Shown piece by piece: positions 1 to 64,000 of a stretch of DNA of 64,000 bases. How positions within the stretch are numbered: the first letter of the stretch is position 1; every line of letters starts with the position of its first letter. The notes under the pieces are model-generated. The model was not told where the DNA came from. It ran no database searches and was given only the letters and a program-made list of their open reading frames with translations. Both the position numbers and the translations under genes were made by a program. The DNA is from Gemmatimonadaceae bacterium (lineage in GTDB: Bacteria; Gemmatimonadota; Gemmatimonadetes; Gemmatimonadales; Gemmatimonadaceae), in assembly GCA_035606695.1 (NCBI GenBank), contig DATNEW010000029.1, positions 62,001 through 126,000 on the forward strand, read 5' to 3'.

Positions 1-259
1 GATCACGTTCGCCACGGAAGGCCCGCGGACACGGACGCATCAGCTCTTCATTAATCTGGCGGACAACGCTCGGCTCGATAAGATGGGCTTCGCACCGTTC
101 GGGAAAGTCGTCGAAGGCATGGACGTGGTGGATTCGCTGTACAGTGCGTACGGCGAAGATCCGGAACAGCACTTCATCATGACCATGGGGAATTCGTATC
201 TCAGCAGGCTGTTTCCGAAGCTGGACTATATCAAGACGGCGAAAGTGGGGGCGCCCTGA
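1..259 (+). CDS. Cyclophilin-type peptidyl-prolyl isomerase, C-terminal part (cut by window edge)
   Basis: The frame starting at base 2 is open from the window edge to a TGA at 257-259 and gives about 85 residues. The segment with TRTHQLFINLADNARLDK followed by GFAPFGKVVEGMDVVDSLY is the conserved second half of cyclophilin (CsA-type) cis-trans prolyl isomerases. The family catalyses prolyl isomerisation during protein folding. The N-terminus, and any signal peptide that would place it in the periplasm, lies outside the window. The stop is followed at once by an inverted-repeat element. Confidence 0.9.
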   Translation, partial: ITFATEGPRTRTHQLFINLADNARLDKMGFAPFGKVVEGMDVVDSLYSAYGEDPEQHFIMTMGNSYLSRLFPKLDYIKTAKVGAP

Positions 260-266
260 ACGAGCA

Positions 267-490
267 TACCACGGACAAACTTCGGAAATACGCGGATCGG
301 CACGGAGACGGCGTCAACTGCGGTTAACGGCCGTTCAGGACCTTTTTTTTACAACACCCTCGGGAGGCTTCGCGAATCGAAGCCTCCCGAGGGTGTTCTA
401 AGAAAAGCACTCAACTGCAAACGCCGTTCAAACGCCGTTCAAACGCCGTCTCCGTGCCGGTCCGTGAACGTCCGACGTTTGTCCGTGGTA
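267..490. repeat. 224-bp non-coding element with 14-bp terminal inverted repeats
   Basis: The left end TACCACGGACAAAC (267-280) is the exact reverse complement of the right end at 477-490. A second matching block, CACGGAGACGGCG at 301-313, is inverted at 444-456. Inside lie a T8 run (343-350), a perfect 20-bp hairpin (353-397) and an 11-bp tandem unit AAACGCCGTTC (419-450). No credible ORF is present. The same two end blocks, in the same order, bound the GxxExxY gene at 20799-21379, so this looks like a shortened, gene-less member of one element family. Origin by mobility is inference. Confidence 0.75.
353..397. other. Perfect 20-bp stem-loop inside the inverted-repeat element
   Basis: Bases 353-372 (AACACCCTCGGGAGGCTTCG) pair perfectly with 378-397 across a 5-base loop. 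A T8 run lies 5' of the hairpin on the plus strand and no T run lies 3' of it. On the minus strand the hairpin is followed by A8. It therefore does not fit a standard intrinsic terminator in either direction. It could be a structural part of the element. Confidence 0.7.
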
Positions 491-500
491 GCTCGTGTTC

Positions 501-737
501 CTATCGATCGCTTTGCCGGAACGTATTCTCCGGACTATCCGGCGCCGTCGGATCCGTGTTCTCGGACACCGGATCACTGAAGCTCGCCCGCTCGTGCGAC
601 GGTGTCGTCCCCGCCGGCGGTTGTGCCTTCATCCGCCCTTGTCCCGCGATCTCGCTGGCCTGACTCCCCGTCGGCTCGATCGCGCGTCGCGTGCCCTGTT
701 CGTCGTTGAAGCCTTCGTGCTCTCGATTGTCCGCCAT
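501..737 (-). CDS. Small hydrophilic hypothetical protein (78 aa)
   Basis: I recognise no named family. The protein is acidic to polar with no membrane segment or cysteine, rich in Pro, Glu, Asp, Thr and Ser, so probably disordered. A good ribosome-binding site (GAGAGGAG, about 7 nt before the ATG at 737) supports it as real. It ends 11 bp from the end of the inverted-repeat element, so the element sits directly 3' of it. Composition resembles small stress-type proteins, but no function can be assigned. Confidence 0.6.
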   Translation of the reverse strand: MADNREHEGFNDEQGTRRAIEPTGSQASEIAGQGRMKAQPPAGTTPSHERASFSDPVSENTDPTAPDSPENTFRQSDR

Positions 738-806
738 CGTCCACTCCTCTCTCCAGAGATGCCAACTCGTCGGACGATCTCTGGCGCAAGCTTTACGCCT
801 GCATCG

Positions 807-1871
807 TCAGCGAACCTCCGCTGAGATCGCCTGCGCGACATCCGTGGTACCCGCGGTGCCGCCGATGTCCGCCGTGCGCGGAGCACCGGGATCGGCGAGG
901 ACCGTCTCGATCGCCCGCACCACCGACGCGGCCGCGGCGCGCTCGCCCAAATGCTCGAGCATCATCGCGCCCGACCAGATCTGTCCGATCGGATTCGCGA
1001 TGCCTCTACCCGCGATGTCCGGCGCCGATCCGTGGACCGGCTCGAACATCGACGGATACTCCCGCTCCGGATTCAGATTCGCACTCGGCGCAATCCCGAT
1101 CGAACCGGCGATCGCCGGGCCCAGGTCCGACAGGATGTCGCCGAAGAGATTGCTCGCGACGACGACGTCGAACCAATCGGGATGCCGAACGAAGTGCGCG
1201 CTCAGAATGTCGACGTGATATTGGTCCGCGCGCACATCAGGATACTCGGCGGCGATCGCCGTGAATCGGTTGTCCCAGTACGGCATCGAGTGTCGCAGCC
1301 CGTTCGACTTGGTCGCCGACGTCACGTGACGCCCGCGGGTGCGCGCAAGCTCGAAGGCGTAGCGCATGACGCGATCGCAGCCGCGCCGCGTGAACGTCGC
1401 CGTCTGCGTGACGAGCTCATCGGGCGTCCCCTCGTGCTCGATGCCACCGATATCAGAATACTCACCTTCCGTATTCTCGCGAACGACGACGAAGTCGAGG
1501 CTCCCCGGCGCGCGATCGCGCAACGGCGATTGAATGCCGCGCAGCAACCGCACGGGGCGAAGATTGACGTATTGCTGAAAGCCGCGGCGAATGGGCAGCA
1601 GCAAACCCCACAGCGACACGTGATCCGGCACGCCTGGATATCCGACGGCGCCGAGGAAGATGGCGTCGAACGAACGGAGCTGGTCGAGTCCGTCCAGGGG
1701 CATCATCGCGCCCGTGCGCGCATATCGCTCGCAGCTCCAATCGAAGTGCTGCCACTCGAGTGAGAAGTCGAATCGTCGCGCCGCGGCTTCGAGCACCTGT
1801 TGTCCGGCCGGCACGACCTCATTGCCGATCCCGTCGCCGGGAATGACGGCGATGCGATGCGCGCGGCTCAT
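807..1871 (-). CDS. NAD-dependent decarboxylating dehydrogenase, tartrate/D-malate dehydrogenase group
   Basis: 354 residues of the isocitrate/isopropylmalate dehydrogenase superfamily. It begins with the dinucleotide-fold signature IAVIPGDGIGNEV. Other family motifs are NLRPVRLL with its substrate-binding arginine, ENTEGEYSDIGG, the NLFGDILSDLGPA metal-site aspartates and EPVHGSAPDIAG near the cofactor site. The family oxidises and decarboxylates 2-hydroxy acids such as D-malate, tartrate or 3-isopropylmalate. The ENTEGEYSDIGG form fits the TtuC/DmlA branch better than LeuB, but the substrate cannot be fixed from sequence. The ATG at 1871 was chosen because MSRAHRIAVIPG is the normal N-terminus. 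The open frame upstream to 2180 is antisense to the next gene. Start divergent from the YihY gene. Confidence 0.88.
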   Translation of the reverse strand: MSRAHRIAVIPGDGIGNEVVPAGQQVLEAAARRFDFSLEWQHFDWSCERYARTGAMMPLDGLDQLRSFDAIFLGAVGYPGVPDHVSLWGLLLPIRRGFQQYVNLRPVRLLRGIQSPLRDRAPGSLDFVVVRENTEGEYSDIGGIEHEGTPDELVTQTATFTRRGCDRVMRYAFELARTRGRHVTSATKSNGLRHSMPYWDNRFTAIAAEYPDVRADQYHVDILSAHFVRHPDWFDVVVASNLFGDILSDLGPAIAGSIGIAPSANLNPEREYPSMFEPVHGSAPDIAGRGIANPIGQIWSGAMMLEHLGERAAAASVVRAIETVLADPGAPRTADIGGTAGTTDVAQAISAEVR

Positions 1872-1946
1872 GAATTGTCGAATTCGCGAATGATCGGCAC
1901 GTGGCCTGCCTTGTTGGTACGAAAACAATTGAGGACGAGCTCGAGC

Positions 1947-2990
1947 GTGCTGAACATACTCAAAGCGGCGTGGAATGGGTTCAACGAAGACGAGTGCGGA
2001 ACGCGCGCGGCCGCGCTCTCCTACTCGACGATCTTTGCGCTGCCGCCGCTGCTGATTCTGCTCGTGACGATCGCGGGCAAGGTGTGGGGGCCGGACAAGG
2101 TGCAGAAGTCGCTCGAGGGTCAGTTCTCCGGAATGGTCGGCCCCGATGCGGCACAGCAGATCCACGGGATGATCTCGCATGGCATGAACAGCATGGGCGG
2201 CGGCACCGTCGCGACCATCCTCGGCATCGTCGGACTGTTGCTCGGTGCCACGGGCGCGTTTCTCTCGCTGCAGGACGCGCTCAACAAAGCATGGAACGTC
2301 GAGCCGGATCCCAAGCAGGGCGGCATTAAGAATTTCCTCATGAAGCGCCTGTTCTCGATCGGCATGGTGCTGGGGTTGGGCTTTCTCGTTGCGGCGTCAC
2401 TCGCGTTGTCGGCGCTGATCGCATCGTTCTCGGCACTCTTCGGCGGTCTCGAGGCGGTCGCCTTCGCGATCGATCTGATCGTGTCGCTCGGCGTGCTTAC
2501 CGCGCTGTTCGCCGCGCTCTTCAAGGTGCTGCCCGACGCGAGAGTGGATTGGAGAGACGTGTGGCACGGCGGCTTCTTCACCGCCGTGCTGTTCGTCGTC
2601 GGCAAGTTCGTGATCGGCCTCTACCTCGGCCACAGCAATCCGGGCAGCAGCTTCGGCGCGGCGAGCGCGCTCGCGATCCTGATCGTGTGGCTCTACTACG
2701 CCGGAATGATCGTGCTCTTCGGCGCCGAGTTCACGCAGGCGTGGGCGACGGAGCGTGGGGCTGGTGTCGAGCCGAAGAAGGGTGCCGTGCGCATCGTCGA
2801 GCGCGAGGTGCGTATCGGCAGCGAAGGCGCCGTGCCGGTGATGGCGAAGGAGCGCGCGGTCGCGACGTCCGGCAATGCGAAGGCAGCCGATGCGCCGAGC
2901 AAAGGCAGTGGCGGGATCGGCGACTGGATCATCGGGCTGCCGGCGCTGTATTGGATGATGCGCCGCCGCGACAAGAACCCGCGTCCCTGA
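1947..2990 (+). CDS. YihY/BrkB family inner-membrane protein
   Basis: 347 residues with about six hydrophobic helices and the family N-terminus WNGFNEDECGTRAAALSYSTIFALPPLL (motif residues E-D-E-C and AAALSY). The family is widespread in bacterial inner membranes. Its transport role is not settled, and the old label ribonuclease BN is wrong. The C-terminal 90 residues are a charged, alanine-rich tail. The GTG at 1947 places the N-terminus where the family normally begins. An in-frame ATG at 1890 is the alternative. It is transcribed away from the dehydrogenase gene and ends just short of the convergent AlkB-like gene. Confidence 0.88.
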   Translation: MLNILKAAWNGFNEDECGTRAAALSYSTIFALPPLLILLVTIAGKVWGPDKVQKSLEGQFSGMVGPDAAQQIHGMISHGMNSMGGGTVATILGIVGLLLGATGAFLSLQDALNKAWNVEPDPKQGGIKNFLMKRLFSIGMVLGLGFLVAASLALSALIASFSALFGGLEAVAFAIDLIVSLGVLTALFAALFKVLPDARVDWRDVWHGGFFTAVLFVVGKFVIGLYLGHSNPGSSFGAASALAILIVWLYYAGMIVLFGAEFTQAWATERGAGVEPKKGAVRIVEREVRIGSEGAVPVMAKERAVATSGNAKAADAPSKGSGGIGDWIIGLPALYWMMRRRDKNPRP

Positions 2991-3006
2991 AGTATTTAGA
3001 GTTTCC

Positions 3007-3582
3007 TCAATCCTCGCGCAGGTTGCGGAAGGTGATCGAGTAGCGGAGCGCGTCGACGCCGGGAATGCTGTGTTCCCACTCGGTGCGCGACGGCCCGCTC
3101 ATGAGGTATGCCGAGCGTGGCTGGGCGGTGAGGGTGAAACGCTCCCATTTGCCGTCGGCGAGCTTGCGGCGCAGCCGGAAGGCGCACGCGGAAACGAGCG
3201 AGACGCCGATGACGATGCCGAATTCGGCTTTGTCGCGATGCCACCCGATGCCGGCGCCGGGTGAATACTCGGTGACGAGCGCGTGCTGCAACGCGGAGGG
3301 CTGCACGCCGGCGAATGCGGCGGCTTGTTCGCGGAGCGGGATGAGGAATGGCGCGATGTCCTCGACCTTGTTGAGCTGCCGCTCGGTGTAGTCGTACTTC
3401 CAGCCGAATGACACGACGCGGCGTTTGCCGGTGAAGCCGTGGAACTCGAAGTCGCGGAAGGGCAGGGTGTGCAGCTGCTCGAGGAGGATGTCCTCGTCCG
3501 CGCGCGAGATCAGTTCCGGCTGGTAGCGGAAGCCTTCGGGATAGCGGAGGTCTTCGGAGAAGAAAGTGAATTGTTCGGACAC
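3007..3582 (-). CDS. AlkB-like 2-oxoglutarate/Fe(II) dioxygenase
   Basis: 191 residues. The iron triad is visible as His115 and Asp117 (GWHRDKAEFG) and His171 (EWEHSIPG). The 2-oxoglutarate-binding arginines are in RYSITFR (Arg180, Arg186). Upstream residues FTGKRRVVSFGWKYDY are typical of bacterial AlkB-like proteins of the ALKBH4/7-like type. Such enzymes hydroxylate alkyl groups on nucleic acids, or in some members on protein, and so reverse alkylation damage. The preferred substrate is unknown. It stands alone, convergent with the YihY gene. Confidence 0.88.
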   Translation of the reverse strand: MSEQFTFFSEDLRYPEGFRYQPELISRADEDILLEQLHTLPFRDFEFHGFTGKRRVVSFGWKYDYTERQLNKVEDIAPFLIPLREQAAAFAGVQPSALQHALVTEYSPGAGIGWHRDKAEFGIVIGVSLVSACAFRLRRKLADGKWERFTLTAQPRSAYLMSGPSRTEWEHSIPGVDALRYSITFRNLRED

Positions 3583-3881
3583 GCAGGGAGGGCATTCATG
3601 CGGTGTGCCACGGAGGATGGGGCGGGTGAGGAGGATGGCGTTGACGCAGGGTGGAAGGCCGCGGCTGCACCGAGATGCATCGTCCCGTCTGACGCGTGGG
3701 CGACGAGGTGCGGTGCGACGTTATACGTGTGAGATTATCGAGCGGCAATAGCTTGGCTGAAGCCTGTCGCCCAAACCAGCCCGCTGCGTACTCAGGCTGG
3801 TCAACTCCGCAGTCTAATTGTCGCTAGAGGGCCAACCGGCTTCTTGCCCGGGGTGCCCGCAGTAATTACATTGTAGGTACC
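3583..3881. other. 299-bp intergenic region, no gene seen
   Basis: No supported gene. Short open frames here lack family features and ribosome-binding sites. Just before mazE there is a small dyad TACATTGTA (3867-3875) only 7 bp from the ATG. It could be an autoregulatory site or part of a promoter for a nearly leaderless mazEF message. This is inference from position only. Confidence 0.5.
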
Positions 3882-4145
3882 ATGCCCCGGTCTGCTGCCA
3901 TCCGCGCCCGCATTGTCGCCATCGGCAACTCCCATGGCGTGCGAATCCCCAAGCCCCTCCTCGAACAGGCGGGTCTCGCCGGGGAAGTCGAGTTGCACGC
4001 CGAACACGGTCGCATCGTCATTGCGGCGACGAAGGGCGTGCGAGCCGGCTGGGCAGAGGCCGCGGCGCAACTCCACGCCCGGGGTGAGGACGGGCTCCTG
4101 ACGACACCCAGTCCCGCGTTCGATCAAGAGGAGTGGGAGTGGTGA
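3882..4145 (+). CDS. mazE: MazE-like antitoxin (AbrB-type DNA-binding domain)
   Basis: 87 residues. The N-terminal ARIVAIGNSHGVRIPKPLLEQAGL is the swapped-hairpin AbrB/MazE fold that binds its own promoter. The acidic C-terminus (ending DQEEWEW) is typical of the tail that occupies and blocks the toxin active site. The stop TGA at 4143-4145 is one base before the GTG of the toxin gene, so the two are co-translated. Function follows the known family: neutralises the neighbouring mRNA interferase and represses the operon. Confidence 0.88.
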   Translation: MPRSAAIRARIVAIGNSHGVRIPKPLLEQAGLAGEVELHAEHGRIVIAATKGVRAGWAEAAAQLHARGEDGLLTTPSPAFDQEEWEW

Positions 4146-4146
4146 C

Positions 4147-4491
4147 GTGGTAGCACGTCCTGCGCGGGTCCCGAGTCGCGGGGAGGTCTATCTCGTCGAG
4201 TTGGATCCCACGCGCGGACGCGAAATCCGAAAGACGCGGCCGTGTCTGATTGTGTCGCCGGACGAGCTCAATCATCATCTGCGGACCGTCATGGTGGCGC
4301 CGATGGCGACCGGCGGGCACGCCTATCCATTTCGTCCGGCGTGCAGATTCGGCGGCAAGGAGGGACGGGTTGCGCTCGACCAGTTGCGGACGGTAGATCG
4401 CGAGCGGCTGCGGAAACGGCTCGGGACCCTCACGAGCGCGACCCTGGCCGCGGTGTTCGGAACGCTGGCGGAGATGTTCGAGTTCTCGTAA
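4147..4491 (+). CDS. mazF: MazF/PemK-type endoribonuclease toxin
   Basis: 114 residues. It starts with SRGEVYLVELDPTRGREIRKTRPCLIVSPDELN, the conserved MazF beta-barrel start with the catalytic arginine loop, and contains MVAPMAT (conserved Thr) and GGKEGRVALDQLRTVDRERL. The family cleaves single-stranded RNA at short motifs and arrests growth when the antitoxin decays. GTG start with GGGAG about 7 nt upstream inside the mazE 3' end. The one-base gap to mazE is the normal type II toxin-antitoxin layout. Cleavage specificity cannot be read from sequence. Confidence 0.9.
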   Translation: MVARPARVPSRGEVYLVELDPTRGREIRKTRPCLIVSPDELNHHLRTVMVAPMATGGHAYPFRPACRFGGKEGRVALDQLRTVDRERLRKRLGTLTSATLAAVFGTLAEMFEFS

Positions 4492-4594
4492 CGGCCGTAT
4501 GACGAACGATGAACTGACAGGCAATCTGCGGAGTTGCGCGTCTTCGAAAAGAGGGAGGCTCAGGGTCATCGCCTGATCGAGTGTCCCAACCGTC

Positions 4595-7065
4595 ATGCGC
4601 CCGATAGCCCTCGCCCTCCGCTCACTGCGTCGCAGCCCCGCGTTCGCGACCGCTATCGTAATCACCCTCGCGCTCAGCATCGGCGCGACGACCGCGATGT
4701 TCAGCATCGTCGACGGTGTCTTGCTCGCGCCACTTCCGTTCGCCAATGCCGATCGGCTCGTGTGGACGCTGAACCGCGGAACGCGACCATACGACGCGAT
4801 GTCGCCGCCGGATCTCGCCGATTGGAAAACGCTCAACGACTCATTCGAGGAAGTCGGCGCGTGGATGACCAGTCAGGTCGGACTGGTCGCCGACGGCGGT
4901 CCCGTCCATCTCACTGCGGCCGAGGTCACGGGTAACTGGTTCGCGATGTTCGGGACGCGTATGGCGCTCGGTCGCGGCTTGCTGCGCGAGGATGCGGAGC
5001 GCGGCGCGCCGAAAGTTACGGTGTTGAGTAGCGGTGTATGGCGGCGGGAGTTCGGTGGCGATCCGGGAATTGTTGGGCGCGCTGTGTCGATCGATGGAAC
5101 GCGCTACACGATCGTTGGCGTTGCATCGCCGTCGTTCAACTTTCCCAGCGATGCTGACATCTGGCGACCGGCACTCGAGGATGCGCGCTGGTCCAATCTC
5201 CGAGGCAACCGCGTGTTTCGCGGACCCGTCGCGCTGCTGAAGCGTGGCGTGAGCTTCGACGAGGCGCGACGGAAAGCGCGTGTGGTCGCCGCGCAGCTGC
5301 GTGCGGCGTATCCCGAGGCCGAGACCGGGCTCGACTTCGACATTCAACCGCTGCGCGATCATCAAATCGGCGACTCTCGCCAGCTCATCCTCGTGCTCTT
5401 CGGCGCGGTCGCCGCGCTGATGTTGATCGCATGCGCAAATATCGGAACGCTCATGCTCGTGCGCGCGAGCAGCCGCACCGGCGAAATTGGAATCCGTCTC
5501 GCGTTGGGGCGGGCGCGCGACACATCGCGACGCAGGTGCTCATTGAGAGTCTCACGCTCGCATCGCTTGGCGCGGCACTCGGGGTGGCACTCGCCGAGGG
5601 TGTCGTGCGGATCATCGTCGCGCAACAGAGCGCGGCGGTGCCGCTGCTCGTGAACGTCAGGATCGGCTGGACGGTGCTCGCGTTCGCGATCGCGACCACG
5701 TTGGCGGCAGGTTTGGCGTTCGGTCTCGCGCCGGTGTTGCAGTCGGCGGGCACGGACATCGTGGAGGCGCTCAAGTCGAGCGGACGCTCATCCAGCGCGC
5801 GCAAGGCGTCGACCCATGCGCGACGCGCGATGGTTGCCTTCCAGCTCGCGCTGGTCGTGCCCCTGCTCATCGGTGCGCTCCTGCTGACGCGCAGCTTCAC
5901 GCGCCTCGTTCACGTCGATCCGGGCTTTCGAACGGACCATGTCGTCATGTTCGACATCGCACTGCCGAAGTGCGGGACGGCGTGGAGTCCAGATAGTACG
6001 TGCGCCGGCGTGGAAGGCCCGCGCTACATGATGCCGGCCGACGTGAAGGCGTTCGGCGACGAGGTCGTACAGCGATTGCGGTCACTACCCGGCGTCCGGA
6101 GTGTCGCGCTTGGGCACGGTGTGCCGTTCACCCCGTGGGCAATCAATGGGGGAACCCTCACAATCGAAGGGCAAGCGCCGCCGCCGCGCGACCGGCCAAA
6201 CGTCGTCGAAGTGAAGTATGCAACGCCCGGCTATTTCGCGCTGCTCGGCATCCCCGTCCTCCGCGGACGGGATTTCACGGACGATGATCGATGCGTTCCG
6301 AAACCGGGAGAGGTTTGGTGCAATCCCGCCGTCGAGGCCGACGGCCGATTCGTGGCGGTGATCAGCGCCGGTGCGGCGAAGGCATACTTCCGCGGCGAGA
6401 ACCCCATCGGAAAGCGGCTGAAGAACATGGGAGAGATCGTCGGCGTAGTGGGTGACACCAAGACGGAGGGGCTCGTCGGTGAACCCGAGCCCGCTGTATA
6501 TCTCGCGTTTGAACAATCACCGATCTTTTATATGACGGTGCTGATCAAATCCGCCGGAGATCCCGTCGCCGTCATGAGGGCGGCCCGTGCACAGATCACC
6601 GCCATCGACAAGTCGCTGCCGATCTTCAACCTTCGCCCGATGCAGGACGCCGTCGAAGCATCCGCCGCACCGGCTCGACTCGCCGCGCGGGTCGTCGCGG
6701 GGTTCGCCGGTTGCGCGCTTCTACTGGCGATGATCGGCATATACGGCGTCGTCGCGTACGCGGTGCGCGAGCGACAGCGCGAGCTCGGAATTCGTCTCGC
6801 GCTCGGCGCCCAGCGCGGCCAGATCGTGCGGCTGGTGGTGCGCGATGCCATGGTGCTGGTTGGCGGCGGGATGATCGTCGGACTCATCGCCGCAGTGGCG
6901 GGCAATCGAGTTCTGCAGGGCCTCCTCTATCAGATTGCGCCGACGGATGCGACGACGTATGCCGCGAGCTGCTTGGTGCTCATCGCAATCGGCGTTGCCG
7001 CAGCGTGGATACCGGCCGGACGTGCAGCGCGCGTAGATCCGCTTATCGCGATGCGACCCGAATAG
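4595..7065 (+). pseudogene. ADOP-type ABC permease (MacB/FtsX), interrupted by one frameshift
   Basis: Two overlapping frames make one permease of about 823 residues: 4595 to about 5509 and then the frame ending at 7065. The first half has the N-terminal transmembrane segment (RRSPAFATAIVITLALSIGATTAMF), a MacB-type periplasmic domain and the start of the first FtsX domain up to IGIRLALG. The second half resumes with AGARHIATQVLIESL, then the second periplasmic domain and final FtsX domain (GIRLALGAQRGQIVRLVVRD). The break falls in the G4 run at 5506-5509 and one extra G would restore the frame. It could be a sequencing error, a real inactivating deletion or a -1 slip. No ATPase gene is adjacent. 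Confidence 0.85.
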
Positions 7066-7143
7066 CCGGGTTTCATAGCCTCTTGTGACCCCAGAAAATT
7101 TCGCAGGCACGTTCTACACGCAATTGACTCTCTCTTCCCACTC

Positions 7144-7803
7144 ATGATCCGCACTGTCTTCGGCCTGCTCGCGCTCCTATCGCCGGTCTTGCTCGCTCAG
7201 CACTCGGCGCCTCGCTTCATGTATGTCTACCGCGACTCCATTCGGAGCGGCGTCGACTCCGCGTACCGCTCGATCGAGAACGACGGCGCGCAGATCTGCG
7301 CCGATCTTCGATGCCCGAATCCATACATCGGCCTCGAGAGTGTGGATGGCGTTCACGAAGCGTGGTGGATCAACACGTTCGCCTCCGAGGCGGATACCGC
7401 GCGCGTCGCCAAGGTGTACGCGACCGACGGCGCGCTGTCTCGTGCGCTCGGCGGCATCGCGCAACGAAAGGCCGCGCTGATCGGAACGCCGGTGCAAAGC
7501 TTTGCTGTCTATCGGCCCGATCTCAGTCGCGGGCCCGCGTGGTCGATCGCGGGCACACGCTTCATCGTCGCAAGCGTCACGCGCGGCGGTCGCCCCATCG
7601 TCGGGTCGGTTTGGGTCACGCTCGATTCGACGCGATACATTCTTCGCGCGTTTCGCACGCGCGCCGAAGCGGCGGCGGCAGCTCGAGCCGACGGTGGTCG
7701 CGTCTTCGCGCTGCGGCCCAACTGGAGTATGCCCGCCGCGGAGTGGGTGCACACCGATCCAGAGTTCTGGCGGACCGCGCCCGTTCGGAGACCGCGGCGA
7801 TGA
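7144..7803 (+). CDS. Secreted hypothetical protein (219 aa)
   Basis: A Sec signal peptide is clear: MIRTVFGLLALLSPVLLAQH, with cleavage expected after LLA or AQH. The mature part has no motif I recognise. It holds one close cysteine pair (ICADLRCP) that could form a disulphide, and several aromatic residues. The arrangement of two similar-looking halves (YRSIENDGAQ... and FIVASVTRGG...) hints at a small alpha/beta fold. It lies between the damaged permease and the patatin gene, with a short gap to each. Possibly co-transcribed with the patatin. Confidence 0.7.
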   Translation: MIRTVFGLLALLSPVLLAQHSAPRFMYVYRDSIRSGVDSAYRSIENDGAQICADLRCPNPYIGLESVDGVHEAWWINTFASEADTARVAKVYATDGALSRALGGIAQRKAALIGTPVQSFAVYRPDLSRGPAWSIAGTRFIVASVTRGGRPIVGSVWVTLDSTRYILRAFRTRAEAAAAARADGGRVFALRPNWSMPAAEWVHTDPEFWRTAPVRRPRR

Positions 7804-7837
7804 ATCGCCCCATTCTGTTCGCGACGCACGAGATCAT

Positions 7838-8722
7838 GTGCCCGCTGCCGATCAACTAATTCGTACGCGACGTGCCGTCGTCTTGGCCGGTGGTGGCCCC
7901 GCCGCGAGCGCGTGGGAGATTGGTCTCATCGCTGGGATGGCTGACGCGGGTCTCGACGTCAGAAACGCCGACCTGTTCGTGGGAACATCATCCGGCTCGA
8001 GGGTCGCGCTCCATCTTGCGAGCGGCGTCGCGCACGAAGACGCGTTTCAACGACGCCTTCAACCTGGGCCGCCGTCTGCCGAGCGGCCGCCCGTGCTCGA
8101 CTGGGCAGAGCTCCGCGCCGCCGTGGCGCGCGCGAAGCAGGCCGGAGACAGCCCGACTGAATTCCTGCGGAAAATCGGATCGTTGGCGTTAGCGGCAGCG
8201 TCGGGCAAGAGCAGCGCGAGCCGGCGGGATCTCATCGCGGCGCAACTTCCGATGGAGACATGGCCCGAGCGAGTGCTGATCGCCGCCGTCAACGCGGAAA
8301 CCGGAGAGCGGCGCGCTTTCGATCGCGACAGCGGGATCGATCTGGTGGACGCGGTAATCGCCAGCACCGCGTCCTTCGGTTGGCCGCCCGTGGTGTTTCA
8401 AGGCGATCATTATATCGACGGCGGATTCTATTCGACGGACAACGCGGATCTCGCGACCGGGTTCGACCGAGTGATGATCCTCGCGCTCGAGCGACCGCCG
8501 GAAATCCCGTCGATGAGCGCCGTCGCACTCGAGGACACGATGAACATCCTGCGAGACAACGGTGCCTTGATAGAACTCTTACGGCCCGATGAAGCCGCGC
8601 TGGCGGACTTCGCCGCCGCCGGCGGTGTCATGAATCCGGAAATTTCGGCGCCGGCGGCACGGGCCGGCCGCGTCCAAGGTCGACGCGTGGTGAACGAGCG
8701 TCTCGCGTCGTTCTGGCAATAA
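7838..8722 (+). CDS. Patatin-like phospholipase
   Basis: 294 residues from the GTG at 7838. Motifs are the glycine-rich oxyanion segment VLAGGGPAASAWEIG (residues 15-29), the nucleophile elbow G-T-S-S-G (Ser51) and the catalytic D-G-G (Asp194, YIDGGFYSTDNADL). The family uses a Ser-Asp dyad to hydrolyse acyl esters of phospholipids or other lipids. No signal peptide is seen, so it is probably cytoplasmic or membrane-peripheral. The start is uncertain. The frame is open further upstream over the preceding gene, but the glycine motif sits only 15 residues into the chosen start, which is normal. A 19-codon ORF (7800-7859) overlaps the previous stop and may be chance. Confidence 0.88.
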   Translation: MPAADQLIRTRRAVVLAGGGPAASAWEIGLIAGMADAGLDVRNADLFVGTSSGSRVALHLASGVAHEDAFQRRLQPGPPSAERPPVLDWAELRAAVARAKQAGDSPTEFLRKIGSLALAAASGKSSASRRDLIAAQLPMETWPERVLIAAVNAETGERRAFDRDSGIDLVDAVIASTASFGWPPVVFQGDHYIDGGFYSTDNADLATGFDRVMILALERPPEIPSMSAVALEDTMNILRDNGALIELLRPDEAALADFAAAGGVMNPEISAPAARAGRVQGRRVVNERLASFWQ

Positions 8723-8741
8723 CGAAGCAGCCAAACGACGG

Positions 8742-8948
8742 TCAGTCGGCTCTTTGAAACGGGCGAACCCAGCGCCGGCCGCGCACGAGCCCCGACGCGA
8801 TCGCGGAGATCAGAGCGAGGCCCGTGTACTCCTTCGTCCACGCCGGACGCGGCGGCGCCATGAACTGTCGAGCCAGGAACGCCCCGAGAATGAAAATGGC
8901 CACGCCGAGCAAGAGGTTGGCTATGATGTTGCGAGTTCGCTGATTCAT
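8742..8948 (-). CDS. Small membrane protein (68 aa)
   Basis: Two hydrophobic segments are visible (IIANLLLGVAIFILGAFLA and YTGLALISAIASGLV) in a basic protein. A ribosome-binding site AGGAG stands about 9 nt before the ATG at 8948, which supports expression. No family is recognised and no function can be proposed. It lies downstream of, and in the same direction as, the PadR-controlled membrane protein, about 110 bp away. Confidence 0.62.
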   Translation of the reverse strand: MNQRTRNIIANLLLGVAIFILGAFLARQFMAPPRPAWTKEYTGLALISAIASGLVRGRRWVRPFQRAD

Positions 8949-9056
8949 TCACGCTGCTCCTGATGGGTGGATCGGCATCGAGGTGTCCGAGAGGAACACG
9001 GCGCTAAGGTCACGCCGGGGTCGTGACCTCGCAAGGTTCGCACGCCGCGCGCCTAC

Positions 9057-9479
9057 TTACTCGCCACTTTCAGGCAATGTCTGCCTCTCACCAGCGGCAC
9101 GCCTGGCCACGGCGAGCGAACCAGTTGCGCACAGCGCGGAGGCAATGGCGAGCGTCGGCGCCAGCGCGAGCACGTCTCCCCAGCCAAGCGACGCGGCCCT
9201 GGCGAACACGGCCGACAGCAACAGGCCACCCACGATACCCCAGACCGCAAAACGCCGAATCGACATTTCATCAAATCTGCGCCGCCGCTCCGTCAGCACG
9301 AGGAGCCCGGAGAACGTGACCCCGGCAATGAAGCCGAGTACACCGAAGACGACGGGGAACGGCACGTCGGCGTTGAAGCCGAAGACCCAACGCGGAACGC
9401 CGCCCACGACGGACCATACGGCTCCCCAGATGAAGCCGATTCCGAGCGCACCGCGAACACGTCGCAGCCCATTCCGCAT
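9057..9479 (-). CDS. Four-helix membrane protein in a PadR operon
   Basis: 140 residues with four predicted membrane helices (IGFIWGAVWSVVGG, FPVVFGVLGFIAGVTFSGLLV, FAVWGIVGGLLLSAVFA, LALAPTLAIASALCATG). Family not recognised. A strong ribosome-binding site GGAGG lies 5 nt before the ATG at 9479, and the PadR stop is only 24 bp upstream, so the two form an operon. PadR operons often encode membrane proteins that the regulator controls, which fits. Substrate or role unknown. Confidence 0.78.
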   Translation of the reverse strand: MRNGLRRVRGALGIGFIWGAVWSVVGGVPRWVFGFNADVPFPVVFGVLGFIAGVTFSGLLVLTERRRRFDEMSIRRFAVWGIVGGLLLSAVFARAASLGWGDVLALAPTLAIASALCATGSLAVARRAAGERQTLPESGE

Positions 9480-9503
9480 GATGCCTCCACTATGACACGG
9501 GTA

Positions 9504-10037
9504 TCATCTCCGACCCGCCTTTGCAAGACGCGCCCGACACCACCGCGCGCGTGATTTCATTTCGAACAGGCCGAGGTCCACCGCCAGTCGATTCGACGCC
9601 GACAGCTTTGGCGCCATCTCCCGCACCGCGGCGCCAAACAGTCGCGCGCGTTCCTCCAGCACCTCGGCGTATTCGCGGAGAAAACGCCGGAGGTGGCGCG
9701 GGGCGATGCTGCTCATCAACGCGAGACGAAGCGCAAGCTCGCTGTCCTTGCCTTCGGAGTCGGCGAGCGTGAGCGGAGCGGTCGCCCATTGTGTGAGCGC
9801 GCGCCGGCCGGCGGCGGTCAGATGCAGCACACGCTGGCGGCGCCCGCCCCGCGCGGTGCGGCCCGCGACGAGTCCCTGCCGCTCCAGGCGGTGCAGTGCC
9901 GGATAGATGGACCCCGGGCTGTCGCTGTAGCGTCCCAACGGCGTCGTCTGAAAAACGCGGCGCAAGGCGTATCCGGAGGCCTGTCCGTCGGCCAGCAATC
10001 CCAACAGGGCGAAGTCGAGCGTCGTGTTGACAGCCAT
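9504..10037 (-). CDS. PadR family transcriptional regulator
   Basis: 177 residues. The winged helix-turn-helix spans about residues 5-85 (LDFALLGLLADGQASGYALRRVF, then SPGSIYPALHRLERQGLV). The helical C-terminal part mediates dimerisation in the Vir-like long PadR class. Such proteins usually repress their own operon and release DNA on ligand binding or stress. A dyad operator lies 13 bp upstream of the start and overlaps the probable promoters of this gene and of the divergent secreted-protein gene. No Shine-Dalgarno sequence precedes the ATG. Confidence 0.9.
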   Translation of the reverse strand: MAVNTTLDFALLGLLADGQASGYALRRVFQTTPLGRYSDSPGSIYPALHRLERQGLVAGRTARGGRRQRVLHLTAAGRRALTQWATAPLTLADSEGKDSELALRLALMSSIAPRHLRRFLREYAEVLEERARLFGAAVREMAPKLSASNRLAVDLGLFEMKSRARWCRARLAKAGRR

Positions 10038-10049
10038 AGAACGAAGCGT

Positions 10050-10068
10050 ATGATACGACGCGTATTAT
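10050..10068. promoter_or_regulatory. Probable PadR operator between divergent genes
   Basis: ATGATACGacgCGTATTAT is an 8+3+8 dyad with one mismatched pair. A wider 7-bp inverted repeat, GTATGAT (10048-10054) and ATCATAC (10076-10082), surrounds it. TATTAT at 10063-10068 is a good -10 candidate for the plus-strand gene at 10093, so binding here would block both divergent promoters. The AT-rich dyad resembles known PadR-family sites. Binding itself is inference. Confidence 0.6.
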
Positions 10069-10092
10069 TGCAACCATCATACTGAACCTTCG

Positions 10093-10992
10093 ATGCACCG
10101 TCGCATCATTCGCATCGCCGCTGCAGTTACCGCCGCGGTACTCGCCATCACCAGCTCGGCAGCCGCGCAGCCCGCGCCCCGCGGGCTCCTCGCCCGCGCA
10201 TACACGATCGGCGACTCCATTGCCTACCACATGGAGGCGTCGAACTTCGGCCATCGGGACTCGGTGCGGTACGGCGCCGACGTCGGCGGCCGCGTCGCCC
10301 GGGATTCAGCGGGGCATCTCGTCGAGCAGCTCGCGTGGTCGTCGCTCGTCGTCAACGGCAAGGCGGCGCCGATCGCCCCAGGCGCGCGCAACGCGAGACA
10401 GGTGGTGACGCTCGCGCCGGGCACGCCATCCATTCCCGACATGCGCACCATCGATCCGCGCCTGGTCGGGCCCATGCTCGATCTCCTCACGTTCTACGTC
10501 GATCTGCAGCTCGCGGGGCGCATGCCGAGTCTCGCGCGGGCCGGCGACCACGCGCGTGTCGTGATTCCGGTCAACCCATCGTGGGGCGACGGCCGGCAAA
10601 TCCTTCGCGGCGAAGACGCGGTCGACTTCGATTTCACGCTCGAGCGCGTCGACAGTGCATCGCGCGTCGCGACGCTCGTCGTTCGGCACGTGCCGCCGGT
10701 ATCCGCGCGCATCAAGATGCCGGCGCCGTGGATGGACGCGCCGGTCGTCGACACGCCGAACAACTGGATCGAAGTCGCCAAGCTTCCCAACGGCCGCGTG
10801 GCCGGCCGGGTCGGCAAGGAAACGTTCGAGGTGCGGATGCGCGTGGACCTCGAAGACGGACGCATCCTCGGCGCGACGCTCGACAATCCGGTGGACGTAC
10901 TCGAGCGCGAGTGCTCGAGCGCAGCGCTCACGGACTGCGGTGAGCCAATCCGGTATCGCATTCTCCGAACGATCGCGATCGACGCGCGATGA
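10093..10992 (+). CDS. Secreted hypothetical protein (299 aa)
   Basis: Signal peptide visible (IIRIAAAVTAAVLAITSSAAAQPAP, cleavage after AAA-Q region). The mature protein is rich in beta-forming stretches with paired phrases such as DSASRVATLVVRHV and TFEVRMRVDLEDGRILGATLDNPV, and has a late cysteine pair (RECSSAALTDCG). I recognise no family. The gene starts 56 bp from the PadR gene in the opposite direction across the operator, has no Shine-Dalgarno sequence and is probably under the same PadR control. Confidence 0.75.
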   Translation: MHRRIIRIAAAVTAAVLAITSSAAAQPAPRGLLARAYTIGDSIAYHMEASNFGHRDSVRYGADVGGRVARDSAGHLVEQLAWSSLVVNGKAAPIAPGARNARQVVTLAPGTPSIPDMRTIDPRLVGPMLDLLTFYVDLQLAGRMPSLARAGDHARVVIPVNPSWGDGRQILRGEDAVDFDFTLERVDSASRVATLVVRHVPPVSARIKMPAPWMDAPVVDTPNNWIEVAKLPNGRVAGRVGKETFEVRMRVDLEDGRILGATLDNPVDVLERECSSAALTDCGEPIRYRILRTIAIDAR

Positions 10993-11116
10993 GGGTGGCG
11001 CTGAGCCCGGACGCGGAAACACGCGCTTCGGAGAGTGAAGGTTCGTCCCCATTCAGTTGCGCGCGCGCCACGCGGTTGTACTATCAACATTCCCGCACAG
11101 GCTGACGCCGGACCAT

Positions 11117-11156
11117 CACTCTCAGTCACTCTCAGTCACTCTCAGTCACTCTCAGT
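11117..11156. repeat. Four exact 10-bp tandem repeats upstream of an ADOP gene
   Basis: The unit CACTCTCAGT is repeated four times without change between the secreted-protein gene and the ADOP start codon. It ends 10 bp before the ribosome-binding site AGGAG (11166-11170). Exact short tandem units of this kind gain and lose copies by strand slippage, so the tract may alter promoter or leader spacing. It is too short and lacks spacers for a CRISPR array. Confidence 0.85.
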
Positions 11157-11177
11157 GCCGCAGTCAGGAGTCCCGGA

Positions 11178-13619
11178 ATGGAAGCCCTTCTGCAGGACAT
11201 CCGCGTTACGCTCCGCTCCTTCCGCCGGTCGCCTGGATTCCCGCTTGCCGCGATCGTCACGCTCGCCCTCGGCATCGGCGCCACGACGGCCGTCTTCACG
11301 ACGCTCAGCGCCGTGCTCCTCAAGCCGCTGCCGTATCCGAATCCGCAGGATCTCTACAGTCTGCGGACCGCACTCACGGACGGCCGGGTCACCACAGGCC
11401 TGCTCTCCGGCGCGGAGCTCTTTCGGCTGAACGATCCGAAGCTCTCGATCGAACGCGCGGCAGGATTTCAGTCGGGGGATCTCACGCTGATGGCGGACGA
11501 TGGAACGCCGTCTCACGTGACAGTCTATGGTGTGAGCGAAGGGTTCTTCGAGCTGTTCGGACTTCCGATGACTGTCGGGGGGTTCACGCACGACGACTTC
11601 ACGGCATTTCAGGTTCAGCAGAATGCGCCGCCGCAACCGGGCCCGCCGCCCGCGATCGTGATCTCTACGCGGCTGTGGAAGCAACTCTACAAGGGCGATC
11701 CCGCGGTGGTTGGCAAACCGATTCACTTCGCCGAATTCAGCTCGACGATCTCCGGCGTCGCGCCGCGTGACTTCGACATGCCGCATGCCGCCGACATCTG
11801 GATCGCGCAGCGGACGCCGGCGAATGACGCCAACCACGGCCAGGAAGGTTTCATTCGGCTGCGTCGCGGAACGACGATCGCGCGCGCGAAGGGCGAGATG
11901 GCGACGATCATCGGCGGGCTCGCGCGCGACTTTCCCGCGTCGGACCGCAACCGCGTCTATGTCACTCGTCCGCTGGTCGACTCGATCGTCGGCGACCTTG
12001 GCCCGATCCTCGTCATCGTCATGTCGGCGACCGGACTGCTGTTGCTGCTCGCCTGCGTGAACGTCGCCAACCTGCTGCTGGCGCGCGGTGCCGCGCGGGC
12101 GCGCGAGATGGCGGTGCGTGCCGCGCTCGGCGCGGGGTGGAGTCGGCTGGTTCGCCAGCTGCTCACTGAATCGCTCGTCCTCGCCGCGGCGGGCACGATC
12201 GTCGGCGTCGCGGTCGGCGCACTCGGTCTTCGCGCGCTCCTCGCGCTCGGCGCCGCGAAGCTGCCGCGCCTCGACGCCGTGTCGTTCGACGGGCGAGCCC
12301 TGTTCTTCTCGTTCGCGACGCTCATCGTCACGGGGGGGATCATCGGTCTGGCGCCGGCCATTCGGCTGATGCGCAGCGATATGAAAACGCTCATGAACGA
12401 CAGCAGTCGTTCGGCGAGCGCGGGGCGCGGCACCACACGGTGGCTCACCGCGATGACGGTGGCGGAAGTCGCGTTGGCGATCATGCTCGTCGCCGGTGCC
12501 GGCTGGCTCGTGCGAGGATTCTCTAATCTCCGGAATACCGCGGCCGGCTTCGTACCGGAGCACCGGCTGCTCTTCGACGTCTCTTTCCTCGGGCCGCAGT
12601 ACCGAACCCCTCAATCGGTGAGCCAGGCGCACGCCGATGTTCAGAGCGCCGTGCAGCGCGTTGGCGGCGTCGCGGGCGTCGGGATCGTCTCGGCGTATCC
12701 GTTGCGTGGCGCGCTCGAGAGCTCGCTGCTCCTGCAGTTTCACGGGGAGCCATTCGACCCGGCCAATCCGGCGGGTGCGCGCGGCCGCGCGGCCAGCCCA
12801 GGGCTCTTTGCCGCGATGGGCACTCCGCTCATCAAGGGCCGTGATTTCACGAACGCCGACATACTGACGACGCAGCGCGTCGCGATCGTGAATCGGGTGT
12901 TCGTCGACAAGTATCTGAAGGGGCGCGATCCGATCGGCGTTCAATTCGCGGCCGGCTATCCGGTGCCCGATCCGAAAGCCGAGGCGACGATCGTCGGTGT
13001 CATCGACGACGTGAGGCAGAAGTCACTCGCCGACCCGGCCGAGCCGGCATTCTATCTCGCGCTGGCTCAATTTCCGTTTCAGCGCGCGACCGCGGTCGTG
13101 AACATGTCGCAGTCCGACGTCGGCGGAGTGGAACGCGCCATTCGCGCCGAGGTGCGGAAGATCAACCCGACGATGGCGCTCGATTTTCAGCTTGCGTCGG
13201 ACGTCGTCGGCGGCACGCTTCGCCGGCAGGAGCTTGGCATGACGCTGATGCTCGTCTTCGGCGGCATCGCGGTCGTGCTCTCGGCGGTCGGGATCTACGG
13301 CGTGGTGTCGTATGCTGGTTCGCTGCGCCGCGAGGAAATGGCGACACGCCTCGCGCTCGGCGCATCGCCGCGATCGGTGTTCGTGCTGGTCATGAAACAG
13401 GGCGTGACGCTCGGTCTCGCGGGCGCGGCGATCGGCGTGGGGCTGGCGTATTTCTCCGGCCAGCTCATTTCCAGCCGCCTGTACGCGATCCGGGCGTCGG
13501 ATCCATTGATTCTCACGATCGCTACGCTGCTCATCGTCGCGATTACGTTTGTCGCGACGACGGTTCCGGCGGCGCGCGCGGCTCGGCTCAATCCGGCGAA
13601 CGCGTTGCAGTCGCAGTAG
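11178..13619 (+). CDS. ADOP-type ABC permease (two MacB/FtsX modules)
   Basis: 813 residues. Order: N-terminal membrane helix (FRRSPGFPLAAIVTLALGIGATTAVF), MacB-type periplasmic domain to about 240, FtsX membrane domain (about 280-400, with AVRAALGAGWSRLVRQLLTESLVLA), second periplasmic domain, second FtsX domain (about 690-800, MATRLALGASPRSVF). The family matches the transmembrane part of MacB-like mechanotransmission ABC systems, duplicated and without its own ATPase. Clear AGGAG site 7 nt before the ATG. No ATPase, membrane-fusion protein or outer-membrane factor gene is adjacent, so partners must be encoded elsewhere. Substrate unknown. Confidence 0.92.
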   Translation: MEALLQDIRVTLRSFRRSPGFPLAAIVTLALGIGATTAVFTTLSAVLLKPLPYPNPQDLYSLRTALTDGRVTTGLLSGAELFRLNDPKLSIERAAGFQSGDLTLMADDGTPSHVTVYGVSEGFFELFGLPMTVGGFTHDDFTAFQVQQNAPPQPGPPPAIVISTRLWKQLYKGDPAVVGKPIHFAEFSSTISGVAPRDFDMPHAADIWIAQRTPANDANHGQEGFIRLRRGTTIARAKGEMATIIGGLARDFPASDRNRVYVTRPLVDSIVGDLGPILVIVMSATGLLLLLACVNVANLLLARGAARAREMAVRAALGAGWSRLVRQLLTESLVLAAAGTIVGVAVGALGLRALLALGAAKLPRLDAVSFDGRALFFSFATLIVTGGIIGLAPAIRLMRSDMKTLMNDSSRSASAGRGTTRWLTAMTVAEVALAIMLVAGAGWLVRGFSNLRNTAAGFVPEHRLLFDVSFLGPQYRTPQSVSQAHADVQSAVQRVGGVAGVGIVSAYPLRGALESSLLLQFHGEPFDPANPAGARGRAASPGLFAAMGTPLIKGRDFTNADILTTQRVAIVNRVFVDKYLKGRDPIGVQFAAGYPVPDPKAEATIVGVIDDVRQKSLADPAEPAFYLALAQFPFQRATAVVNMSQSDVGGVERAIRAEVRKINPTMALDFQLASDVVGGTLRRQELGMTLMLVFGGIAVVLSAVGIYGVVSYAGSLRREEMATRLALGASPRSVFVLVMKQGVTLGLAGAAIGVGLAYFSGQLISSRLYAIRASDPLILTIATLLIVAITFVATTVPAARAARLNPANALQSQ

Positions 13620-13669
13620 AGGCGAGCCGCGCCGCGTCCGCCGTCAGGATCTCGTCGGCTTTGCGTGTG

Positions 13670-15664
13670 CTACCGCGCCAGGTCCCTCACCGCCTGCGCG
13701 AGGAGCCGCACCTTCGGCGCGTCGGACGAGTGACCCGCGTCGCCGTCGAGCTGCGACGCCAGCGTGGAGAGGGCGGTCGATCGCGCCGCGCCGCTCACGC
13801 CTTCAGCGCCCGCCAGCGACTGCCGCACGGCCGCGAGACGCGCCGCGGCCAAGCCGTTCGACCGACCGAGTTGATCGAGATACGCGCGGGCGAGCGAGAA
13901 CGTCGCCGGCCAGGTGAACTTCGGCTGGCCCTGGGTATTCAAATAGTCTAAATGCACGCTCTTGGCCGCGTCGATCTCGTTTTGCGACAGATAGGGGCTG
14001 GGCGTCAACTCGAACACGTCCAGGCCGCGCGCGATCTCGGAGCCGACCAGCACGCCATTGTACCAATAGACGGACCACTCTCCGCCGCCGATCATGCGCG
14101 TCGAGTCGATGGGGCCGCGATCGAAGAACGCGATCTCGCGGGCATTGCGCGGATCGGTCCAGTCGAACACCGAGACGCCGCCTTGATACCACGCCTGCAC
14201 CATGACGTCGCGTCCGGGAATTGGTATCAAAGAACCGTTATGGGCGACACAGTTTTCCTCCGCGGTCTGAATCGCCGGGAGCTTGTAGTAGCCCTGAAAC
14301 TGAAGGCGGCGATTGCCATCGATCGTGAACAGGGCGTCCGCGCCCCACTGGCGCGGATCGCCGGCGCGGCACTTGGGCTGGCCGCCGCCGCCCCACTCGT
14401 CGCTGAACAGGACCTTCGTGCCGTCATTATTGAACGTCGCCGAGTGCCAGTATGAGAAGTTTGAATCGGAGACGGCGGCGATGCGCGACGGGTGCGCCGG
14501 GTCGCGGATGTCGAGGAGCATGCCGTAGCCCTCGCACGCCCCGCCGGCGAGTCCGATCGCCGGATACACCGTGATGTCGTGGCACTGCGTCGGCCCCGAC
14601 TTCGGGTCGATCCCGAACTGCTTGTTCGCGATTTCCTGAATCGAGCCGCGCAATGCCGCGCTGTCGGACTGCGTCGCCGCGCGATGTCCATTCGACCTGG
14701 CGATGCTGTCGATGAGCGGCTTCGTCATCGCCGGCGGAAGGATGTAGCGCATGCCGAAGACGTCCACGTCGTACTGGCCGCGGGCGCGGGAGGCCGCAAC
14801 CTCGACGCTGTCGGGCTCGGACAAACCGTGATGCGCGGGCGGCGTGAGATTATTGAAGATCCGTGGCGAGCTCACGATGTGCGCCTGCTCTGGATGTGCC
14901 AGCGGAACTTGAATGACCTCGATCCGGAAGAGCGCGGAGTTCGGATCGGACGCGGGCGCGGCCGCGGAGCAGCCGGCCAATTCCGCCGCGGGGCGAACAC
15001 CCGAGGAGCCCGAGATGTAGACGTAGACGTTGTCGCGATCGCGCGGATCGACGAGCAGCGTGTGCGTGTGCGAGCCGCGGCACGTTTGCACGTTGCCGAC
15101 GTACTTCGGATGGCTCAAGTCCGTGATGTCGAAGATGCGAAGGCCGCGAATGCGCTCATTGCTCACCGGTTCGCTGAGGCCGCCGCCCCGGCAGTCGAGG
15201 CGTCCCGACGTCGCTTCGCTCGAGACGAACAGCAAGTTGCGATACACCGACACGTCGCTCTGCGACGCGGGACAGAAGTACGCCTCGGCGAGCCGCGGGG
15301 CGGTCGGCGTCGAGATGTCCCAGATCTGAAAGCCGTTGTAATTGCCCTGAATGGCGTACGGGCCGACGAACGCGAGATCGGAATTCGTATTGTTGAATTG
15401 CGCCGACGGATGCGTGTTCGAGAGCAGCCGCATGTTCCACTCGGCCTGGCCTGCATTCCACAAACCGGACTTGAGGCCCACGCGCGGATCGGGATTTGGT
15501 GCCCCGGGCGAGCGATTGTCGCTGGGCGCGCCTGCCTGGACCGGCCCCGGCATCGACGCGCTCGAGGAGCCGGGCATGCCATGCGTGCAGCCTGCCCCGA
15601 TGGCGACGACGGCGGCCAGGGACAGCCGGTACGATGATCTCAATGCGGTGGTGACCATGCTCAT
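13670..15664 (-). CDS. Secreted LVIVD-repeat protein
   Basis: 664 residues with a lipoprotein-like signal (VVAIGAGCTHG). Repeats of the LVIVD beta-propeller type recur: YNGFQIWDISTPTAPRLAEAYF, RGLRIFDITDLSHPKYVGNV, LDIRDPAHPSRIAAVSDSN and GVSVFDWTDPRNAREIAFFD. Several His and Cys residues and a helical C-terminus of about 100 residues follow. LVIVD proteins are cell-surface or exported propellers of unknown activity. The ATG at 15664 overlaps the DUF305 stop as ATGA, so translation is coupled to that gene. Together they suggest a surface complex that handles a metal or an oxidised ligand, which is inference. Confidence 0.85.
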   Translation of the reverse strand: MSMVTTALRSSYRLSLAAVVAIGAGCTHGMPGSSSASMPGPVQAGAPSDNRSPGAPNPDPRVGLKSGLWNAGQAEWNMRLLSNTHPSAQFNNTNSDLAFVGPYAIQGNYNGFQIWDISTPTAPRLAEAYFCPASQSDVSVYRNLLFVSSEATSGRLDCRGGGLSEPVSNERIRGLRIFDITDLSHPKYVGNVQTCRGSHTHTLLVDPRDRDNVYVYISGSSGVRPAAELAGCSAAAPASDPNSALFRIEVIQVPLAHPEQAHIVSSPRIFNNLTPPAHHGLSEPDSVEVAASRARGQYDVDVFGMRYILPPAMTKPLIDSIARSNGHRAATQSDSAALRGSIQEIANKQFGIDPKSGPTQCHDITVYPAIGLAGGACEGYGMLLDIRDPAHPSRIAAVSDSNFSYWHSATFNNDGTKVLFSDEWGGGGQPKCRAGDPRQWGADALFTIDGNRRLQFQGYYKLPAIQTAEENCVAHNGSLIPIPGRDVMVQAWYQGGVSVFDWTDPRNAREIAFFDRGPIDSTRMIGGGEWSVYWYNGVLVGSEIARGLDVFELTPSPYLSQNEIDAAKSVHLDYLNTQGQPKFTWPATFSLARAYLDQLGRSNGLAAARLAAVRQSLAGAEGVSGAARSTALSTLASQLDGDAGHSSDAPKVRLLAQAVRDLAR

Positions 15665-16338
15665 AGAGGGCTCGACCCAAGGGTGACGGCCGCGAGCATT
15701 TGCTGCATGCGCGAGACCTCGGTGGTTTGATCGACATTCACGTCGGACGCGAACTTGAATACCAGCTCGTCCTGCCCGGCACCGGGCGCAGCGAACAACT
15801 CCTTGACCATTTGAATCGCACCGCGATGATGTTGAATCATGTCGGTGAGAAAGAGCTTGTCGAAGTCCCGGCCCTCGGCGGCGCGCAGCTGCGTCATCTG
15901 CGCGGCGGTGAGCATGCCCGGCATGAGCATTTCCTGATCGACGCCGTCCATCATCATCGTCATCGGCGCGCCGGTCGCCGCCGGCACCGGCTGATTTCGA
16001 TCGCGCAGCCACTGCTGCATCGTCAGGATTTCATCCTGCTGCGCGTTGATGATGCGCGAGGCGAGCGTCAGCACGGAGGAGCTTGCGCCGTGGGTCGGCG
16101 CCAGACGCGACATCACGATCGCTTGCGCGTGGTGGCCGATCATCGACGACATGAAGTGGACGTCGGCGGCGGTGTAGGGAAGCCGCGCACTGTCGGCGCG
16201 CGCTTTGAGGACGGCGTCGGGCGTCGTGATCACGCTCGACGCCGGCCGCGCGGTTACCTCACGCGTCGACGCCGCAGCCGGTAGACCCGTGCGGCACGCC
16301 GCGACGCCGACGAGCGTAGCGAGCAGGAGGCGGTGCAT
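15661..16338 (-). CDS. DUF305 lipoprotein, copper-type four-helix protein
   Basis: 225 residues with a lipobox at VGVAAC. Two copies of the DUF305 signature are present: FMSSMIGHHAQAIVMS and FLTDMIQHHRGAIQMV, each with the paired histidines and methionine. A Met-rich stretch (MTMMMDGVDQEMLMPGM) lies between them. The family is ferritin-like, and several members are exported proteins linked to copper or other metals. The gene starts 3 nt after the oxidoreductase stop and overlaps the LVIVD gene by 4 nt. Confidence 0.9.
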   Translation of the reverse strand: MHRLLLATLVGVAACRTGLPAAASTREVTARPASSVITTPDAVLKARADSARLPYTAADVHFMSSMIGHHAQAIVMSRLAPTHGASSSVLTLASRIINAQQDEILTMQQWLRDRNQPVPAATGAPMTMMMDGVDQEMLMPGMLTAAQMTQLRAAEGRDFDKLFLTDMIQHHRGAIQMVKELFAAPGAGQDELVFKFASDVNVDQTTEVSRMQQMLAAVTLGSSPL

Positions 16339-16341
16339 CCC

Positions 16342-17190
16342 CTAGCTTACGGAATCTTTCCCCAGAACCGCAAGATCGTCCGCACCGTGCCCAGCCCAGA
16401 TCATCGTATCCATTCGCTGGGCGATGCAGGGGAGCGCGGACAGTGGCTGGCTCCCGGCAGTCTCGATCATGAGGCGCACGTCCTTGCGCGCCATCGTCAG
16501 CTCGAACGTCGGCGTGAAGTTGCGGGCGATCATGTTCCTGCCGCGACCCGAGATGATCGCGGCGGGATTGAAGAACTCGACCATGTCGAGCACGCGCGCC
16601 GGGTCGACGTCGGCGCCTTTCGCGACGGCGAAGGCATCGGCAACGACCGAGTTGATGCCGACGATGAATGCGTTGCCGCACAGCTTGAATACCGCGGCGA
16701 GATCTGGTCGGTCGCCAAAATACTCCACGCGCTCCGCCATCTTCGAGAGCGGTGCTTCGACGGCGTCGAACAGCGCCTTGGGGCCCGCGGCGAGAATCGT
16801 CCCTTTCGTCTGGCGTGCCGCGGCCGGTCCGATGAAGACGGGACAGTGCAGATACTTCACGCCTTGTCCGTTCAACCGCGTTGCTCGCTCGGCGGTCGCC
16901 TTCGGCTGGGTCGTCGTGTGATCGACGATGATGGCGTTGGGGCTCAGACCGGATCGCAATTGTCCGACGACGTCTTCGACGACGGGATCGTCCTTGAGGA
17001 CGAGGTGGACGCGTTCCGCGCCGCGCACGGCGTCGGCGGGAGTTTCCGCGACGCGAATACCGAATTGCTCGAGCGCGCGCGCCTTCTCGATGGTGCGATT
17101 CCAAACCGTCACGCTGTCGCCGCGCTTCGCGGCCGCTTCAGCAAGGGCGCTGCCGAGCAGGCCCGTTCCGAGGAAAGCGATGGTAGCCAT
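16342..17190 (-). CDS. NAD(P)-dependent oxidoreductase, 6-phosphogluconate/3-hydroxyisobutyrate dehydrogenase family
   Basis: 282 residues. The Rossmann start IAFLGTGLLGSALAEAAAKRGDSVTVWNRT has the G-x-G-x-x-G motif and an Asn-Arg pair that suggests NADP preference. VDHTTTQPKATAERA and the helical C-terminal domain (FKLCGNAFIVGINSVVADAFAVAKGADVD) are typical of beta-hydroxyacid dehydrogenases and glyoxylate/succinic-semialdehyde reductases. The expected catalytic Lys position appears as KLCGNAF. The start ATG at 17190 is 38 bp from the MATE stop. Substrate unknown. Confidence 0.87.
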   Translation of the reverse strand: MATIAFLGTGLLGSALAEAAAKRGDSVTVWNRTIEKARALEQFGIRVAETPADAVRGAERVHLVLKDDPVVEDVVGQLRSGLSPNAIIVDHTTTQPKATAERATRLNGQGVKYLHCPVFIGPAAARQTKGTILAAGPKALFDAVEAPLSKMAERVEYFGDRPDLAAVFKLCGNAFIVGINSVVADAFAVAKGADVDPARVLDMVEFFNPAAIISGRGRNMIARNFTPTFELTMARKDVRLMIETAGSQPLSALPCIAQRMDTMIWAGHGADDLAVLGKDSVS

Positions 17191-17228
17191 GACGAAAAAC
17201 TAAGGGCGCTGCAAAACCGCTCGAGCCC

Positions 17229-18698
17229 TCAGATCCTGATCGTGCGCCACTTCCCTTGACGGAATCGCCAGACGCTCAGCCCGCATCGCGTCGCGTGACC
17301 GACGAGAATGGCCGACCAGACGTCGATCGGGTGCAGGGTGCTGACCGATTTGACGACGAAGCAGATGCCGAGGGGCACGACGATCTGCGAGACGATCGAG
17401 ATGTACATCGGCGCTTTCGTGTCGCCGGTGCCTTGCAGGCCGCCGGTGTAGGTCAGCGCGACGCTGATCAACAGACCGGACACGCTCAACACGCGCAGCA
17501 ACTGCACGCCGATCGAGACGACCGTTGGGTCGTGCATGCCGAACACGGCCAGCAGTGCACGCGGAATGAACAAGAACGCCGCGCCGACGATGACCGCCGC
17601 CAGGAGGCCGAACCGTGCCGCGGTATGCACCGCCGCGTTCGCCCGATCCGCCTGGCGAGCGCCGAGATTCTGTCCGGCTACCGCCGCGGTGGCACCGAGC
17701 AAGCCTTGCGACGTCCACGTGATCAGCGAGAAGAGCTGCGTGTACGCGATGGCGTACGCCGCCTGCGCCGCCGCACCATGCTCGAGCGAACCGATGAACG
17801 CCAGGAGCAGCATGCCGCCGACGTTCATGGCGATCCCCTGGAATCCGGTGGGAAGGCCGAACCGAAACAGCGACTTGATGATTTCCCAGTCCGGTCCCCA
17901 GCCTTGGCCGCGCGGAAAACGCACGACCCAGCCGCCATGCCACAACTTGAATAGCGAGAAAATGCCGATCGTGCCGGACGCGATGGACGTGCCGATCGCC
18001 GCGCCCGTGGTGCCGAACGCGTGAATGGGTCCAAGACCGCGAATGAAGATGATGTTGAGGCCGATGTTGAGCAGCGTCATCGTCACGCCGAGGATCATCG
18101 GCGTGCGGGCGTCGCCCGCCGAGCGGAGCGCGCCGCCGAGCAGGAAGAACACCATCATCCCGCCGGAGCACACGAACATGATCCGCAGGAACGGCAACGC
18201 CTCGGCCTGCACGATGGGGGCGGCGTTGATCAACCGCAGCAGCACCGGCGCGGACAGGTAGCCGAGCGGCGCGAGCACACCGAACGACAGGAACGCGGCC
18301 GTGATGAACGCCTGATAGACGGCTTTGTCCGCCATCTCCTCGTTGCCCGCGCCGACATAGCGCGCAACGAGCACGCTCATGCCGGTGAACAGCGACGACA
18401 TGAAGACGATGACGACGAGGAAGATCTGCCAGCTCACGCCGATCGCCGCATTGCCCGTGTAGCCGACGAGGTTGCCGACGAGAATGTGATCGATCATCCC
18501 CTGGATGCCGCCGATGACGTTGGCGAGCATCGTCGGCCAGGCGAGCTTCCAGACGGCCGAGGTCAGCGGGCCTTCGATGATGGTGCGATCGTAGCGGCGT
18601 GCCGACGAGGTGCGCGGTGCGGCTGGTGCGGCCGGGGCGGCGCTGTCGGGAACCGGCGCAACGGCCGGTGGAACGGTTGAGGCGGGGACGCTCGTCAC
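17229..18698 (-). CDS. MATE family efflux transporter
   Basis: 489 residues with about twelve membrane helices in two MatE halves. The first begins GPLTSAVWKLAWPTMLANVIGGIQGMIDHILVGNLVGYTGNAAIGVS. The second is marked by FRFGLPTGFQGIAMNVGGMLLLAFIGSLEHGAAAQAAYAIAYTQL and AAVAGQNLGARQADRA. MATE proteins export drugs and metabolites by Na+ or H+ antiport. The first 45 residues (Pro/Ala-rich) are unusual and may not be translated. GTG at 18698 lacks a Shine-Dalgarno sequence. It is the first gene of a minus-strand run with oxidoreductase, DUF305 and LVIVD genes. Confidence 0.92.
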   Translation of the reverse strand: MTSVPASTVPPAVAPVPDSAAPAAPAAPRTSSARRYDRTIIEGPLTSAVWKLAWPTMLANVIGGIQGMIDHILVGNLVGYTGNAAIGVSWQIFLVVIVFMSSLFTGMSVLVARYVGAGNEEMADKAVYQAFITAAFLSFGVLAPLGYLSAPVLLRLINAAPIVQAEALPFLRIMFVCSGGMMVFFLLGGALRSAGDARTPMILGVTMTLLNIGLNIIFIRGLGPIHAFGTTGAAIGTSIASGTIGIFSLFKLWHGGWVVRFPRGQGWGPDWEIIKSLFRFGLPTGFQGIAMNVGGMLLLAFIGSLEHGAAAQAAYAIAYTQLFSLITWTSQGLLGATAAVAGQNLGARQADRANAAVHTAARFGLLAAVIVGAAFLFIPRALLAVFGMHDPTVVSIGVQLLRVLSVSGLLISVALTYTGGLQGTGDTKAPMYISIVSQIVVPLGICFVVKSVSTLHPIDVWSAILVGHATRCGLSVWRFRQGKWRTIRI

Positions 18699-18775
18699 AC
18701 CGGGGAATATGACGCGGTGACGCGTACATACGCCATCGACTCGGGTGGGGCTGCAGAAACCTTACAGCTAAATCA

Positions 18776-18865
18776 AACGGCGCTAACCCGAACGGCGCTA
18801 ACCCGTACAGCGCTAACCCGAACGGCGCAAGCCCGCACGGCGCAAGCCCGAACGGCGCAGAAGCG
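18776..18865. repeat. Six 15-bp tandem repeats upstream of the MATE operon
   Basis: Six units of 15 bp, consensus AACGGCGCTAACCCG. The last three are variants (CGCAAGCC, then CGCAGAAG). The tract starts about 80 bp upstream of the MATE start and ends 35 bp before the M28 peptidase stop. Because the unit is a multiple of three, long pentapeptide-repeat frames (for example GLAPF on the minus strand) appear, but none joins a real gene. A minisatellite in the promoter or leader region. Confidence 0.8.
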
Positions 18866-18900
18866 AAGTCCTGCATTCGCCCAGCGCCCATCGCCCATCG

Positions 18901-20679
18901 CTAATACCTCGGCCGCGTCTTCCTTGGCGCATTCCCACAGTTCGCCGGCCAATTCGCCGGCCACGTCCCGGGTGACTTCTGCCGCGAGATGAAGTTCGGA
19001 TCCTCACTCGCGAGATACGCCATCATCGCCGCGAGCGTCGCGTTGTGCTTCAGATCGTCGAAGACAATTTTGTCGTAGCTGTCCCGATTCGTGTGCCACG
19101 TATACGAGCCATAGTTCCACGCCACCGCGCCCATGCCGAACGACGGTGTGCCGAAGCAGGCGAACACCGCGCCGTCGGTGCCGCCGGGATTGCCCGTCGG
19201 CACGTCGTTGAACGCCCACGACACCACGTTCGGGCTCATGCTATCGGTGAAGAAGCTCGGCAGCTTCTCATACCACGACTCGAGATGCGCGCCGATGTCG
19301 CTCAAGCCGGACGATGTGATGGACTGCACGCGGCCCGTGCCGTTGTCCTGATTGAACAACGCCTGGAGACCCTTGAGCACTTCGGGATGATCCTGCGCGA
19401 ACGCCGTCGAGCCATTGAGGCCCTGTTCTTCGCTCGCCCAGTGACCGGCGAGAATCGTTCGTCTTGGATGAGGATATGCTAATGACAAAATCCTCATTGC
19501 CTCCATCGCCATCATCGTCCCGGTGCCGTTGTCCGTCGCGCCGCTCGCGCCGTCCCACGAATCGAAGTGCGCCGAGAGCATCACGTACTCGTTCGGCTTC
19601 TCGGACCCCGTGATCCGCGCGACGGTGTTGAACGCCGGCTGCTCGCCAAGGAGCGTCGCGTCGAGATCGAGCCGAACCTTGGGCGTCTGGCCATGCTCGG
19701 CCAGACGGAACAGCAGACCATAATCTTCACAGGTGAGCGTGACGGCCGGCGCCCTGGTGTTATAGGTCTCGAATACTTCGATCACGCCCCAGCCGCCGGT
19801 GCCTTCCGGGGTCGTGCCGCGGCCGGGACGCATCGCGGCACCTGGGCCGCCGCCGCCGCGCGCGCTCGCTGGGCCAGGCGTCTGATTCCCGCGACCGCCT
19901 CGGCCGCCAACGTTCGCATTCGGGTTGAATGGATCGGGGAAGGCGCTGAGCTTCGTGCGCGACGAGATCATTCCGGCGACGCCGGCTTTCTCGAGGCGCA
20001 TGCCCAGCGTTCCGGTGCCGAGCGCGAGCGAATAGCCCGTGCCGCGATAGAGCTTGGTGCTGTCGGGGCGTCCGCTCGCGTCCTGCATCACGGACCAGTC
20101 GCGCTGCATCTGCGCGACGAGGGTGTCCATGTGCGCCATCGACGCCGGCGTTGCCCAGCGATACCAATCTTCGCTCGGCCGACACGTTGGCCACGCGGGC
20201 GAAAGCAGCACGATCTTGCCTTTCGCTTGCGGGAGCCACTTCACGAATTCGGTGCTGTCACGGAATTTCGGCAGCACGATCGCCTCCGCCGTCACGGGCG
20301 CCGCGGTGACGGGACTCCACGCGAGCATCATTCCCTCGAGCGAGCGCACGCGCGGCGAGACGAGGTCGATGTGCGAGGGACCGCGCCTCCAGCCACGCCA
20401 CGTTCCGTATTGCTCACGCTGCGCGTCGATGCCCCACGATTTGTAAGTTCTAATAGCCCAGTCGCTCGCGGCGCGGATCGAGGGACCGCCGGTCAGCCTC
20501 GGGCCGATCGAGTCGAACAGCGCTTGGGAGAGCGATTCGACGTGTGAGCTGTCCATGCCGAGCCGCCAGATGCGCTCGAGGACGGGATCGTTCGTGGGGA
20601 AGCGCGGCGCTTGTTGCGCGTGAACCACGGAACTGGCGACGAGTGTTCCTGCGATCGTCAGGATGCGGAGCGTTGTCAT
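18901..20679 (-). CDS. Secreted M28-family zinc aminopeptidase
   Basis: 592 residues with signal peptide MTTLRILTIAGTLVASSVVHAQQ. The M28 zinc ligands appear in order: HFDSWDGASGATDNGTG (His and bridging Asp), WASEEQGLNGS (catalytic Glu pair), FNQDNGTG (Asp) and the late HTNRDSYDKI (His). An Arg/Gly-rich insertion (about residues 270-330, VGGRGGRGNQ and neighbours) interrupts the PA-type domain and is probably flexible. The family removes N-terminal residues from peptides outside the cytoplasm. The ATG at 20679 gives a proper signal peptide. The open frame beyond it runs into the inverted-repeat element and is not used. Confidence 0.92.
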   Translation of the reverse strand: MTTLRILTIAGTLVASSVVHAQQAPRFPTNDPVLERIWRLGMDSSHVESLSQALFDSIGPRLTGGPSIRAASDWAIRTYKSWGIDAQREQYGTWRGWRRGPSHIDLVSPRVRSLEGMMLAWSPVTAAPVTAEAIVLPKFRDSTEFVKWLPQAKGKIVLLSPAWPTCRPSEDWYRWATPASMAHMDTLVAQMQRDWSVMQDASGRPDSTKLYRGTGYSLALGTGTLGMRLEKAGVAGMISSRTKLSAFPDPFNPNANVGGRGGRGNQTPGPASARGGGGPGAAMRPGRGTTPEGTGGWGVIEVFETYNTRAPAVTLTCEDYGLLFRLAEHGQTPKVRLDLDATLLGEQPAFNTVARITGSEKPNEYVMLSAHFDSWDGASGATDNGTGTMMAMEAMRILSLAYPHPRRTILAGHWASEEQGLNGSTAFAQDHPEVLKGLQALFNQDNGTGRVQSITSSGLSDIGAHLESWYEKLPSFFTDSMSPNVVSWAFNDVPTGNPGGTDGAVFACFGTPSFGMGAVAWNYGSYTWHTNRDSYDKIVFDDLKHNATLAAMMAYLASEDPNFISRQKSPGTWPANWPANCGNAPRKTRPRY

Positions 20680-20797
20680 GTGCTGTGTGGAGGCTCGGGG
20701 TGCGAGAGAAGGTACGAGCCGAGGTACGCGCGAGAAAGGATGGCGGGCGGGTGGGAATGGTCCGAGGGCGTAGTGGAAAGGGTGTACCGTCAGGGCC

Positions 20798-21265
20798 ATG
20801 ACCACGGACAAAAGCGGAACGGCCACGGACAGGCACGGAGACGGCGGAACTGCCGTCAACTGCGACGCCACAGAAAACCGTGAAACTGCGCGAGACGAGA
20901 CCAGGCTCGAGCATCACGACATCACTCGGCAGGTCATTGCTGCCTTTTATGTCGTCCGGAGAGAGCTCGGGATCGGACTGCCTGAAACGGTCTACGCGAA
21001 TGCGATGGCGGTCGTGCTACGACGTGCCGGGCTCGAAGCGAAACGTGAAGCCTACGTCGAAATGATTTTTTGGGGTGTCGTCGTCGGGAAAGGGCGTATC
21101 GACGTCCTAGTCGAAAACAAAGTCATCGTCGAGATCAAAGTTCTTCCCAAGATCGACGATCGCACCCGAACACAAACCATCGGCTATCTCCGCGCGTCGA
21201 AGCTACACGTCGGAATGATCTTGAACTTCGGCTCCGACTCGGGCTTTGTGCGCGTCGTAGGCTGA
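20798..21265 (+). CDS. GxxExxY protein, PDDEXK-nuclease-like
   Basis: 155 residues. The family name motif is G-L-P-E-T-V-Y (60-66). A PDDEXK-type core follows: R-I-D (Asp102), then V-E-I-K (Glu112, Lys114), in the context RIDVLVENKVIVEIKVL, and the end TIGYLRASKLHVGMILNFG. These proteins are widespread and of unknown function, and the fold suggests a nuclease. The first 30 residues are encoded by the left inverted repeat. The only in-frame ATG is at the very end of that repeat, so either the repeat is translated or an unrecognised start is used nearer residue 35. No operon partner. Confidence 0.87.
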   Translation: MTTDKSGTATDRHGDGGTAVNCDATENRETARDETRLEHHDITRQVIAAFYVVRRELGIGLPETVYANAMAVVLRRAGLEAKREAYVEMIFWGVVVGKGRIDVLVENKVIVEIKVLPKIDDRTRTQTIGYLRASKLHVGMILNFGSDSGFVRVVG

Positions 21266-21379
21266 CAACACTCTACGCGGCGCCGTCAAAAAAATAATCA
21301 CGCATTCCCGTGGTACTGCAGTTACCAGTTAACGCCGTCTCCGCGCCGTTCCGCGGTCGTCCGCCGCTGTCCGTGGTCA
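20799..21379. mobile_element. Inverted-repeat-bounded unit carrying a GxxExxY gene
   Basis: The left end TGACCACGGACA (20799-20810) is the exact reverse complement of the right end at 21368-21379. A second block CACGGAGACGGCG (20834-20846) returns inverted at 21333-21345 with one mismatch. Both ends then carry a GTnAACTG block. The unit holds one gene. Its right end reaches 3 bp into the stop of the glycosyltransferase gene. The 267-490 element has the same end blocks. No target-site duplication was recognised, so movement is unproven. Confidence 0.6.
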
Positions 21380-24300
21380 GGCAGTTAGCTCAACGGTAGC
21401 CTTCCTCTCCAACTTCCCCCACCCCACGACATGCCCGCGGATCGCGGCCCTGAACGACCGCACCACCACCATATACATGACCTGCCGATACGCGAACCGC
21501 TGCAGAAAAATCAGCCACGTCAGCTTCCGATCTTCGTCGGGTTCCATCCAGAACGCAATCACCGCCGCCACCCAATCCACCAGCAGAAACACACCGTAGT
21601 ACATCAGCACGTGTCGAAGATTGACGAGCGCGTACGTCGATCCGTGCTGCTGCCGGACGAGCCACACGCTGAACAGACTGTACACGAACATCAAATCCGC
21701 GATCGGCGACACGGCGGGAAAGAACAACTGAAACAGCCACACGTTCGGCATCGCCACCCAGCCCAGCGTTCCGTGCTCCCGGCGCATGAACACGCGACGA
21801 TGCTTCCACATGCACTGCAGCGTGCCGAACGACCAACGAAATCGTTGATTCGCTAATCCCCGAAGTGTGTCCGGCGCCTCGGTGAGCGCGATGGCATCGT
21901 CGGCGTATGCCACGCTATAGCCCGCGCGCCGCACGTTCAACGTGAGGTCCTGATCTTCCGCGAGCGTGTCGTCGCTGAATCCGCCGAGCGTGTCGACGAG
22001 CTCGCGCCGCCATGCACCGACGGCGCCCGGGACCACCGTGATGCAATCGAGCAGGGAGAACGCGCGCCGGTCGAGATTCTGGCTCGTCACGTACTCCAAT
22101 GCCTGCCAGCGCGTCACGATGTTGAGGCGGTTGCCCACCTTCGCGTTGCCGGCGACGGCGCCGACACGCTCGTCGCGCAGCGGCTGCACCAACCGCGCGA
22201 CCGTGTTGGGATAGAACACCGTGTCCGCGTCGAGCCCGACGATGATCTCGCCGTGCGCGCGCGCGATTCCATAGTTCAACGCCGATGCTTTCCCGCCGTT
22301 CGCCTTGCGATGAATGGTGACGCGCGGCTCCTTGCCGTACGCCTCCATCGCCTGATCGTACGTCGAATCCGGCGATCCGTCGTCCACCACCACGACCTCG
22401 AGCGACCCCGCGTACTCCTGCTGCAGCAAACTCTCGATCGTCTTCACGATCACTTTCTCTTCGTTGTACGCCGGTACCACCACACTCACGCTCGGCGCAT
22501 AGGTCGCCTCGTTATCACGCGCGAGATGCGAGAGCATCCGCTGCACCGCGGCGAGGAAAACGATGATCACCAGTCGGGCCGTGCCCAGCACCACGGCGAT
22601 CAGGAACAGCCAATAGAGAATCCACTCGATGACGCCGAACGTGCCGAATGCGAGGAGCTCGCTCAGTCGTGCGGCGGCGCTCGACTTGGGAAGCGGCGGC
22701 ATCGCCGCTTCGTGCGACATGCCCGCCAGCGACGACAGCAGCACCAACGTGTCGCCCTCGGCGCGAAGTGAATCGATCAGCGACCCCAATGCCGCGACGG
22801 TTTGCGCGCGATCGCCGCCGCCGTCGTGCATGAGAATGACGCTGCCGCTGCAGCCGCGCTCGAGCGTGATCGTCGCGTGCTGATGCAACGAGTCGCTGCA
22901 TTCGAGCGCGGCCCGTCTGCCGTCGAGCACGTTGGCGATGATCTGCTGCGCCGGCGGCTGCGTCCAGTCTTCGGAATCGACGTGCAAACCCGCGGTGACG
23001 TAGCCGAGCTCCGTCGCGATGCCGACAGGAATCAATTCGTCGGCGGTCGTCGGCTCGGCATCGCCGAAATACGGTGGACGAAAGAATGCGCTCCGTCGGT
23101 CGAGCACCGCTTCGATGATCCGCTCCGTCGCATCGAGCTGGAGTCGCGTCACGAGCGGCGACGTCAGCGCGAGATTCGGATGCGTGAAGGTATGATTCCC
23201 CACCTCATGCCCTTCGGCCGCGATGCGCCGCGTGAGCGCGATGTTCGTCTCGATGTTCTTGCCGATGAGAAAGAACGTCGCTGGCGCGTGACGCGACCGC
23301 AGCGTGTCGAGAATTTGCGGCGTCCAGCGACTATCCGGCCCATCGTCGAACGTGAGCGCGATGCGATGCGCGACGCCGCCCGAACGCTGCACGGTGTAGG
23401 GGAGCGGCACCGCGTCGATGCGCTCGCGCGTGATGAGGCCCGTGCTCTGCTGAATGCGCAACGTGCGCCGGCCAAGCGTTGGAAACGTCTCGATGCGCAG
23501 CAGCTCACCGGTGCCGCGAAAATCCACGTCGTATCCGGGCTGGACGCTGTCGAGCGAATCCGCGACCGGCGTCGCGCCGCCGTGGCGCAGTACGGACCAC
23601 AGCGAAGGATCCTCGGAGCCGAGTCGCCAGACGGCCGCACCGGCAGCGCCGATCGTTCGGCCGACGATGAGCTCGTTGTACGCCGTGACGCCGTCCAGAA
23701 ACCACACGACATGATCCGTCGAATCGGCGTCGGTCCACGTCACGTACGGGTTCATCGCGAGCGAATCGAACGCGATCGTCGCGTTGTGCTGATGCACGTT
23801 TCGCATCACGTCCTGGAACGTCTGCTCTTCGCCGACCGCATTGGGCTGCGCATCGTTCCAGTCATATCCGTACGCACCGACCGCGAGAATCAGCTTGTTC
23901 GCCGGAATGATGCTCGCGATGTGGCGCGCCTGCGTGTCGTACCACGACTGGCTCGCGACGGGGCCGCTGTCCTGACGCCCGGAATGTTCGTCGTAGAGCA
24001 TCATGATGATGCGGTCGTCGATCGCGGCATATTGTCGCAAAACCGCAGGCGTCGTCTCCGGCGGCAGCGCCTGGCTGATCACCAACCCCTTCGCGTGCAG
24101 CTGAGCGGCGAGATCGCGAACGAATTGCAGCACGTACGGCTGCAGCGGATCGGGAATGTCCTCGAGATCCACCGTCACGCCGCCGAGTCCGTATCGTGTG
24201 ACGTTGTCCATGAGCTGCGCGATGACCGCGGCGCGATGCACCGGCGACGTCACGAAGCGTTCGAGCATGCGCGGATCGAAGCTCGAGCGCGCCGAGTCGA

Positions 24301-24856
24301 AGTTCGTGAGCATCAAGTGCACGCTGGGCCGCTGGTTGCGCGGCAGCGTGCTATCGATGAGAAAGAGTACGCGCTTGTCGATTCGCGCGCGCAGCGAGTC
24401 GCCGTGCGGTGAGAGGAACCCCCACTCGCAAATCACCCAGTCGAGCTGCGCCGCGTGCAGCCGAAGCGACGAGAACGAGTTGTCGTCCCAGTTCACATAG
24501 AAGCCGGCGGTGATCCGTTGCGCCGGGGGTGTCGTGCGCTTCGGCGGGGCGGACGCACGCACGGGCAATTGGTTGCGGCGAATGGCCGGCGGTGCGGGAG
24601 AGTGCGTGAGGGCGGCGAACAGTCGGCGACGCGCGGCGATGCGTTCGCGCGCCGCTTTGCTTCCCGCGAAGCGCGTCAGGCCTGACGGATGTTCGTCGCT
24701 GCCGAGTGCCAGGCGCGGCAGGAGGGGCGGAATGATGAGGCTCGCCGCCAGGGCGACGCCCAGGATGGTGCTGACGATCGCGCCGGTGCGGGCGGCCGTT
24801 CGAAGAATGCGCTCGCGCCGCCCGTGCGGGTCGTGAAAGACGGGGCTTCTAGTCAT
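21377..24856 (-). CDS. Trifunctional fusion: GH18-like, NodB deacetylase and GT2 synthase
   Basis: 1159 residues. Order: membrane anchor (24-44), GH18-like barrel (about 115-430, GGVTVDLEDIP at 226-236), NodB polysaccharide deacetylase (about 495-715; TFDDGP 502-507, HTFTH with His555 and His559, RPPYFGD), two membrane helices (about 742-770), and a family 2 glycosyltransferase (about 787-1050; VVPAYNEE, VVDDGSPDS, DAD 876-878, EDQD, QRFRW) followed by more helices. The parts correspond to those of the PgaB/PgaC type of poly-N-acetylglucosamine machinery in one chain. It likely makes and trims an exported amino-sugar polymer. The start ATG lies in a dispersed repeat. Confidence 0.9.
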   Translation of the reverse strand: MTRSPVFHDPHGRRERILRTAARTGAIVSTILGVALAASLIIPPLLPRLALGSDEHPSGLTRFAGSKAARERIAARRRLFAALTHSPAPPAIRRNQLPVRASAPPKRTTPPAQRITAGFYVNWDDNSFSSLRLHAAQLDWVICEWGFLSPHGDSLRARIDKRVLFLIDSTLPRNQRPSVHLMLTNFDSARSSFDPRMLERFVTSPVHRAAVIAQLMDNVTRYGLGGVTVDLEDIPDPLQPYVLQFVRDLAAQLHAKGLVISQALPPETTPAVLRQYAAIDDRIIMMLYDEHSGRQDSGPVASQSWYDTQARHIASIIPANKLILAVGAYGYDWNDAQPNAVGEEQTFQDVMRNVHQHNATIAFDSLAMNPYVTWTDADSTDHVVWFLDGVTAYNELIVGRTIGAAGAAVWRLGSEDPSLWSVLRHGGATPVADSLDSVQPGYDVDFRGTGELLRIETFPTLGRRTLRIQQSTGLITRERIDAVPLPYTVQRSGGVAHRIALTFDDGPDSRWTPQILDTLRSRHAPATFFLIGKNIETNIALTRRIAAEGHEVGNHTFTHPNLALTSPLVTRLQLDATERIIEAVLDRRSAFFRPPYFGDAEPTTADELIPVGIATELGYVTAGLHVDSEDWTQPPAQQIIANVLDGRRAALECSDSLHQHATITLERGCSGSVILMHDGGGDRAQTVAALGSLIDSLRAEGDTLVLLSSLAGMSHEAAMPPLPKSSAAARLSELLAFGTFGVIEWILYWLFLIAVVLGTARLVIIVFLAAVQRMLSHLARDNEATYAPSVSVVVPAYNEEKVIVKTIESLLQQEYAGSLEVVVVDDGSPDSTYDQAMEAYGKEPRVTIHRKANGGKASALNYGIARAHGEIIVGLDADTVFYPNTVARLVQPLRDERVGAVAGNAKVGNRLNIVTRWQALEYVTSQNLDRRAFSLLDCITVVPGAVGAWRRELVDTLGGFSDDTLAEDQDLTLNVRRAGYSVAYADDAIALTEAPDTLRGLANQRFRWSFGTLQCMWKHRRVFMRREHGTLGWVAMPNVWLFQLFFPAVSPIADLMFVYSLFSVWLVRQQHGSTYALVNLRHVLMYYGVFLLVDWVAAVIAFWMEPDEDRKLTWLIFLQRFAYRQVMYMVVVRSFRAAIRGHVVGWGKLERKATVELTA

Positions 24857-24990
24857 TCCGAGCCGAAGCGCAGCGAAGGCGAGGAATCTGGCATCCCGAT
24901 CGAGTGACTGGCCCCTCTTACCATGACAGCAGATTCCTCGCTGCGCTCGGAATGACCGATTTAGCCGGCGCTCGGAATGACCGATTTAGC
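24852..24990. repeat. Dispersed palindromic repeat copy A, with a 23-bp direct duplication
   Basis: From 24852 (GTCATTCCGAGCCGAAGCG) to 24956 (inverted end CGCTCGGAATGAC), about 105 bp, with inner AGGAATCTGGCATC near the left and AGATTCCTCG near the right. The right end is duplicated: GCGCTCGGAATGACCGATTT and the next three bases at 24943-24965 recur at 24968-24990. Copies B (28322-28450) and C (42513-42605) share the ends. The repeat fills the gap between the fusion gene and the propeller gene. Confidence 0.8.
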
Positions 24991-25053
24991 TCTTGAGATT
25001 GGCGCCCGCTGCACGGAAGTTTAGCTCCTCACCTTCAGCATTGGGCATTCTCC

Positions 25054-28000
25054 GTGCGCACTCTCGCCGTCTGCTCGTTCCTCGTCGCGGCCGCCACGGC
25101 CGGGACATTCAATCTTAGCGCGCAACAGCAACAACAGTCGCGGCCCAACGAGTCGCTGACGTGGCATTGGCGCGAGATCGGACCCACGCGCGCCGGTCGC
25201 GCTCGCGCGCTCGCGGGTGTGCCGTCGCAGCCGAACGTGTTCTACATCGGCTTCGACAACGGCGGCGTGTGGCGGTCGACCGACTACGGGTCGACGTGGG
25301 TGCCGCTGTTCGACAGCCAGTCCATCGGCTCGATCGGCGCCATCGCGGTGTCGCCGTCCGATCCGAACATCATTTATGTCGGCACGGGCGCGGGCATCAT
25401 TCGGCCCGACCTCGCGACGGGCAACGGCGTCTACAAGTCCACCGACGGCGGCAAGACCTGGACGCACCTCGGCCTGCGCGAGAGCCAGATGATCGCGATG
25501 ATCGACGTCGATCCCAAGAATCCGGACCGGATCTTCGTCGCGGCGCTCGGCCACCCGTACGGGCCGAATGCCGAGCGCGGCATTTTCCGCTCGACCGACG
25601 GCGGGCAGACGTTTACGAAAGTATTATATAAGGACGAGTATACCAGCGGCAACGACGTTCGCATCGACCCGTTGAATCCCAACACGGTGTACGCGACGCT
25701 GTGGCAGCAGCAGCAGAGCTTCATCGAGGGCGGCGGCTTCGGCGGCGCGGGGAACGGCATCTACAAGTCGACGGATGGCGGCGATCACTGGACGCAGCTG
25801 ACCGACGGCCTGCCGAACATCATCCAGGCGAACCTCGGGATCTCGGCGACGCATCCCAACACGCTGTACGCAACCGCGGCGGGCACGGTCCCGGACAACG
25901 GCGGCCGCGGCGGGAGAGGCGGCGGCGGCGCGAACAACACGACCGGTGTCGTCGGTTTCTACAAGTCGACCGACGGCGGCGCGCATTGGACGAAAGTCGG
26001 CAACGATCCGCGTCCGCTCGCGCGCATCGGCGGCGGCGACCTGCCGACGATCGCGGTCGATCCGACGAACGACAACGTGGTGTACAGCGCGTCCACCGTG
26101 TCGTGGCACACGGAGGACGGCGGTCAGACGTGGAGCGCGCTCCGCGGCGCACCGGGCGGCGACGACTATCAGAAGATCTGGGTGAGCCCAACCAACCCGA
26201 ACATCATTCTCATCGTCTCCGATCAAGGCGGCGTCGTCTCGGCCAATCGCGGACTGTCGTGGAGCAACTGGTACACGCAGCCAACGGCGGCGATGTATCA
26301 CGTGACGATCGACAACTCGTTCCCGTTCAACGTGTGCGGCGGGCAGCAGGATTCCGGCTCGGCATGCGTCGCCAGCACGTCGATGGACGGCGAGATCACG
26401 TTCCACGACTGGCATCCGGTCAACATTCAGGAATACGGTATCGCCGCGCCCGATCCGCGCGATCCCGACATGGTGTACGGCAGCGCGCGCCAGGGCGTAT
26501 CGCTCTACAATCGGCGCACCGGGCAGACGACGCAGGTCGGTCCGACCGCCGAGCAGCGGCAGGGTAACACATACGGTCGTAACGTGCGCACGATGCCGAT
26601 TCAGTGGTCGCCGGTCGACAACACGACGCTCTTCTACGCGTCGAACGTCATCTGGAAGTCCACCGATCACGCGCACAGTTGGACGCGCATCAGTCCCGAT
26701 CTCACGCGGCAGACGTGGGACGTTCCGCCGACCGCGGGCAAGTACGCGAGCACCGTGACGCCGGGCCCGCAGGGCTCGATCACGGCGATGTCGCCCTCGC
26801 CGCGCAGCCTGAACATCATCTGGACCGGCAGTGACGACGGCACGATCGAAGTGACGATGGACGGCGGCGCTCATTGGGCCAATGTCACGCCGCCGAGTGT
26901 GAAGCCGTGGGCGCGCGTGTTCAACATCGAGGCGGGACATTTCGACAACACCACCGCGTACGCCGCGGTGAACACCATGCGCCTGGACGACATGAATCCG
27001 CACTTCTTCCGCACGCACGACGGCGGCAAGACGTGGACGGAGATCGACACCGGCCTCGAGCCCGGCGCGGTGGCGAATTCGATCCGCGAGGATCCTAAGA
27101 AGAAAGGACTCTTGTTTGCCGCGACGGAAACGCAGGTCTATGTCTCGAACGATGATGGCGATCATTGGAATTCCATCAAGTACGACATGCCCGCGATCTC
27201 CGTGCGCGACATTCAGATCAAGGACGACAGCATCTGTCTGTGCTCGGTGCTCGTGGCCGGCACGCACGGGCGCGGGTTCTGGGTGCTCGACAACATCTCG
27301 TCGTTCCGGCAGATCACGGACGTGATGCAGTCGGAGCCGGCGGCCAACGCGTTTCTGTTCAAGCCGCCGACGGCCGTTCGTGTGCGCTTCGCGACGAACG
27401 ATCCGACACCGTGGCCGCCCGAGCTGCTGGCGGGCGAGAACCCGCTGCCCGGCGGCATCATCGATTATCATCTCGCGAAGGCGGCCACGGGTCCGGTGAC
27501 GCTCGAGATTCTCGACGCGCAGGGAAAGCGTGTGCGCCACTACACGAGCGCCGATCCGATTCGCGATCCGCATCCCGCGCTCGATCCCGAAGCGTACAAC
27601 GAGTTGTGCAAGCGGCAGCCGAACGCCGCCGACTGCGGGCTGCCACTTTACTGGCCCGCTCCTCCGATTCGCCTCGGCACCCGCGCCGGTTTCCATCGGT
27701 TCGCGTGGGATCTGCGCTACGATCAGACCAACGCGTCCGATCCGAACGCCGGCGAAGACGACGCCGCGACGGGCGCGGTGCCTCATCGCACGTACGCGGT
27801 TCCGTACGCGCCGTGGGCGCCGCCGGGCAATTACACCGTTCGACTGACGGTCGACGGCAAGACGTACACGCAGCCGCTCACGCTCAAGCTCGATCCGCGC
27901 GTGAAGACCCCGGCGGCCGGTCTCGCGCAGCTCGCGTCACTCACGAAAGAGATGTACGATGGTGCGATCGCGCTGCACGCGGCGTTCAATCAGGCGCGCG

Positions 28001-28320
28001 CATTGGCGTCGTCGGTCGAACAGTCGAGTGCGGATCCGGCCCTCAAGGCGGAGATCGATCGACTCGCGCCGGCGCCGGCGAACGGGGGTCGTCGCGGCCG
28101 CGGCGGGTTTGGCGGCGGGGGGCGCGGTGGGCGGGGCGGTGTCGATTCGCTGCCGTCGCTCGAGACGGTGAGCGGCGAGATGATCAACGCCGCGATGGCG
28201 ATGCAAGGCGCCGACGTCACGCCGACCGCGGGTGAGATTGCGGCGGTCGCGAAGGCGCGCGCGGATGCGGCGGCCGTCATGAAGCGCTGGAACGCCGTGA
28301 AGAGTCGGGCGGGCAAGTGA
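25054..28320 (+). CDS. Secreted BNR/VPS10-type beta-propeller protein
   Basis: 1088 residues, GTG start, signal peptide (MRTLAVCSFLVAAATAGTFNLSAQQ). At least seven Asp-box/BNR repeats are visible: VWRSTDYGSTW, VYKSTDGGKTW, IFRSTDGGQTF, IYKSTDGGDHW, FYKSTDGGAHW, WHTEDGGQTW and FRTHDGGKTW. This gives the large ten-blade propeller of sortilin/VPS10-like exported proteins. The C-terminal third contains GTHGRGFWVLDNISSFRQI, typical of the family, then an Arg/Gly-rich linker. No catalytic site is evident. Exported members are common in Gemmatimonadota and Acidobacteriota and their role is unknown. Confidence 0.9.
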   Translation: MRTLAVCSFLVAAATAGTFNLSAQQQQQSRPNESLTWHWREIGPTRAGRARALAGVPSQPNVFYIGFDNGGVWRSTDYGSTWVPLFDSQSIGSIGAIAVSPSDPNIIYVGTGAGIIRPDLATGNGVYKSTDGGKTWTHLGLRESQMIAMIDVDPKNPDRIFVAALGHPYGPNAERGIFRSTDGGQTFTKVLYKDEYTSGNDVRIDPLNPNTVYATLWQQQQSFIEGGGFGGAGNGIYKSTDGGDHWTQLTDGLPNIIQANLGISATHPNTLYATAAGTVPDNGGRGGRGGGGANNTTGVVGFYKSTDGGAHWTKVGNDPRPLARIGGGDLPTIAVDPTNDNVVYSASTVSWHTEDGGQTWSALRGAPGGDDYQKIWVSPTNPNIILIVSDQGGVVSANRGLSWSNWYTQPTAAMYHVTIDNSFPFNVCGGQQDSGSACVASTSMDGEITFHDWHPVNIQEYGIAAPDPRDPDMVYGSARQGVSLYNRRTGQTTQVGPTAEQRQGNTYGRNVRTMPIQWSPVDNTTLFYASNVIWKSTDHAHSWTRISPDLTRQTWDVPPTAGKYASTVTPGPQGSITAMSPSPRSLNIIWTGSDDGTIEVTMDGGAHWANVTPPSVKPWARVFNIEAGHFDNTTAYAAVNTMRLDDMNPHFFRTHDGGKTWTEIDTGLEPGAVANSIREDPKKKGLLFAATETQVYVSNDDGDHWNSIKYDMPAISVRDIQIKDDSICLCSVLVAGTHGRGFWVLDNISSFRQITDVMQSEPAANAFLFKPPTAVRVRFATNDPTPWPPELLAGENPLPGGIIDYHLAKAATGPVTLEILDAQGKRVRHYTSADPIRDPHPALDPEAYNELCKRQPNAADCGLPLYWPAPPIRLGTRAGFHRFAWDLRYDQTNASDPNAGEDDAATGAVPHRTYAVPYAPWAPPGNYTVRLTVDGKTYTQPLTLKLDPRVKTPAAGLAQLASLTKEMYDGAIALHAAFNQARALASSVEQSSADPALKAEIDRLAPAPANGGRRGRGGFGGGGRGGRGGVDSLPSLETVSGEMINAAMAMQGADVTPTAGEIAAVAKARADAAAVMKRWNAVKSRAGK

Positions 28321-28943
28321 CGTCATTCCGAGCGACGTTGTCATTCCGAGCGACGTTGTCATTCCGAGCGAAGCGAGGAATCTGGCATCTGCGTAAGAGT
28401 GGCTTGCCCCTCGATCGTGATGTTAGATCCCTCGCGTTGCTCGGGATGACAGTCCTTGCTGCGCGTGTGAATGCGCAATCCGCGACGTTCCTCGACTACC
28501 ACACGACAGTCCCTTCGACCTGGACGACGCGTGCGCCGTCGTCGTCCAGTCGATTGGGCGAGTATGTCGTGCCCGCGTCGAGCGCGGGACCGAGCGCGGA
28601 AGTCGTGGTCTACTTCTTCGGCGCGCGCATGGGCGGCAACGTCGACGCGAACGTGGCGCGATGGCGCGATGCGTTCACCAATGGCGGTGTAGGTCCGACG
28701 TTCGAGAAGATCTCGCGCGATTCGACCGGCGCATTTCCGATCACGTACGCCGAGTTTCACGGAACGTATCGTCGCGGAATCGGCGCCGGGTCAGCGGATT
28801 CGGTGCGGGCCGGTCAGGCGCTCATCGCGTCGATCGTCGAGACGTCGAAGGGCGCGTTGTTCATTCAGATCTTTGGGCCGGAAGGGCGGGTGGTGGCGGA
28901 GCGGGAGACGTTCATGAAATTCGTGAAGGGGCTCGAGCCGTAG
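28317..28943 (+). CDS. Exported hypothetical protein with repeat-encoded N-terminus
   Basis: The frame is open from a GTG at 28317, which overlaps the propeller stop as GTGA, through the whole dispersed repeat to 28943 (208 codons). The conserved-looking part starts near residue 50 (NAQSATFLDYHTTVPSTW). Residues from the TTG at 28404 read MPLDRDVRSLALLGMTVLAA followed by RVNAQ-SA, which has the shape of a signal peptide. The only ATG is at 28446, inside the repeat end. The mature part includes EVVVYFFGARMGGNVDANVARW, of no family I recognise. The true start is uncertain. Its 3' end overlaps the convergent LeuD-like gene by 32 bp. Confidence 0.65.
   Translation: MTSFRATLSFRATLSFRAKRGIWHLRKSGLPLDRDVRSLALLGMTVLAARVNAQSATFLDYHTTVPSTWTTRAPSSSSRLGEYVVPASSAGPSAEVVVYFFGARMGGNVDANVARWRDAFTNGGVGPTFEKISRDSTGAFPITYAEFHGTYRRGIGAGSADSVRAGQALIASIVETSKGALFIQIFGPEGRVVAERETFMKFVKGLEP
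28322..28450. repeat. Dispersed palindromic repeat copy B, left end triplicated
   Basis: Left end GTCATTCCGAGCGAC occurs three times with an 18-bp period (28322, 28340, 28358), then AAGCGAGGAATCTGGCATCT. The right end (GATCCCTCGCGTTGCTCGGG then ATGAC, ending 28450) is the inverted counterpart. It begins two bases after the propeller stop and is read through by the frame of the next gene. Confidence 0.85.
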
Positions 28944-29454
28944 CGCCCGATGACAGAGAGCCGTTCTTCCTGAGGTACCCCACCAACCCCCCCGCTTCGA
29001 GAATCTTCGCGGCGATCCCCGACGGAATCGCCCCCGCCTCCGCGTCACCGCTCGTGCGATCGAGCACCCGCACCCCCCGCCCGAACGCCGTGACGACGAT
29101 CGCATCGCCCTCGGCGATCTTCGACGTGTCGCACTCGATCGGCATCAACCCATTGTTCACCGCGTTGCGATAGAACGTCCGCGAATAGCTTTCCGCGATC
29201 ACCGCGCGAATACCCGCGGCGAGAATCACCGTCGCCGCGACCTCCATGGCCGACCCGCAGCCGAAGTTGCGGCCGGCAACGATCAAATCGCCCGGCTGTA
29301 CCGTCGCGGCAAACGACGGATCGACCGTCTCGAGCAGATACTTTTTTAGCAAACTCTCATCGAGCGTCTCCTTCTTCCGCGCCGACGAGATGATGTAGTC
29401 CGTATTGACGTCGTCGCCGAACCGGCGGGCGCGGCCCTCGAGCAGCGGCGTCAC
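28912..29454 (-). CDS. LeuD-like small subunit of an aconitase-family hydro-lyase
   Basis: 180 residues, GTG start overlapping the LeuC-like stop (GTGA). The swivelling-domain start FGDDVNTDYIIS and GRNFGCGS are conserved. The usual GCGSSREHA is here G-C-G-S-A-M-E-V-A (residues 65-73), so the second Ser, the substrate-binding Arg and the His are replaced. The loop that sets specificity in homoaconitase and isopropylmalate isomerase (YLRT or YLVY) reads Arg-Lys-Lys-Glu. With the large subunit it should move water on a hydroxy-dicarboxylate, but probably not 3-isopropylmalate. Cytoplasmic heterodimer expected. Confidence 0.85.
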   Translation of the reverse strand: MTPLLEGRARRFGDDVNTDYIISSARKKETLDESLLKKYLLETVDPSFAATVQPGDLIVAGRNFGCGSAMEVAATVILAAGIRAVIAESYSRTFYRNAVNNGLMPIECDTSKIAEGDAIVVTAFGRGVRVLDRTSGDAEAGAIPSGIAAKILEAGGLVGYLRKNGSLSSGATARAPSRIS

Positions 29455-30716
29455 GTGCCGATCGTCCGCGGATCGGTGATCGCGCCGGTGATCGCGGCCG
29501 CCGCGCACGCCGCCGGCGACGCGAGATAGATCTGCGCCGTCGCGTTGCCCATTCGTGCCTTGAAGTTCCGGTTGGCGGTCGAGAGCACGTTCACGCCGTC
29601 GCGCGGAATCACGCCGCTCGTGCCACAGCACGCCCCGCACCCCGGCGCCGTGACGATCGCGCCGATCTCTGTGAGCCGCGCCAGCGTGCCATCGGCGGTC
29701 AACCGCCGCTCCACGTCGCGCGACGCCGGCGTCACGACCAGCTCGACGCCGTCGGCGAGTCGCCCGCCGCCGCGCTCGAGCACCTCCAACGCTTCGTGAT
29801 AGTCGCGCACGCGACCGCCCGTGCAGGTGCCAAGAAAGACCATCTGGATCGGCGTGCCGGCAGCGGCCGCCAACGTCGCGACGTTCGCGGGCGAATGCGG
29901 CAGCGCAACGACCGGCGCCAGCGACGCAAGATCGATCTCGAGCGTTCTCGAATAGGTCGCATCCTCGTCGGCGCTCACCGCGTCGTACGACGTCACGCCA
30001 CGCTCGGCGAGATAGCTCGCGAGCACGTCGTCAGCGGGGAACATCGCCGCCTTGGCGCCGCTTTCGACGAGCAGGTTGCTCAACACGAGCCGCTCCTCGA
30101 TCGCGAACGACGCGACGGCGTCGCCTGAATATTCGATCGCCTGATAGTTCGCGCCTTCGGCGCCGAGCGTCGCGACGATGGCGAGCGCGACGTCCTTCAC
30201 GGTGACGTCGTCGCGTCGCGCGCCGCTGAGGACGATGCGAATCGTCTCGGGAACGCGGAGCCAGATCTGGCCGGTGATCATCGCGGCCGCGAGATCGGAT
30301 GAGCCGATGCCCGTCGCGAACAGATTCAACGCGCCGCACGTCACCGTATGACTGTCGGCGCCGAGCACGAGCTGTCCCGGGCGGACGACGGCGCGTTCGA
30401 CGGCGAGTTGGTGGCTGATCCCCTCGCCGCGTTCCGAGACGTCGAGACCGTGCGTCGCGGCGAAGGCGTGCACGAGATCGTGATACTTGGCCGTGCCGGG
30501 GCTCGTCGTGGGATCGTAGTGATCGAGCGCGAACACGACGCGCTCCGGATACCGCACCGACGAGCCGCCCATCTTCTCGAAGTAGGCAATGGCCATCGGC
30601 GCCGAGGCGTCGGTGCCGATCACGCGATCCGCATCGCACACCACCATCTCGCCCGCCCGAACGTCGTGGCCGGATTTGTCGGACAGAACTTTTTCGGCCA
30701 TCGTCTTGCCACTCAT
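29451..30716 (-). CDS. LeuC-like large subunit of an aconitase-family hydro-lyase
   Basis: 421 residues, the archaeal/homoaconitase-like length rather than the longer E. coli LeuC. It has GADSHTVTCGALNLFATGIGSSDLAAAM and the 4Fe-4S cysteines in LGTCTGGR and APGCGACCGTSG. The usual Asn of SCTNGR is Gly here. The family isomerises or hydrates hydroxy-dicarboxylates via the cluster. ATGA overlap with the transporter stop and GTGA overlap with the small subunit show coupled translation. No leuA or leuB is near, and an importer and an aldolase-like gene are, so a catabolic role is more likely than leucine synthesis. Confidence 0.88.
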   Translation of the reverse strand: MSGKTMAEKVLSDKSGHDVRAGEMVVCDADRVIGTDASAPMAIAYFEKMGGSSVRYPERVVFALDHYDPTTSPGTAKYHDLVHAFAATHGLDVSERGEGISHQLAVERAVVRPGQLVLGADSHTVTCGALNLFATGIGSSDLAAAMITGQIWLRVPETIRIVLSGARRDDVTVKDVALAIVATLGAEGANYQAIEYSGDAVASFAIEERLVLSNLLVESGAKAAMFPADDVLASYLAERGVTSYDAVSADEDATYSRTLEIDLASLAPVVALPHSPANVATLAAAAGTPIQMVFLGTCTGGRVRDYHEALEVLERGGGRLADGVELVVTPASRDVERRLTADGTLARLTEIGAIVTAPGCGACCGTSGVIPRDGVNVLSTANRNFKARMGNATAQIYLASPAACAAAAITGAITDPRTIGT

Positions 30717-31954
30717 CCCGCGGTCTCCGTCACCGGCGACGGCACCTCCGCCGTCGCGTGCTCCGCGCGGCCAACCCACGCCGCGCCGACGAGATTGCTC
30801 AGCGTGTTCACCGCGGTGCGGCACATGTCGAGCGGCCGATCCACCGCCGCGACGAGCGCGATACCGGCCGCCGCCTGATCCCGCAATCCGACGGCATTGA
30901 GCACGATGAGCGTCGTCACGAGCGAGCTGCCGGGCACGCCGGCTCCGGCGAACGCGGCGACGGTCGACGCCGCGACGATCGCGAACCACTGCGACGGACC
31001 GAGCGCCAATCCATACACCGACGCCAGAAACACGGCCGTCACCGCCTTGTAAACCGCCGAGCCGTTCTTGTTGAGCGTGGCGCCGGCGGGGAGCACGAAC
31101 GCCACCGCATCGTTCGAGATGCCGAGCCGATTCGTCGCCGCCGCCATGCTCACCGGCAGCGTCACGCTCGACGACGCAGTGGCGAACGCGAGCATCAACG
31201 CGTCGGAAACACCGCGGATGAATCGCGACTCGCTCATGTTGGCGGCGAAGCGCACCAGCGGCATGAGCACGAGTACCGTGTGAACCGCAAGCGCGATGAG
31301 CACGGTCACCACGAACAGTCCGAGATTCTCGAGCATGGCCGCGCCCGATGTCGCAACGGTAACCGCGATCAGCACCAGCACCGCGAGCGGCGCGAGCTTC
31401 ATGATCCACCCGATGACGATCATCGACAGCTCGTTCAAGCGCTCGAACAGCGCGAGCACGGAACGGCGCTTTTCATCCTCGAGGGTCGTTGCTGCCGCGG
31501 CGAAGATGCACACCGCGACGATCAACGGCAGCAGATCGCCTTGCACGGCGGCGGCGAATGGATTCTGCGGAATCATCGCGAGCAGCACCTCGCCGACCCC
31601 CGGAACCGACGCGTTGGTCGCGATACCCTCGTTCTTCGCCGCGAGCGCACCGAACGGTGCCGCGTGCGCGATGAGGATACCGACCGTCGCCGCGAGCACG
31701 GTCGTTCCGACGAAGTACGCGAGCGTTCGGCCGCCGATGCGTCCGAGGCGCCGCAAGTCGCCGAGCGACGCGACGCCCGTGAACAAGCTGCCGATGACGA
31801 GCGGCACGACGACCATCGTGATCAGCCGAATGAACGCGGTGCCGATGGGCTCGAGCGCCATGACGCCATCGAGCAAGACCGGAGACAACCTCGCGATGGC
31901 GCCGAGTGCGGCCCCGCCTATCATGCCGATGAAGATACGCGTTTGAAGTTTCAT
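30713..31954 (-). CDS. DctA/GltP-type dicarboxylate or amino acid:cation symporter
   Basis: 413 residues of the DAACS family. Visible are the N-terminal helices (IFIGMIGGAALGAIARL), the serine-rich re-entrant loop region TASSSVTLPVSMAAA, the FVLPAGATLNKNGSAVYKAVTAVFLA segment and the second hairpin AGAGVPGSSLVTTLIVLNAVGL. The family imports C4-dicarboxylates, glutamate/aspartate or related acids with H+ or Na+. The start is 7 nt after the aminotransferase stop with GCGGAG overlapping that stop as ribosome-binding site. It probably brings in the substrate of the operon. Confidence 0.92.
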   Translation of the reverse strand: MKLQTRIFIGMIGGAALGAIARLSPVLLDGVMALEPIGTAFIRLITMVVVPLVIGSLFTGVASLGDLRRLGRIGGRTLAYFVGTTVLAATVGILIAHAAPFGALAAKNEGIATNASVPGVGEVLLAMIPQNPFAAAVQGDLLPLIVAVCIFAAAATTLEDEKRRSVLALFERLNELSMIVIGWIMKLAPLAVLVLIAVTVATSGAAMLENLGLFVVTVLIALAVHTVLVLMPLVRFAANMSESRFIRGVSDALMLAFATASSSVTLPVSMAAATNRLGISNDAVAFVLPAGATLNKNGSAVYKAVTAVFLASVYGLALGPSQWFAIVAASTVAAFAGAGVPGSSLVTTLIVLNAVGLRDQAAAGIALVAAVDRPLDMCRTAVNTLSNLVGAAWVGRAEHATAEVPSPVTETAG

Positions 31955-31961
31955 CCGACGC

Positions 31962-33077
31962 TCACTCCGCGGGGACCGGTTGCGTGGCCGACAACTCGGC
32001 GAGCACCTCGCTCAGCGCCGACAGCGTCCGCTCGACGTCGTTCAGCCGAATGTCGCCCATGTGGCCGATGCGAAATCCCGCCGGCTGATACGGTCCAAGT
32101 CCCGCGGCGGTCAGAATCCCGCGCGCCTTGAGCCCATTGCGCACGTCGGCGGGCGCCGGCCCGTTGGCGAGCGAGATCGCCGTCATCGTCGTCGCGCGGT
32201 CGGTCAACGTTGGACATTGCAGGGACAGCCCAAGCTCCTCGATGCCGTGCCGGGTGCGTTCCGCCATCTCACGATGACGCCGCACCACATTCTCGAACCC
32301 TTCCTCGTCAATCATTCTCAGCGACTCGGCCACCTGCAGCACGAGATGCACCGGCGTCGTCCCCGGCGTCTCGGGCTTCGCTTTAGAGATCTCTGATCGA
32401 ATGGCCGAAAAGCTCCAGTAGTTGCGGGGCAGGCGCGCGGATTCGTTGGCGCGCCAGGCGCGGTCGCTCATGGCGACGAACGAGAGACCGGGGCTCGACA
32501 TCAGGCACTTCTGCGAGGCGGTGACCGCGACGTCGACGTGCCACTCATCGAACGAGAAAGGCATGCCGCCGATCGAAGCCACGCCGTCGATCATCGTCAT
32601 GACGCCGCGCGCGTTGGCGACTCGCGCGACGCCGGCAACATCGTTCGCGACGCCGGTCGAGGTGTCGGCATATGCCAGTGCAACGGCGCGCACGCGCGGA
32701 TGCTCCGAGAGAACCTCGTTCACGTCCGACGGATTTACGCTTCGCTCCCACTCGGTCGCGATGCGATGCACGACCACGCCATACGATTCGGCGAACCCGG
32801 CCCACATCTCGCCGAACTTGCCGTTGCAGCACACCGCGATCTCGTCGCCCGCCGAGAAGAGATTGCAGATCGCGGCTTCGAGCGCGCCGCGGCCGGTGGT
32901 GTGCACGGGCAGCACAGGCGTCGTGGTGCCGAAGATGGGCTGGAGCAGCTCGACGACGGTGCGCAGCTCGCGTGAGAACTCCGGTGTGCGGTGATGAATC
33001 ATCGGCCGCGCGCCGGCGCGCAGCACGCGGTCGGGGACGCGCGTGGGGCCCGGTGTCATCAACAGCAGCTCGCTCAC
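31962..33077 (-). CDS. Class V aminotransferase (alanine/aspartate-glyoxylate type)
   Basis: 371 residues. The start LLMTPGPTRVPDRVLRAGARPMIHHRTPEF is the signature of the AGXT-like class V group. The PLP lysine is in TASQKCLMSSPGLSF. GRGALEAAICNLFSAGDEIAV holds the phosphate-binding turn, and FRIGHMGDI the carboxylate-binding arginine. Members transfer amino groups between alanine, serine, aspartate or phosphonates and glyoxylate or pyruvate. GTG start overlaps the stop of the RraA-like gene (GTGA). In this operon it may feed an amino acid into, or drain a keto acid from, the pathway. Confidence 0.9.
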   Translation of the reverse strand: MSELLLMTPGPTRVPDRVLRAGARPMIHHRTPEFSRELRTVVELLQPIFGTTTPVLPVHTTGRGALEAAICNLFSAGDEIAVCCNGKFGEMWAGFAESYGVVVHRIATEWERSVNPSDVNEVLSEHPRVRAVALAYADTSTGVANDVAGVARVANARGVMTMIDGVASIGGMPFSFDEWHVDVAVTASQKCLMSSPGLSFVAMSDRAWRANESARLPRNYWSFSAIRSEISKAKPETPGTTPVHLVLQVAESLRMIDEEGFENVVRRHREMAERTRHGIEELGLSLQCPTLTDRATTMTAISLANGPAPADVRNGLKARGILTAAGLGPYQPAGFRIGHMGDIRLNDVERTLSALSEVLAELSATQPVPAE

Positions 33078-33781
33078 TCGATCACACCCTTCGCGCGCAA
33101 CAGCTCATCCACGTCGGGCCGGAACCACGTGCCCGCGCGAATCTCGGCGATGCGCTTGCGCTCGCGATCCATCAGCGTCGCGACCTGCGCCAACACGTCG
33201 TCCGCATGGTCACGAGGTACGACCGCGATGCCGTCGTCGTCGCCGACGATGATGTCGCCCGGCATCACGACCGTTCCGCCGCACGAGATCGGAACGTTCA
33301 CTTCGCCAGGGCCGTCCTTGTCGCAACCGCCCGCGCACACGGTGCGACTGAATGCGGGGAAGCCGAGGCTCGTGATGCCGTCCACGTCGCGGATGGCACC
33401 GTCGACGACGATGCCGCCGAGTTTCTTCGCGGCGGCGGAGTTGCACATCAACTCACCGAACACTGCGCTCGTCGTGTTGCCGCACGTGTTCACGACGACG
33501 ACGTCGCCCGGCTCGGCCACGTCGAGCGCTTTGTGAATCATGAGATTGTCGGCTGGCCGCGCGTTGACGGTGACGGCGAGACCGCACAGCGCGAATCCGC
33601 TGCGAGAGCGAATGGCGGGATCCATGAAGTTGAAGCGGCCCATCGCGTCGGCGAGATTGGAGCTGGCCATGCCGCGAAAGCGCTCGACGACGCGAGTGTC
33701 GATGCGCGGTGGGGCGGGGAGGACGCGAAAGCCGAGCTTGCCGGTGCGTGGCATTGGGGGGAGTGAGGCGTGGTGAGGCAT
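33074..33781 (-). CDS. RraA/HMG-aldolase family protein
   Basis: 235 residues. GGIVVDGAIRDVDGI contains the Arg-Asp pair that binds substrate and metal in 4-hydroxy-4-methyl-2-oxoglutarate aldolases. GDIIVGDDDGIAVVP is the second signature. The family includes pyruvate-forming class II aldolases/oxaloacetate decarboxylases and the RNase E inhibitor RraA. Its place in a catabolic operon favours the aldolase. A 25-residue N-terminal extension is included because GAGGTG lies about 8 nt before the ATG at 33781, while the inner ATG at 33754 has no such site. It is 39 bp from the REC-PilT stop. Confidence 0.87.
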   Translation of the reverse strand: MPHHASLPPMPRTGKLGFRVLPAPPRIDTRVVERFRGMASSNLADAMGRFNFMDPAIRSRSGFALCGLAVTVNARPADNLMIHKALDVAEPGDVVVVNTCGNTTSAVFGELMCNSAAAKKLGGIVVDGAIRDVDGITSLGFPAFSRTVCAGGCDKDGPGEVNVPISCGGTVVMPGDIIVGDDDGIAVVPRDHADDVLAQVATLMDRERKRIAEIRAGTWFRPDVDELLRAKGVIE

Positions 33782-33820
33782 TTAAGAAGCACCTCGGACC
33801 TCGTGCTCGCAACACCCCTG

Positions 33821-35386
33821 CTAGTGGTTGACCCCGCGCGCCAGCAGCGCTGTAAACGCCGCCTTATCCACTGCCTTGCTCAGCGCCTCGTCAGCCGTCA
33901 CGACGTTGTCGCGAACCAGAGCAAGGAGCGCGTCATTGAGCGAGATGTTGCCGGCCGCCTTCCCTACCTGGATCAATGATCCGATCTGAAAGGTCTTTCC
34001 TTCACGGATGAGATTTGATATCGCCGTGTTGACGAGCATGATCTCGAGCGCGGAGACCCGGCCACCGACACGCCGGCGGCAAAGCGTCTGGGCGATCACG
34101 CCCTTCAGCGACTCCGAGAGCATGACCCGCACTTGTTGTTGTCGCTCGGCCGGGAATTGATCGATGATCCGATCGATCGTCGACGCGGCCGTCGTCGTGT
34201 GCAGTGTGCCAAAGACGAGATGACCCGTTTCCGCGGTTTCGAGGGCGATCGAGATCGTCTCGAGATCTCGCATTTCACCGATCAGAACGATATCGGGATC
34301 TTCGCGGAGCGCCGAACGAAGGGCAGTGCGGAACGAGCGGGTATGCGTGTATACCTCACGCTGGTTGACAAGGCAGCGCTTATTCTCATGGACGAACTCG
34401 ATCGGGTCCTCGATGGTGACGATATGGTCGGACCGCGTCATGTTGATGTAATTGATCAGCGCCGCGAGCGTCGTTGACTTGCCTGAGCCGGTCGTTCCTG
34501 TCACCAGCACCAAACCTTTCCGCAACGCGCACAACTCGAGTATCTGATCGGACAGTCCGAGTTCCTCTACGGTCATAATCCGCGTCGGCACGGTCCGAAA
34601 GACGGCGCCGACCCCTTTCCGATCCATGAAGATGTTGCCGCGGAAACGCGAGAGTCCGGGAATTTCATACGCGAAATCCGCGTCGCGCTCGTCCTCGAAC
34701 TCCTGTCGTGTTTTGCCCGGAAGAATCGGCGCGAGCAGTTGAATGACATCTTCAGCGCTGAGTAGATCTCCCCCGGCGTCCAGGCGCATCATCTCGCCGT
34801 CCTTCCGGATGAGTGGCGCAACGCTCGTCGATAGGTGAAGATCGGAGGCACCCGCTTGCACCATGGCGCGCAACAAACGATCGACGTGCGGTTCAGCGCG
34901 CGCTCCCGCCTCATCGCTTTGCATCGCCGGCGCGCGCGGCGTCGCAGTAACCGCTGCTGGATCAACGAGGCTGGATGGCGATTCGCGACGAAGAGCCTTC
35001 GCCACCGCCGAGATCAGCTCCGACGGCGGTACCGGTTTGACGAGGTAGTCGTGCGCTCCCGCATCGCGAGCTGCAGCCACGGACGAGAAGTCTGCCACTC
35101 CTGTGACCATCACCAGCGGCAAATCGGGAAAGTGTCGTCGGATCGCGCGTGCCAGCATGATACCGTCATCACCCGGCATTCGGACGTCACTCAAGACCAG
35201 ATCGATCGACTCGCGGCGGAGCACGGACATCGCGTCCGCGGCGTTGCGCGCGCCGAAACAGATATAGGCGGCCGACTCGAGCACGCGCATATGGGCGCGC
35301 AAGACCATCGGCTCATCATCAACGACCAGTATGTATTTCGCTACCGCCGCCGGCTGCTCAGCCACGCGTCGCTCCACGCGCGTCAA
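33821..35386 (-). CDS. Receiver domain fused to a PilT-type retraction ATPase
   Basis: 521 residues. Residues 17-133 are a response-regulator receiver (acidic VVDDEP, phospho-acceptor Asp67 in VLSDVRMPG, Thr95, Lys117). A 30-residue linker follows, then a PilT/PilU-type ATPase from about 165: ASDLHL, Walker A GTTGSGKST (297-305), TIEDPIEF, the HTHTRSF-like loop, Walker B DPDIVLIGEMRD and TGHLVFGTLHTTTA. PilT hexamers drive retraction of type IV pili. A receiver on the N-terminus would place this step under phosphorylation. TTG start at 35386 (GTG 35377 possible), 40 bp after the kinase stop. Confidence 0.9.
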   Translation of the reverse strand: MTRVERRVAEQPAAVAKYILVVDDEPMVLRAHMRVLESAAYICFGARNAADAMSVLRRESIDLVLSDVRMPGDDGIMLARAIRRHFPDLPLVMVTGVADFSSVAAARDAGAHDYLVKPVPPSELISAVAKALRRESPSSLVDPAAVTATPRAPAMQSDEAGARAEPHVDRLLRAMVQAGASDLHLSTSVAPLIRKDGEMMRLDAGGDLLSAEDVIQLLAPILPGKTRQEFEDERDADFAYEIPGLSRFRGNIFMDRKGVGAVFRTVPTRIMTVEELGLSDQILELCALRKGLVLVTGTTGSGKSTTLAALINYINMTRSDHIVTIEDPIEFVHENKRCLVNQREVYTHTRSFRTALRSALREDPDIVLIGEMRDLETISIALETAETGHLVFGTLHTTTAASTIDRIIDQFPAERQQQVRVMLSESLKGVIAQTLCRRRVGGRVSALEIMLVNTAISNLIREGKTFQIGSLIQVGKAAGNISLNDALLALVRDNVVTADEALSKAVDKAAFTALLARGVNH

Positions 35387-35425
35387 TTACTACGCAGTGG
35401 CCTCGTGGGTCGCAGACGCAGCCGG

Positions 35426-38074
35426 TCAAGCGGCGGGCGAATCGAATGCCGCGCCATTTGCCGTAAAATCGCCGGCAAGCACGTCCGCCACTGCGCGCAA
35501 CAAGCGGTTTGGCGACACCGGCTTTTCGATGAACAACGCGTTCGGCGGTAAGCGCCATTCCCGAGCCGTGATCTCCTCCGAGTAGCCGGACATGATGATC
35601 GCCCGCAAGATCGGATTCCGTTCACGGAGCTCGCGAATCAGTTCCGCGCCCGTCATGTCGGGCATCATCATGTCCGTAATCAGCAGATCCACGCGCCCGC
35701 GCTCCGACTGGAAACGCGCGATCGCCTGCGAGGCGCCCTCAGCCTCCACGATGACGTGTGGTGAACGCTCGAGAATTCGCCGCACCGCCGCGCGCACCAT
35801 GGCATCGTCTTCGACGAGGAGAATCGTCGCAGAGTCCTGCGACGGAATCAGGAATTCCCCCGTGCCCTGCAACGACGCCGGGCCTCCCGCGGCGTACGCC
35901 GGCAGGTAGATCTTGAAGCTCGAGCCGCGCCCCGGCTCGCTGTACACCCAGATGAAGCCGTCCGACTGCTTCACGATGCCGTACACCATCGCCAGTCCGA
36001 GTCCCGTACCCTTGCCCGCGTCTTTCGTCGTGTAAAAGGGCTCGAAGATGTGGCTCTTGACCTCGTCGGTCATTCCGCTTCCGGTGTCTGACACCGCCAG
36101 CATGACGTAGTTGCCGGCGGGTATCAGGCGCTGATGGCCTTGAGCCTCGAATCCGTCGTCGAGAACGACTTGACCTGTTTGAATCCTGAGCGTGCCGCCC
36201 TTCGGCATCGCGTCTCGCGCGTTGACTGCGAGGTTGAGCAGCACCTGTTCGAGCTGTCCCGCGTCGGCGAGGATCGTGTCGAGGTTCGGACGCAGGTCCG
36301 CCACTACTTCGATCTGATCGCCCAGGACGCGCTCGAGCATTCCCGCCATTCCGCCGATCGCGTCATTGAGATCGAGGACCGTGCGCGCGAGCACCTGCTT
36401 CCGGCTGAAGGCCAGCATCTGGCGCGTCAGACGTGCGGCGCTTGCGCCCGCGCGCTTGATCTCTTCTGCATCCTCGCGTTGAGGGCTGTCGGCGGGCATC
36501 TCGTTCAGGAGGAACTCAGCGTACGTGTTGATGACGGTTAACAGATTGTTGAAGTCGTGAGCGATGCCACCGGCGAGCCGGCCCACGGCGTCCATCTTCT
36601 GCGACTGGAGGAGCTGCGCTTCCAGCGCTTTGCGCTCCGAGATATCGCGTGCCAGCGTTTGCACGCACGGCATGCCGTCGAACAACACCGGTGAGCCGTT
36701 CACCTCGGCTACGATCGGCGTTCCATCGAGTCGGCGCAAACGGAGCTCCGTCGGCTTGGACGGCTGGCCGGACTCCCGAATCGCTTGCGTGCGCGCGACG
36801 GCTTCGGCGCGATCCGCGTCATCGACGAGATCGAATACCGACCTTCCAACCAGGGCATCCGACTCCGCTGCACCGAGCACGCGCAGCGCTCTCGCGTTTG
36901 CGAATACGATCTCGCCGTCGCGATGGACGAGCACCGCGTCTGGTGCCTGTTCGACGAGCTGGCGATACCGGCTCTCGCTCTCATGTAATTCCTGGTTGCG
37001 CCGCTCCAAGGCGTCGGCGCGTTCCTTAAGCGCCCGTTCGGCTTCGTGCACGCCCTCCGCCATGCGATTGAAAGTTCGCGCGAGACCGCCGATTTCGTCG
37101 GAGCGCCGAACGCGCACCGGTGCTGCCATGCCGCCGGCGGCCAACGCACCGGCCGCCATCCGCAACTCGCTCAGCGGCCGGATCGTCCGGTACACGACGA
37201 GCCATACGCCGACACTGCCGGCCAGCACGGAGATCAAGGCGATCAATCCGAGTTGGATGATGAAGCCACGCGCTGGCGCCAGCGCCTCGTCGCGCGACCG
37301 CTCGACCCACACCACCCAGGGCGCGGCGGCTAGCCGAGTCGCCGAACCGATTCGCGTACGGGCGTCGCGTCCGATGAAGACGCCGCGGCCCGCCGATACC
37401 GTTGTGCGCGGAGGTCCATCGGTGGTCGCCACAAGGTCGGTCCACAGGTCGCCTCGCGCGTTTCCAACCAGCAACCGCGTTCCCGGTCCCAGCAGCTTGC
37501 CGATCGCCTCGCTGCTCGAGCCGTCGCTGAGCCGCCGCGTGGCGACGAGGAATCCGAGCGTGTCTCGACCGTTCATCACGGGCGCCGCGATCGAATAGGT
37601 CAACGTGTCGTGAACGGCCGCGAGCGGCGAAACACCGTTGTCGCGAAGTGCCGAAAATGCGCCGGCCGCCACCACGCGCTCCATCGTCCCGACGCCGGTC
37701 GTCGCCAGCAATTTCCCCGTACGGTCCAAGACACTGACCGCCGCGATTTGCGGCCCGCGAGCACCGATCGCCGCCAAGGTACTAGAGACGCGAGAGACCC
37801 GAGGCTGTGCACTACGCCCCATTACGAGCGGGCGAAGGCTCGAGTCCCTCGCGGAGCCCGCGAGATCATTCCGGAGGCGGCGCAATTGCGCGTCCAGCAT
37901 CGACGCGATTTGGCTTGCGCCGTTTTCGAGATGCGAGTAGTTGGCGTCGAGCGTCGCGCGGCGGATCTGGATGTAGGCTGCCCACGACATGCCGGCGATG
38001 ACGGCACAGAGCATCGCGAAGGCGATCAGCGGAAGTCGCCGCGTCAGCCTCTGCCACGGTCTGACTTCGTTCAT
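35426..38074 (-). CDS. Hybrid histidine kinase with periplasmic sensor, HAMP, PAS and receiver
   Basis: 882 residues. TM1 14-34, periplasmic double-Cache-like sensor about 40-268, TM2 271-295, HAMP 297-350, short coiled coil, PAS about 368-480, HisKA with His506 (AGGIAHDFNNLL), HATPase (NLAVNARDAM, DTGSGM, GTGLGLAMVYGIV) and a C-terminal receiver from about 765 (LLVEDD, TDMMMPD). The type fits kinases that pass phosphate to their own receiver and then onward. ATGA overlap with the HD-GYP regulator gene. Likely targets are the HD-GYP regulator and the receiver of the PilT-type ATPase. The sensed signal is unknown. Confidence 0.92.
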   Translation of the reverse strand: MNEVRPWQRLTRRLPLIAFAMLCAVIAGMSWAAYIQIRRATLDANYSHLENGASQIASMLDAQLRRLRNDLAGSARDSSLRPLVMGRSAQPRVSRVSSTLAAIGARGPQIAAVSVLDRTGKLLATTGVGTMERVVAAGAFSALRDNGVSPLAAVHDTLTYSIAAPVMNGRDTLGFLVATRRLSDGSSSEAIGKLLGPGTRLLVGNARGDLWTDLVATTDGPPRTTVSAGRGVFIGRDARTRIGSATRLAAAPWVVWVERSRDEALAPARGFIIQLGLIALISVLAGSVGVWLVVYRTIRPLSELRMAAGALAAGGMAAPVRVRRSDEIGGLARTFNRMAEGVHEAERALKERADALERRNQELHESESRYRQLVEQAPDAVLVHRDGEIVFANARALRVLGAAESDALVGRSVFDLVDDADRAEAVARTQAIRESGQPSKPTELRLRRLDGTPIVAEVNGSPVLFDGMPCVQTLARDISERKALEAQLLQSQKMDAVGRLAGGIAHDFNNLLTVINTYAEFLLNEMPADSPQREDAEEIKRAGASAARLTRQMLAFSRKQVLARTVLDLNDAIGGMAGMLERVLGDQIEVVADLRPNLDTILADAGQLEQVLLNLAVNARDAMPKGGTLRIQTGQVVLDDGFEAQGHQRLIPAGNYVMLAVSDTGSGMTDEVKSHIFEPFYTTKDAGKGTGLGLAMVYGIVKQSDGFIWVYSEPGRGSSFKIYLPAYAAGGPASLQGTGEFLIPSQDSATILLVEDDAMVRAAVRRILERSPHVIVEAEGASQAIARFQSERGRVDLLITDMMMPDMTGAELIRELRERNPILRAIIMSGYSEEITAREWRLPPNALFIEKPVSPNRLLRAVADVLAGDFTANGAAFDSPAA

Positions 38075-39177
38075 GACGCCAAGGGCGCGCGTTCCGCCAG
38101 CTCGATGATCGCTCGGACGACGTCGGGATCGAACTGAGTTTTCGCTCGTTCGATAATCATGTCGATCACCGCGTCTCGCTCGACGGCGGGGCGATACACG
38201 CGGTCGTGTGTCAGCGCGTCGTAAAAGTCGGCGACGGCCACGATGCGTCCTTCCATGGGAATCTCGCGCTCGCGCAGCCCATGCGGATACCCGCTGCCGT
38301 CCCATCGCTCGTGATGCGTCAGAGCGATTTGCTCCGCTGTCCGAATGAGCGCGTGTCCGCCACCGCCCAGGATGCTCGCGCCTGTCGTCGTGTGTGTCTT
38401 CATCACGTCGAATTCGGCCGCCGTGAGAGGTCCTGGCTTCCTCAGAATCTGGTCCGGAATGGCGATCTTGCCGATGTCGTGGAGCGGCGCGACGCGCGCG
38501 ATGAGATCGACAGCCTCCTCGCCTTCGCCAAGATGCCTGGACAGGTCGGCGGCGAGGCGCCCCACGCGCCGCGTGTGTTCTCCGGTGTCATCGTCGCGGA
38601 TCTCGGTTGCGATCGCGAGCCGTTCCAACACCTCGAGGCGCGCGGCAAGCAGTGCGGCGGTGCGTTCCTCGACTCGTTGCTCGAGTACTCGGTTCTCCTC
38701 GGCAAGAACGAGATGCAATCGCCGTGTCTCGAGATGGTTACGGACGCGCAGCACCACTTCGGCCGAATCGTACGGTTTCGTGACGAAATCCGATGCGCCG
38801 GCATCGAGACTCGCATGCCGGGCGTCCATCGACGCGTCACCGGTGACGACGATGATCGGCATGTACGGATCCGCCGCGGCAAGCCGACGCAGGTCCCGCA
38901 CGTTGCCGATGCCGTCGACGCCCGGCATGTGCAAGTCGAGGAGCGCGATGTCCGGCCGATATTCGAGGAATGCGGGAACGACATCGCTGCCGGTGGTCGT
39001 CGTGTGAAATTCGCGGTAGCCCGCGCGCACGAGAATTGAGCGGAGCAGTCGCACATTTGCCGCGACGTCATCGGCGATGAGGATGCGCGGCTCCCGCGCG
39101 AGCCACGGATCGCGGTGGGCCGCGAGTCGGCCGTCCGGCGGCGTCAATCGGTCTGGGTGAATGAGCGACGGCGTCAT
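38071..39177 (-). CDS. Response regulator with HD-GYP c-di-GMP phosphodiesterase domain
   Basis: 368 residues. Receiver about 31-150 with ADD and phospho-acceptor Asp81 (LLDLHMPGVDG), coiled linker, then HD-GYP with PLHDIGKIAIPD, H-H-E-R-W-D-G-S-G-Y-P and AVADFYDAL, i.e. complete metal-binding and GYP motifs. The family linearises cyclic di-GMP and so favours motility over attachment. Stop overlaps the kinase start (ATGA). An inverted repeat (39220-39247) lies 43 bp upstream of the start. Confidence 0.93.
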   Translation of the reverse strand: MTPSLIHPDRLTPPDGRLAAHRDPWLAREPRILIADDVAANVRLLRSILVRAGYREFHTTTTGSDVVPAFLEYRPDIALLDLHMPGVDGIGNVRDLRRLAAADPYMPIIVVTGDASMDARHASLDAGASDFVTKPYDSAEVVLRVRNHLETRRLHLVLAEENRVLEQRVEERTAALLAARLEVLERLAIATEIRDDDTGEHTRRVGRLAADLSRHLGEGEEAVDLIARVAPLHDIGKIAIPDQILRKPGPLTAAEFDVMKTHTTTGASILGGGGHALIRTAEQIALTHHERWDGSGYPHGLREREIPMEGRIVAVADFYDALTHDRVYRPAVERDAVIDMIIERAKTQFDPDVVRAIIELAERAPLAS

Positions 39178-39219
39178 CGCGAATAGAGTGTCTCAGCCCA
39201 TCCGGCGCCGCGCCATACA

Positions 39220-39247
39220 ACAGTCGATTAACTTTGTATTCGACTGT
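39220..39247. promoter_or_regulatory. 8-bp inverted repeat between GntR and HD-GYP genes
   Basis: ACAGTCGA (39220-39227) and TCGACTGT (39240-39247) are perfect complements around a 12-base AT-rich loop. It could be an operator for the HD-GYP operon or a hairpin after the GntR gene. No T run follows in the GntR direction, so a regulatory site is somewhat more likely. Confidence 0.4.
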
Positions 39248-39263
39248 GGGTATTCAAAATTCA

Positions 39264-40175
39264 TCATTGCCCCGCGCTGTGATTCACGTCACCATTCGCG
39301 GTCACGATCATGCGGATGAGCTCGCGGGCGTCGGCGTCCGCCAGCGCGTAGCGAACCGCGCGGACATGGCCTGCAACGGACTGTGACGCCAGGAGCGGGG
39401 CGGCGGCCGGCGCCACGACCACCTGTGCCTCCGGCGGAATGACGCTCAGATCGTCCTCGCCGGCGACGAGCACACGCGCTCCGCTCAACACCGTCCCCTG
39501 GAAGGCCAGCTTCGCGCGCTCGGCCCATGTGCGATCGGCGACGATCACGACGACGGGCCCATCCCGATAGGTGAGCACGTCGTGCGCGACGGGTGCAGTC
39601 GTCGCGACGAACGCCGGCCGACCAAGCGCGCGAAAGAGACGCCCAAGGCGCGTCGCGGCGAACACCGTCGTGATCGCCGCGTCGGCATGTCGCGCGGCCT
39701 CCTCGAGGCGGCTCTCCTCACACGCGTCGCACGCAACGCGCACGGCGTCGACGCCGAAATCACGGCTCGCCATGTCCGCCAGGGCCTGCGTCTGCGACTC
39801 ATGGTTGCCGACGCACAACAGGCGAAGCCGCCGCCGCCGCAGACTCTCCGCCAACCGCCGCGGTAGCTCGGTGACTGGAATGCCGCATTCCAGTCCTAGG
39901 GCAAAGATGTCCACGACGGCGTTTCGCTCGACTGCGACGGCGACCGGCGCTTGTCCGCCGGCCACATACGTGCCGGAGCGGCGGCGCGCCACGATCAGTT
40001 CATCAGCTTCGAGCACGCGACTGGCGCGAAGCGCCGTGCGAACGTCGACTTGAAACTCCGCCGCGATCTCGCGCACGCTCGCGAAGCGGTCACCCGGGCG
40101 CACCATGCCAAGGTGCAGGCCCCACAGCAACCGCTCTTTCAGAATTCCGGCGATCTTCGCGGCCCGTTCCGGCAC
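39264..40175 (-). CDS. GntR-type regulator with an unassigned sensory domain
   Basis: 303 residues. Winged helix about 5-75: ERLLWGLHLGMVRPGDRFASVREIAAEFQVDVRTALRASRVLEADELIV and a wing RRRSGTYVAGG. The C-terminal 220 residues do not look like FadR/FCD, UTRA or aminotransferase-type domains. Phrases such as LLCVGNHESQTQALADMASRDFGVDAV and HADAAITTVFAATRLGRLF suggest a Rossmann or periplasmic-binding-like alpha/beta fold. It is divergent from the Tat-exported epimerase, which it may regulate. Effector unknown. Confidence 0.8.
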   Translation of the reverse strand: MPERAAKIAGILKERLLWGLHLGMVRPGDRFASVREIAAEFQVDVRTALRASRVLEADELIVARRRSGTYVAGGQAPVAVAVERNAVVDIFALGLECGIPVTELPRRLAESLRRRRLRLLCVGNHESQTQALADMASRDFGVDAVRVACDACEESRLEEAARHADAAITTVFAATRLGRLFRALGRPAFVATTAPVAHDVLTYRDGPVVVIVADRTWAERAKLAFQGTVLSGARVLVAGEDDLSVIPPEAQVVVAPAAAPLLASQSVAGHVRAVRYALADADARELIRMIVTANGDVNHSAGQ

Positions 40176-40588
40176 GTACTCCGTGACTCCTGTGGTAAAG
40201 GGTGAAAACTGCCGCGCTGCCGCGACATACAGGGTTACATACGGTGCAAGCGTACCTGGATGTGGCTGTGACCGAAGGGTGGGCTAATGGTGCATCAGCC
40301 GACCGACTGTCATCGTCGCGAGCGAAGCGAAACCAGGATCCCCACTTACGAACGCCGTACCACAAGCAGGTCCTCGGCTCTCCGCGAAGCCGCTCTCCGT
40401 AATGAAGGGGATCTCTCATGCGCCCAGAGGGCACCCGGCTGACGCTCGCTCGGGACGACATGAAAAGCTGAGGCTCGCTCGGGACGACACGTTACCGAGA
40501 ATTCTTACACTTGATTGACCCCGTTGGCATGGCAGCCTCGCACTCACCGCGCACAATTTGACGCAACCTCATCGCAAACTTCCCGCCC
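40176..40588. other. 413-bp intergenic region with a degenerate repeat
   Basis: No gene seen. Bases about 40309-40490 look like a diverged dispersed repeat: GAGCGAAGCGAAACC near the left, and CTCGCTCGGGACGACA twice near the right (end of line 40450 region and about 40473-40489), i.e. a right end duplicated. It separates the divergent GntR and epimerase genes and must hold both promoters. Confidence 0.5.
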
Positions 40589-41734
40589 ATGACCGATCGC
40601 CGCGACTTCCTTCGTCATGCCGCCCTTGCCGGCAGCGCCTTCGCGCTTCGGGTGGAGCGCATTTCACAGCCCATCACGCCCGCCGCGAAGTCGCTCAACA
40701 TTCTCATCCTCGGCGGCACCGGTCTCACGGGCCCGAATCAAGTGCGCTACGCACTCGCGCGCGGACACAAGGTGACGGTGTTCAATCGCGGCCGCCGCAA
40801 CGACCGATTGCCGAGCGGCGTGACTGAGCTGATCGGCGATCGCAACCTGCATCAGACCGACGCACTCAAAGGGAAAGACTGGGACGTCGTCATCGACAAT
40901 CCGACGACGATGCCATTCTGGGTGAAAGACGCGGCCGAAGTGCTGAAGGATCACACGAAGCAATACATCTTCATCTCGACGATCTCCGTCTACGACACCG
41001 CGAATCAACAAGCGATCGACGAATCATCACCGCTCGTAGAATACACCAAAGGCGATCCGCTCGCGGTGACACAGCAGGAAATGATGAAGGACATGGAGAC
41101 GATGTACGGCCGCATGAAGACGGCATCCGAACGTGAGGCGAAGAAGTGGTACGGCGATCGCACGACGATCATCCGGCCGACGCTCATCGTCGGACCGGGC
41201 GACGATTCGTTTCGCTTCACCTACTGGCCGTATCGCATCGCGCAGGGCGGCGAGATTCTCGCGCCGGGCGACGGACAGGATCACATCCAGTTCATCGACG
41301 CGCGCGATCTCGCCGAGTGGACGATTCGCATGGCGGAGAATGGAACCACGGGCACGTTCAACGCCGCCGGCCCCGCGTCGCCGCTCACGATGGCCGAGCA
41401 GTTGTACGGTATTCGCGGTGCCTTCGACGGCAACCGTGACGTGCGCTTCACGTGGGTGCCGGCGGACTTCCTCGCGGCGCAGAAAGTGAGCGCGTGGGGC
41501 GACATGCCGACGTGGATTCCGCGCAGCGATCCCGACTACGCGCAGGCGAACGCCGACAATCGCCGCGCGATCGCGGCCGGTCTCACGTTCCGTCCGCTCG
41601 CCTCGTCGGCGGTGGATTCGCTTGCGTGGTTCAACGCGGCGCCGGCCGACGCACAAGCGCGCATGCGCAAAGTGGCCGGTATCACGCCGGAGCGTGAGCG
41701 TGCGGTGCTCGCTGCCTGGCACGCCTCACGCTGA
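40589..41734 (+). CDS. Tat-targeted NAD-dependent epimerase/dehydratase-like protein
   Basis: 381 residues. The N-terminus MTDRRDFLRHAALAGSAFAL has the twin-arginine motif R-R-D-F-L and a hydrophobic stretch, typical of Tat export. The Rossmann start is ILILGGTGLTGPNQVRYALARGHKVTVFNRG, with ISTISVYD and FIDARDLAEW later. The expected YxxxK is not in its usual form, so it may act as an atypical or reductase-like member. Tat export suggests folding with a tightly held cofactor before translocation. Its 3' end overlaps the convergent RnfD-like gene by 53 bp. Confidence 0.87.
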   Translation: MTDRRDFLRHAALAGSAFALRVERISQPITPAAKSLNILILGGTGLTGPNQVRYALARGHKVTVFNRGRRNDRLPSGVTELIGDRNLHQTDALKGKDWDVVIDNPTTMPFWVKDAAEVLKDHTKQYIFISTISVYDTANQQAIDESSPLVEYTKGDPLAVTQQEMMKDMETMYGRMKTASEREAKKWYGDRTTIIRPTLIVGPGDDSFRFTYWPYRIAQGGEILAPGDGQDHIQFIDARDLAEWTIRMAENGTTGTFNAAGPASPLTMAEQLYGIRGAFDGNRDVRFTWVPADFLAAQKVSAWGDMPTWIPRSDPDYAQANADNRRAIAAGLTFRPLASSAVDSLAWFNAAPADAQARMRKVAGITPERERAVLAAWHASR

Positions 41735-42545
41735 CTTTGCGCGACGCCTCCCACACGTTTGCGGCGAGCAATCCCGCAAGGAGATAGTAGGCCGCGCCGA
41801 TCAGCTCGAACGCGCCGTACGCGACGACAGCCGTGATGACGCCGAAGACGATTTGGTCGCGCGCCTTCGGCGGCGACGTCGGCGGATCCGTCACCATGAA
41901 GAACGCAAAGAACAACGCCGCGTGCAGCTCGGGCGCACGATAGACCTCGGCCACATGCGCCGGATCGCCGGCGAACGCGCTGAGTGTGAACAACGCATAG
42001 TAGACGCCGAGGAAGGTGAGCGCCGCCGGTATCTTGCCGACGTGTCGCGCGACGTAAACGCCGGTGGCGAAGAGCAGCACGATGGCGATCATCGGGAGAT
42101 CGGGCAGCGCGCCCCACCAACTCTGGCCGGTATCAAAGATGTAGAACGTCGCCACGAGGCCGAGCGCCGCGGGATTGAACACGTTCGCGTGTCCGACGCG
42201 CGCGACCCATTTGCTCAGCACGGCGGCGACGGCGGTGATCGCGGCGACGTACCACGGCTCATGCGGGCTGAGTATGCCGGCGACGAAGAGACCGGTCAGC
42301 AGCGCGCCGTCGGGAAACTTCCACTTGCCGCTGCGAACCCGAAGGATCGGCGCGTCGACGATCATCGCGGCGGCAACCGACGCGACGAGAACGGGAGTCA
42401 CTTGTCGGACGCCTTCACCGATCGCCGCGACGATCGTGAGCACCGCGAGCAGGATGATGAGCTGTCCCTTGGGCGCGCGAAAGAATCGCCTGAGTGCGCG
42501 ATTCAAACGCCTGTCATTCCGAGCCGACGGCGAGGAATCTTTCAT
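41682..42545 (-). CDS. RnfD/NqrB-like membrane flavoprotein subunit
   Basis: About 287 residues with eight or so membrane helices. Segments HANVFNPAALGLVATFYI and FFAFFMVTDPPTSPPKARDQIVFGVITA are typical of the NQR2/RnfD family, which carries flavin and passes electrons across the inner membrane. The start is uncertain: ATG 42545 lies inside a dispersed repeat, so MKDSSPSARND would be repeat-encoded, while TTG 42506 begins after it. The frame stays open to 42572. Third gene after FMN_bind and ApbE genes, with the repeat between it and ApbE. No RnfA, B, C or E gene is adjacent. Confidence 0.84.
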   Translation of the reverse strand: MKDSSPSARNDRRLNRALRRFFRAPKGQLIILLAVLTIVAAIGEGVRQVTPVLVASVAAAMIVDAPILRVRSGKWKFPDGALLTGLFVAGILSPHEPWYVAAITAVAAVLSKWVARVGHANVFNPAALGLVATFYIFDTGQSWWGALPDLPMIAIVLLFATGVYVARHVGKIPAALTFLGVYYALFTLSAFAGDPAHVAEVYRAPELHAALFFAFFMVTDPPTSPPKARDQIVFGVITAVVAYGAFELIGAAYYLLAGLLAANVWEASRKVSVRRARQRAPHAHAPA

Positions 42546-42605
42546 CTCGGAAGAGTGACGTCCCTCTACCAAGCAGGGTAGATCCCTCGCTTCGCTCGGG
42601 ATGAC
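42513..42605. repeat. Dispersed palindromic repeat copy C
   Basis: 93 bp from GTCATTCCGAGCC (42513) to CTTCGCTCGGGATGAC (ends 42605), with inner GAGGAATCTTTCATCTC and TAGATCCCTCGC. It lies within the FMN_bind-apbE-rnfD run, between the apbE stop and the body of the rnfD-like gene, and supplies an ATG in that gene's frame. Confidence 0.82.
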
Positions 42606-42625
42606 GACAGGTCTTGAAACGCACG

Positions 42626-43447
42626 CTAAGCCGCCGTGAGATACCGGCCCCCGCGCGTGCGGAATTCCTCGAGCTCAGTCGTCACGATCAACCCTTCGAC
42701 GCCGTGGCGCTCGAGCAGCTCGATGCCACGCTCGACGCCGAGGACGAAGGCGGCGGTGCCGAGTGCATCGGCGACCATGGCGAGCGGCGCGATGGTGGTG
42801 ACGCTTGCTATGCCTTGCGCGGGCGCGTTGCGACGCGCATCGAGAATGTGCTGGCCGCGCTCGTAGTCGCCCGAGGTGCAGACGGCGGTATCGGTCACGG
42901 CGATCGTCGTCAACAGCTCGCCTTCCGTGCGCGGATGCCGAATGCCCACCGACCATGGCGCGCCGTCCATGTTGGTGCCGGCGAGATACAGATCGCCGCC
43001 GGCGTCGATCGCGAAATTACCGAGTGGCGCGAGCTCGCGCGCGGCCATGTCGACGGCGAATCCCTTCGCGACCGCGCCGAGGTCGATGGTGACGGGGCGC
43101 TCGAGGGTGAGCGTGCGCGCGTCGGCGTCGAGGATCACGGAATCGTACGCGCCGAGCGTGGGATCGAACGCGCCGCCGGTCTCTTTCGCGAGAGCAAGCG
43201 CGAAGCGGGTCGTCTCGAACAGAATATCGCTGACTTCGACGACCTGGCCGACGCCGTCGCAGAGGCGCCGGAGCTCGGAGGTCGGATCGAATCGCGAGCA
43301 GCGCTGCTCCACGCGCGTGAACCACTCGAACGCCCGGCGCACATACTCGGCGCGCTCGCGCTCTTCCGCGGGTGATGCATCATGTCCGACGATCTGAATG
43401 GTGACGACGGTGCCCATCGCCGTCGTCGTCTGCGCGAGGCTCGTCAC
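42626..43447 (-). CDS. apbE: ApbE, FAD:protein FMN transferase
   Basis: 273 residues from a GTG at 43447 that overlaps the FMN_bind stop (GTGA). Motifs: MGTVVTIQIVG at the start, the flavin-binding segment TIDLGAVAKGFAVD, IDAGGDLYLAG, AVCTSGDYERGQHILD and the late metal-site phrase VADALGTAAFVLG. The enzyme transfers FMN from FAD to a threonine in S/D-G-A-T motifs of target proteins. Both neighbours are candidate targets. No signal peptide is visible on this copy, whereas many ApbE are exported lipoproteins, so its location is uncertain. Confidence 0.92.
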   Translation of the reverse strand: MTSLAQTTTAMGTVVTIQIVGHDASPAEERERAEYVRRAFEWFTRVEQRCSRFDPTSELRRLCDGVGQVVEVSDILFETTRFALALAKETGGAFDPTLGAYDSVILDADARTLTLERPVTIDLGAVAKGFAVDMAARELAPLGNFAIDAGGDLYLAGTNMDGAPWSVGIRHPRTEGELLTTIAVTDTAVCTSGDYERGQHILDARRNAPAQGIASVTTIAPLAMVADALGTAAFVLGVERGIELLERHGVEGLIVTTELEEFRTRGGRYLTAA

Positions 43448-44178
43448 TTCGCCTTGGTGAGCGCCTGCACCACGGCACCGTAGAACGCGTTGGTGCTCTG
43501 CGTGGCCCCTGAGACATAGTCGACTTCGGCGCTCTGGCGCTCGATCACTTGCGGCGGCAGCGCCGAGATCCACGAGCACGAGTAGCGCGTGAGACACTGC
43601 GTGATCATGGCCTGGACGATTTTGCCGCCTTTGATCTCGACGGTTGCTTCGATGTCGCCGTGCCGCGAGGTGCCCCAGCCGGAGAAGACGCCGTCCTTGT
43701 AGCCGGCGACGTGGGTGGTATCGGCGGCTGGCTGAGGTTGTTGTGCTTGTTGCTGTTGCTGTTGTTGCTGTTGTTGCTGTATTGGCGGCGGCGTTGTCGG
43801 CGCGGCGGTGTCGACCGAAGCTGCCGCAGCGGCTGCCGGCACTACAACAATCGAATCGCGTTTCGCGGGCTTCGTCGTCGTTGCGGCAGCGTTCGCGCGC
43901 GGTAAATGACGAGGTGAATCAGAATGCGGTGTTGACGTTGGCGTCGAAATTGGCGTCGGCGTGCTCGCGATCGGCACCGGCGAGATCGGCGCGCGGGCGA
44001 CGGGCCGCCGTGGCGTAACGTCATCGGAAACGCGCGCCGCGGCGGCCTCGGTTTTCACGTATCCCGCCGCGTACACGCCAATCACCGCCGCGGATCCGAG
44101 CGCGGCGAGATTGCTCTTGAGCCAATTGTCGTTGCTGGGTCTGTTCGGCTTGGTCATCGGCGGGGAAAGAACGGCCAT
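43444..44178 (-). CDS. Membrane-anchored FMN-binding protein (RnfG/NqrC-like domain) with polyGln linker
   Basis: 244 residues. One N-terminal membrane anchor (SNLAALGSAAVIGVYAAGYV), a long Pro/Ser/Thr-rich linker with a run of 11 Gln (about 134-144) and a C-terminal FMN_bind domain (YKDGVFSGWGTSRHGDIEATVEIKGGKIVQA...). The covalent attachment motif is S-G-A-T in DYVSGATQSTNAFY. The domain sits outside the cytoplasm and should carry FMN attached by the next gene's product. GTGA overlap with apbE. A CAG/CAA-type tract encodes the Gln run (about 43743-43780). Confidence 0.88.
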   Translation of the reverse strand: MAVLSPPMTKPNRPSNDNWLKSNLAALGSAAVIGVYAAGYVKTEAAAARVSDDVTPRRPVARAPISPVPIASTPTPISTPTSTPHSDSPRHLPRANAAATTTKPAKRDSIVVVPAAAAAASVDTAAPTTPPPIQQQQQQQQQQQAQQPQPAADTTHVAGYKDGVFSGWGTSRHGDIEATVEIKGGKIVQAMITQCLTRYSCSWISALPPQVIERQSAEVDYVSGATQSTNAFYGAVVQALTKAK

Positions 44179-44297
44179 CCGTGATACGCGTCAAGTGAGG
44201 CAAGCGTTCCGGAAAACACGCGATCGAGACCATTGGGGGCGCACGGTTTGCGATTCCTCTGAGCGTTGTCAGTATCATCGTCAATTCAGGAGGCCCG

Positions 44298-44936
44298 ATG
44301 ATCCGCACTACGATTCTCGCCATCGCGACGCTCTGTGCCGTCGGCGCGTGCGCGAGTGGAACTCGAGCCACCGCCGGCGGCGACGTCGCGTCGGTGACGC
44401 CCGATAATCGCAACTATTTGCCGGTCGGCACGACGATGACCGTGCGCTTCGATCAAGCCATCTCGACCGCGAGTCACGAAGGCGACAGCTTCAGCGGGAC
44501 CGTGGTCAACGCCGTGTATGCCAGCGACAACACGATCGCCGTGCCCGCCGGCGCGACGCTCTACGGTCACGTGACTGGCGTGCACGTCGCGTCGATGCCG
44601 ACCGAGCAGAACGTCATCCGCTTGAACTTCGACAGAATCAGCCTGAACGGCCGCACGTATCCGTTCACGGGCGCGATCTCGGACGTCACCGTGAGCAACC
44701 CGCGGAGCATCGCGTCGAGCACGACGCGCAACGCGGTGACGGGCGCGGCAGCGGGCGCAGTCCTCGGTGCCGTGCTCAGCGGCGGTGAATTGAGCAAGAT
44801 CATTACGGGCGGACTGCTCGGCGCCGCGGCGGGCACCGTGATTTCCATGGGAACGAGCAGCGGTACTACACCCGCGACGATCCCGGCCGGTTCCACCGCG
44901 ACGGTCAAGGCGACGCAGCCGGTCCAGGTGCGATAG
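44298..44936 (+). CDS. Lipoprotein with glycine-zipper segment
   Basis: 212 residues, strong AGGAGG ribosome-binding site before the ATG. Lipobox at VGAC (MIRTTILAIATLCAVGAC). The middle resembles beta-sandwich proteins of the conjugal TrbI/VirB10-like surface type (VPAGATLYGHVTGV, IRLNFDRISLNGRTYPF), and the C-terminal part has a glycine zipper (GAAAGAVLGAVLSGG, GGLLGAAAGTVISMG) able to insert in a membrane. Probably sits at the outer membrane. Role unknown. Divergent from the FMN_bind gene. Confidence 0.78.
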   Translation: MIRTTILAIATLCAVGACASGTRATAGGDVASVTPDNRNYLPVGTTMTVRFDQAISTASHEGDSFSGTVVNAVYASDNTIAVPAGATLYGHVTGVHVASMPTEQNVIRLNFDRISLNGRTYPFTGAISDVTVSNPRSIASSTTRNAVTGAAAGAVLGAVLSGGELSKIITGGLLGAAAGTVISMGTSSGTTPATIPAGSTATVKATQPVQVR

Positions 44937-44973
44937 CCGCCGGCACAGCACCGCTCCTACGATGCGCGCCGGC

Positions 44974-47427
44974 TCACTCGGCGCGCATCGCCTGCATGGG
45001 GTCGACACGCGCCGCGCGTCTGGCCGGCAGCCACGCCGCCAGCGCCGCCGCCGCGGCCAGAACCGCCGACGCCGCGACGAACGCCGTGAGATCGAGCGCG
45101 CCGGTGCCGTATAAGAGGTCTCTAATAACGCGCGTCAACCCGGCCGAGATCACGGCACCGACCGCGATGCCGCTCAGCGCCAGCCCCAATCCCTCGCGCA
45201 CAACCGAGTGAACCAGGTCGCCCACGGTGGCGCCGAGCGCGATGCGAATGCCGAACTCGCGCGTACGCTGGCCGACGATGAACGACATCACGCCGAACAC
45301 CCCGAGCGCGGCGAGCAACAGCGCGAGACCGGCGAACGCGCCCAGCAGCAACGTATAGAACCGCGGCTGCGCGACCGAGACCGAGACCGCGTCGTCCATT
45401 GTCCCCAGCTCATAGATAGAAACGTTCGGGTCCTGCGCGCGCAGCGCGGTGCCGATGTCCGCTTCGACGGTCGCGGGATCACGCTCGGTGCGCACCACGA
45501 ACGTGGCGCCGAACGGCGCCGTGACATACGGGAAATACGTCGAGGGCTGCGCTTTCTCGCCCAACTTCTCATGGACTGCGTGCTTGACGATGCCGACGAT
45601 CTCGCCGCGCATGCGTATCGTATCGCCAGGCTCACCGGTGGTGCTGTGCGACAAGCCGTACGTGAGATGCTTGCCGATGGGATTCTCATTCGGGAAGTAG
45701 CGGCGCGCCAACTCGTCGTCGATCACGACCACCGGCGGTGCGTCGAGCCGATTCTCGGCATCGGTGAAGAACCGTCCGCGCACGAGCGTCATGCCCACCG
45801 TCGTGAAATAGCTCGGCGACACCGGTAACAGACGCGAGTCCGGCTCCGTGCCGGGCTTGGGCTTGGGTGCATCGTCGACGGTGAACGATGTCGATGCACC
45901 AAACGGCCCATCGGGATCGAGCGGGCGGTCGGCGGCAACCGCAACGTGTTGCACGCCCGGGATGGCGGCTAGCCGTGCCAGAACGTCGTTCGCGTACGCG
46001 ATGTTGCCGGCGTCGTGTCGATATCGGCCGCCCGTGAGCGCAACGTCCGCAACCACGAGATGAGACGAACGGAAACCCGGGTCGACGTGCACGAGGCGCT
46101 CGAAGCTGCGAATCAGGAGCGCGGCGCCGACGAGCAGAACCGTCGCGAGCGCGACTTCCGCGAGCACGAATGCCGAGCGTGCGCGGTTGGCGCCGCGACG
46201 TCCACGCACGCGACCCGAGGCGCGAATCAGCTGCGCGACGTCGGTGCGCGCGGCCTGAATCGCGGGCACGAGGCCGAATGCGAGGCCTGTTATTACGGTA
46301 ATTACAAACGCGAACGCGAGCACCCGGCCGTCGATCGCGATCTCGTCGAGCCTCGGCAGGTCGCGAGGTCCGAGCGCCGACACGGCGCTCAGCAGCCACG
46401 TCGCGACCAGCGTTCCGAACAGGGCGCCGGCGATCCACAGCAGCATGCTCTCCGTGATGAGCTGCCGAACGATGCGCGTGCGCTCCGCGCCGAGCGCGGT
46501 TCGCACGGCGATTTCCGGCTCGCGCGCGGTGGCGCGCACCAGCAGGAGATTCGCGATGTTGGTGCACGCAATCAGCAGCACCACGAGCACCGCACCGAGC
46601 ATGGGCCAGAGCGCACGGCTCACGTCGCCGACGATCTGATGTTGCAGCGGCGACACGAGCGCGCCGATCTTCGCATTCGTCGATGGAAACTCCTCGGCCA
46701 GGCGCGCCGCGATTTGCGTGAGCCGGCCCTGCGCCGCCTCGATCGTCACACCATCCCTGAGTCGCGCGGCACCGACGGTCGCATGATACCCGCGGGCGGC
46801 GTCGCCAACCTCGAATGAGCGCCATACGAGCGGAACCCAGATGTCGGGACTCTGCGGATAGTCCAAGCCGTGCTTCGCGATGCCGACGACGCGATACTGC
46901 TCGCCGTCGAGCGTCACCGATTGTCCGACGATGCTCGTGTCGCCGCCGAAGTAGCGATGCCACGCGAGATTCGAGAGCACGACGACTTTGGCGGCGTTCG
47001 CGGAATCCTCGCCGGCGGCGAAGAATCGGCCGAACGCGGGCTGCACGCCGAGTACGCGGAACAGCGTCGCGCCAACGCGCGCTTCGCCAAGGCGAATCGC
47101 CGGTGAGCCGGGACGTGTGAGCGTTGCGTTCTCTCCCGCGTCGATCCCCGCGACGTCGCTGAACATTCCGCTTTGGTCGCGATAGTCGATCAGGTCTCGC
47201 GGCGACGCGGGCATGTGCGCGCCCGTGGGCGACGTCGAGGCAAGAACGACCAAACGTTCGGGATGCGCGTAGGGCAGAGCATTGAGGACGACGCTGTTCA
47301 CGATGCTGAACAGCGCGGTCGATGCGCCGATCGCGAGTGTGAGCGTGAGGACGGCGATGGTCGTGAAGCCGGGAGCGCTGAGGAGCTTGCGCGCGGCGTA
47401 TCGGATGTCCGCGATCAACGTGAGCAT
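44974..47427 (-). CDS. ADOP-type ABC permease
   Basis: 817 residues, same layout as the permease at 11178: DIRYAARKLLSAPGFTTIAVLTLTLAIGASTALFS at the start, MacB-type periplasmic domain, FtsX domain (AVRTALGAERTRIVRQLITESMLL), second periplasmic domain and final FtsX domain (FGIRIALGATVGDLVHSVVREGL), ending WLPARRAARVDPMQAMRAE. ATG 47427 is taken because the sequence then matches relatives. A TTG 13 codons upstream is the alternative. No ATPase gene or PadR gene is adjacent. Confidence 0.92.
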   Translation of the reverse strand: MLTLIADIRYAARKLLSAPGFTTIAVLTLTLAIGASTALFSIVNSVVLNALPYAHPERLVVLASTSPTGAHMPASPRDLIDYRDQSGMFSDVAGIDAGENATLTRPGSPAIRLGEARVGATLFRVLGVQPAFGRFFAAGEDSANAAKVVVLSNLAWHRYFGGDTSIVGQSVTLDGEQYRVVGIAKHGLDYPQSPDIWVPLVWRSFEVGDAARGYHATVGAARLRDGVTIEAAQGRLTQIAARLAEEFPSTNAKIGALVSPLQHQIVGDVSRALWPMLGAVLVVLLIACTNIANLLLVRATAREPEIAVRTALGAERTRIVRQLITESMLLWIAGALFGTLVATWLLSAVSALGPRDLPRLDEIAIDGRVLAFAFVITVITGLAFGLVPAIQAARTDVAQLIRASGRVRGRRGANRARSAFVLAEVALATVLLVGAALLIRSFERLVHVDPGFRSSHLVVADVALTGGRYRHDAGNIAYANDVLARLAAIPGVQHVAVAADRPLDPDGPFGASTSFTVDDAPKPKPGTEPDSRLLPVSPSYFTTVGMTLVRGRFFTDAENRLDAPPVVVIDDELARRYFPNENPIGKHLTYGLSHSTTGEPGDTIRMRGEIVGIVKHAVHEKLGEKAQPSTYFPYVTAPFGATFVVRTERDPATVEADIGTALRAQDPNVSIYELGTMDDAVSVSVAQPRFYTLLLGAFAGLALLLAALGVFGVMSFIVGQRTREFGIRIALGATVGDLVHSVVREGLGLALSGIAVGAVISAGLTRVIRDLLYGTGALDLTAFVAASAVLAAAAALAAWLPARRAARVDPMQAMRAE

Positions 47428-47637
47428 GGCCGGGCCGAGTTGGAGTGCGGCGCTGCTTAGGAACAAGCGTGCCCTTGGCGTCTCGCGCGAAGGCTCATCG
47501 ATTCAAGGACTTACGCTGATCTGCACCGGCCCGGCGATGACGTGAGATGTCCTGACATGGGACGATGCGTCCGAATTCGGACACGCGATGGGTGATGGGC
47601 GATGGGCGATGAAAGACCCGTGTCGTTCATTCGAGCG

Positions 47638-48732
47638 TCAGCGTCCTGTCGCCGGCCCCGCCTGTTGCGCAATCCACAAGCGCCACGCGGACTCGAGATC
47701 GGACACGCTCTTCATTCCATGCGCGGCGAGCACGTCGTCGAGCGGCTTCGCCGCGATCTGCGCATCGACGAGCGATGCGATGAGCGCGTCGCCGTTGCGC
47801 GACTGGAACAGATACTTCCCGAGCACCGCCGACTGCGCGTCGAACAGTGCGCGCGGTGAGATGCCGGCGCCGCGTGAATCCGAACCACTTCCGCGCTCAC
47901 CACCACGCTCGCCACCGCGCATCCCGCCGCGGCCACCCATTCCACCGCGGCCGCCCATGCCTCCCATGCCTCCCATGCCACCACGTCCGCCGCCGCCGCC
48001 CCGCGTGTCACCGCCTTGAGAATTTCCACGGCTCGCGACGTTCGGCAGGAAGTACGGATACGACATGCCGAAGTAGCGCGTGAGCGGAATGAGCTCCTCG
48101 GTGTGCGTCGTCACGAGCGCGAGCGAACGCGCATATGTCGAATCCACACCCAACGTGGGAATCATCGACTCGGCCCAAGCAGGCACGCGCGCATCGTCGG
48201 CGTCGCCGCTGCGTGGTGCGCCGCCAGTTGGCACGCCGGTGACGCGCGCGGCGTGAAGCCCAAGCCATGCACGTGCGACGGCGAGATGAATGTCGGTCGG
48301 AGGCATTGGTCCGAGACCGGCGCGTTCGTCGCGTTTCGCTGACGGATTCGGCAGAACGAGATCGACCGCGGTCGGATAGGTCGACGGCGTTGGCGGCGCC
48401 GACACGAACGGCTGGCCGGTCACCGGAGCAGGGCGGACCGTCGCGATCAACGTTGTCGTGTCACCCGGAAACACGCTTCTGAAATTCGCGACCTCGCGTT
48501 CGATCGTGGGTTGTACGTAGCCGAGCTCACGGCGTGTGCGCGCGATGAGCTCGTATCCGGGGCCGCGGTGTACCCAGGTTGAATCGCCTGCCACCATCCG
48601 AAGGTCGGCGGGTACATCGACGGGCGCCGCCATCGTGTTGGCAGCCGGACCGCCGTTGTGCGAGCACGCGCCGGCGAACACGAGCGCGGAAACAAGAGTT
48701 AGACTACGGCCGTAAATAAAGCGCGATGGCAT
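47638..48732 (-). CDS. Lipoprotein with Gly/Met-rich repeat, unknown function
   Basis: 364 residues with a lipobox (LVFAGAC-SHNGG). A flexible stretch of repeated RGGMGG and MGGMGG units (about residues 245-285) separates an N-terminal part (ELIARTRRELGYVQPTIEREVANF...) from a helical C-terminus (YLFQSRNGDALIASLVDAQIAAKPLDDVLAAHGM), which recalls the end of exported gluzincin-like peptidases. No zinc motif is present. Divergent from the DUF5916 gene. The gap at 47428-47637 holds a short gatgggc tandem but no gene. Confidence 0.75.
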   Translation of the reverse strand: MPSRFIYGRSLTLVSALVFAGACSHNGGPAANTMAAPVDVPADLRMVAGDSTWVHRGPGYELIARTRRELGYVQPTIEREVANFRSVFPGDTTTLIATVRPAPVTGQPFVSAPPTPSTYPTAVDLVLPNPSAKRDERAGLGPMPPTDIHLAVARAWLGLHAARVTGVPTGGAPRSGDADDARVPAWAESMIPTLGVDSTYARSLALVTTHTEELIPLTRYFGMSYPYFLPNVASRGNSQGGDTRGGGGGRGGMGGMGGMGGRGGMGGRGGMRGGERGGERGSGSDSRGAGISPRALFDAQSAVLGKYLFQSRNGDALIASLVDAQIAAKPLDDVLAAHGMKSVSDLESAWRLWIAQQAGPATGR

Positions 48733-48841
48733 CGTTCACTCGGTCGGAAGGATCGGTTCGGTTGGCTTCGTTGAACGACACGTCGCAAGCGGCGCTCCCC
48801 GTCGCTCGGGCGTCGGCGCTCAGACTTCTTAACTACTCGAC

Positions 48842-51541
48842 GTGATTAGACTTTTCGCACCGATCCCGCTCGCGACCGGCGCGCTCATCGTGGGTGTGGG
48901 CGCAACGGCGCTCGCGCAAGGAGCGCCGGCGGTCCGGCAGCGACCCACCGCGGTCGCCGTGCGCGCCGCGGCTCCCATCGTCCTCGATGGCAAGCTCAAT
49001 GACGAGGCGTGGGCCGCGGCTCCCGTGGCGAGGGTCTTCACGCAACAAAGGCCGAACGACGGCGAACGCGCCACCGAACGCACCGAAGTGCGCTTCGTGT
49101 ACGACGACGACGCCATCTACGTCGGCGCGCGCATGTACGACTCGCGCGGCCGCGCCGGCGTGAGCAGCCGTCTCGCCCGCCGCGACGACGACGTGCAGAG
49201 CGACATCCTGCGCGTGGATTTCGACACGTATCACGATCGGCTGCATTCCGTGGAGTTCGACATCAACCCCGCTGGCTGGCGCGGCGATGCCACCGACGTC
49301 GACCGGTCCTGGGATCCGGTATGGGAAGCCGCGACCACGATCGACTCACTCGGGTGGACGGCCGAGCTGCGCATTCCATTCAGCCAGCTCCATTTCTCGC
49401 ATGACTCGATTCAGACCTGGGGCTTGAACGTCACGCGCATCGAGCAGCGCACGCAGGAGCGCGATCTCTGGGCGTACTGGAGCCAGAAGGAAGCCGGCGG
49501 CGCATCATACTTTGGTGATCTCACCGGGCTGCGCATTCGGCGCGCGCCGGAGCGCGCCGAGTTTCTGCCGTATGCGGTGACGCGCGCGGAACGGTTGTCG
49601 TCGGGCGATCCACACAGTCCGTTCTTTCATCCGCGTCAGAACGACATGCGCTTCGGCGGCGATCTCAAGCTGCTGCTCACCAGCAGCTTCACGCTCGCGG
49701 CAACCGTGAATCCCGACTTCGGCCAGGTCGAAGTCGATCCCGCGGTCGTCAACCTGTCGGCGGTCGAGACGTTTTTTCAGGAGAAGCGTCCGTTCTTCGT
49801 CGAAGGCAACGACATTTTCGCATTCGGCCAGCCCGGGTGTCACATCAATTGCGGATTCGGCCTGTTTCCGTATTACAGCCGCCGGATCGGCCGCGCGCCC
49901 GAGGGTGCGAGTCTCGCCGATGACGCGGGCCAATTCGACAACGTTCCCGAGAACACCACCATTCTTGGCGCCGCGAAGTTGACGGGCCGCACGAAGAGTG
50001 GGTTCACGATGGCCGCGATCGACGCCGTGACGCAGCGCGCCACGGCCGACGTTCAGCTGGCCGACGGCAGCACGACCTCGCTGCCCGTCGAGCCAGCGAC
50101 GAACGATTTTGTCGGGCGTGTGAAGCGCGACTTCCGCGGCGGCAATCTCGTGGTTGGCGGCATCGCGACGTCGGTGGATCGTCGCATCGAGAATACCGGG
50201 CTCGCGCAACTGCTTCCGCGGTCCGCGCAGACCGCCGGCGCCGACGTCGATGCGTACTGGGCGCAGCACGCCTTTCACTTTTACGCCGCGGTGTCGGCGT
50301 CGCGCGTGGCCGGCGATTCGAACGCCATCTCACGAGTCGAGCGTTCGTCGGCACGATATCTCCAGCGGCCCGATCGCGGCGTCGTTCACGACGGGTTGTT
50401 CACCGACTCATACGATCCGCTCGCGACCTCGCTCGGCGGCTACGGCAGCATCGCGCGATTCGCGAAGGATGGCGGCAACTGGACCGGCGATCTCAACGCC
50501 GCGGCCATGAGTCCCGGGTATGAGACCAACGATCTCGGCTTCATGCAGCGCACGGACTTTCGCTGGTTGAACGGAACGATTGGCCGGCAGTACACGACAC
50601 CGACGCGTTGGTATCAGAACCTCACGGCGATGGTCGGCGGAGAACAGTATTGGAATTACGAGGGCGACGTCACGCAGCGCGACTTCACCACGCTCCTTTC
50701 GACGACGCTCAGCAGCTATTGGAACGTGCTCGCGCTCGTCGAGCGCAATGCGGCGGCGATCGCCGACAAGTTGCTCCGCGGCGGTCCGGCGGTGGTCACT
50801 CCGGGGACGAACATTGCGCTGCTGGAAGTCGGCAGCGACACGCGCCGCGCGGTCGTGCTCAACTTCAACACGACGGTGACGCGCGACGACGACGGGGCGT
50901 TCAGCACCAACTGGAGCCCGAGCTTCACGTTCAATCCTGCGTCGAACGTGCAGATAACAGCCGGCCCGGGATACAACACGGCCGTGACGACCACGCAATT
51001 CGTAACGTCGATTGCCGACACCACGGCGCACGCGTTCTTTGGGAATCGTTACGTGTTCTCCCGGCTCGATCAGCGCCAGCTCTCGATGACGCTCCGCGCG
51101 GGTGTGACCTTCACACCGTCGCTGTCGCTCGACCTGTTCGCGCAGCCGCTCATCGCGAGCGGACACTATTCCAACTTCGAGGAGTTCGCGCGCCCAAGAG
51201 CGCAGCAGCGCATCGTCTACGGACGCGATGCCGGCACGAGCACGCCGGTGCTTGACAATACGGGCAACGTGACGGGCTATCGCATCGATCCCGACGGCGC
51301 AGGGCCGGCCGCGCCGTTCACCGTGGACAATCCCGACTTCAACTTCCGCTCGTTGCGCGGCACCGGTGTGCTACGCTGGGAGTGGCGTCCGGGATCGACG
51401 GCGTATCTCGTGTGGACGCAAACGCGCAGCGGCACGGCGCCGGTCGGCGACCTGGAATTCGGCCGCGACCGCAGCGCGCTGTTCGCCGCGCCCGCCGACA
51501 ACATCTTCGTGTTGAAGATCAGCTACTGGCTCGGCATGTAG
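48842..51541 (+). CDS. DUF5916 outer-membrane protein with N-terminal CBM9-like domain
   Basis: 899 residues, GTG start, signal peptide ending TALAQG. Residues about 40-210 are a carbohydrate-binding family 9-like domain (APIVLDGKLNDEAWAAAPVARVFTQ, YVGARMYDSR, PWGL-like lines). The DUF5916 part contains VNPDFGQVEVDPAVVNLSAVETFFQEKRPFFVEGNDIF, the hallmark of the family, and the C-terminal half alternates as outer-membrane beta strands. Members are common in Gemmatimonadota and Bacteroidota. The function is unknown, with surface binding or uptake suspected. Confidence 0.9.
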   Translation: MIRLFAPIPLATGALIVGVGATALAQGAPAVRQRPTAVAVRAAAPIVLDGKLNDEAWAAAPVARVFTQQRPNDGERATERTEVRFVYDDDAIYVGARMYDSRGRAGVSSRLARRDDDVQSDILRVDFDTYHDRLHSVEFDINPAGWRGDATDVDRSWDPVWEAATTIDSLGWTAELRIPFSQLHFSHDSIQTWGLNVTRIEQRTQERDLWAYWSQKEAGGASYFGDLTGLRIRRAPERAEFLPYAVTRAERLSSGDPHSPFFHPRQNDMRFGGDLKLLLTSSFTLAATVNPDFGQVEVDPAVVNLSAVETFFQEKRPFFVEGNDIFAFGQPGCHINCGFGLFPYYSRRIGRAPEGASLADDAGQFDNVPENTTILGAAKLTGRTKSGFTMAAIDAVTQRATADVQLADGSTTSLPVEPATNDFVGRVKRDFRGGNLVVGGIATSVDRRIENTGLAQLLPRSAQTAGADVDAYWAQHAFHFYAAVSASRVAGDSNAISRVERSSARYLQRPDRGVVHDGLFTDSYDPLATSLGGYGSIARFAKDGGNWTGDLNAAAMSPGYETNDLGFMQRTDFRWLNGTIGRQYTTPTRWYQNLTAMVGGEQYWNYEGDVTQRDFTTLLSTTLSSYWNVLALVERNAAAIADKLLRGGPAVVTPGTNIALLEVGSDTRRAVVLNFNTTVTRDDDGAFSTNWSPSFTFNPASNVQITAGPGYNTAVTTTQFVTSIADTTAHAFFGNRYVFSRLDQRQLSMTLRAGVTFTPSLSLDLFAQPLIASGHYSNFEEFARPRAQQRIVYGRDAGTSTPVLDNTGNVTGYRIDPDGAGPAAPFTVDNPDFNFRSLRGTGVLRWEWRPGSTAYLVWTQTRSGTAPVGDLEFGRDRSALFAAPADNIFVLKISYWLGM

Positions 51542-51563
51542 TTGCGTGCAAGGCGAGCGTCGG

Positions 51564-52145
51564 CTACGGCGCCCGCGCGACGAACGATCCGCTGGCGTCG
51601 AGACTTGCGGGCACCGACGAGACGGTCGTCCCGGGCGCGATGTTCGCCGGCCACGTCGTCGACTGTCCGGCGTGGAACGTGAACGTTCCCTTGATCACGC
51701 CGTTCGATACGCTCGTCACGACGACGATTCCACTGGTCGCGGCGTACACCACCCTCGACCCGTCAGCGTTGGGCACGGAATAGCTCGCGTAGAACTGTGG
51801 CCGCGCGTCGACGGACGTGCCGACGACACGCACCTGATACGTTTCCGCGCGCGCGCTGCCGAGTAGTCCGAGACCAACGGTCGGTTTGGTCAAGTCCAGG
51901 GACGCGAGCGAGAGCAGCGTCACGTCGCTGACATATCGCGTCGCGCCGCCGTTCGACACTTCGCTCCAGCCGGCGGGCATGAACTGAGTGAACGTGAATC
52001 CGCCGATCGAGTCGCGGCGGTCACCGGTGGTGCTCACCGAGAACGACGAGCGCTCATTCGACACGCCGGTGGCGCTGTTGTCGGCACCGCAGCCGAGCGC
52101 GATCAACATTCCGATCGCGATGCTCAGGGATGAAACGCGCGTCAT
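51564..52145 (-). CDS. Hypothetical lipoprotein (193 aa)
   Basis: Lipobox at IALGC (MTRVSSLSIAIGMLIALGC). The mature part is Ser/Thr-rich, with beta-type stretches (YQVRVVGTSVDARPQFYASYSV, SGIVVVTSVSNGVIKGTFTFHAGQST) that suggest a small surface beta-sandwich. I do not recognise a family. Convergent with the DUF5916 gene, 22 bp apart. Confidence 0.72.
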   Translation of the reverse strand: MTRVSSLSIAIGMLIALGCGADNSATGVSNERSSFSVSTTGDRRDSIGGFTFTQFMPAGWSEVSNGGATRYVSDVTLLSLASLDLTKPTVGLGLLGSARAETYQVRVVGTSVDARPQFYASYSVPNADGSRVVYAATSGIVVVTSVSNGVIKGTFTFHAGQSTTWPANIAPGTTVSSVPASLDASGSFVARAP

Positions 52146-52337
52146 CGGGATCCTCGCGGGTGAGTGGAGAACGAGTCATGAGTGTTCTCGAATTGGACAC
52201 ACGGTCGCGAGGAATGGTTGACGCGGCACGAACCGTTGCGCGTCGATTACACTGCCTCTTACTTCATTGATCGCGGTTCGTCCCGTCTGACCTTGCACGG
52301 CGCTTACATCGCTTACACATCGAGGCTGTCGATCATC

Positions 52338-53273
52338 ATGCGCATTGACTCACTGGTGCTTTTCGCTGGTCTCGCGGGTGCGACCGCTGGTGCGCAGGCA
52401 CCGGCGCCAAAGGCGGTGCTGGTCACCGGCGCGAGCAGCGGCATCGGCCGCGCGATCACCGAGCGCCTCGCCTCCAACGGTTTCTTCGTCTTCGCCGGCG
52501 GCCGCACGCCGCAGGAGCTCGCGGACCTCGATGCGATCGCGAACGTCAAGGCGGTGCGCCTCGACGTGACGTCCGCCAGCGACATCGCCGCCGCCGTGCA
52601 AACGGTTCGGCAATCGGGCAAGGGCCTCTATGGCGTCGTCAACAACGCCGGCATTCTCGTGATCTCGCCGCTCGTCGAAGCGACCGAGAAGGAAGCCGGC
52701 GACATCATGAACGTGAATCTCCTCGGGCCCTTCCGCATCACGAAAGCGTTCGCGCCGCTCTTGATCGAGTCGAAGGGGCGCGTGATCAACATCGGCTCGT
52801 TGAACGGCATCGTCGCGCAGCCCACCATTGGCTTGTACAGCATGACGAAGCACGGCATCGAAGCGTACAGCGACGCGCTCGCCGGCGAGCTCTCGCGACT
52901 CGGCGTTCGTGTGAGTGTGATCGAGCCGGGAAACTATCGCACGAATATCGGCCACAGCGCGGCGAGCCGCGTCGACACGTCGAACTTCGCGACCTCTCCG
53001 TTCGCGGCGCAGATGCGCGGCACCATCAACGGCTTGCGCTCATTCGATCGCGATCCGCCGCCCGACGACGTCGCGCAAACAGTGCTCGAATCCTTGAACT
53101 CGGACGCGCCGCGCCCGCGTTACCTGGTGGTTCCCTCGGCTGGACAATCGGAGCTCGTCATCCGCCGGCTGTTGACGGAGCTCGTGCAGCTCAACGACAG
53201 CCAGCGCTTTCGCATCGAGCGCGACTCGCTGGTGAAGCTGCTCGACGCGGCGCTCGCGGCGGGGCGCCGGTAG
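52338..53273 (+). CDS. Short-chain dehydrogenase with a Sec signal peptide
   Basis: 311 residues. N-terminus MRIDSLVLFAGLAGATAGAQ reads as a signal peptide, directly followed by the SDR core: TGASSGIGRA (cofactor Gly motif), NNAG, the catalytic Ser in GSLNG and YSMTK (Tyr and Lys). Classical SDRs oxidise or reduce alcohols and carbonyls with NAD(P). Export of such an enzyme by Sec is unusual. An ATG further upstream in frame (52182) gives an unlikely 52-residue extension. Confidence 0.87.
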   Translation: MRIDSLVLFAGLAGATAGAQAPAPKAVLVTGASSGIGRAITERLASNGFFVFAGGRTPQELADLDAIANVKAVRLDVTSASDIAAAVQTVRQSGKGLYGVVNNAGILVISPLVEATEKEAGDIMNVNLLGPFRITKAFAPLLIESKGRVINIGSLNGIVAQPTIGLYSMTKHGIEAYSDALAGELSRLGVRVSVIEPGNYRTNIGHSAASRVDTSNFATSPFAAQMRGTINGLRSFDRDPPPDDVAQTVLESLNSDAPRPRYLVVPSAGQSELVIRRLLTELVQLNDSQRFRIERDSLVKLLDAALAAGRR

Positions 53274-53279
53274 CCAGGG

Positions 53280-53543
53280 TCACCCGTGCCGCACCTTGGC
53301 GCCGAGGATGATGAGCGTCAACAGCAGCACGCAGGTGTTCGTCCAGATGATCGGCGGTTGGCCGAGCAGTAATCCATACGTCGTCCAGCCGGCCGACTGA
53401 ATCACCAGCAGCGCGCACGTTCCGAGCGAGAGGTCGCGCGTTCGCTTCGTGCGCCACACGCGCCACACCTGCGGCACGAACGAGGACACGGTGATGAACC
53501 CGCTGGCGGTGCCGACGATCGCGGCGGCGTCGACGGGCGTCAA
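53280..53543 (-). CDS. SemiSWEET-type PQ-loop transporter
   Basis: 87 residues with three helices and the PQ motif in SSFVPQVWRVWRTKRTRDLSLG. The length and pattern match bacterial SemiSWEETs, which dimerise to move sugars along their gradient. The start is a TTG at 53543 with GGAG about 9 nt upstream. A nearby ATG leads to a stop at once. Convergent with the SDR gene, 6 bp apart. Confidence 0.88.
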   Translation of the reverse strand: MTPVDAAAIVGTASGFITVSSFVPQVWRVWRTKRTRDLSLGTCALLVIQSAGWTTYGLLLGQPPIIWTNTCVLLLTLIILGAKVRHG

Positions 53544-53645
53544 GTCGCGATGCTCCGGGTCATAGGGTCATTTGCGCCATGGCCGTCCGGGGAATTGCAC
53601 AATATGTAACCCCCTTACGCGTTTCTCGCGATCACGATTAACTGG

Positions 53646-54857
53646 ATGATGCCGAGCGCCACGGAAGCCTACCGGTTGGATCGGGCAAACCGCACCGAGG
53701 CCTTCTCGTCGATGGATGGCGAGTGGGTGGCGACCGTGACGCTCGTGACGCATGCCGCGCGGGTGCCGCAACGCGAGGAGCGGCGGCTCATGCGGCAAGC
53801 CGACGATCTGGCGCGGACGTGTTTCGGCGAGGAGGAAGTGCGGCGCCTGTCGCGGCTGGAGTGGCGTGCGGCGCCGCGGCGAATGGATGCGATCGTGCTC
53901 CTGTCGATCGCGATGCACGAGGCGGGGACGAGTCACCTGGCTCTGGCGCTGGTCGAGGGCGCGCTCGCGACGAAGGCGTCGCTGACGCCGCTGCAGCGCG
54001 GACGATTGGATGCGGCGCGGGCGCGGCTCACGCACTACTTCGGCGAGCACGATCTCGCGGTGGAGCGATACCTGGAGCTCGAGCGGGTCGCCAGAAAGTT
54101 GGGGAGCGCCGAGCTGCTCGCGCGCTCGTCGCTTGGACTCGGGGCGGTGGCGCAGTTGCGCGGTAATTATCCGGAAATGCTCCGTCAGGCGCGGCGCGCT
54201 GCGAGCTTCGCTATGGAGTGTGGTGCACCGCAATTGCGTCGGCGGGCTTCGACTGGGTTGATGATGGCTGCGGCTCAATTGCACCGTTACGACGAAGCGC
54301 TCGCGAGCGCGTGGCAGATGTATCGCGCTGCGCACAACGACCCTGTCGGCGAAGCAACGAGTCTCGTGGCACTCGGTGAATTGCTGTTGCGCCTGGGTGA
54401 GCCGCCGGCGGCCTATGTCGCGTTCGCGCAGCTACTCAGCGGGCCCCATCCCGCGCGAGTGATTCTTCCTGCGCTCAGCGGCTTTGCGTCCGCGGCCGCT
54501 CGGCTGCGCCCGCCGCAACCCAACGACGTACGCTGGGCAGCGGGTGAAGTCGAGCGATTCCGAAAGACGCCCGCGTCGCGCTTTGCGTTTGCCCAGGCGC
54601 TCCTCGAGTGCGCCGAAACGCTGCGCGAAATCGGCTCTGTCGAGCGTGCAGATGCGTTTCGCGACGAAGCGTTCGCACTTGCCGAAGCACGAGGCTACAA
54701 CGAGTTGAGCGTCAAGGCCGAACCGAGGGGCATTACTGGAACGAATCCAAAACGCGCCGCAGCCTCAACGCGCATCGTTCGCTACTTCGACAATCAACCG
54801 CAGCCTCGCCTGCCGAAACATGTCGTCACGGCAGGCGAGCCCGCGGTGTTCGGCTAG
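53646..54857 (+). CDS. Helical-repeat (TPR-like) hypothetical protein
   Basis: 403 residues, mostly amphipathic helices in pairs, e.g. LDAARARLTHYFGEHDLAVERYLELERVARKLG, ARSSLGLGAVAQLRGNYPEMLRQARRAASFAMECG and ASTGLMMAAAQLHRYDEALASAWQMYRAAHND, which fit tetratricopeptide-like repeats. No DNA-binding or catalytic domain is seen and no signal peptide. A protein-interaction scaffold is likely. Stop overlaps that of the convergent lipoprotein gene by 4 bp. Confidence 0.78.
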   Translation: MMPSATEAYRLDRANRTEAFSSMDGEWVATVTLVTHAARVPQREERRLMRQADDLARTCFGEEEVRRLSRLEWRAAPRRMDAIVLLSIAMHEAGTSHLALALVEGALATKASLTPLQRGRLDAARARLTHYFGEHDLAVERYLELERVARKLGSAELLARSSLGLGAVAQLRGNYPEMLRQARRAASFAMECGAPQLRRRASTGLMMAAAQLHRYDEALASAWQMYRAAHNDPVGEATSLVALGELLLRLGEPPAAYVAFAQLLSGPHPARVILPALSGFASAAARLRPPQPNDVRWAAGEVERFRKTPASRFAFAQALLECAETLREIGSVERADAFRDEAFALAEARGYNELSVKAEPRGITGTNPKRAAASTRIVRYFDNQPQPRLPKHVVTAGEPAVFG

Positions 54858-55075
54858 ATGCCGTTTTCGCAAACCCACTTGCCTTCGATTTCCGTCCAAC
54901 CCGACGCACACGGCTCGTCGGGTGGCAAATCATCCGGCTGCGCCGCCACCGTCGGCTGCGCGATGTGCGCCACCCGCCTCGGCTCAGGCGACGTGGGACT
55001 CGAACTGCACGCGGCCAGGACTGAGAGTACGGCCGTCGCAATCACCGCGCGGCACCAGGGCTTCATCTGCGATTT
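54854..55075 (-). CDS. Small lipoprotein (73 aa)
   Basis: Signal and lipobox (AVIATAVLSVLAAC), then a Pro-rich linker and a short cysteine-bounded tail CASGWTEIEGKWVCENG, which probably forms a disulphide loop. The ATG at 55075 has GGAG at good spacing. The ATG at 55093 does not. No family is recognised. Confidence 0.7.
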   Translation of the reverse strand, partial: KSQMKPWCRAVIATAVLSVLAACSSSPTSPEPRRVAHIAQPTVAAQPDDLPPDEPCASGWTEIEGKWVCENGI

Positions 55076-55136
55076 CATAGGTCGCTCCGTCATCGGGGAG
55101 CTGGCTATTTATTGCTCGCGCGCGGCCTGACTGGTT

Positions 55137-55976
55137 ATGCCTCGTGGCGCCGGGTTACACAGCGTACCACGCTCTGTCGAAGATCCGCGCCGCGTCATCG
55201 CGTGCGGCTTGGATCCCGTGCAGCGGGCCCGTCTGGCCGACGCGACGCGCGGTGCGGCGCGCGTCGTCGCGCTGGCCTCGCCCGAGGAGATCTTCGAGCT
55301 GCTCGACGATCACGTCGATCCGCTCGATTTGCTGGCGCTCGGAACTCAGCTCCCGCGCACCGAAGGAATCATTCGCCGCGTGCGCAGCGTTCGCCCGCAA
55401 CTTCCCATCGTCGTGTTTCTCGGGCCCAGCACGTCGGAGTTCTCGACCATCCCGTCGCTCACCGAAGCGGGCGTTCACGAAATCATCATTCGCGGCTACA
55501 ACGATCAGGGCGCCGCGCTGCTCGCCGCGATCACGACGGCCCGCAACGGATGCACCACCCGCTGGGTCGTGAGCCGTCTCGCGAAGACGATACCGGCGCG
55601 CCTCGCGCGCTTCGCCGAAGCCATCCTTTCCGATCCCGCCGAGATCACCTCGGTGCCCGCGCTGGCGGCGCGCGTCGGCGTGCATCGCAAGACGCTCTAC
55701 AACTGGTGCCAGCTCGCGCGCTTCTACAAGCCGGCCGAATTGCTGGTGTGGTGCCGGCTGGCGCTCGTCGCCTACTATCTGGAGACGACGCGCTGCAGCG
55801 TGGACACGATCGCGCGGGATCTCGGATTTCCGTCCGACACGGCGCTCAGGAATACGCTCAAGCGATACACGCGTCTTACCGCGACCGAGCTGCGCGAGCG
55901 CGGCGGCCTTGAGTGTCTTCTAAAGATCCTCCAGAGCAAGCTCGACGCGCATCGAGCGCATCTCGCGGACCTGTAA
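55137..55976 (+). CDS. AraC-type regulator with degenerate receiver domain
   Basis: 279 residues. Residues about 18-130 have receiver-like alternation (RRVIACGLD, LLALGTQLPRTEG, LPIVVFLGP, GVHEIIIRG), but the phospho-acceptor Asp position reads Leu-Gly-Thr, so it cannot be phosphorylated in the usual way. The C-terminus holds two AraC helix-turn-helix units: VPALAARVGVHRKTLYNWCQ and SVDTIARDLGFPSDTALRNTLKRYTRLTATELR. It probably binds DNA in response to an interaction or ligand rather than phosphate. Neighbour of the receiver-less OmpR-type gene. Confidence 0.82.
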   Translation: MPRGAGLHSVPRSVEDPRRVIACGLDPVQRARLADATRGAARVVALASPEEIFELLDDHVDPLDLLALGTQLPRTEGIIRRVRSVRPQLPIVVFLGPSTSEFSTIPSLTEAGVHEIIIRGYNDQGAALLAAITTARNGCTTRWVVSRLAKTIPARLARFAEAILSDPAEITSVPALAARVGVHRKTLYNWCQLARFYKPAELLVWCRLALVAYYLETTRCSVDTIARDLGFPSDTALRNTLKRYTRLTATELRERGGLECLLKILQSKLDAHRAHLADL

Positions 55977-56117
55977 GACTTCCGTAAACATCGGCGATCG
56001 AGACAAACGGCTGAGTCCCGTACGTTCCGCACGCGATTGCATGCGATTGCACGCTGTGTAACGGTGCGGCCGCGGCGCCAATCCTATCTTCGCGGTGGAA
56101 CGACTTACGGAGGAGAA

Positions 56118-56681
56118 ATGAGCTCCGAATCGATTGCCGAATATCCTCGGCGTCTCGGGGGCCAGCCTGCGGCATCGCGAGCGCAGAAGCATTCCGCGGA
56201 GTATGCGTTCGAGGCCGTGCTCGAAACGTCGCCGGCCGGCGGACGCCGCCTGGAAGACGTATTGCGCGCCGGTGCGAACGAGTTCGTGCTCACGTCGAGC
56301 GACGGTCGAGTGGCGGCGAAGGTCCGGTTGCGCGTCGCTGGCCTGACGAGAACGAGGCATCAGATCGGCGCGGAGCCGATCGTCGTCGATTGGTTGGCCT
56401 CGACGGTGGCGCGCGGCCGGCAGTGTGTCTCGCTTTCGCGCACCGAGCTTCGGCTTCTCGCGGTGCTTCTTGGCGCCGAGGGACAGCCGTTGACGCGCTT
56501 CGATCTCATCGAGCGCGTGTGGCCGAGTCAGGAGGTGCCGAACGTGGAGCGGGAGAATGCGCTGGCGGTGTACGTGTGTTGTCTGCGCAAGCGCCTCGCC
56601 GCGATCGGCGCCGGCGAGGCGTTGGTGACGTTGCGCGGGCAGGGGTATCAATTGAAGCAGATGGCGCGCAAGGATTCCTAG
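56118..56681 (+). CDS. OmpR-type winged-helix DNA-binding protein without receiver
   Basis: 187 residues. The strong GGAGGAG site at 56109-56115 fixes the ATG at 56118. The C-terminal half (about 100-180) is a Trans_reg_C domain: LSRTELRLLAVLLGAEGQPLTRFDLIERVWPSQ, YVCCLRKRLAAIGAG and LVTLRGQGYQL. The N-terminal half is not a receiver and has the pattern GGRRLEDVLRAGANEFVLTSSDGRVAAKVRLRVAG. It may form a pair with the upstream pseudo-receiver AraC protein, which is speculation from distance. Confidence 0.85.
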   Translation: MSSESIAEYPRRLGGQPAASRAQKHSAEYAFEAVLETSPAGGRRLEDVLRAGANEFVLTSSDGRVAAKVRLRVAGLTRTRHQIGAEPIVVDWLASTVARGRQCVSLSRTELRLLAVLLGAEGQPLTRFDLIERVWPSQEVPNVERENALAVYVCCLRKRLAAIGAGEALVTLRGQGYQLKQMARKDS

Positions 56682-56787
56682 GCGTCAGAGAACGCGTCGC
56701 CGAGGATTGACTCCCCTATGATTTCTAGGTATATACCTCGATGTCCTAGGGGAGCGTGCGTACGCGCCCCGCCTCCGGAGTTCATTC

Positions 56788-57765
56788 ATGCTCTCGCAGC
56801 GTGTAGCCCTTGTCGCCAGTGTAATCGTCGGGCTTTTGAATCGCTCGCCGGCGACGCATCCGGGTCGAATCTCTTGCGAGTCAGTCGACTCGACGATGCT
56901 TGCCACCGCGAGCGCACTCGAAGCCGCTCGCCCGGCGCTCGACCGCGGCTGGCCTGGCTTTGGAAGTACTCTCGCATTCGGATTGGTGCGTCCCGACACG
57001 GTCGCGATCGTCGTCTCGACATTCGCGCCTGACGGCTTTCGCCCGCTGACGTGCGACGCTGTACCACGCACCCTCCACGGACGGATTTTCGTTCGCTCCG
57101 GATCGTGGCCTGGTCACGGAAAGGCGATTCAACCCGTGCTCGATGAGAATCGGCGAATCGCCGGAGTATCGGTTGGCTTGCTGGCGTCGCCCGCGGCCAC
57201 GGCGGATCTCGTCGCGCACGAGGCGTTCCATCTGGCGTATCAGTTCGCGCACTTCCAGGGCGCCGCGCGTTCCATGGAGCGGGAGCTGCCGGCATCGGTG
57301 CCGATCGACTCGGCGTTGACGTCGTCGGTCGCGTTCGAGCTGGACGGACTGGCGCGCGTCCTGTCGCATGATGACGCGGCCTCTCGGAAGGCCGGCGCCG
57401 CCACTTTTTTGCGGCTGCGGAACCTTCGCTTTCAGCGCATGGGCGCGGCCGCGGCTGACGCCGAGCGGCAAATGGAATATATGGAAGGCACGGCGGAATG
57501 CGTCGGACTCACGGCGGCGTTGGCTGCGGGCCCCAAGGCCGACGCGAACAACCTGAGCGCGCAACTCCGCGATACGCTCGTTGCGTTGCTCCATGCGACC
57601 GCGCGGGATGTGCGCGAGCACGGTGCGACGCGCGAGCTTCGGCCGCGCTCGTATTACACCGGAGCCGCTCTCGTCACGCTGCTCGAGGACGGCGAGCCAT
57701 CGTGGCGGTCGGACGTAGAGAAGGGCGCATTTCTCGACGTGATCCTTGCATCCCGGACGCAGTGA
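56788..57765 (+). CDS. Exported HExxH-containing hypothetical protein
   Basis: 325 residues with an N-terminal hydrophobic segment (MLSQRVALVASVIVGLL). LVAHEAFHLAYQ holds the zinc motif H-E-x-x-H at about residue 138, and the Glu in YMEGTAECVGL could be the third ligand, as in gluzincins. Ribosome-binding CGGAG precedes the ATG. No known peptidase family is recognised, so this is a candidate metallopeptidase. Convergent with the ADOP permease. Confidence 0.75.
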   Translation: MLSQRVALVASVIVGLLNRSPATHPGRISCESVDSTMLATASALEAARPALDRGWPGFGSTLAFGLVRPDTVAIVVSTFAPDGFRPLTCDAVPRTLHGRIFVRSGSWPGHGKAIQPVLDENRRIAGVSVGLLASPAATADLVAHEAFHLAYQFAHFQGAARSMERELPASVPIDSALTSSVAFELDGLARVLSHDDAASRKAGAATFLRLRNLRFQRMGAAAADAERQMEYMEGTAECVGLTAALAAGPKADANNLSAQLRDTLVALLHATARDVREHGATRELRPRSYYTGAALVTLLEDGEPSWRSDVEKGAFLDVILASRTQ

Positions 57766-57793
57766 TCCGCGTCTCTCGGCCAACGGCGCTACC

Positions 57794-60460
57794 TCACTCG
57801 GCGCGCAGCGCGTCCATTGGATCGGCGCGACTCGCACGGCGCGCCGGTCCGTAACTGGCCGCGAGCGCCGCGGCCGCGAGAATGAGCGCCGCGGCGACGT
57901 ACGCCGACGGTTCGCGCGCCGTGACACCGTAGAGCGTCGCGGCAAGCCATCGCGCCGCCAGTGTCGCGCCGCCCAAGCCGAGCACCGCGCCTAAGGCGGC
58001 GAGCAGGCACGCCTGCCGCACGACCATCGCCGCGACCCGCGACGGTTCCGCGCCCAGCGCGACACGAAGCCCAAGCTCGCGCGTGCGACGCTCGACGAGA
58101 AATGCGATGAGACCGTACAGACCCGTCGCGGCCAGCAACAGCGCGATACCCGCGAACGCGACGAGGAGACGAGTCAGCGAACGAGTGGTGAGCGTCGCGT
58201 CGTCGAACACTTGTTCGAGTGTTTGAACGTTGAAGATCGGCATCGCCGGGTCGAGACCGCGAATGACTTGCCGCGCCGAAGCAGCCACCGCGGCGAGATC
58301 GCCGCGCGCCCGGATCGCGAACGCCACGCGCGTCCACGGATCTTCCGCATAGGGCCGAAAGAACTGCGGCTCCGGCGCGCCGAAGATGGTCGCCTGTTTC
58401 AGATCTTGAACGATCCCCACGATCGTCGCGGCGCCGACGCCGGTATTCACGCGATGGCCGATCGCGTCGCCGCGCGGCCAGTACCGGTTCGCGAACGTCT
58501 GATTGATCACCGTCACCTTCGGGGCGTTCGCGTCGTCGCCGGTGTTGAACGTCCGTCCGGCGACGAGACGCACGTGTAGTGCGGAGAAGTATCCGGGCGT
58601 CGCGATGGTGCCGGTGATGAGCGGTGCGTGTCCCTCATCCGCCTCCTGGCCCTCGATGCGCGCCGTGAACTGCGAACAGCATCCGTTGATCGGCAGGCGA
58701 TCGGCGGCGCCGACGCCATCCACGCCGGGCAGTGCGCGCAATCGCCGTTCGACGTCGGCCACGAACCGCGCGCGCGCCTGCGGGTCGTCGTAGCGCGGGC
58801 CCTGAAGCGTCATCTGAAAGGAGACGACGTTCGCCGGGTCGATGCCGATTGGAATTCTTTGAATGCGCCGTACGCTCTCCAGCGCCAGCGACGCGCTCAC
58901 GACGAGCATGATCGAGATCGCGATCTCGAACACGACGAACCCCCGCTGAAGCCGCGAGCGCGTCGTACCGACCGTCGCGTTGCGCAGCGCCGCGCCGCCG
59001 CGAATGTCCGCCAGCCGCAACGCCGGCGCGATGCCGAACGCAATGCCGGCCAGCGCCGATACCCCGAGCGCGAACGCGAACACGCGCCCGTCGATGTCGA
59101 ACGTCATCCAGGCGGGCGTGTTCGGCGCGACGGCGCGTTGAATGACTTTGCGCGCCCACACCGCGAGCACCACGCCGAGCGCGCCACCGCTGAGCGACAG
59201 CACGAGGCTCTCCGTGAGCAGTTGCCGAACGATCCGGCTTCGGCTCGCGCCGAGCGCGGCACGCACGGCGATCTCGCGGGTTCGTGCGCCGGCGCGCGCG
59301 AGCTGTAGCGCCGCGACGTTCGCGCACGCGATGAGCAGCACGAGAATCGTTGCGCCCATGACGGCGAACAGGCTGCCGCGTACGTCGCCCACGTAGCGCT
59401 CGCGCATCGGCATCATGACCGTGGTTTCCTGGGCGTTGGATTTCGGCCACTCGCGCTGGAGTCGCGCCGCGATCGACGCGAGGTCCCGGCGCGCGGCATC
59501 GAGCGAGACGCCGCGCCGCAGCACACCGAACACCTCGAGATTGCGGTTGCCGCGCGAAGATGGATCGAGCACACCGTTGCTGAACGCACTGTAGCCGCCG
59601 GTGGAGATGGGCAGCCACACCTCGGTGCGCGACGGGTAGCGCGACTGATCGGGAATCACGCCGACGATCGCGCGCGCGGCGCCGTTGACGACCACACTCT
59701 GGCCGAGCGCCCGCGCGGGCTCGCCGAATTCCTGGCGCGCGAATGCGTCGGAGACGACCATCACGGGTGCCGCGCCCGTTTCATCATCAGCGTTCGCGAA
59801 TAGACGTCCCAACTCCGCCGAAATGCCGAAGGTTGGAAAGAAGCTCGCGCTCACGAGCGCCGCCGAGAGGTTTCGTGGATCGCCATGCAGCATGACGAAG
59901 CTCGTTTGGCCGAGCGCGGCCATGTCGTCGAACGAACGCTGCGACGCGCGCCAATCGCGGTAGTCGAGGTATGAGCTGACGGTGCCGGACCCGGATCCCT
60001 GACGCGAGCTGCTGATCGACACCAGACGGTCGCCGTTCCGGTAGGGCAGGGGCCGCAGCAACATGGTATCGGCGACGCTGAACATCGCGGTCGTGGCACT
60101 GACGCCGACCGCCATGCACAGGATGGCGGCGAGCGCCGGCACCCACTGGCGGCGAAGGACGCGGAGCGCATACGCCGCATCCTGAACGAGCGCATTCAGC
60201 ATTTGCATGTGACTCTCGGCACGGGCTTGTTGGCGGTCGATCTCGACACAATCGTCGCGCGCGCGGGCGACGTTGCCGAACCGCTGCTCGGCCCGCGATC
60301 GAGCCGCGTCGGGGGACAGGCCGCGCGCCGCGTACTCGGCGGCGCGCATCTCGAGATGGAAGTGGAGCTCGTCGTCGACGTCGGCGGTGGTGTCGGCGCC
60401 CCAGAAGCTGAGGTAGCGCCGCCAGGCCGGCGTGCGACGTGAGGTGTTCTGAGAGCTCAT
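57794..60460 (-). CDS. ADOP-type ABC permease with N-terminal helical extension
   Basis: 888 residues. The first 80 (DVDDELHFHLEMRAAEYAARGLSPDAARSRAEQRFGNV) form the charged helical domain seen in PadR-linked ADOP proteins. Then come a membrane helix (ALAAILCMAVGVSATTAMFS), MacB-type and FtsX domains (AVRAALGASRSRIVRQLLTESLVLS) and the second pair (LGLRVALGAEPSRVAAMVVRQA), ending ARRASRADPMDALRAE. Lies 46 bp downstream of a PadR gene, so probably repressed by it. No ATPase adjacent. Confidence 0.93.
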   Translation of the reverse strand: MSSQNTSRRTPAWRRYLSFWGADTTADVDDELHFHLEMRAAEYAARGLSPDAARSRAEQRFGNVARARDDCVEIDRQQARAESHMQMLNALVQDAAYALRVLRRQWVPALAAILCMAVGVSATTAMFSVADTMLLRPLPYRNGDRLVSISSSRQGSGSGTVSSYLDYRDWRASQRSFDDMAALGQTSFVMLHGDPRNLSAALVSASFFPTFGISAELGRLFANADDETGAAPVMVVSDAFARQEFGEPARALGQSVVVNGAARAIVGVIPDQSRYPSRTEVWLPISTGGYSAFSNGVLDPSSRGNRNLEVFGVLRRGVSLDAARRDLASIAARLQREWPKSNAQETTVMMPMRERYVGDVRGSLFAVMGATILVLLIACANVAALQLARAGARTREIAVRAALGASRSRIVRQLLTESLVLSLSGGALGVVLAVWARKVIQRAVAPNTPAWMTFDIDGRVFAFALGVSALAGIAFGIAPALRLADIRGGAALRNATVGTTRSRLQRGFVVFEIAISIMLVVSASLALESVRRIQRIPIGIDPANVVSFQMTLQGPRYDDPQARARFVADVERRLRALPGVDGVGAADRLPINGCCSQFTARIEGQEADEGHAPLITGTIATPGYFSALHVRLVAGRTFNTGDDANAPKVTVINQTFANRYWPRGDAIGHRVNTGVGAATIVGIVQDLKQATIFGAPEPQFFRPYAEDPWTRVAFAIRARGDLAAVAASARQVIRGLDPAMPIFNVQTLEQVFDDATLTTRSLTRLLVAFAGIALLLAATGLYGLIAFLVERRTRELGLRVALGAEPSRVAAMVVRQACLLAALGAVLGLGGATLAARWLAATLYGVTAREPSAYVAAALILAAAALAASYGPARRASRADPMDALRAE

Positions 60461-60506
60461 AACAAGGTATTCAAATAATCAAACACGCATGACGGCGCGT
60501 GCGCGA

Positions 60507-60857
60507 TCACACCGGATGCGGCGGTGCCTCGAGGGCGGCGAACACGGCGCGGGCGAATCGCGTCCACGTCGCCGCTTCCGCGCGCAGCTGCGCGCGTCCC
60601 TTGGTGGTGAGCGTGTAGAACCGAGCCCGCCGGTTGTTCTCCGACGTTCCCCATTCCGCGGCGATCCACCCGCGGGACTGGAGCCGGTGAAGCGCGGGGT
60701 ACAGCGAGCCCTCCTCGATTTGCAGGACGTCGGCGGTGGCCTGCTCGATCCAGCGAGCGACGCCGTAGCCGTGCGTGGGGCCCCAGCTCACTGCTTTGAG
60801 GATGAGCAGATCGAGTGTGCCGCGGAGAACTTCGATGTTCTTGGCGTTGTCTGGCAT
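60507..60857 (-). CDS. PadR family transcriptional regulator (short type)
   Basis: 116 residues. LRGTLDLLILKAVSWGPTHGYGVARWIEQ and EEGSLYPALHRLQSRGWIAAEW are the PadR winged helix. The C-terminal helix is short. It is in an operon with the ADOP permease. Two identical palindromes lie upstream, one over the ribosome-binding site and one over the -35 element, which indicates autorepression. Confidence 0.92.
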   Translation of the reverse strand: MPDNAKNIEVLRGTLDLLILKAVSWGPTHGYGVARWIEQATADVLQIEEGSLYPALHRLQSRGWIAAEWGTSENNRRARFYTLTTKGRAQLRAEAATWTRFARAVFAALEAPPHPV

Positions 60858-60858
60858 T

Positions 60859-60911
60859 CTTCCATAGGAAGTCTATGTGGAAGCAACATGGGGACGCTTC
60901 CATAGGAAGTC
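60859..60911 (-). promoter_or_regulatory. Duplicated PadR operator over promoter and ribosome-binding site
   Basis: CTTCCATAGGAAGTC occurs at 60859-60873 and again at 60897-60911 (38 bp apart). Each has palindromic arms CTTCC and GGAAG. On the minus strand the upstream copy overlaps TTGACT (60908-60913), a near-consensus -35. The downstream copy overlaps the GGAAG ribosome-binding site directly before the ATG at 60857. Autoregulation by the PadR protein is inferred. Confidence 0.7.
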
Positions 60912-60943
60912 AAGGGGAGGATGCTACGCGGTCGACGGCGGCG

Positions 60944-61600
60944 TCACGGGCGCATGGCATCCAGGCGCCGCCTCAAGTTCCGCGCGCCGATGGTGAGTGC
61001 ACGTGGATCCTGCGAGTTTTTCGACAGACTCAAGATGCCTTCGATCTCGGCGACGAGCGCGAACGCCGCAGCCTGCGGGTCGATCGCGGCGCTCACCGTG
61101 CCGCTCGCCTGGCCCCGCCGCAATGCGAGCTCATAGGTCTGCATCCACAGCTCGAATACCTGTTGCGTGCGAAGACGGAACCCGTCGTCGAGCGGTGACA
61201 TCTCCTGCGCCAGGTTGTTGAGCGGGCAGCCAAGGTTCACCGGCGCCGCGGCGAGCGCTCGCGCGCCTCCCTCGAACGCATCACCGATGATCGTCAGCGG
61301 ATCGTCGGCGGTGGCGAGCGGCATCACCCATTGCGCACGAATCATCTCGGCAACGACTTCGTCAACGAGCGCATAGCCGAACTCGAGCTTGCTCTCGAAG
61401 TGGTGGAAGAATGCGCCTTTCGTCAGGTCGAGCCGGCGCAGCATGTCATCCACGCTCGCGGCCTGGAATCCGTGCTGGTAGACCTCGTCGAATCCCGCCG
61501 CGAGCAGGCGGGCGCGCGTTGCCTCCCGATCGCGGGACCTTCGCGCCGTCCGCACCTTCCGCACCTTCCGCACCTTCCGTGGTTTTCGTTGCGGCGTCAT
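60944..61600 (-). CDS. TetR/AcrR family transcriptional regulator
   Basis: 218 residues. After a basic N-terminus, helix-turn-helix ATRARLLAAGFDEVYQHGFQAASVDDMLRRLDLTKGAFFHHFESKLEFGYALVDE. The C-terminal domain has VNLGCPLNNLAQEMSPLDDGFR, typical of the TetR subgroup with a GCPLxNLAxE motif, which often senses electrophiles or controls small detoxifying enzymes. Divergent from the membrane protein and YCII genes, with a perfect operator between. Confidence 0.92.
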   Translation of the reverse strand: MTPQRKPRKVRKVRKVRTARRSRDREATRARLLAAGFDEVYQHGFQAASVDDMLRRLDLTKGAFFHHFESKLEFGYALVDEVVAEMIRAQWVMPLATADDPLTIIGDAFEGGARALAAAPVNLGCPLNNLAQEMSPLDDGFRLRTQQVFELWMQTYELALRRGQASGTVSAAIDPQAAAFALVAEIEGILSLSKNSQDPRALTIGARNLRRRLDAMRP

Positions 61601-61627
61601 GGCTTCGTACCACAGGGACTTGCGCTA

Positions 61628-61650
61628 ACATACCAGTTGGTATGTATAAT
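61628..61650 (+). promoter_or_regulatory. TetR operator and promoter of the membrane protein/YCII genes
   Basis: ACATACCAGTTGGTATGT (61628-61645) is a perfect 8+2+8 palindrome. TATAAT at 61645-61650 is a consensus -10 that shares its first base with the operator, so a bound repressor would sit between -35 and -10. A start near 61657 then gives a short leader to the ATG at 61676 and excludes the ATG at 61649. Confidence 0.8.
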
Positions 61651-61675
61651 GGTCCACCTCTCTCCGGATCGGGCC

Positions 61676-62086
61676 ATGAAGCTGTTTCTCGGGATAGCGG
61701 CCGTGCTCGCGTGGTTGATCGGTCTCATGCTGGTCCTGGCGCCTACTCAATTCTATGCGCCGACGGGCATCGCGCTCACCCCAATGCTGGCGACCGTCGC
61801 CCAAGCGCACGGAGCGACCCTCTTTGGCCTCGGCACAATCAATTGGTTTGCCCGCCGCGCGGAGGGTCAAGGCCTCGTCGCGGTGCTGGTCGGCAATCTC
61901 GTGACCCAGGTGCTCTCGTTCGCCGTCGCGGCGCGGACGGCGGCGCTCGGAGCCGGCCTCGCGGTCGCACCTGCCTTTGTGATTCACACGGTCCTGGGCG
62001 CGTGCTTCATCGTCGCACTGGTCCGCGCCACGAACAAGCGCCGTATCGGCGCCTCGCTTCCCCCGGCTTCTCCACTAGGTGGCTGA
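61676..62086 (+). CDS. Small four-helix membrane protein under TetR control
   Basis: 136 residues with four helices (KLFLGIAAVLAWLIGLMLVLAP, VAQAHGATLFGLGTINWFA, LVAVLVGNLVTQVLSFAVAA, PAFVIHTVLGACFIVALV). The spacing matches small DUF4345/DoxX-like membrane proteins, but the family is not certain. Start fixed by the promoter. Followed by the YCII gene 57 bp on, probably in one message. Confidence 0.8.
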   Translation: MKLFLGIAAVLAWLIGLMLVLAPTQFYAPTGIALTPMLATVAQAHGATLFGLGTINWFARRAEGQGLVAVLVGNLVTQVLSFAVAARTAALGAGLAVAPAFVIHTVLGACFIVALVRATNKRRIGASLPPASPLGG

Positions 62087-62143
62087 ATGCTGCGACGGGC
62101 CGAACGGCCGTACTTTTTTTTCACTGGATCCGGAGCAACCGTC

Positions 62144-62488
62144 ATGAAGAAATTTCTCGTGCTGTATCAGTCGCCAATCTCGGCGAGCGCGCAGATGGCG
62201 AACGCCACGCCCGAGCAGGCGAAAGCAGGTATGGCGGCGTGGATGGGCTGGATGAAGCAAAACGAGGGCGCGCTCGTCGACGGAGGAAGCCCGCTCGGAG
62301 ACGTCGCGCTGGTGACCCGCAGCGGCACGACGCGCGGCACGTCGCGAATCACCGGCTACTCGATCGTTCAGGGCGACTCGATCGACGACGTCTCGCGACG
62401 ATTCGCGCAGCACCCGCATCTGCACACACCGGGCGATGCCGACATTCAAATTCTGGAATTCCTTTCACTGCCGGGGATGTCGGGCTGA
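62144..62488 (+). CDS. YCII-related domain protein
   Basis: 114 residues. MKKFLVLYQS at the start and WMKQNEGALVDGGSPLGDVALV and GYSIVQGDSIDDVSRRFAQHPHL show the ferredoxin-like YCII/DGPF fold. Family members act in chlorocatechol-type or related small-molecule chemistry or with sigma factors, mostly with unknown substrate. GGAG lies ahead of the ATG. Co-transcribed with the membrane protein and so under the TetR operator. Confidence 0.82.
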   Translation: MKKFLVLYQSPISASAQMANATPEQAKAGMAAWMGWMKQNEGALVDGGSPLGDVALVTRSGTTRGTSRITGYSIVQGDSIDDVSRRFAQHPHLHTPGDADIQILEFLSLPGMSG

Positions 62489-62507
62489 ACAGCGAGTCGA
62501 GCGCCGC

Positions 62508-62536
62508 TGGCCCCGTGTGCTTTTTCGGCGGGGCCA
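62508..62536. terminator. Hairpin between convergent genes
   Basis: TGGCCCCG (62508-62515) pairs perfectly with CGGGGCCA (62529-62536) around a 13-base loop containing T5. It lies in the 58-bp gap between the YCII stop and the rhodanese stop, where a shared terminator is expected. No long T run follows, so terminator function is only probable. Confidence 0.45.
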
Positions 62537-62546
62537 CTTTCGGGGC

Positions 62547-62954
62547 TCATTGCTCCAAGTCGAAGCCTTCGTCGTTCCATCCTTCGACGCCGCCGATCAT
62601 TTTCTTGACCGGCCGCCCCAGCGACGCCAACCGATGCGCGGCGCGATCGGCGCCATTGCACTGCGGTCCGTTGCAGTAGACCACGAACAACGTATCGGGC
62701 GAGTACTCGGCCAATGAGCGTTCGTTGATCGTGCGGTGCGGCAGGTTGATCGCGCCTGGGAGGTGTCCGGTGGTATAGTCGCTCGGACCGCGCACGTCGA
62801 GCAACACGAATCCGGGTGTCGCGCTTCGCATCGCGGCGCGCACGTCCCAGCAGTCGGTCTCCAGCGTCAGGAGCCGAGCGAAGTGTTCGCGCGCGATATC
62901 CGGCGGTGCGGCCGGGATATCGGTGACGGGCGACGATGTTGGAAGCGTGGGCAT
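62547..62954 (-). CDS. Rhodanese-like sulfurtransferase
   Basis: 135 residues. FVLLDVRGPSDYTTGHLPGAINLPHRTI is the rhodanese CH2A region, and the active loop Y-C-N-G-P-Q-C-N-G carries the catalytic Cys with a second Cys. The end GGVEGWNDEGF is typical. It transfers sulphane sulphur, or acts as a redox/persulphide protein, in the cytoplasm. Divergent from the FtrA-like regulator, a pairing often seen, which suggests the regulator controls it. An in-frame GTG at 62966 is an alternative start. Confidence 0.9.
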   Translation of the reverse strand: MPTLPTSSPVTDIPAAPPDIAREHFARLLTLETDCWDVRAAMRSATPGFVLLDVRGPSDYTTGHLPGAINLPHRTINERSLAEYSPDTLFVVYCNGPQCNGADRAAHRLASLGRPVKKMIGGVEGWNDEGFDLEQ

Positions 62955-63092
62955 CGGAATGGGCACCAAGTGGCGTGTGAGCGGATGCGCGGTCGGACAC
63001 TGCCGGCATTCTGCGCGGCCGGTGCGCGCGGCGACAGTGGCTGAAACGCCAATCATCGTCAATATTCCGCCACGCCCCTTTCCGCGGAAACC

Positions 63093-64000
63093 ATGCGCAA
63101 ATCCGCCTCCGCACGAGCCAACCGGCCGCGCCGCCGACACGTCGTCGCCGCCGTCGTGTACGATCGCCTCTGCACGTTCGAATTCGGCATCGCGGTCGAG
63201 TTCTTCGGCCTCTCGCGGCCGGAGATGCCGCACTGGTACGAGTTCGTCGTGTGTGCTGCCGAGCGCCCTCCGCTTTCCGCGACCGGGGGTATCAAGCTGG
63301 TACCGCGTGCTGGGCTCGAGGTGCTCAAGCGGGCGGACACGATCATTCTTCCTGGATGGCGCGACCTGAATGAGACGCCGCCACGTGCACTGCTCGATGC
63401 GCTCGTCGCCGCGCATCGCCGCGGCGCGCGACTGGCGTCGATCTGCTCGGGCGTCTTCGTGCTCGCCGCGACCGGGTTGCTCGATGGCCGCCGCGCGACG
63501 GCCCATTGGCGGGACGCGCACCTGCTTCGCCAGGCGTTTCCGAAAATCCAGGTCGATCCGGATGTGCTCTACGTCGACGAGGGCTCAGTCCTCACGTCGG
63601 CAGGGAGCGCGGCCGGCATCGATCTGTGCATGCATCTTGTCCGCCGCGATCACGGCGCCAAGGTCGCAAACGCGGTCGCTCGGCGGCTGCTGATGGCGCC
63701 GCATCGCGAAGGTGGACAGGCGCAGTTCATTCCGGCGCCGGTTGGCGACGAGGATCGCCCGTGGTTGGCGACACTCTTCGATTGGGTGCAACTCCATCTT
63801 CACGAGTCGCTGCCGATCGACCGTATGGCGCGACAGGCGCACATGAGCGCTCGCACTCTGACGCGCCGATTTGTGGAAACCGCCGGCGTAAGCCCAGGCG
63901 AATGGCTCATCGGCTTACGAGTCGCGCGCGCGAAGGATCTGCTGGAGACGTCGCGCCGATCGGTGGAACGCATTGCGGACGACTGCGGGTTCGGGTCCGT
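63093..64000 (+). CDS. ftrA: FtrA-like AraC regulator with DJ-1/PfpI-type domain (cut by window edge)
   Basis: 302 codons are visible with no stop. Residues about 17-190 are a DJ-1/PfpI-like glutamine-amidotransferase-type domain (VVAAVVYDRLCTFEFGIAVEFFG, nucleophile elbow ASICSGVF with Cys118, ATAHW). From about 225 an AraC helix-turn-helix begins (IDRMARQAHMSARTLTRRFVETAGVSPGEWL, then SVERIADDCGFGS). This order is that of FtrA-type activators. Only the last helix or two is missing. Divergent from the rhodanese gene, its likely target. Confidence 0.9.
   Translation, partial: MRKSASARANRPRRRHVVAAVVYDRLCTFEFGIAVEFFGLSRPEMPHWYEFVVCAAERPPLSATGGIKLVPRAGLEVLKRADTIILPGWRDLNETPPRALLDALVAAHRRGARLASICSGVFVLAATGLLDGRRATAHWRDAHLLRQAFPKIQVDPDVLYVDEGSVLTSAGSAAGIDLCMHLVRRDHGAKVANAVARRLLMAPHREGGQAQFIPAPVGDEDRPWLATLFDWVQLHLHESLPIDRMARQAHMSARTLTRRFVETAGVSPGEWLIGLRVARAKDLLETSRRSVERIADDCGFGS

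Follow-up and report, generated by a model that had tools for sequence, protein, structure and literature searches.

A GxxExxY nuclease-like gene enclosed by phased inverted repeats in a Gemmatimonadaceae genome

The stretch of DNA analyzed here (the window) covers 64,000 nucleotides of the 5.9-Mb genome of a Gemmatimonadaceae bacterium (G000). It contains a small gene enclosed by inverted repeats, a second copy of the same repeat family without a gene, and a neighboring gene that ends inside the first element. The positions of these features are as follows.

20799 to 21379, plus strand: whole gene-bearing palindromic element with inverted ends; the T[G/T]ACCACGGA boundary was derived from 93 aligned ends of the family
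20799 to 20862, plus strand: left arm with phased CGGA-type motifs (TGACCACGGACAAAAGCGGAACGGCCACGGACAGGCACGGAGACGGCG) and inner AACTG blocks; doubles as codons 1-21 of the open reading frame
21318 to 21379, minus strand: right arm, repeating the left arm in inverted orientation; the neighboring minus-strand gene uses its terminal TGA as stop codon
20798 to 21265, plus strand: GxxExxY/PDDEXK_3 gene of 155 aa, with matches to TIGR04256 and PF13366 (alignment A1)
268 to 489, unstranded: second copy of the family in the window, gene-less, 222 nt, with a predicted fold of one long hairpin
21377 to 24856, minus strand: neighboring gene ending inside the element, named by inspection as polysaccharide deacetylase plus glycosyltransferase 2

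The outermost 12 bp of the element are perfect inverted copies, TGACCACGGACA at 20799-20810 and TGTCCGTGGTCA at 21368-21379, exactly as described in the initial annotation. Two inner blocks had also been reported to recur in the same order at both ends. This holds for GTnAACTG, which is present on both sides, whereas CACGGAGACGGCG (20834-20846) is imperfect at the right end, where its counterpart CGCCGTCTCCGCG (21333-21345) differs by one mismatch. The inverted-repeat alignment of the two arms scored 56, compared to a 99th percentile of 38 for the cross-pair control. As originally proposed, only a single gene lies inside the element, and it was identified as GxxExxY by TIGR04256 (E=9e-29) and PF13366 (E=1e-28). 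The sole ATG, GTG or TTG start upstream of its domain is an ATG made of one flanking A and the first two bases of the element. The estimate that the first 30 codons are repeat sequence was approximately correct: the arm accounts for ∼21 codons, and the GxxExxY/PDDEXK_3 domain begins at residue 41. On the other side of the element, the ortholog of the neighboring gene in the congener G003 (L106) has a longer C-terminus, as would be expected if insertion of the element had provided this gene with a new stop codon. We found no match of the element to an Rfam family and no rRNA match around it.

With 100 bits, the window protein scored well above the cut-offs of 35 (TIGR04256) and 22 (PF13366) and hence belongs to the GxxExxY/PDDEXK_3 family. 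The residues G30, G32, E35, Y38, D74, E84, and K86 are invariant in the alignment, and the catalytic-type residues are kept in the window protein as GRID, EIK, and QTIGY. In position, D, ExK, and QxxxY correspond to the motifs of RecB-like nucleases. The predicted model (pLDDT 92) gave Cas4 SSO0001 as its best structural match (Foldseek E 4e-4; Z 9.6, rmsd 4.9, 106 aligned). Further matches were other PD-(D/E)XK nucleases, including Hjc (Z 7.1), but this superfamily is very broad and matches with Z <8 were taken as superfamily-level only. A sequence search found no solved relative. The GxxExxY product models as a small RecB/Cas4-like PD-(D/E)XK nuclease. It would share the fold and the motifs with the Cas4/RecB family, but differs in being a single small domain that has no CRISPR or helicase context and is encoded within a palindromic repeat. 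Purifying selection acts on the protein: nearly all pairs have a dN/dS of 0.06-0.22, and the three misaligned pairs that involve L057 were discounted.

The ends of the element are part of a larger family in G000. The 12-mer occurs 16 times in this genome (reversed control: 0), and the inner 15-mer, allowing at most one mismatch, was found 56 times on each of the two strands (control: 1), mostly as inverted pairs 130-210 bp apart. These 112 matches compare to only 4-15, near background, in five congeners. Among these genomes, the family is therefore amplified in G000 only, that is, in a species-specific manner. Its extraction resulted in 50 entries, including 48 copies with both ends mapped, and revealed ∼50 paired gene-less copies of ∼115-285 bp and one gene-bearing copy, that of the window, which measures 577 bp between its ACC and GGT ends and holds the gene in the loop. 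The 93 aligned ends show background sequence up to position -3, followed by a weak T, then G/T and then the nearly invariant ACCACGGA, giving a sharp boundary and the family consensus end T[G/T]ACCACGGAC. For target-site duplications of 2-11 nt, we did not observe any excess at the 48 copies, using three offsets. At the stricter threshold, the window copy is scored as enclosed; of the other GxxExxY loci of G000, L017 and L018 have a one-sided palindrome, and L020 stayed below threshold.

Enclosure of GxxExxY genes by inverted repeats is widespread. It was observed for 13 of 22 genes in the same genus (controls: 1/88), for 37 of 67 across the phylum (7/245), and for 29 of 40 in a cross-phylum set (3/388) that takes in Acidobacteria, Chloroflexi, Bacteroidota, Planctomycetes, Verrucomicrobia, Nitrospirota, and Methanosarcinales archaea and is biased toward the GPGLLES subfamily by the two members used as queries. 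In a combined set of 119 genes, which overlaps the other sets, 53 were enclosed at a stricter cut vs. 1/226 shifted controls, and 74 had a palindrome around or beside them (shifted controls: 3/226). The arm sequences differ between elements, and PF13366 itself is distributed patchily (134/395 genomes). The initial annotation had compared the gene and its dedicated ends with RAYT transposases and REP sequences, and had listed, among the patterns that would speak against this view, ends that mostly lack the gene and GxxExxY genes that lack such ends. Both occur in part: gene-less copies outnumber the gene-bearing one by ∼50 to 1 in G000, and with the threshold applied, no nearby palindrome was found for ∼38% of the 119 genes. 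A RAYT-like system would be expected to show the same pattern.

A comparison of empty and filled orthologous sites had been suggested as well. The genes next to the window copy are not adjacent in congeners, where we found no empty site for this copy, and the evidence was therefore drawn from two other genera. In genus g4, an element of ∼1.4 kb present in G253 is missing at the orthologous convergent intergenic site of G368, G353, G397, G333, and G044, the flanks being 82-119 bp apart. Further species carry other palindromes at this position, including an independent GxxExxY gene in G272. This site (L236, L259, L266, L267, L270, L271, L277), with at least four unrelated palindromic elements, is an insertion hotspot. 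In genus g11, the orthologous site is occupied by the gene in G070, G036, G304, and G377 but empty in G120 (145 bp), and in G070 a complete gene-less palindrome is located on either side of the gene. The flanks diverge by 20-25%, so that the junctions of empty and filled sites are not base-exact. In g11 and g71 the gene resides at a fixed site and is vertically inherited, which indicates that gene mobility is rare and counts against the mobile pair proposed below.

The gene-less copies in G000 have a pronounced genomic context. According to a crude GC3-based ORF filter, 19 of them lie between two stop codons and one between two start codons. They are often located <30 bp from stop codons and have A/T-rich outer flanks, which makes them candidate bidirectional terminators. 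Several neighboring genes take the TGA of the element as their stop codon, and the predicted folding energies of the hairpins range from about -105 to -150 kcal/mol. Together with the g4 site, which is empty in some species and occupied by unrelated palindromes in others, this context favors the main alternative to an active role of the protein: the palindromes would be terminators or fold-back hotspots spread by other means (slippage, host repair, or another transposase), with GxxExxY and other small genes inserting in or beside them without acting on the arms. We regard this as unlikely, since it covers the context, but neither the specificity of the arm grammar nor the link of arm copies and ends to the gene, as detailed in the following; the co-variation of arms and protein likewise speaks against it.

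The core C[ACG][GA]A[GT], which is CGGA in the family of the window, is regularly spaced in 134 arms, at 8 bp (79), 9 bp (59), 10 bp (25), or 11 bp (5). None of these arms showed a spacing of 3-7 bp, and the shuffled control was flat. The cores point inward in 104 arms vs. outward in 9. Across lineages, the arms share one grammar, an inward-pointing CRGAG-like core every 8-11 bp. The helical repeat of DNA (10.5 bp) was considered as a simple cause and rejected, given a spacing of 8-10 bp with a mode of 8. At a distance of up to 350 bp, arrays of at least three CRGAG cores accompanied 26/35 of the enclosed and 17/35 of the non-enclosed GxxExxY genes, compared to 9/154 shifted controls and 2/52 PF05635 genes. 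The latter encode four-helix bundle proteins of the 23S rRNA intervening sequence family (23S-rRNA-IVP; L075-L104 and L282-L310) and also lie between long inverted repeats (20/26 and 21/26 vs. 3/104 shifted controls each), but their arms have a period of 7, in some cases 8. A lag of 7 was the best one in only 1 of 67 GxxExxY elements. The grammar is thus tied to GxxExxY and not to PF05635.

Arm similarity furthermore tracks protein similarity, with a Mantel rho of 0.446 (null 0.05, sd 0.054) that was reached by 0 of 2000 permutations within phylum; the value for Gemmatimonadota alone was 0.463. This co-variation could also stem from mere co-inheritance. At the level of genomes, PF13366 is encoded in 33/38 genomes with at least 10 CCACRGAGRCACRGAG matches vs. 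101/357 others (odds ratio 16.7, p=1.8e-12 in a Fisher test that treats non-independent genomes as independent, the 38 having been hand-picked from the match table out of 395). The end-rich genomes G054, G179, G221, G247, and G385 gave no PF13366 match; a contig end coincides with the orthologous site in G179, where the gene may be absent from the assembly only. In genus g11, query matches, mostly arm copies, number 16-64 in the five genomes that carry the orthologous gene and 4 in G120, whose site is empty. Extreme numbers of CCACRGAGRCACRGAG matches were counted in G254, G275, G363 (genus g71), and G009 (370, 297, 110, and 255, respectively), in which the reversed control was also raised (49, 113, 31, and 123).

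Taken together, the association between a nuclease gene and dedicated ends, as put forward initially, holds across many phyla and against controls, with co-variation, co-occurrence, and empty sites; that the protein recognizes the ends is what we infer from these sequence patterns. We favor, with moderate confidence, a pair resembling RAYT and REPIN, in which an unrelated nuclease would take the place of the Y1 enzyme and act on the arms. Such a pair would represent an undescribed type of genomic parasite, composed of an enzyme and its repeats. The nuclease, as a monomer or an oligomer, would bind to the phased motifs in DNA that is double-stranded, single-stranded or folded into a cruciform, and cut at the T[G/T]A|CC boundary or close to it. 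Cutting would mobilize the element that encodes the nuclease and also, in trans, the gene-less copies. Host repair would then complete the insertion, which would generate no target duplication and take place mostly next to stop codons where two genes converge.

Using the REPIN features described previously (PMC3116915), both systems combine a small enzyme gene with dedicated palindromes, have hairpin-forming inverted doublets and a gene flanked by its own repeats, and come with many non-autonomous extragenic copies (∼50 paired ones here) without target duplication; the gene is often single and vertically inherited. They differ in the enzyme, since RAYT is a Y1 (HUH) transposase whereas only the PF13366 gene, with a predicted PD-(D/E)XK fold, is found here, and in the arms, which are arrays of a phased 8-11 bp motif. 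The ends, T[G/T]ACCACGGA, are also unlike the GTAG or CGTC tags given for REPs in PMC3733652. The elements resemble MITEs of DDE transposons in being short, terminally inverted, non-autonomous, and multi-copy, but the gene-bearing copy of the window lacks a DDE transposase and target-site duplications are absent. A homing endonuclease element would insert at one conserved target that its enzyme cleaves; the ∼50 copies of this family at unrelated sites tend to speak against such an element.

A second alternative, which we consider distinctly improbable, places the element at the RNA level, similar to the intervening sequences of 23S rRNA. The arms would form an RNA stem processed by RNase III, thereby making insertions tolerable, and the protein would act on the RNA hairpin or its cDNA. 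Both indeed have a patchy distribution and a long stem whose loop holds an ORF, and the arms of both contain short tandem units, heptamers in the case of Coxiella (PMC4990558). The intervening sequence protein family PF05635 also occurs in the same architecture. Moreover, the two outer arms within a copy are more similar to each other than to those of other copies, if modestly (z 3.2). No excess of within-copy pairing was found for the inner arm, however, and strong selection for arm-arm base pairing was rejected; across elements, it is the motif spacing rather than the pairing that is conserved. The window element is intergenic between protein genes and lies outside rRNA or any other Rfam family, its protein is unrelated to the S23/IVP four-helix bundle, its unit is 8-11 bp instead of 7, and a RecB/Cas4-type PD-(D/E)XK fold usually belongs to a DNA nuclease. 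A defense or other host nuclease, selected for a function unrelated to the arms that merely package its gene, would agree with purifying selection, long vertical maintenance, and the patchy distribution, but is very improbable, as it leaves both the amplification of gene-less arms in gene-carrying genomes and the arm grammar unexplained.

Returning to the RAYT/REPIN-like pair, we found no published description of the association between GxxExxY genes and palindromes in the literature searched, and these common hypothetical proteins have almost no literature, their name appearing in the full text of only 2 of 5.39 million papers. Should they prove to be the enzymes responsible for phased inverted arrays, this would provide a cause for a large group of intergenic palindromes that are so far unexplained, make a new nuclease-based mechanism of DNA mobility amenable to testing, and account for the odd repeat-coded N-termini in annotations. 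The heptameric repeats of Xanthomonas and Nostoc likewise form intergenic arrays of short units, which in Xanthomonas are frequently paired in inverted orientation (PMC4692102), but these units measure 7 nt and had not been linked to any protein; they resemble the PF05635-type arms described above. More tentatively, and with the balance of probability somewhat against it, GxxExxY and PF05635 could represent two branches of a single, so far undescribed class of selfish elements in prokaryotes. In these, inverted arrays of short repeats would surround either a gene or an empty loop, and the protein family would set the unit length (8-11 or 7-8 bp), read the array, and drive its spread. Such a class would account for heptameric repeats that have been reported for decades without a cause. 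In G000, the two element types adjoin at one locus (L024/L098, C9, 157.2-157.9 kb), where a PF05635 gene is located ∼100 bp past a gene-less copy.
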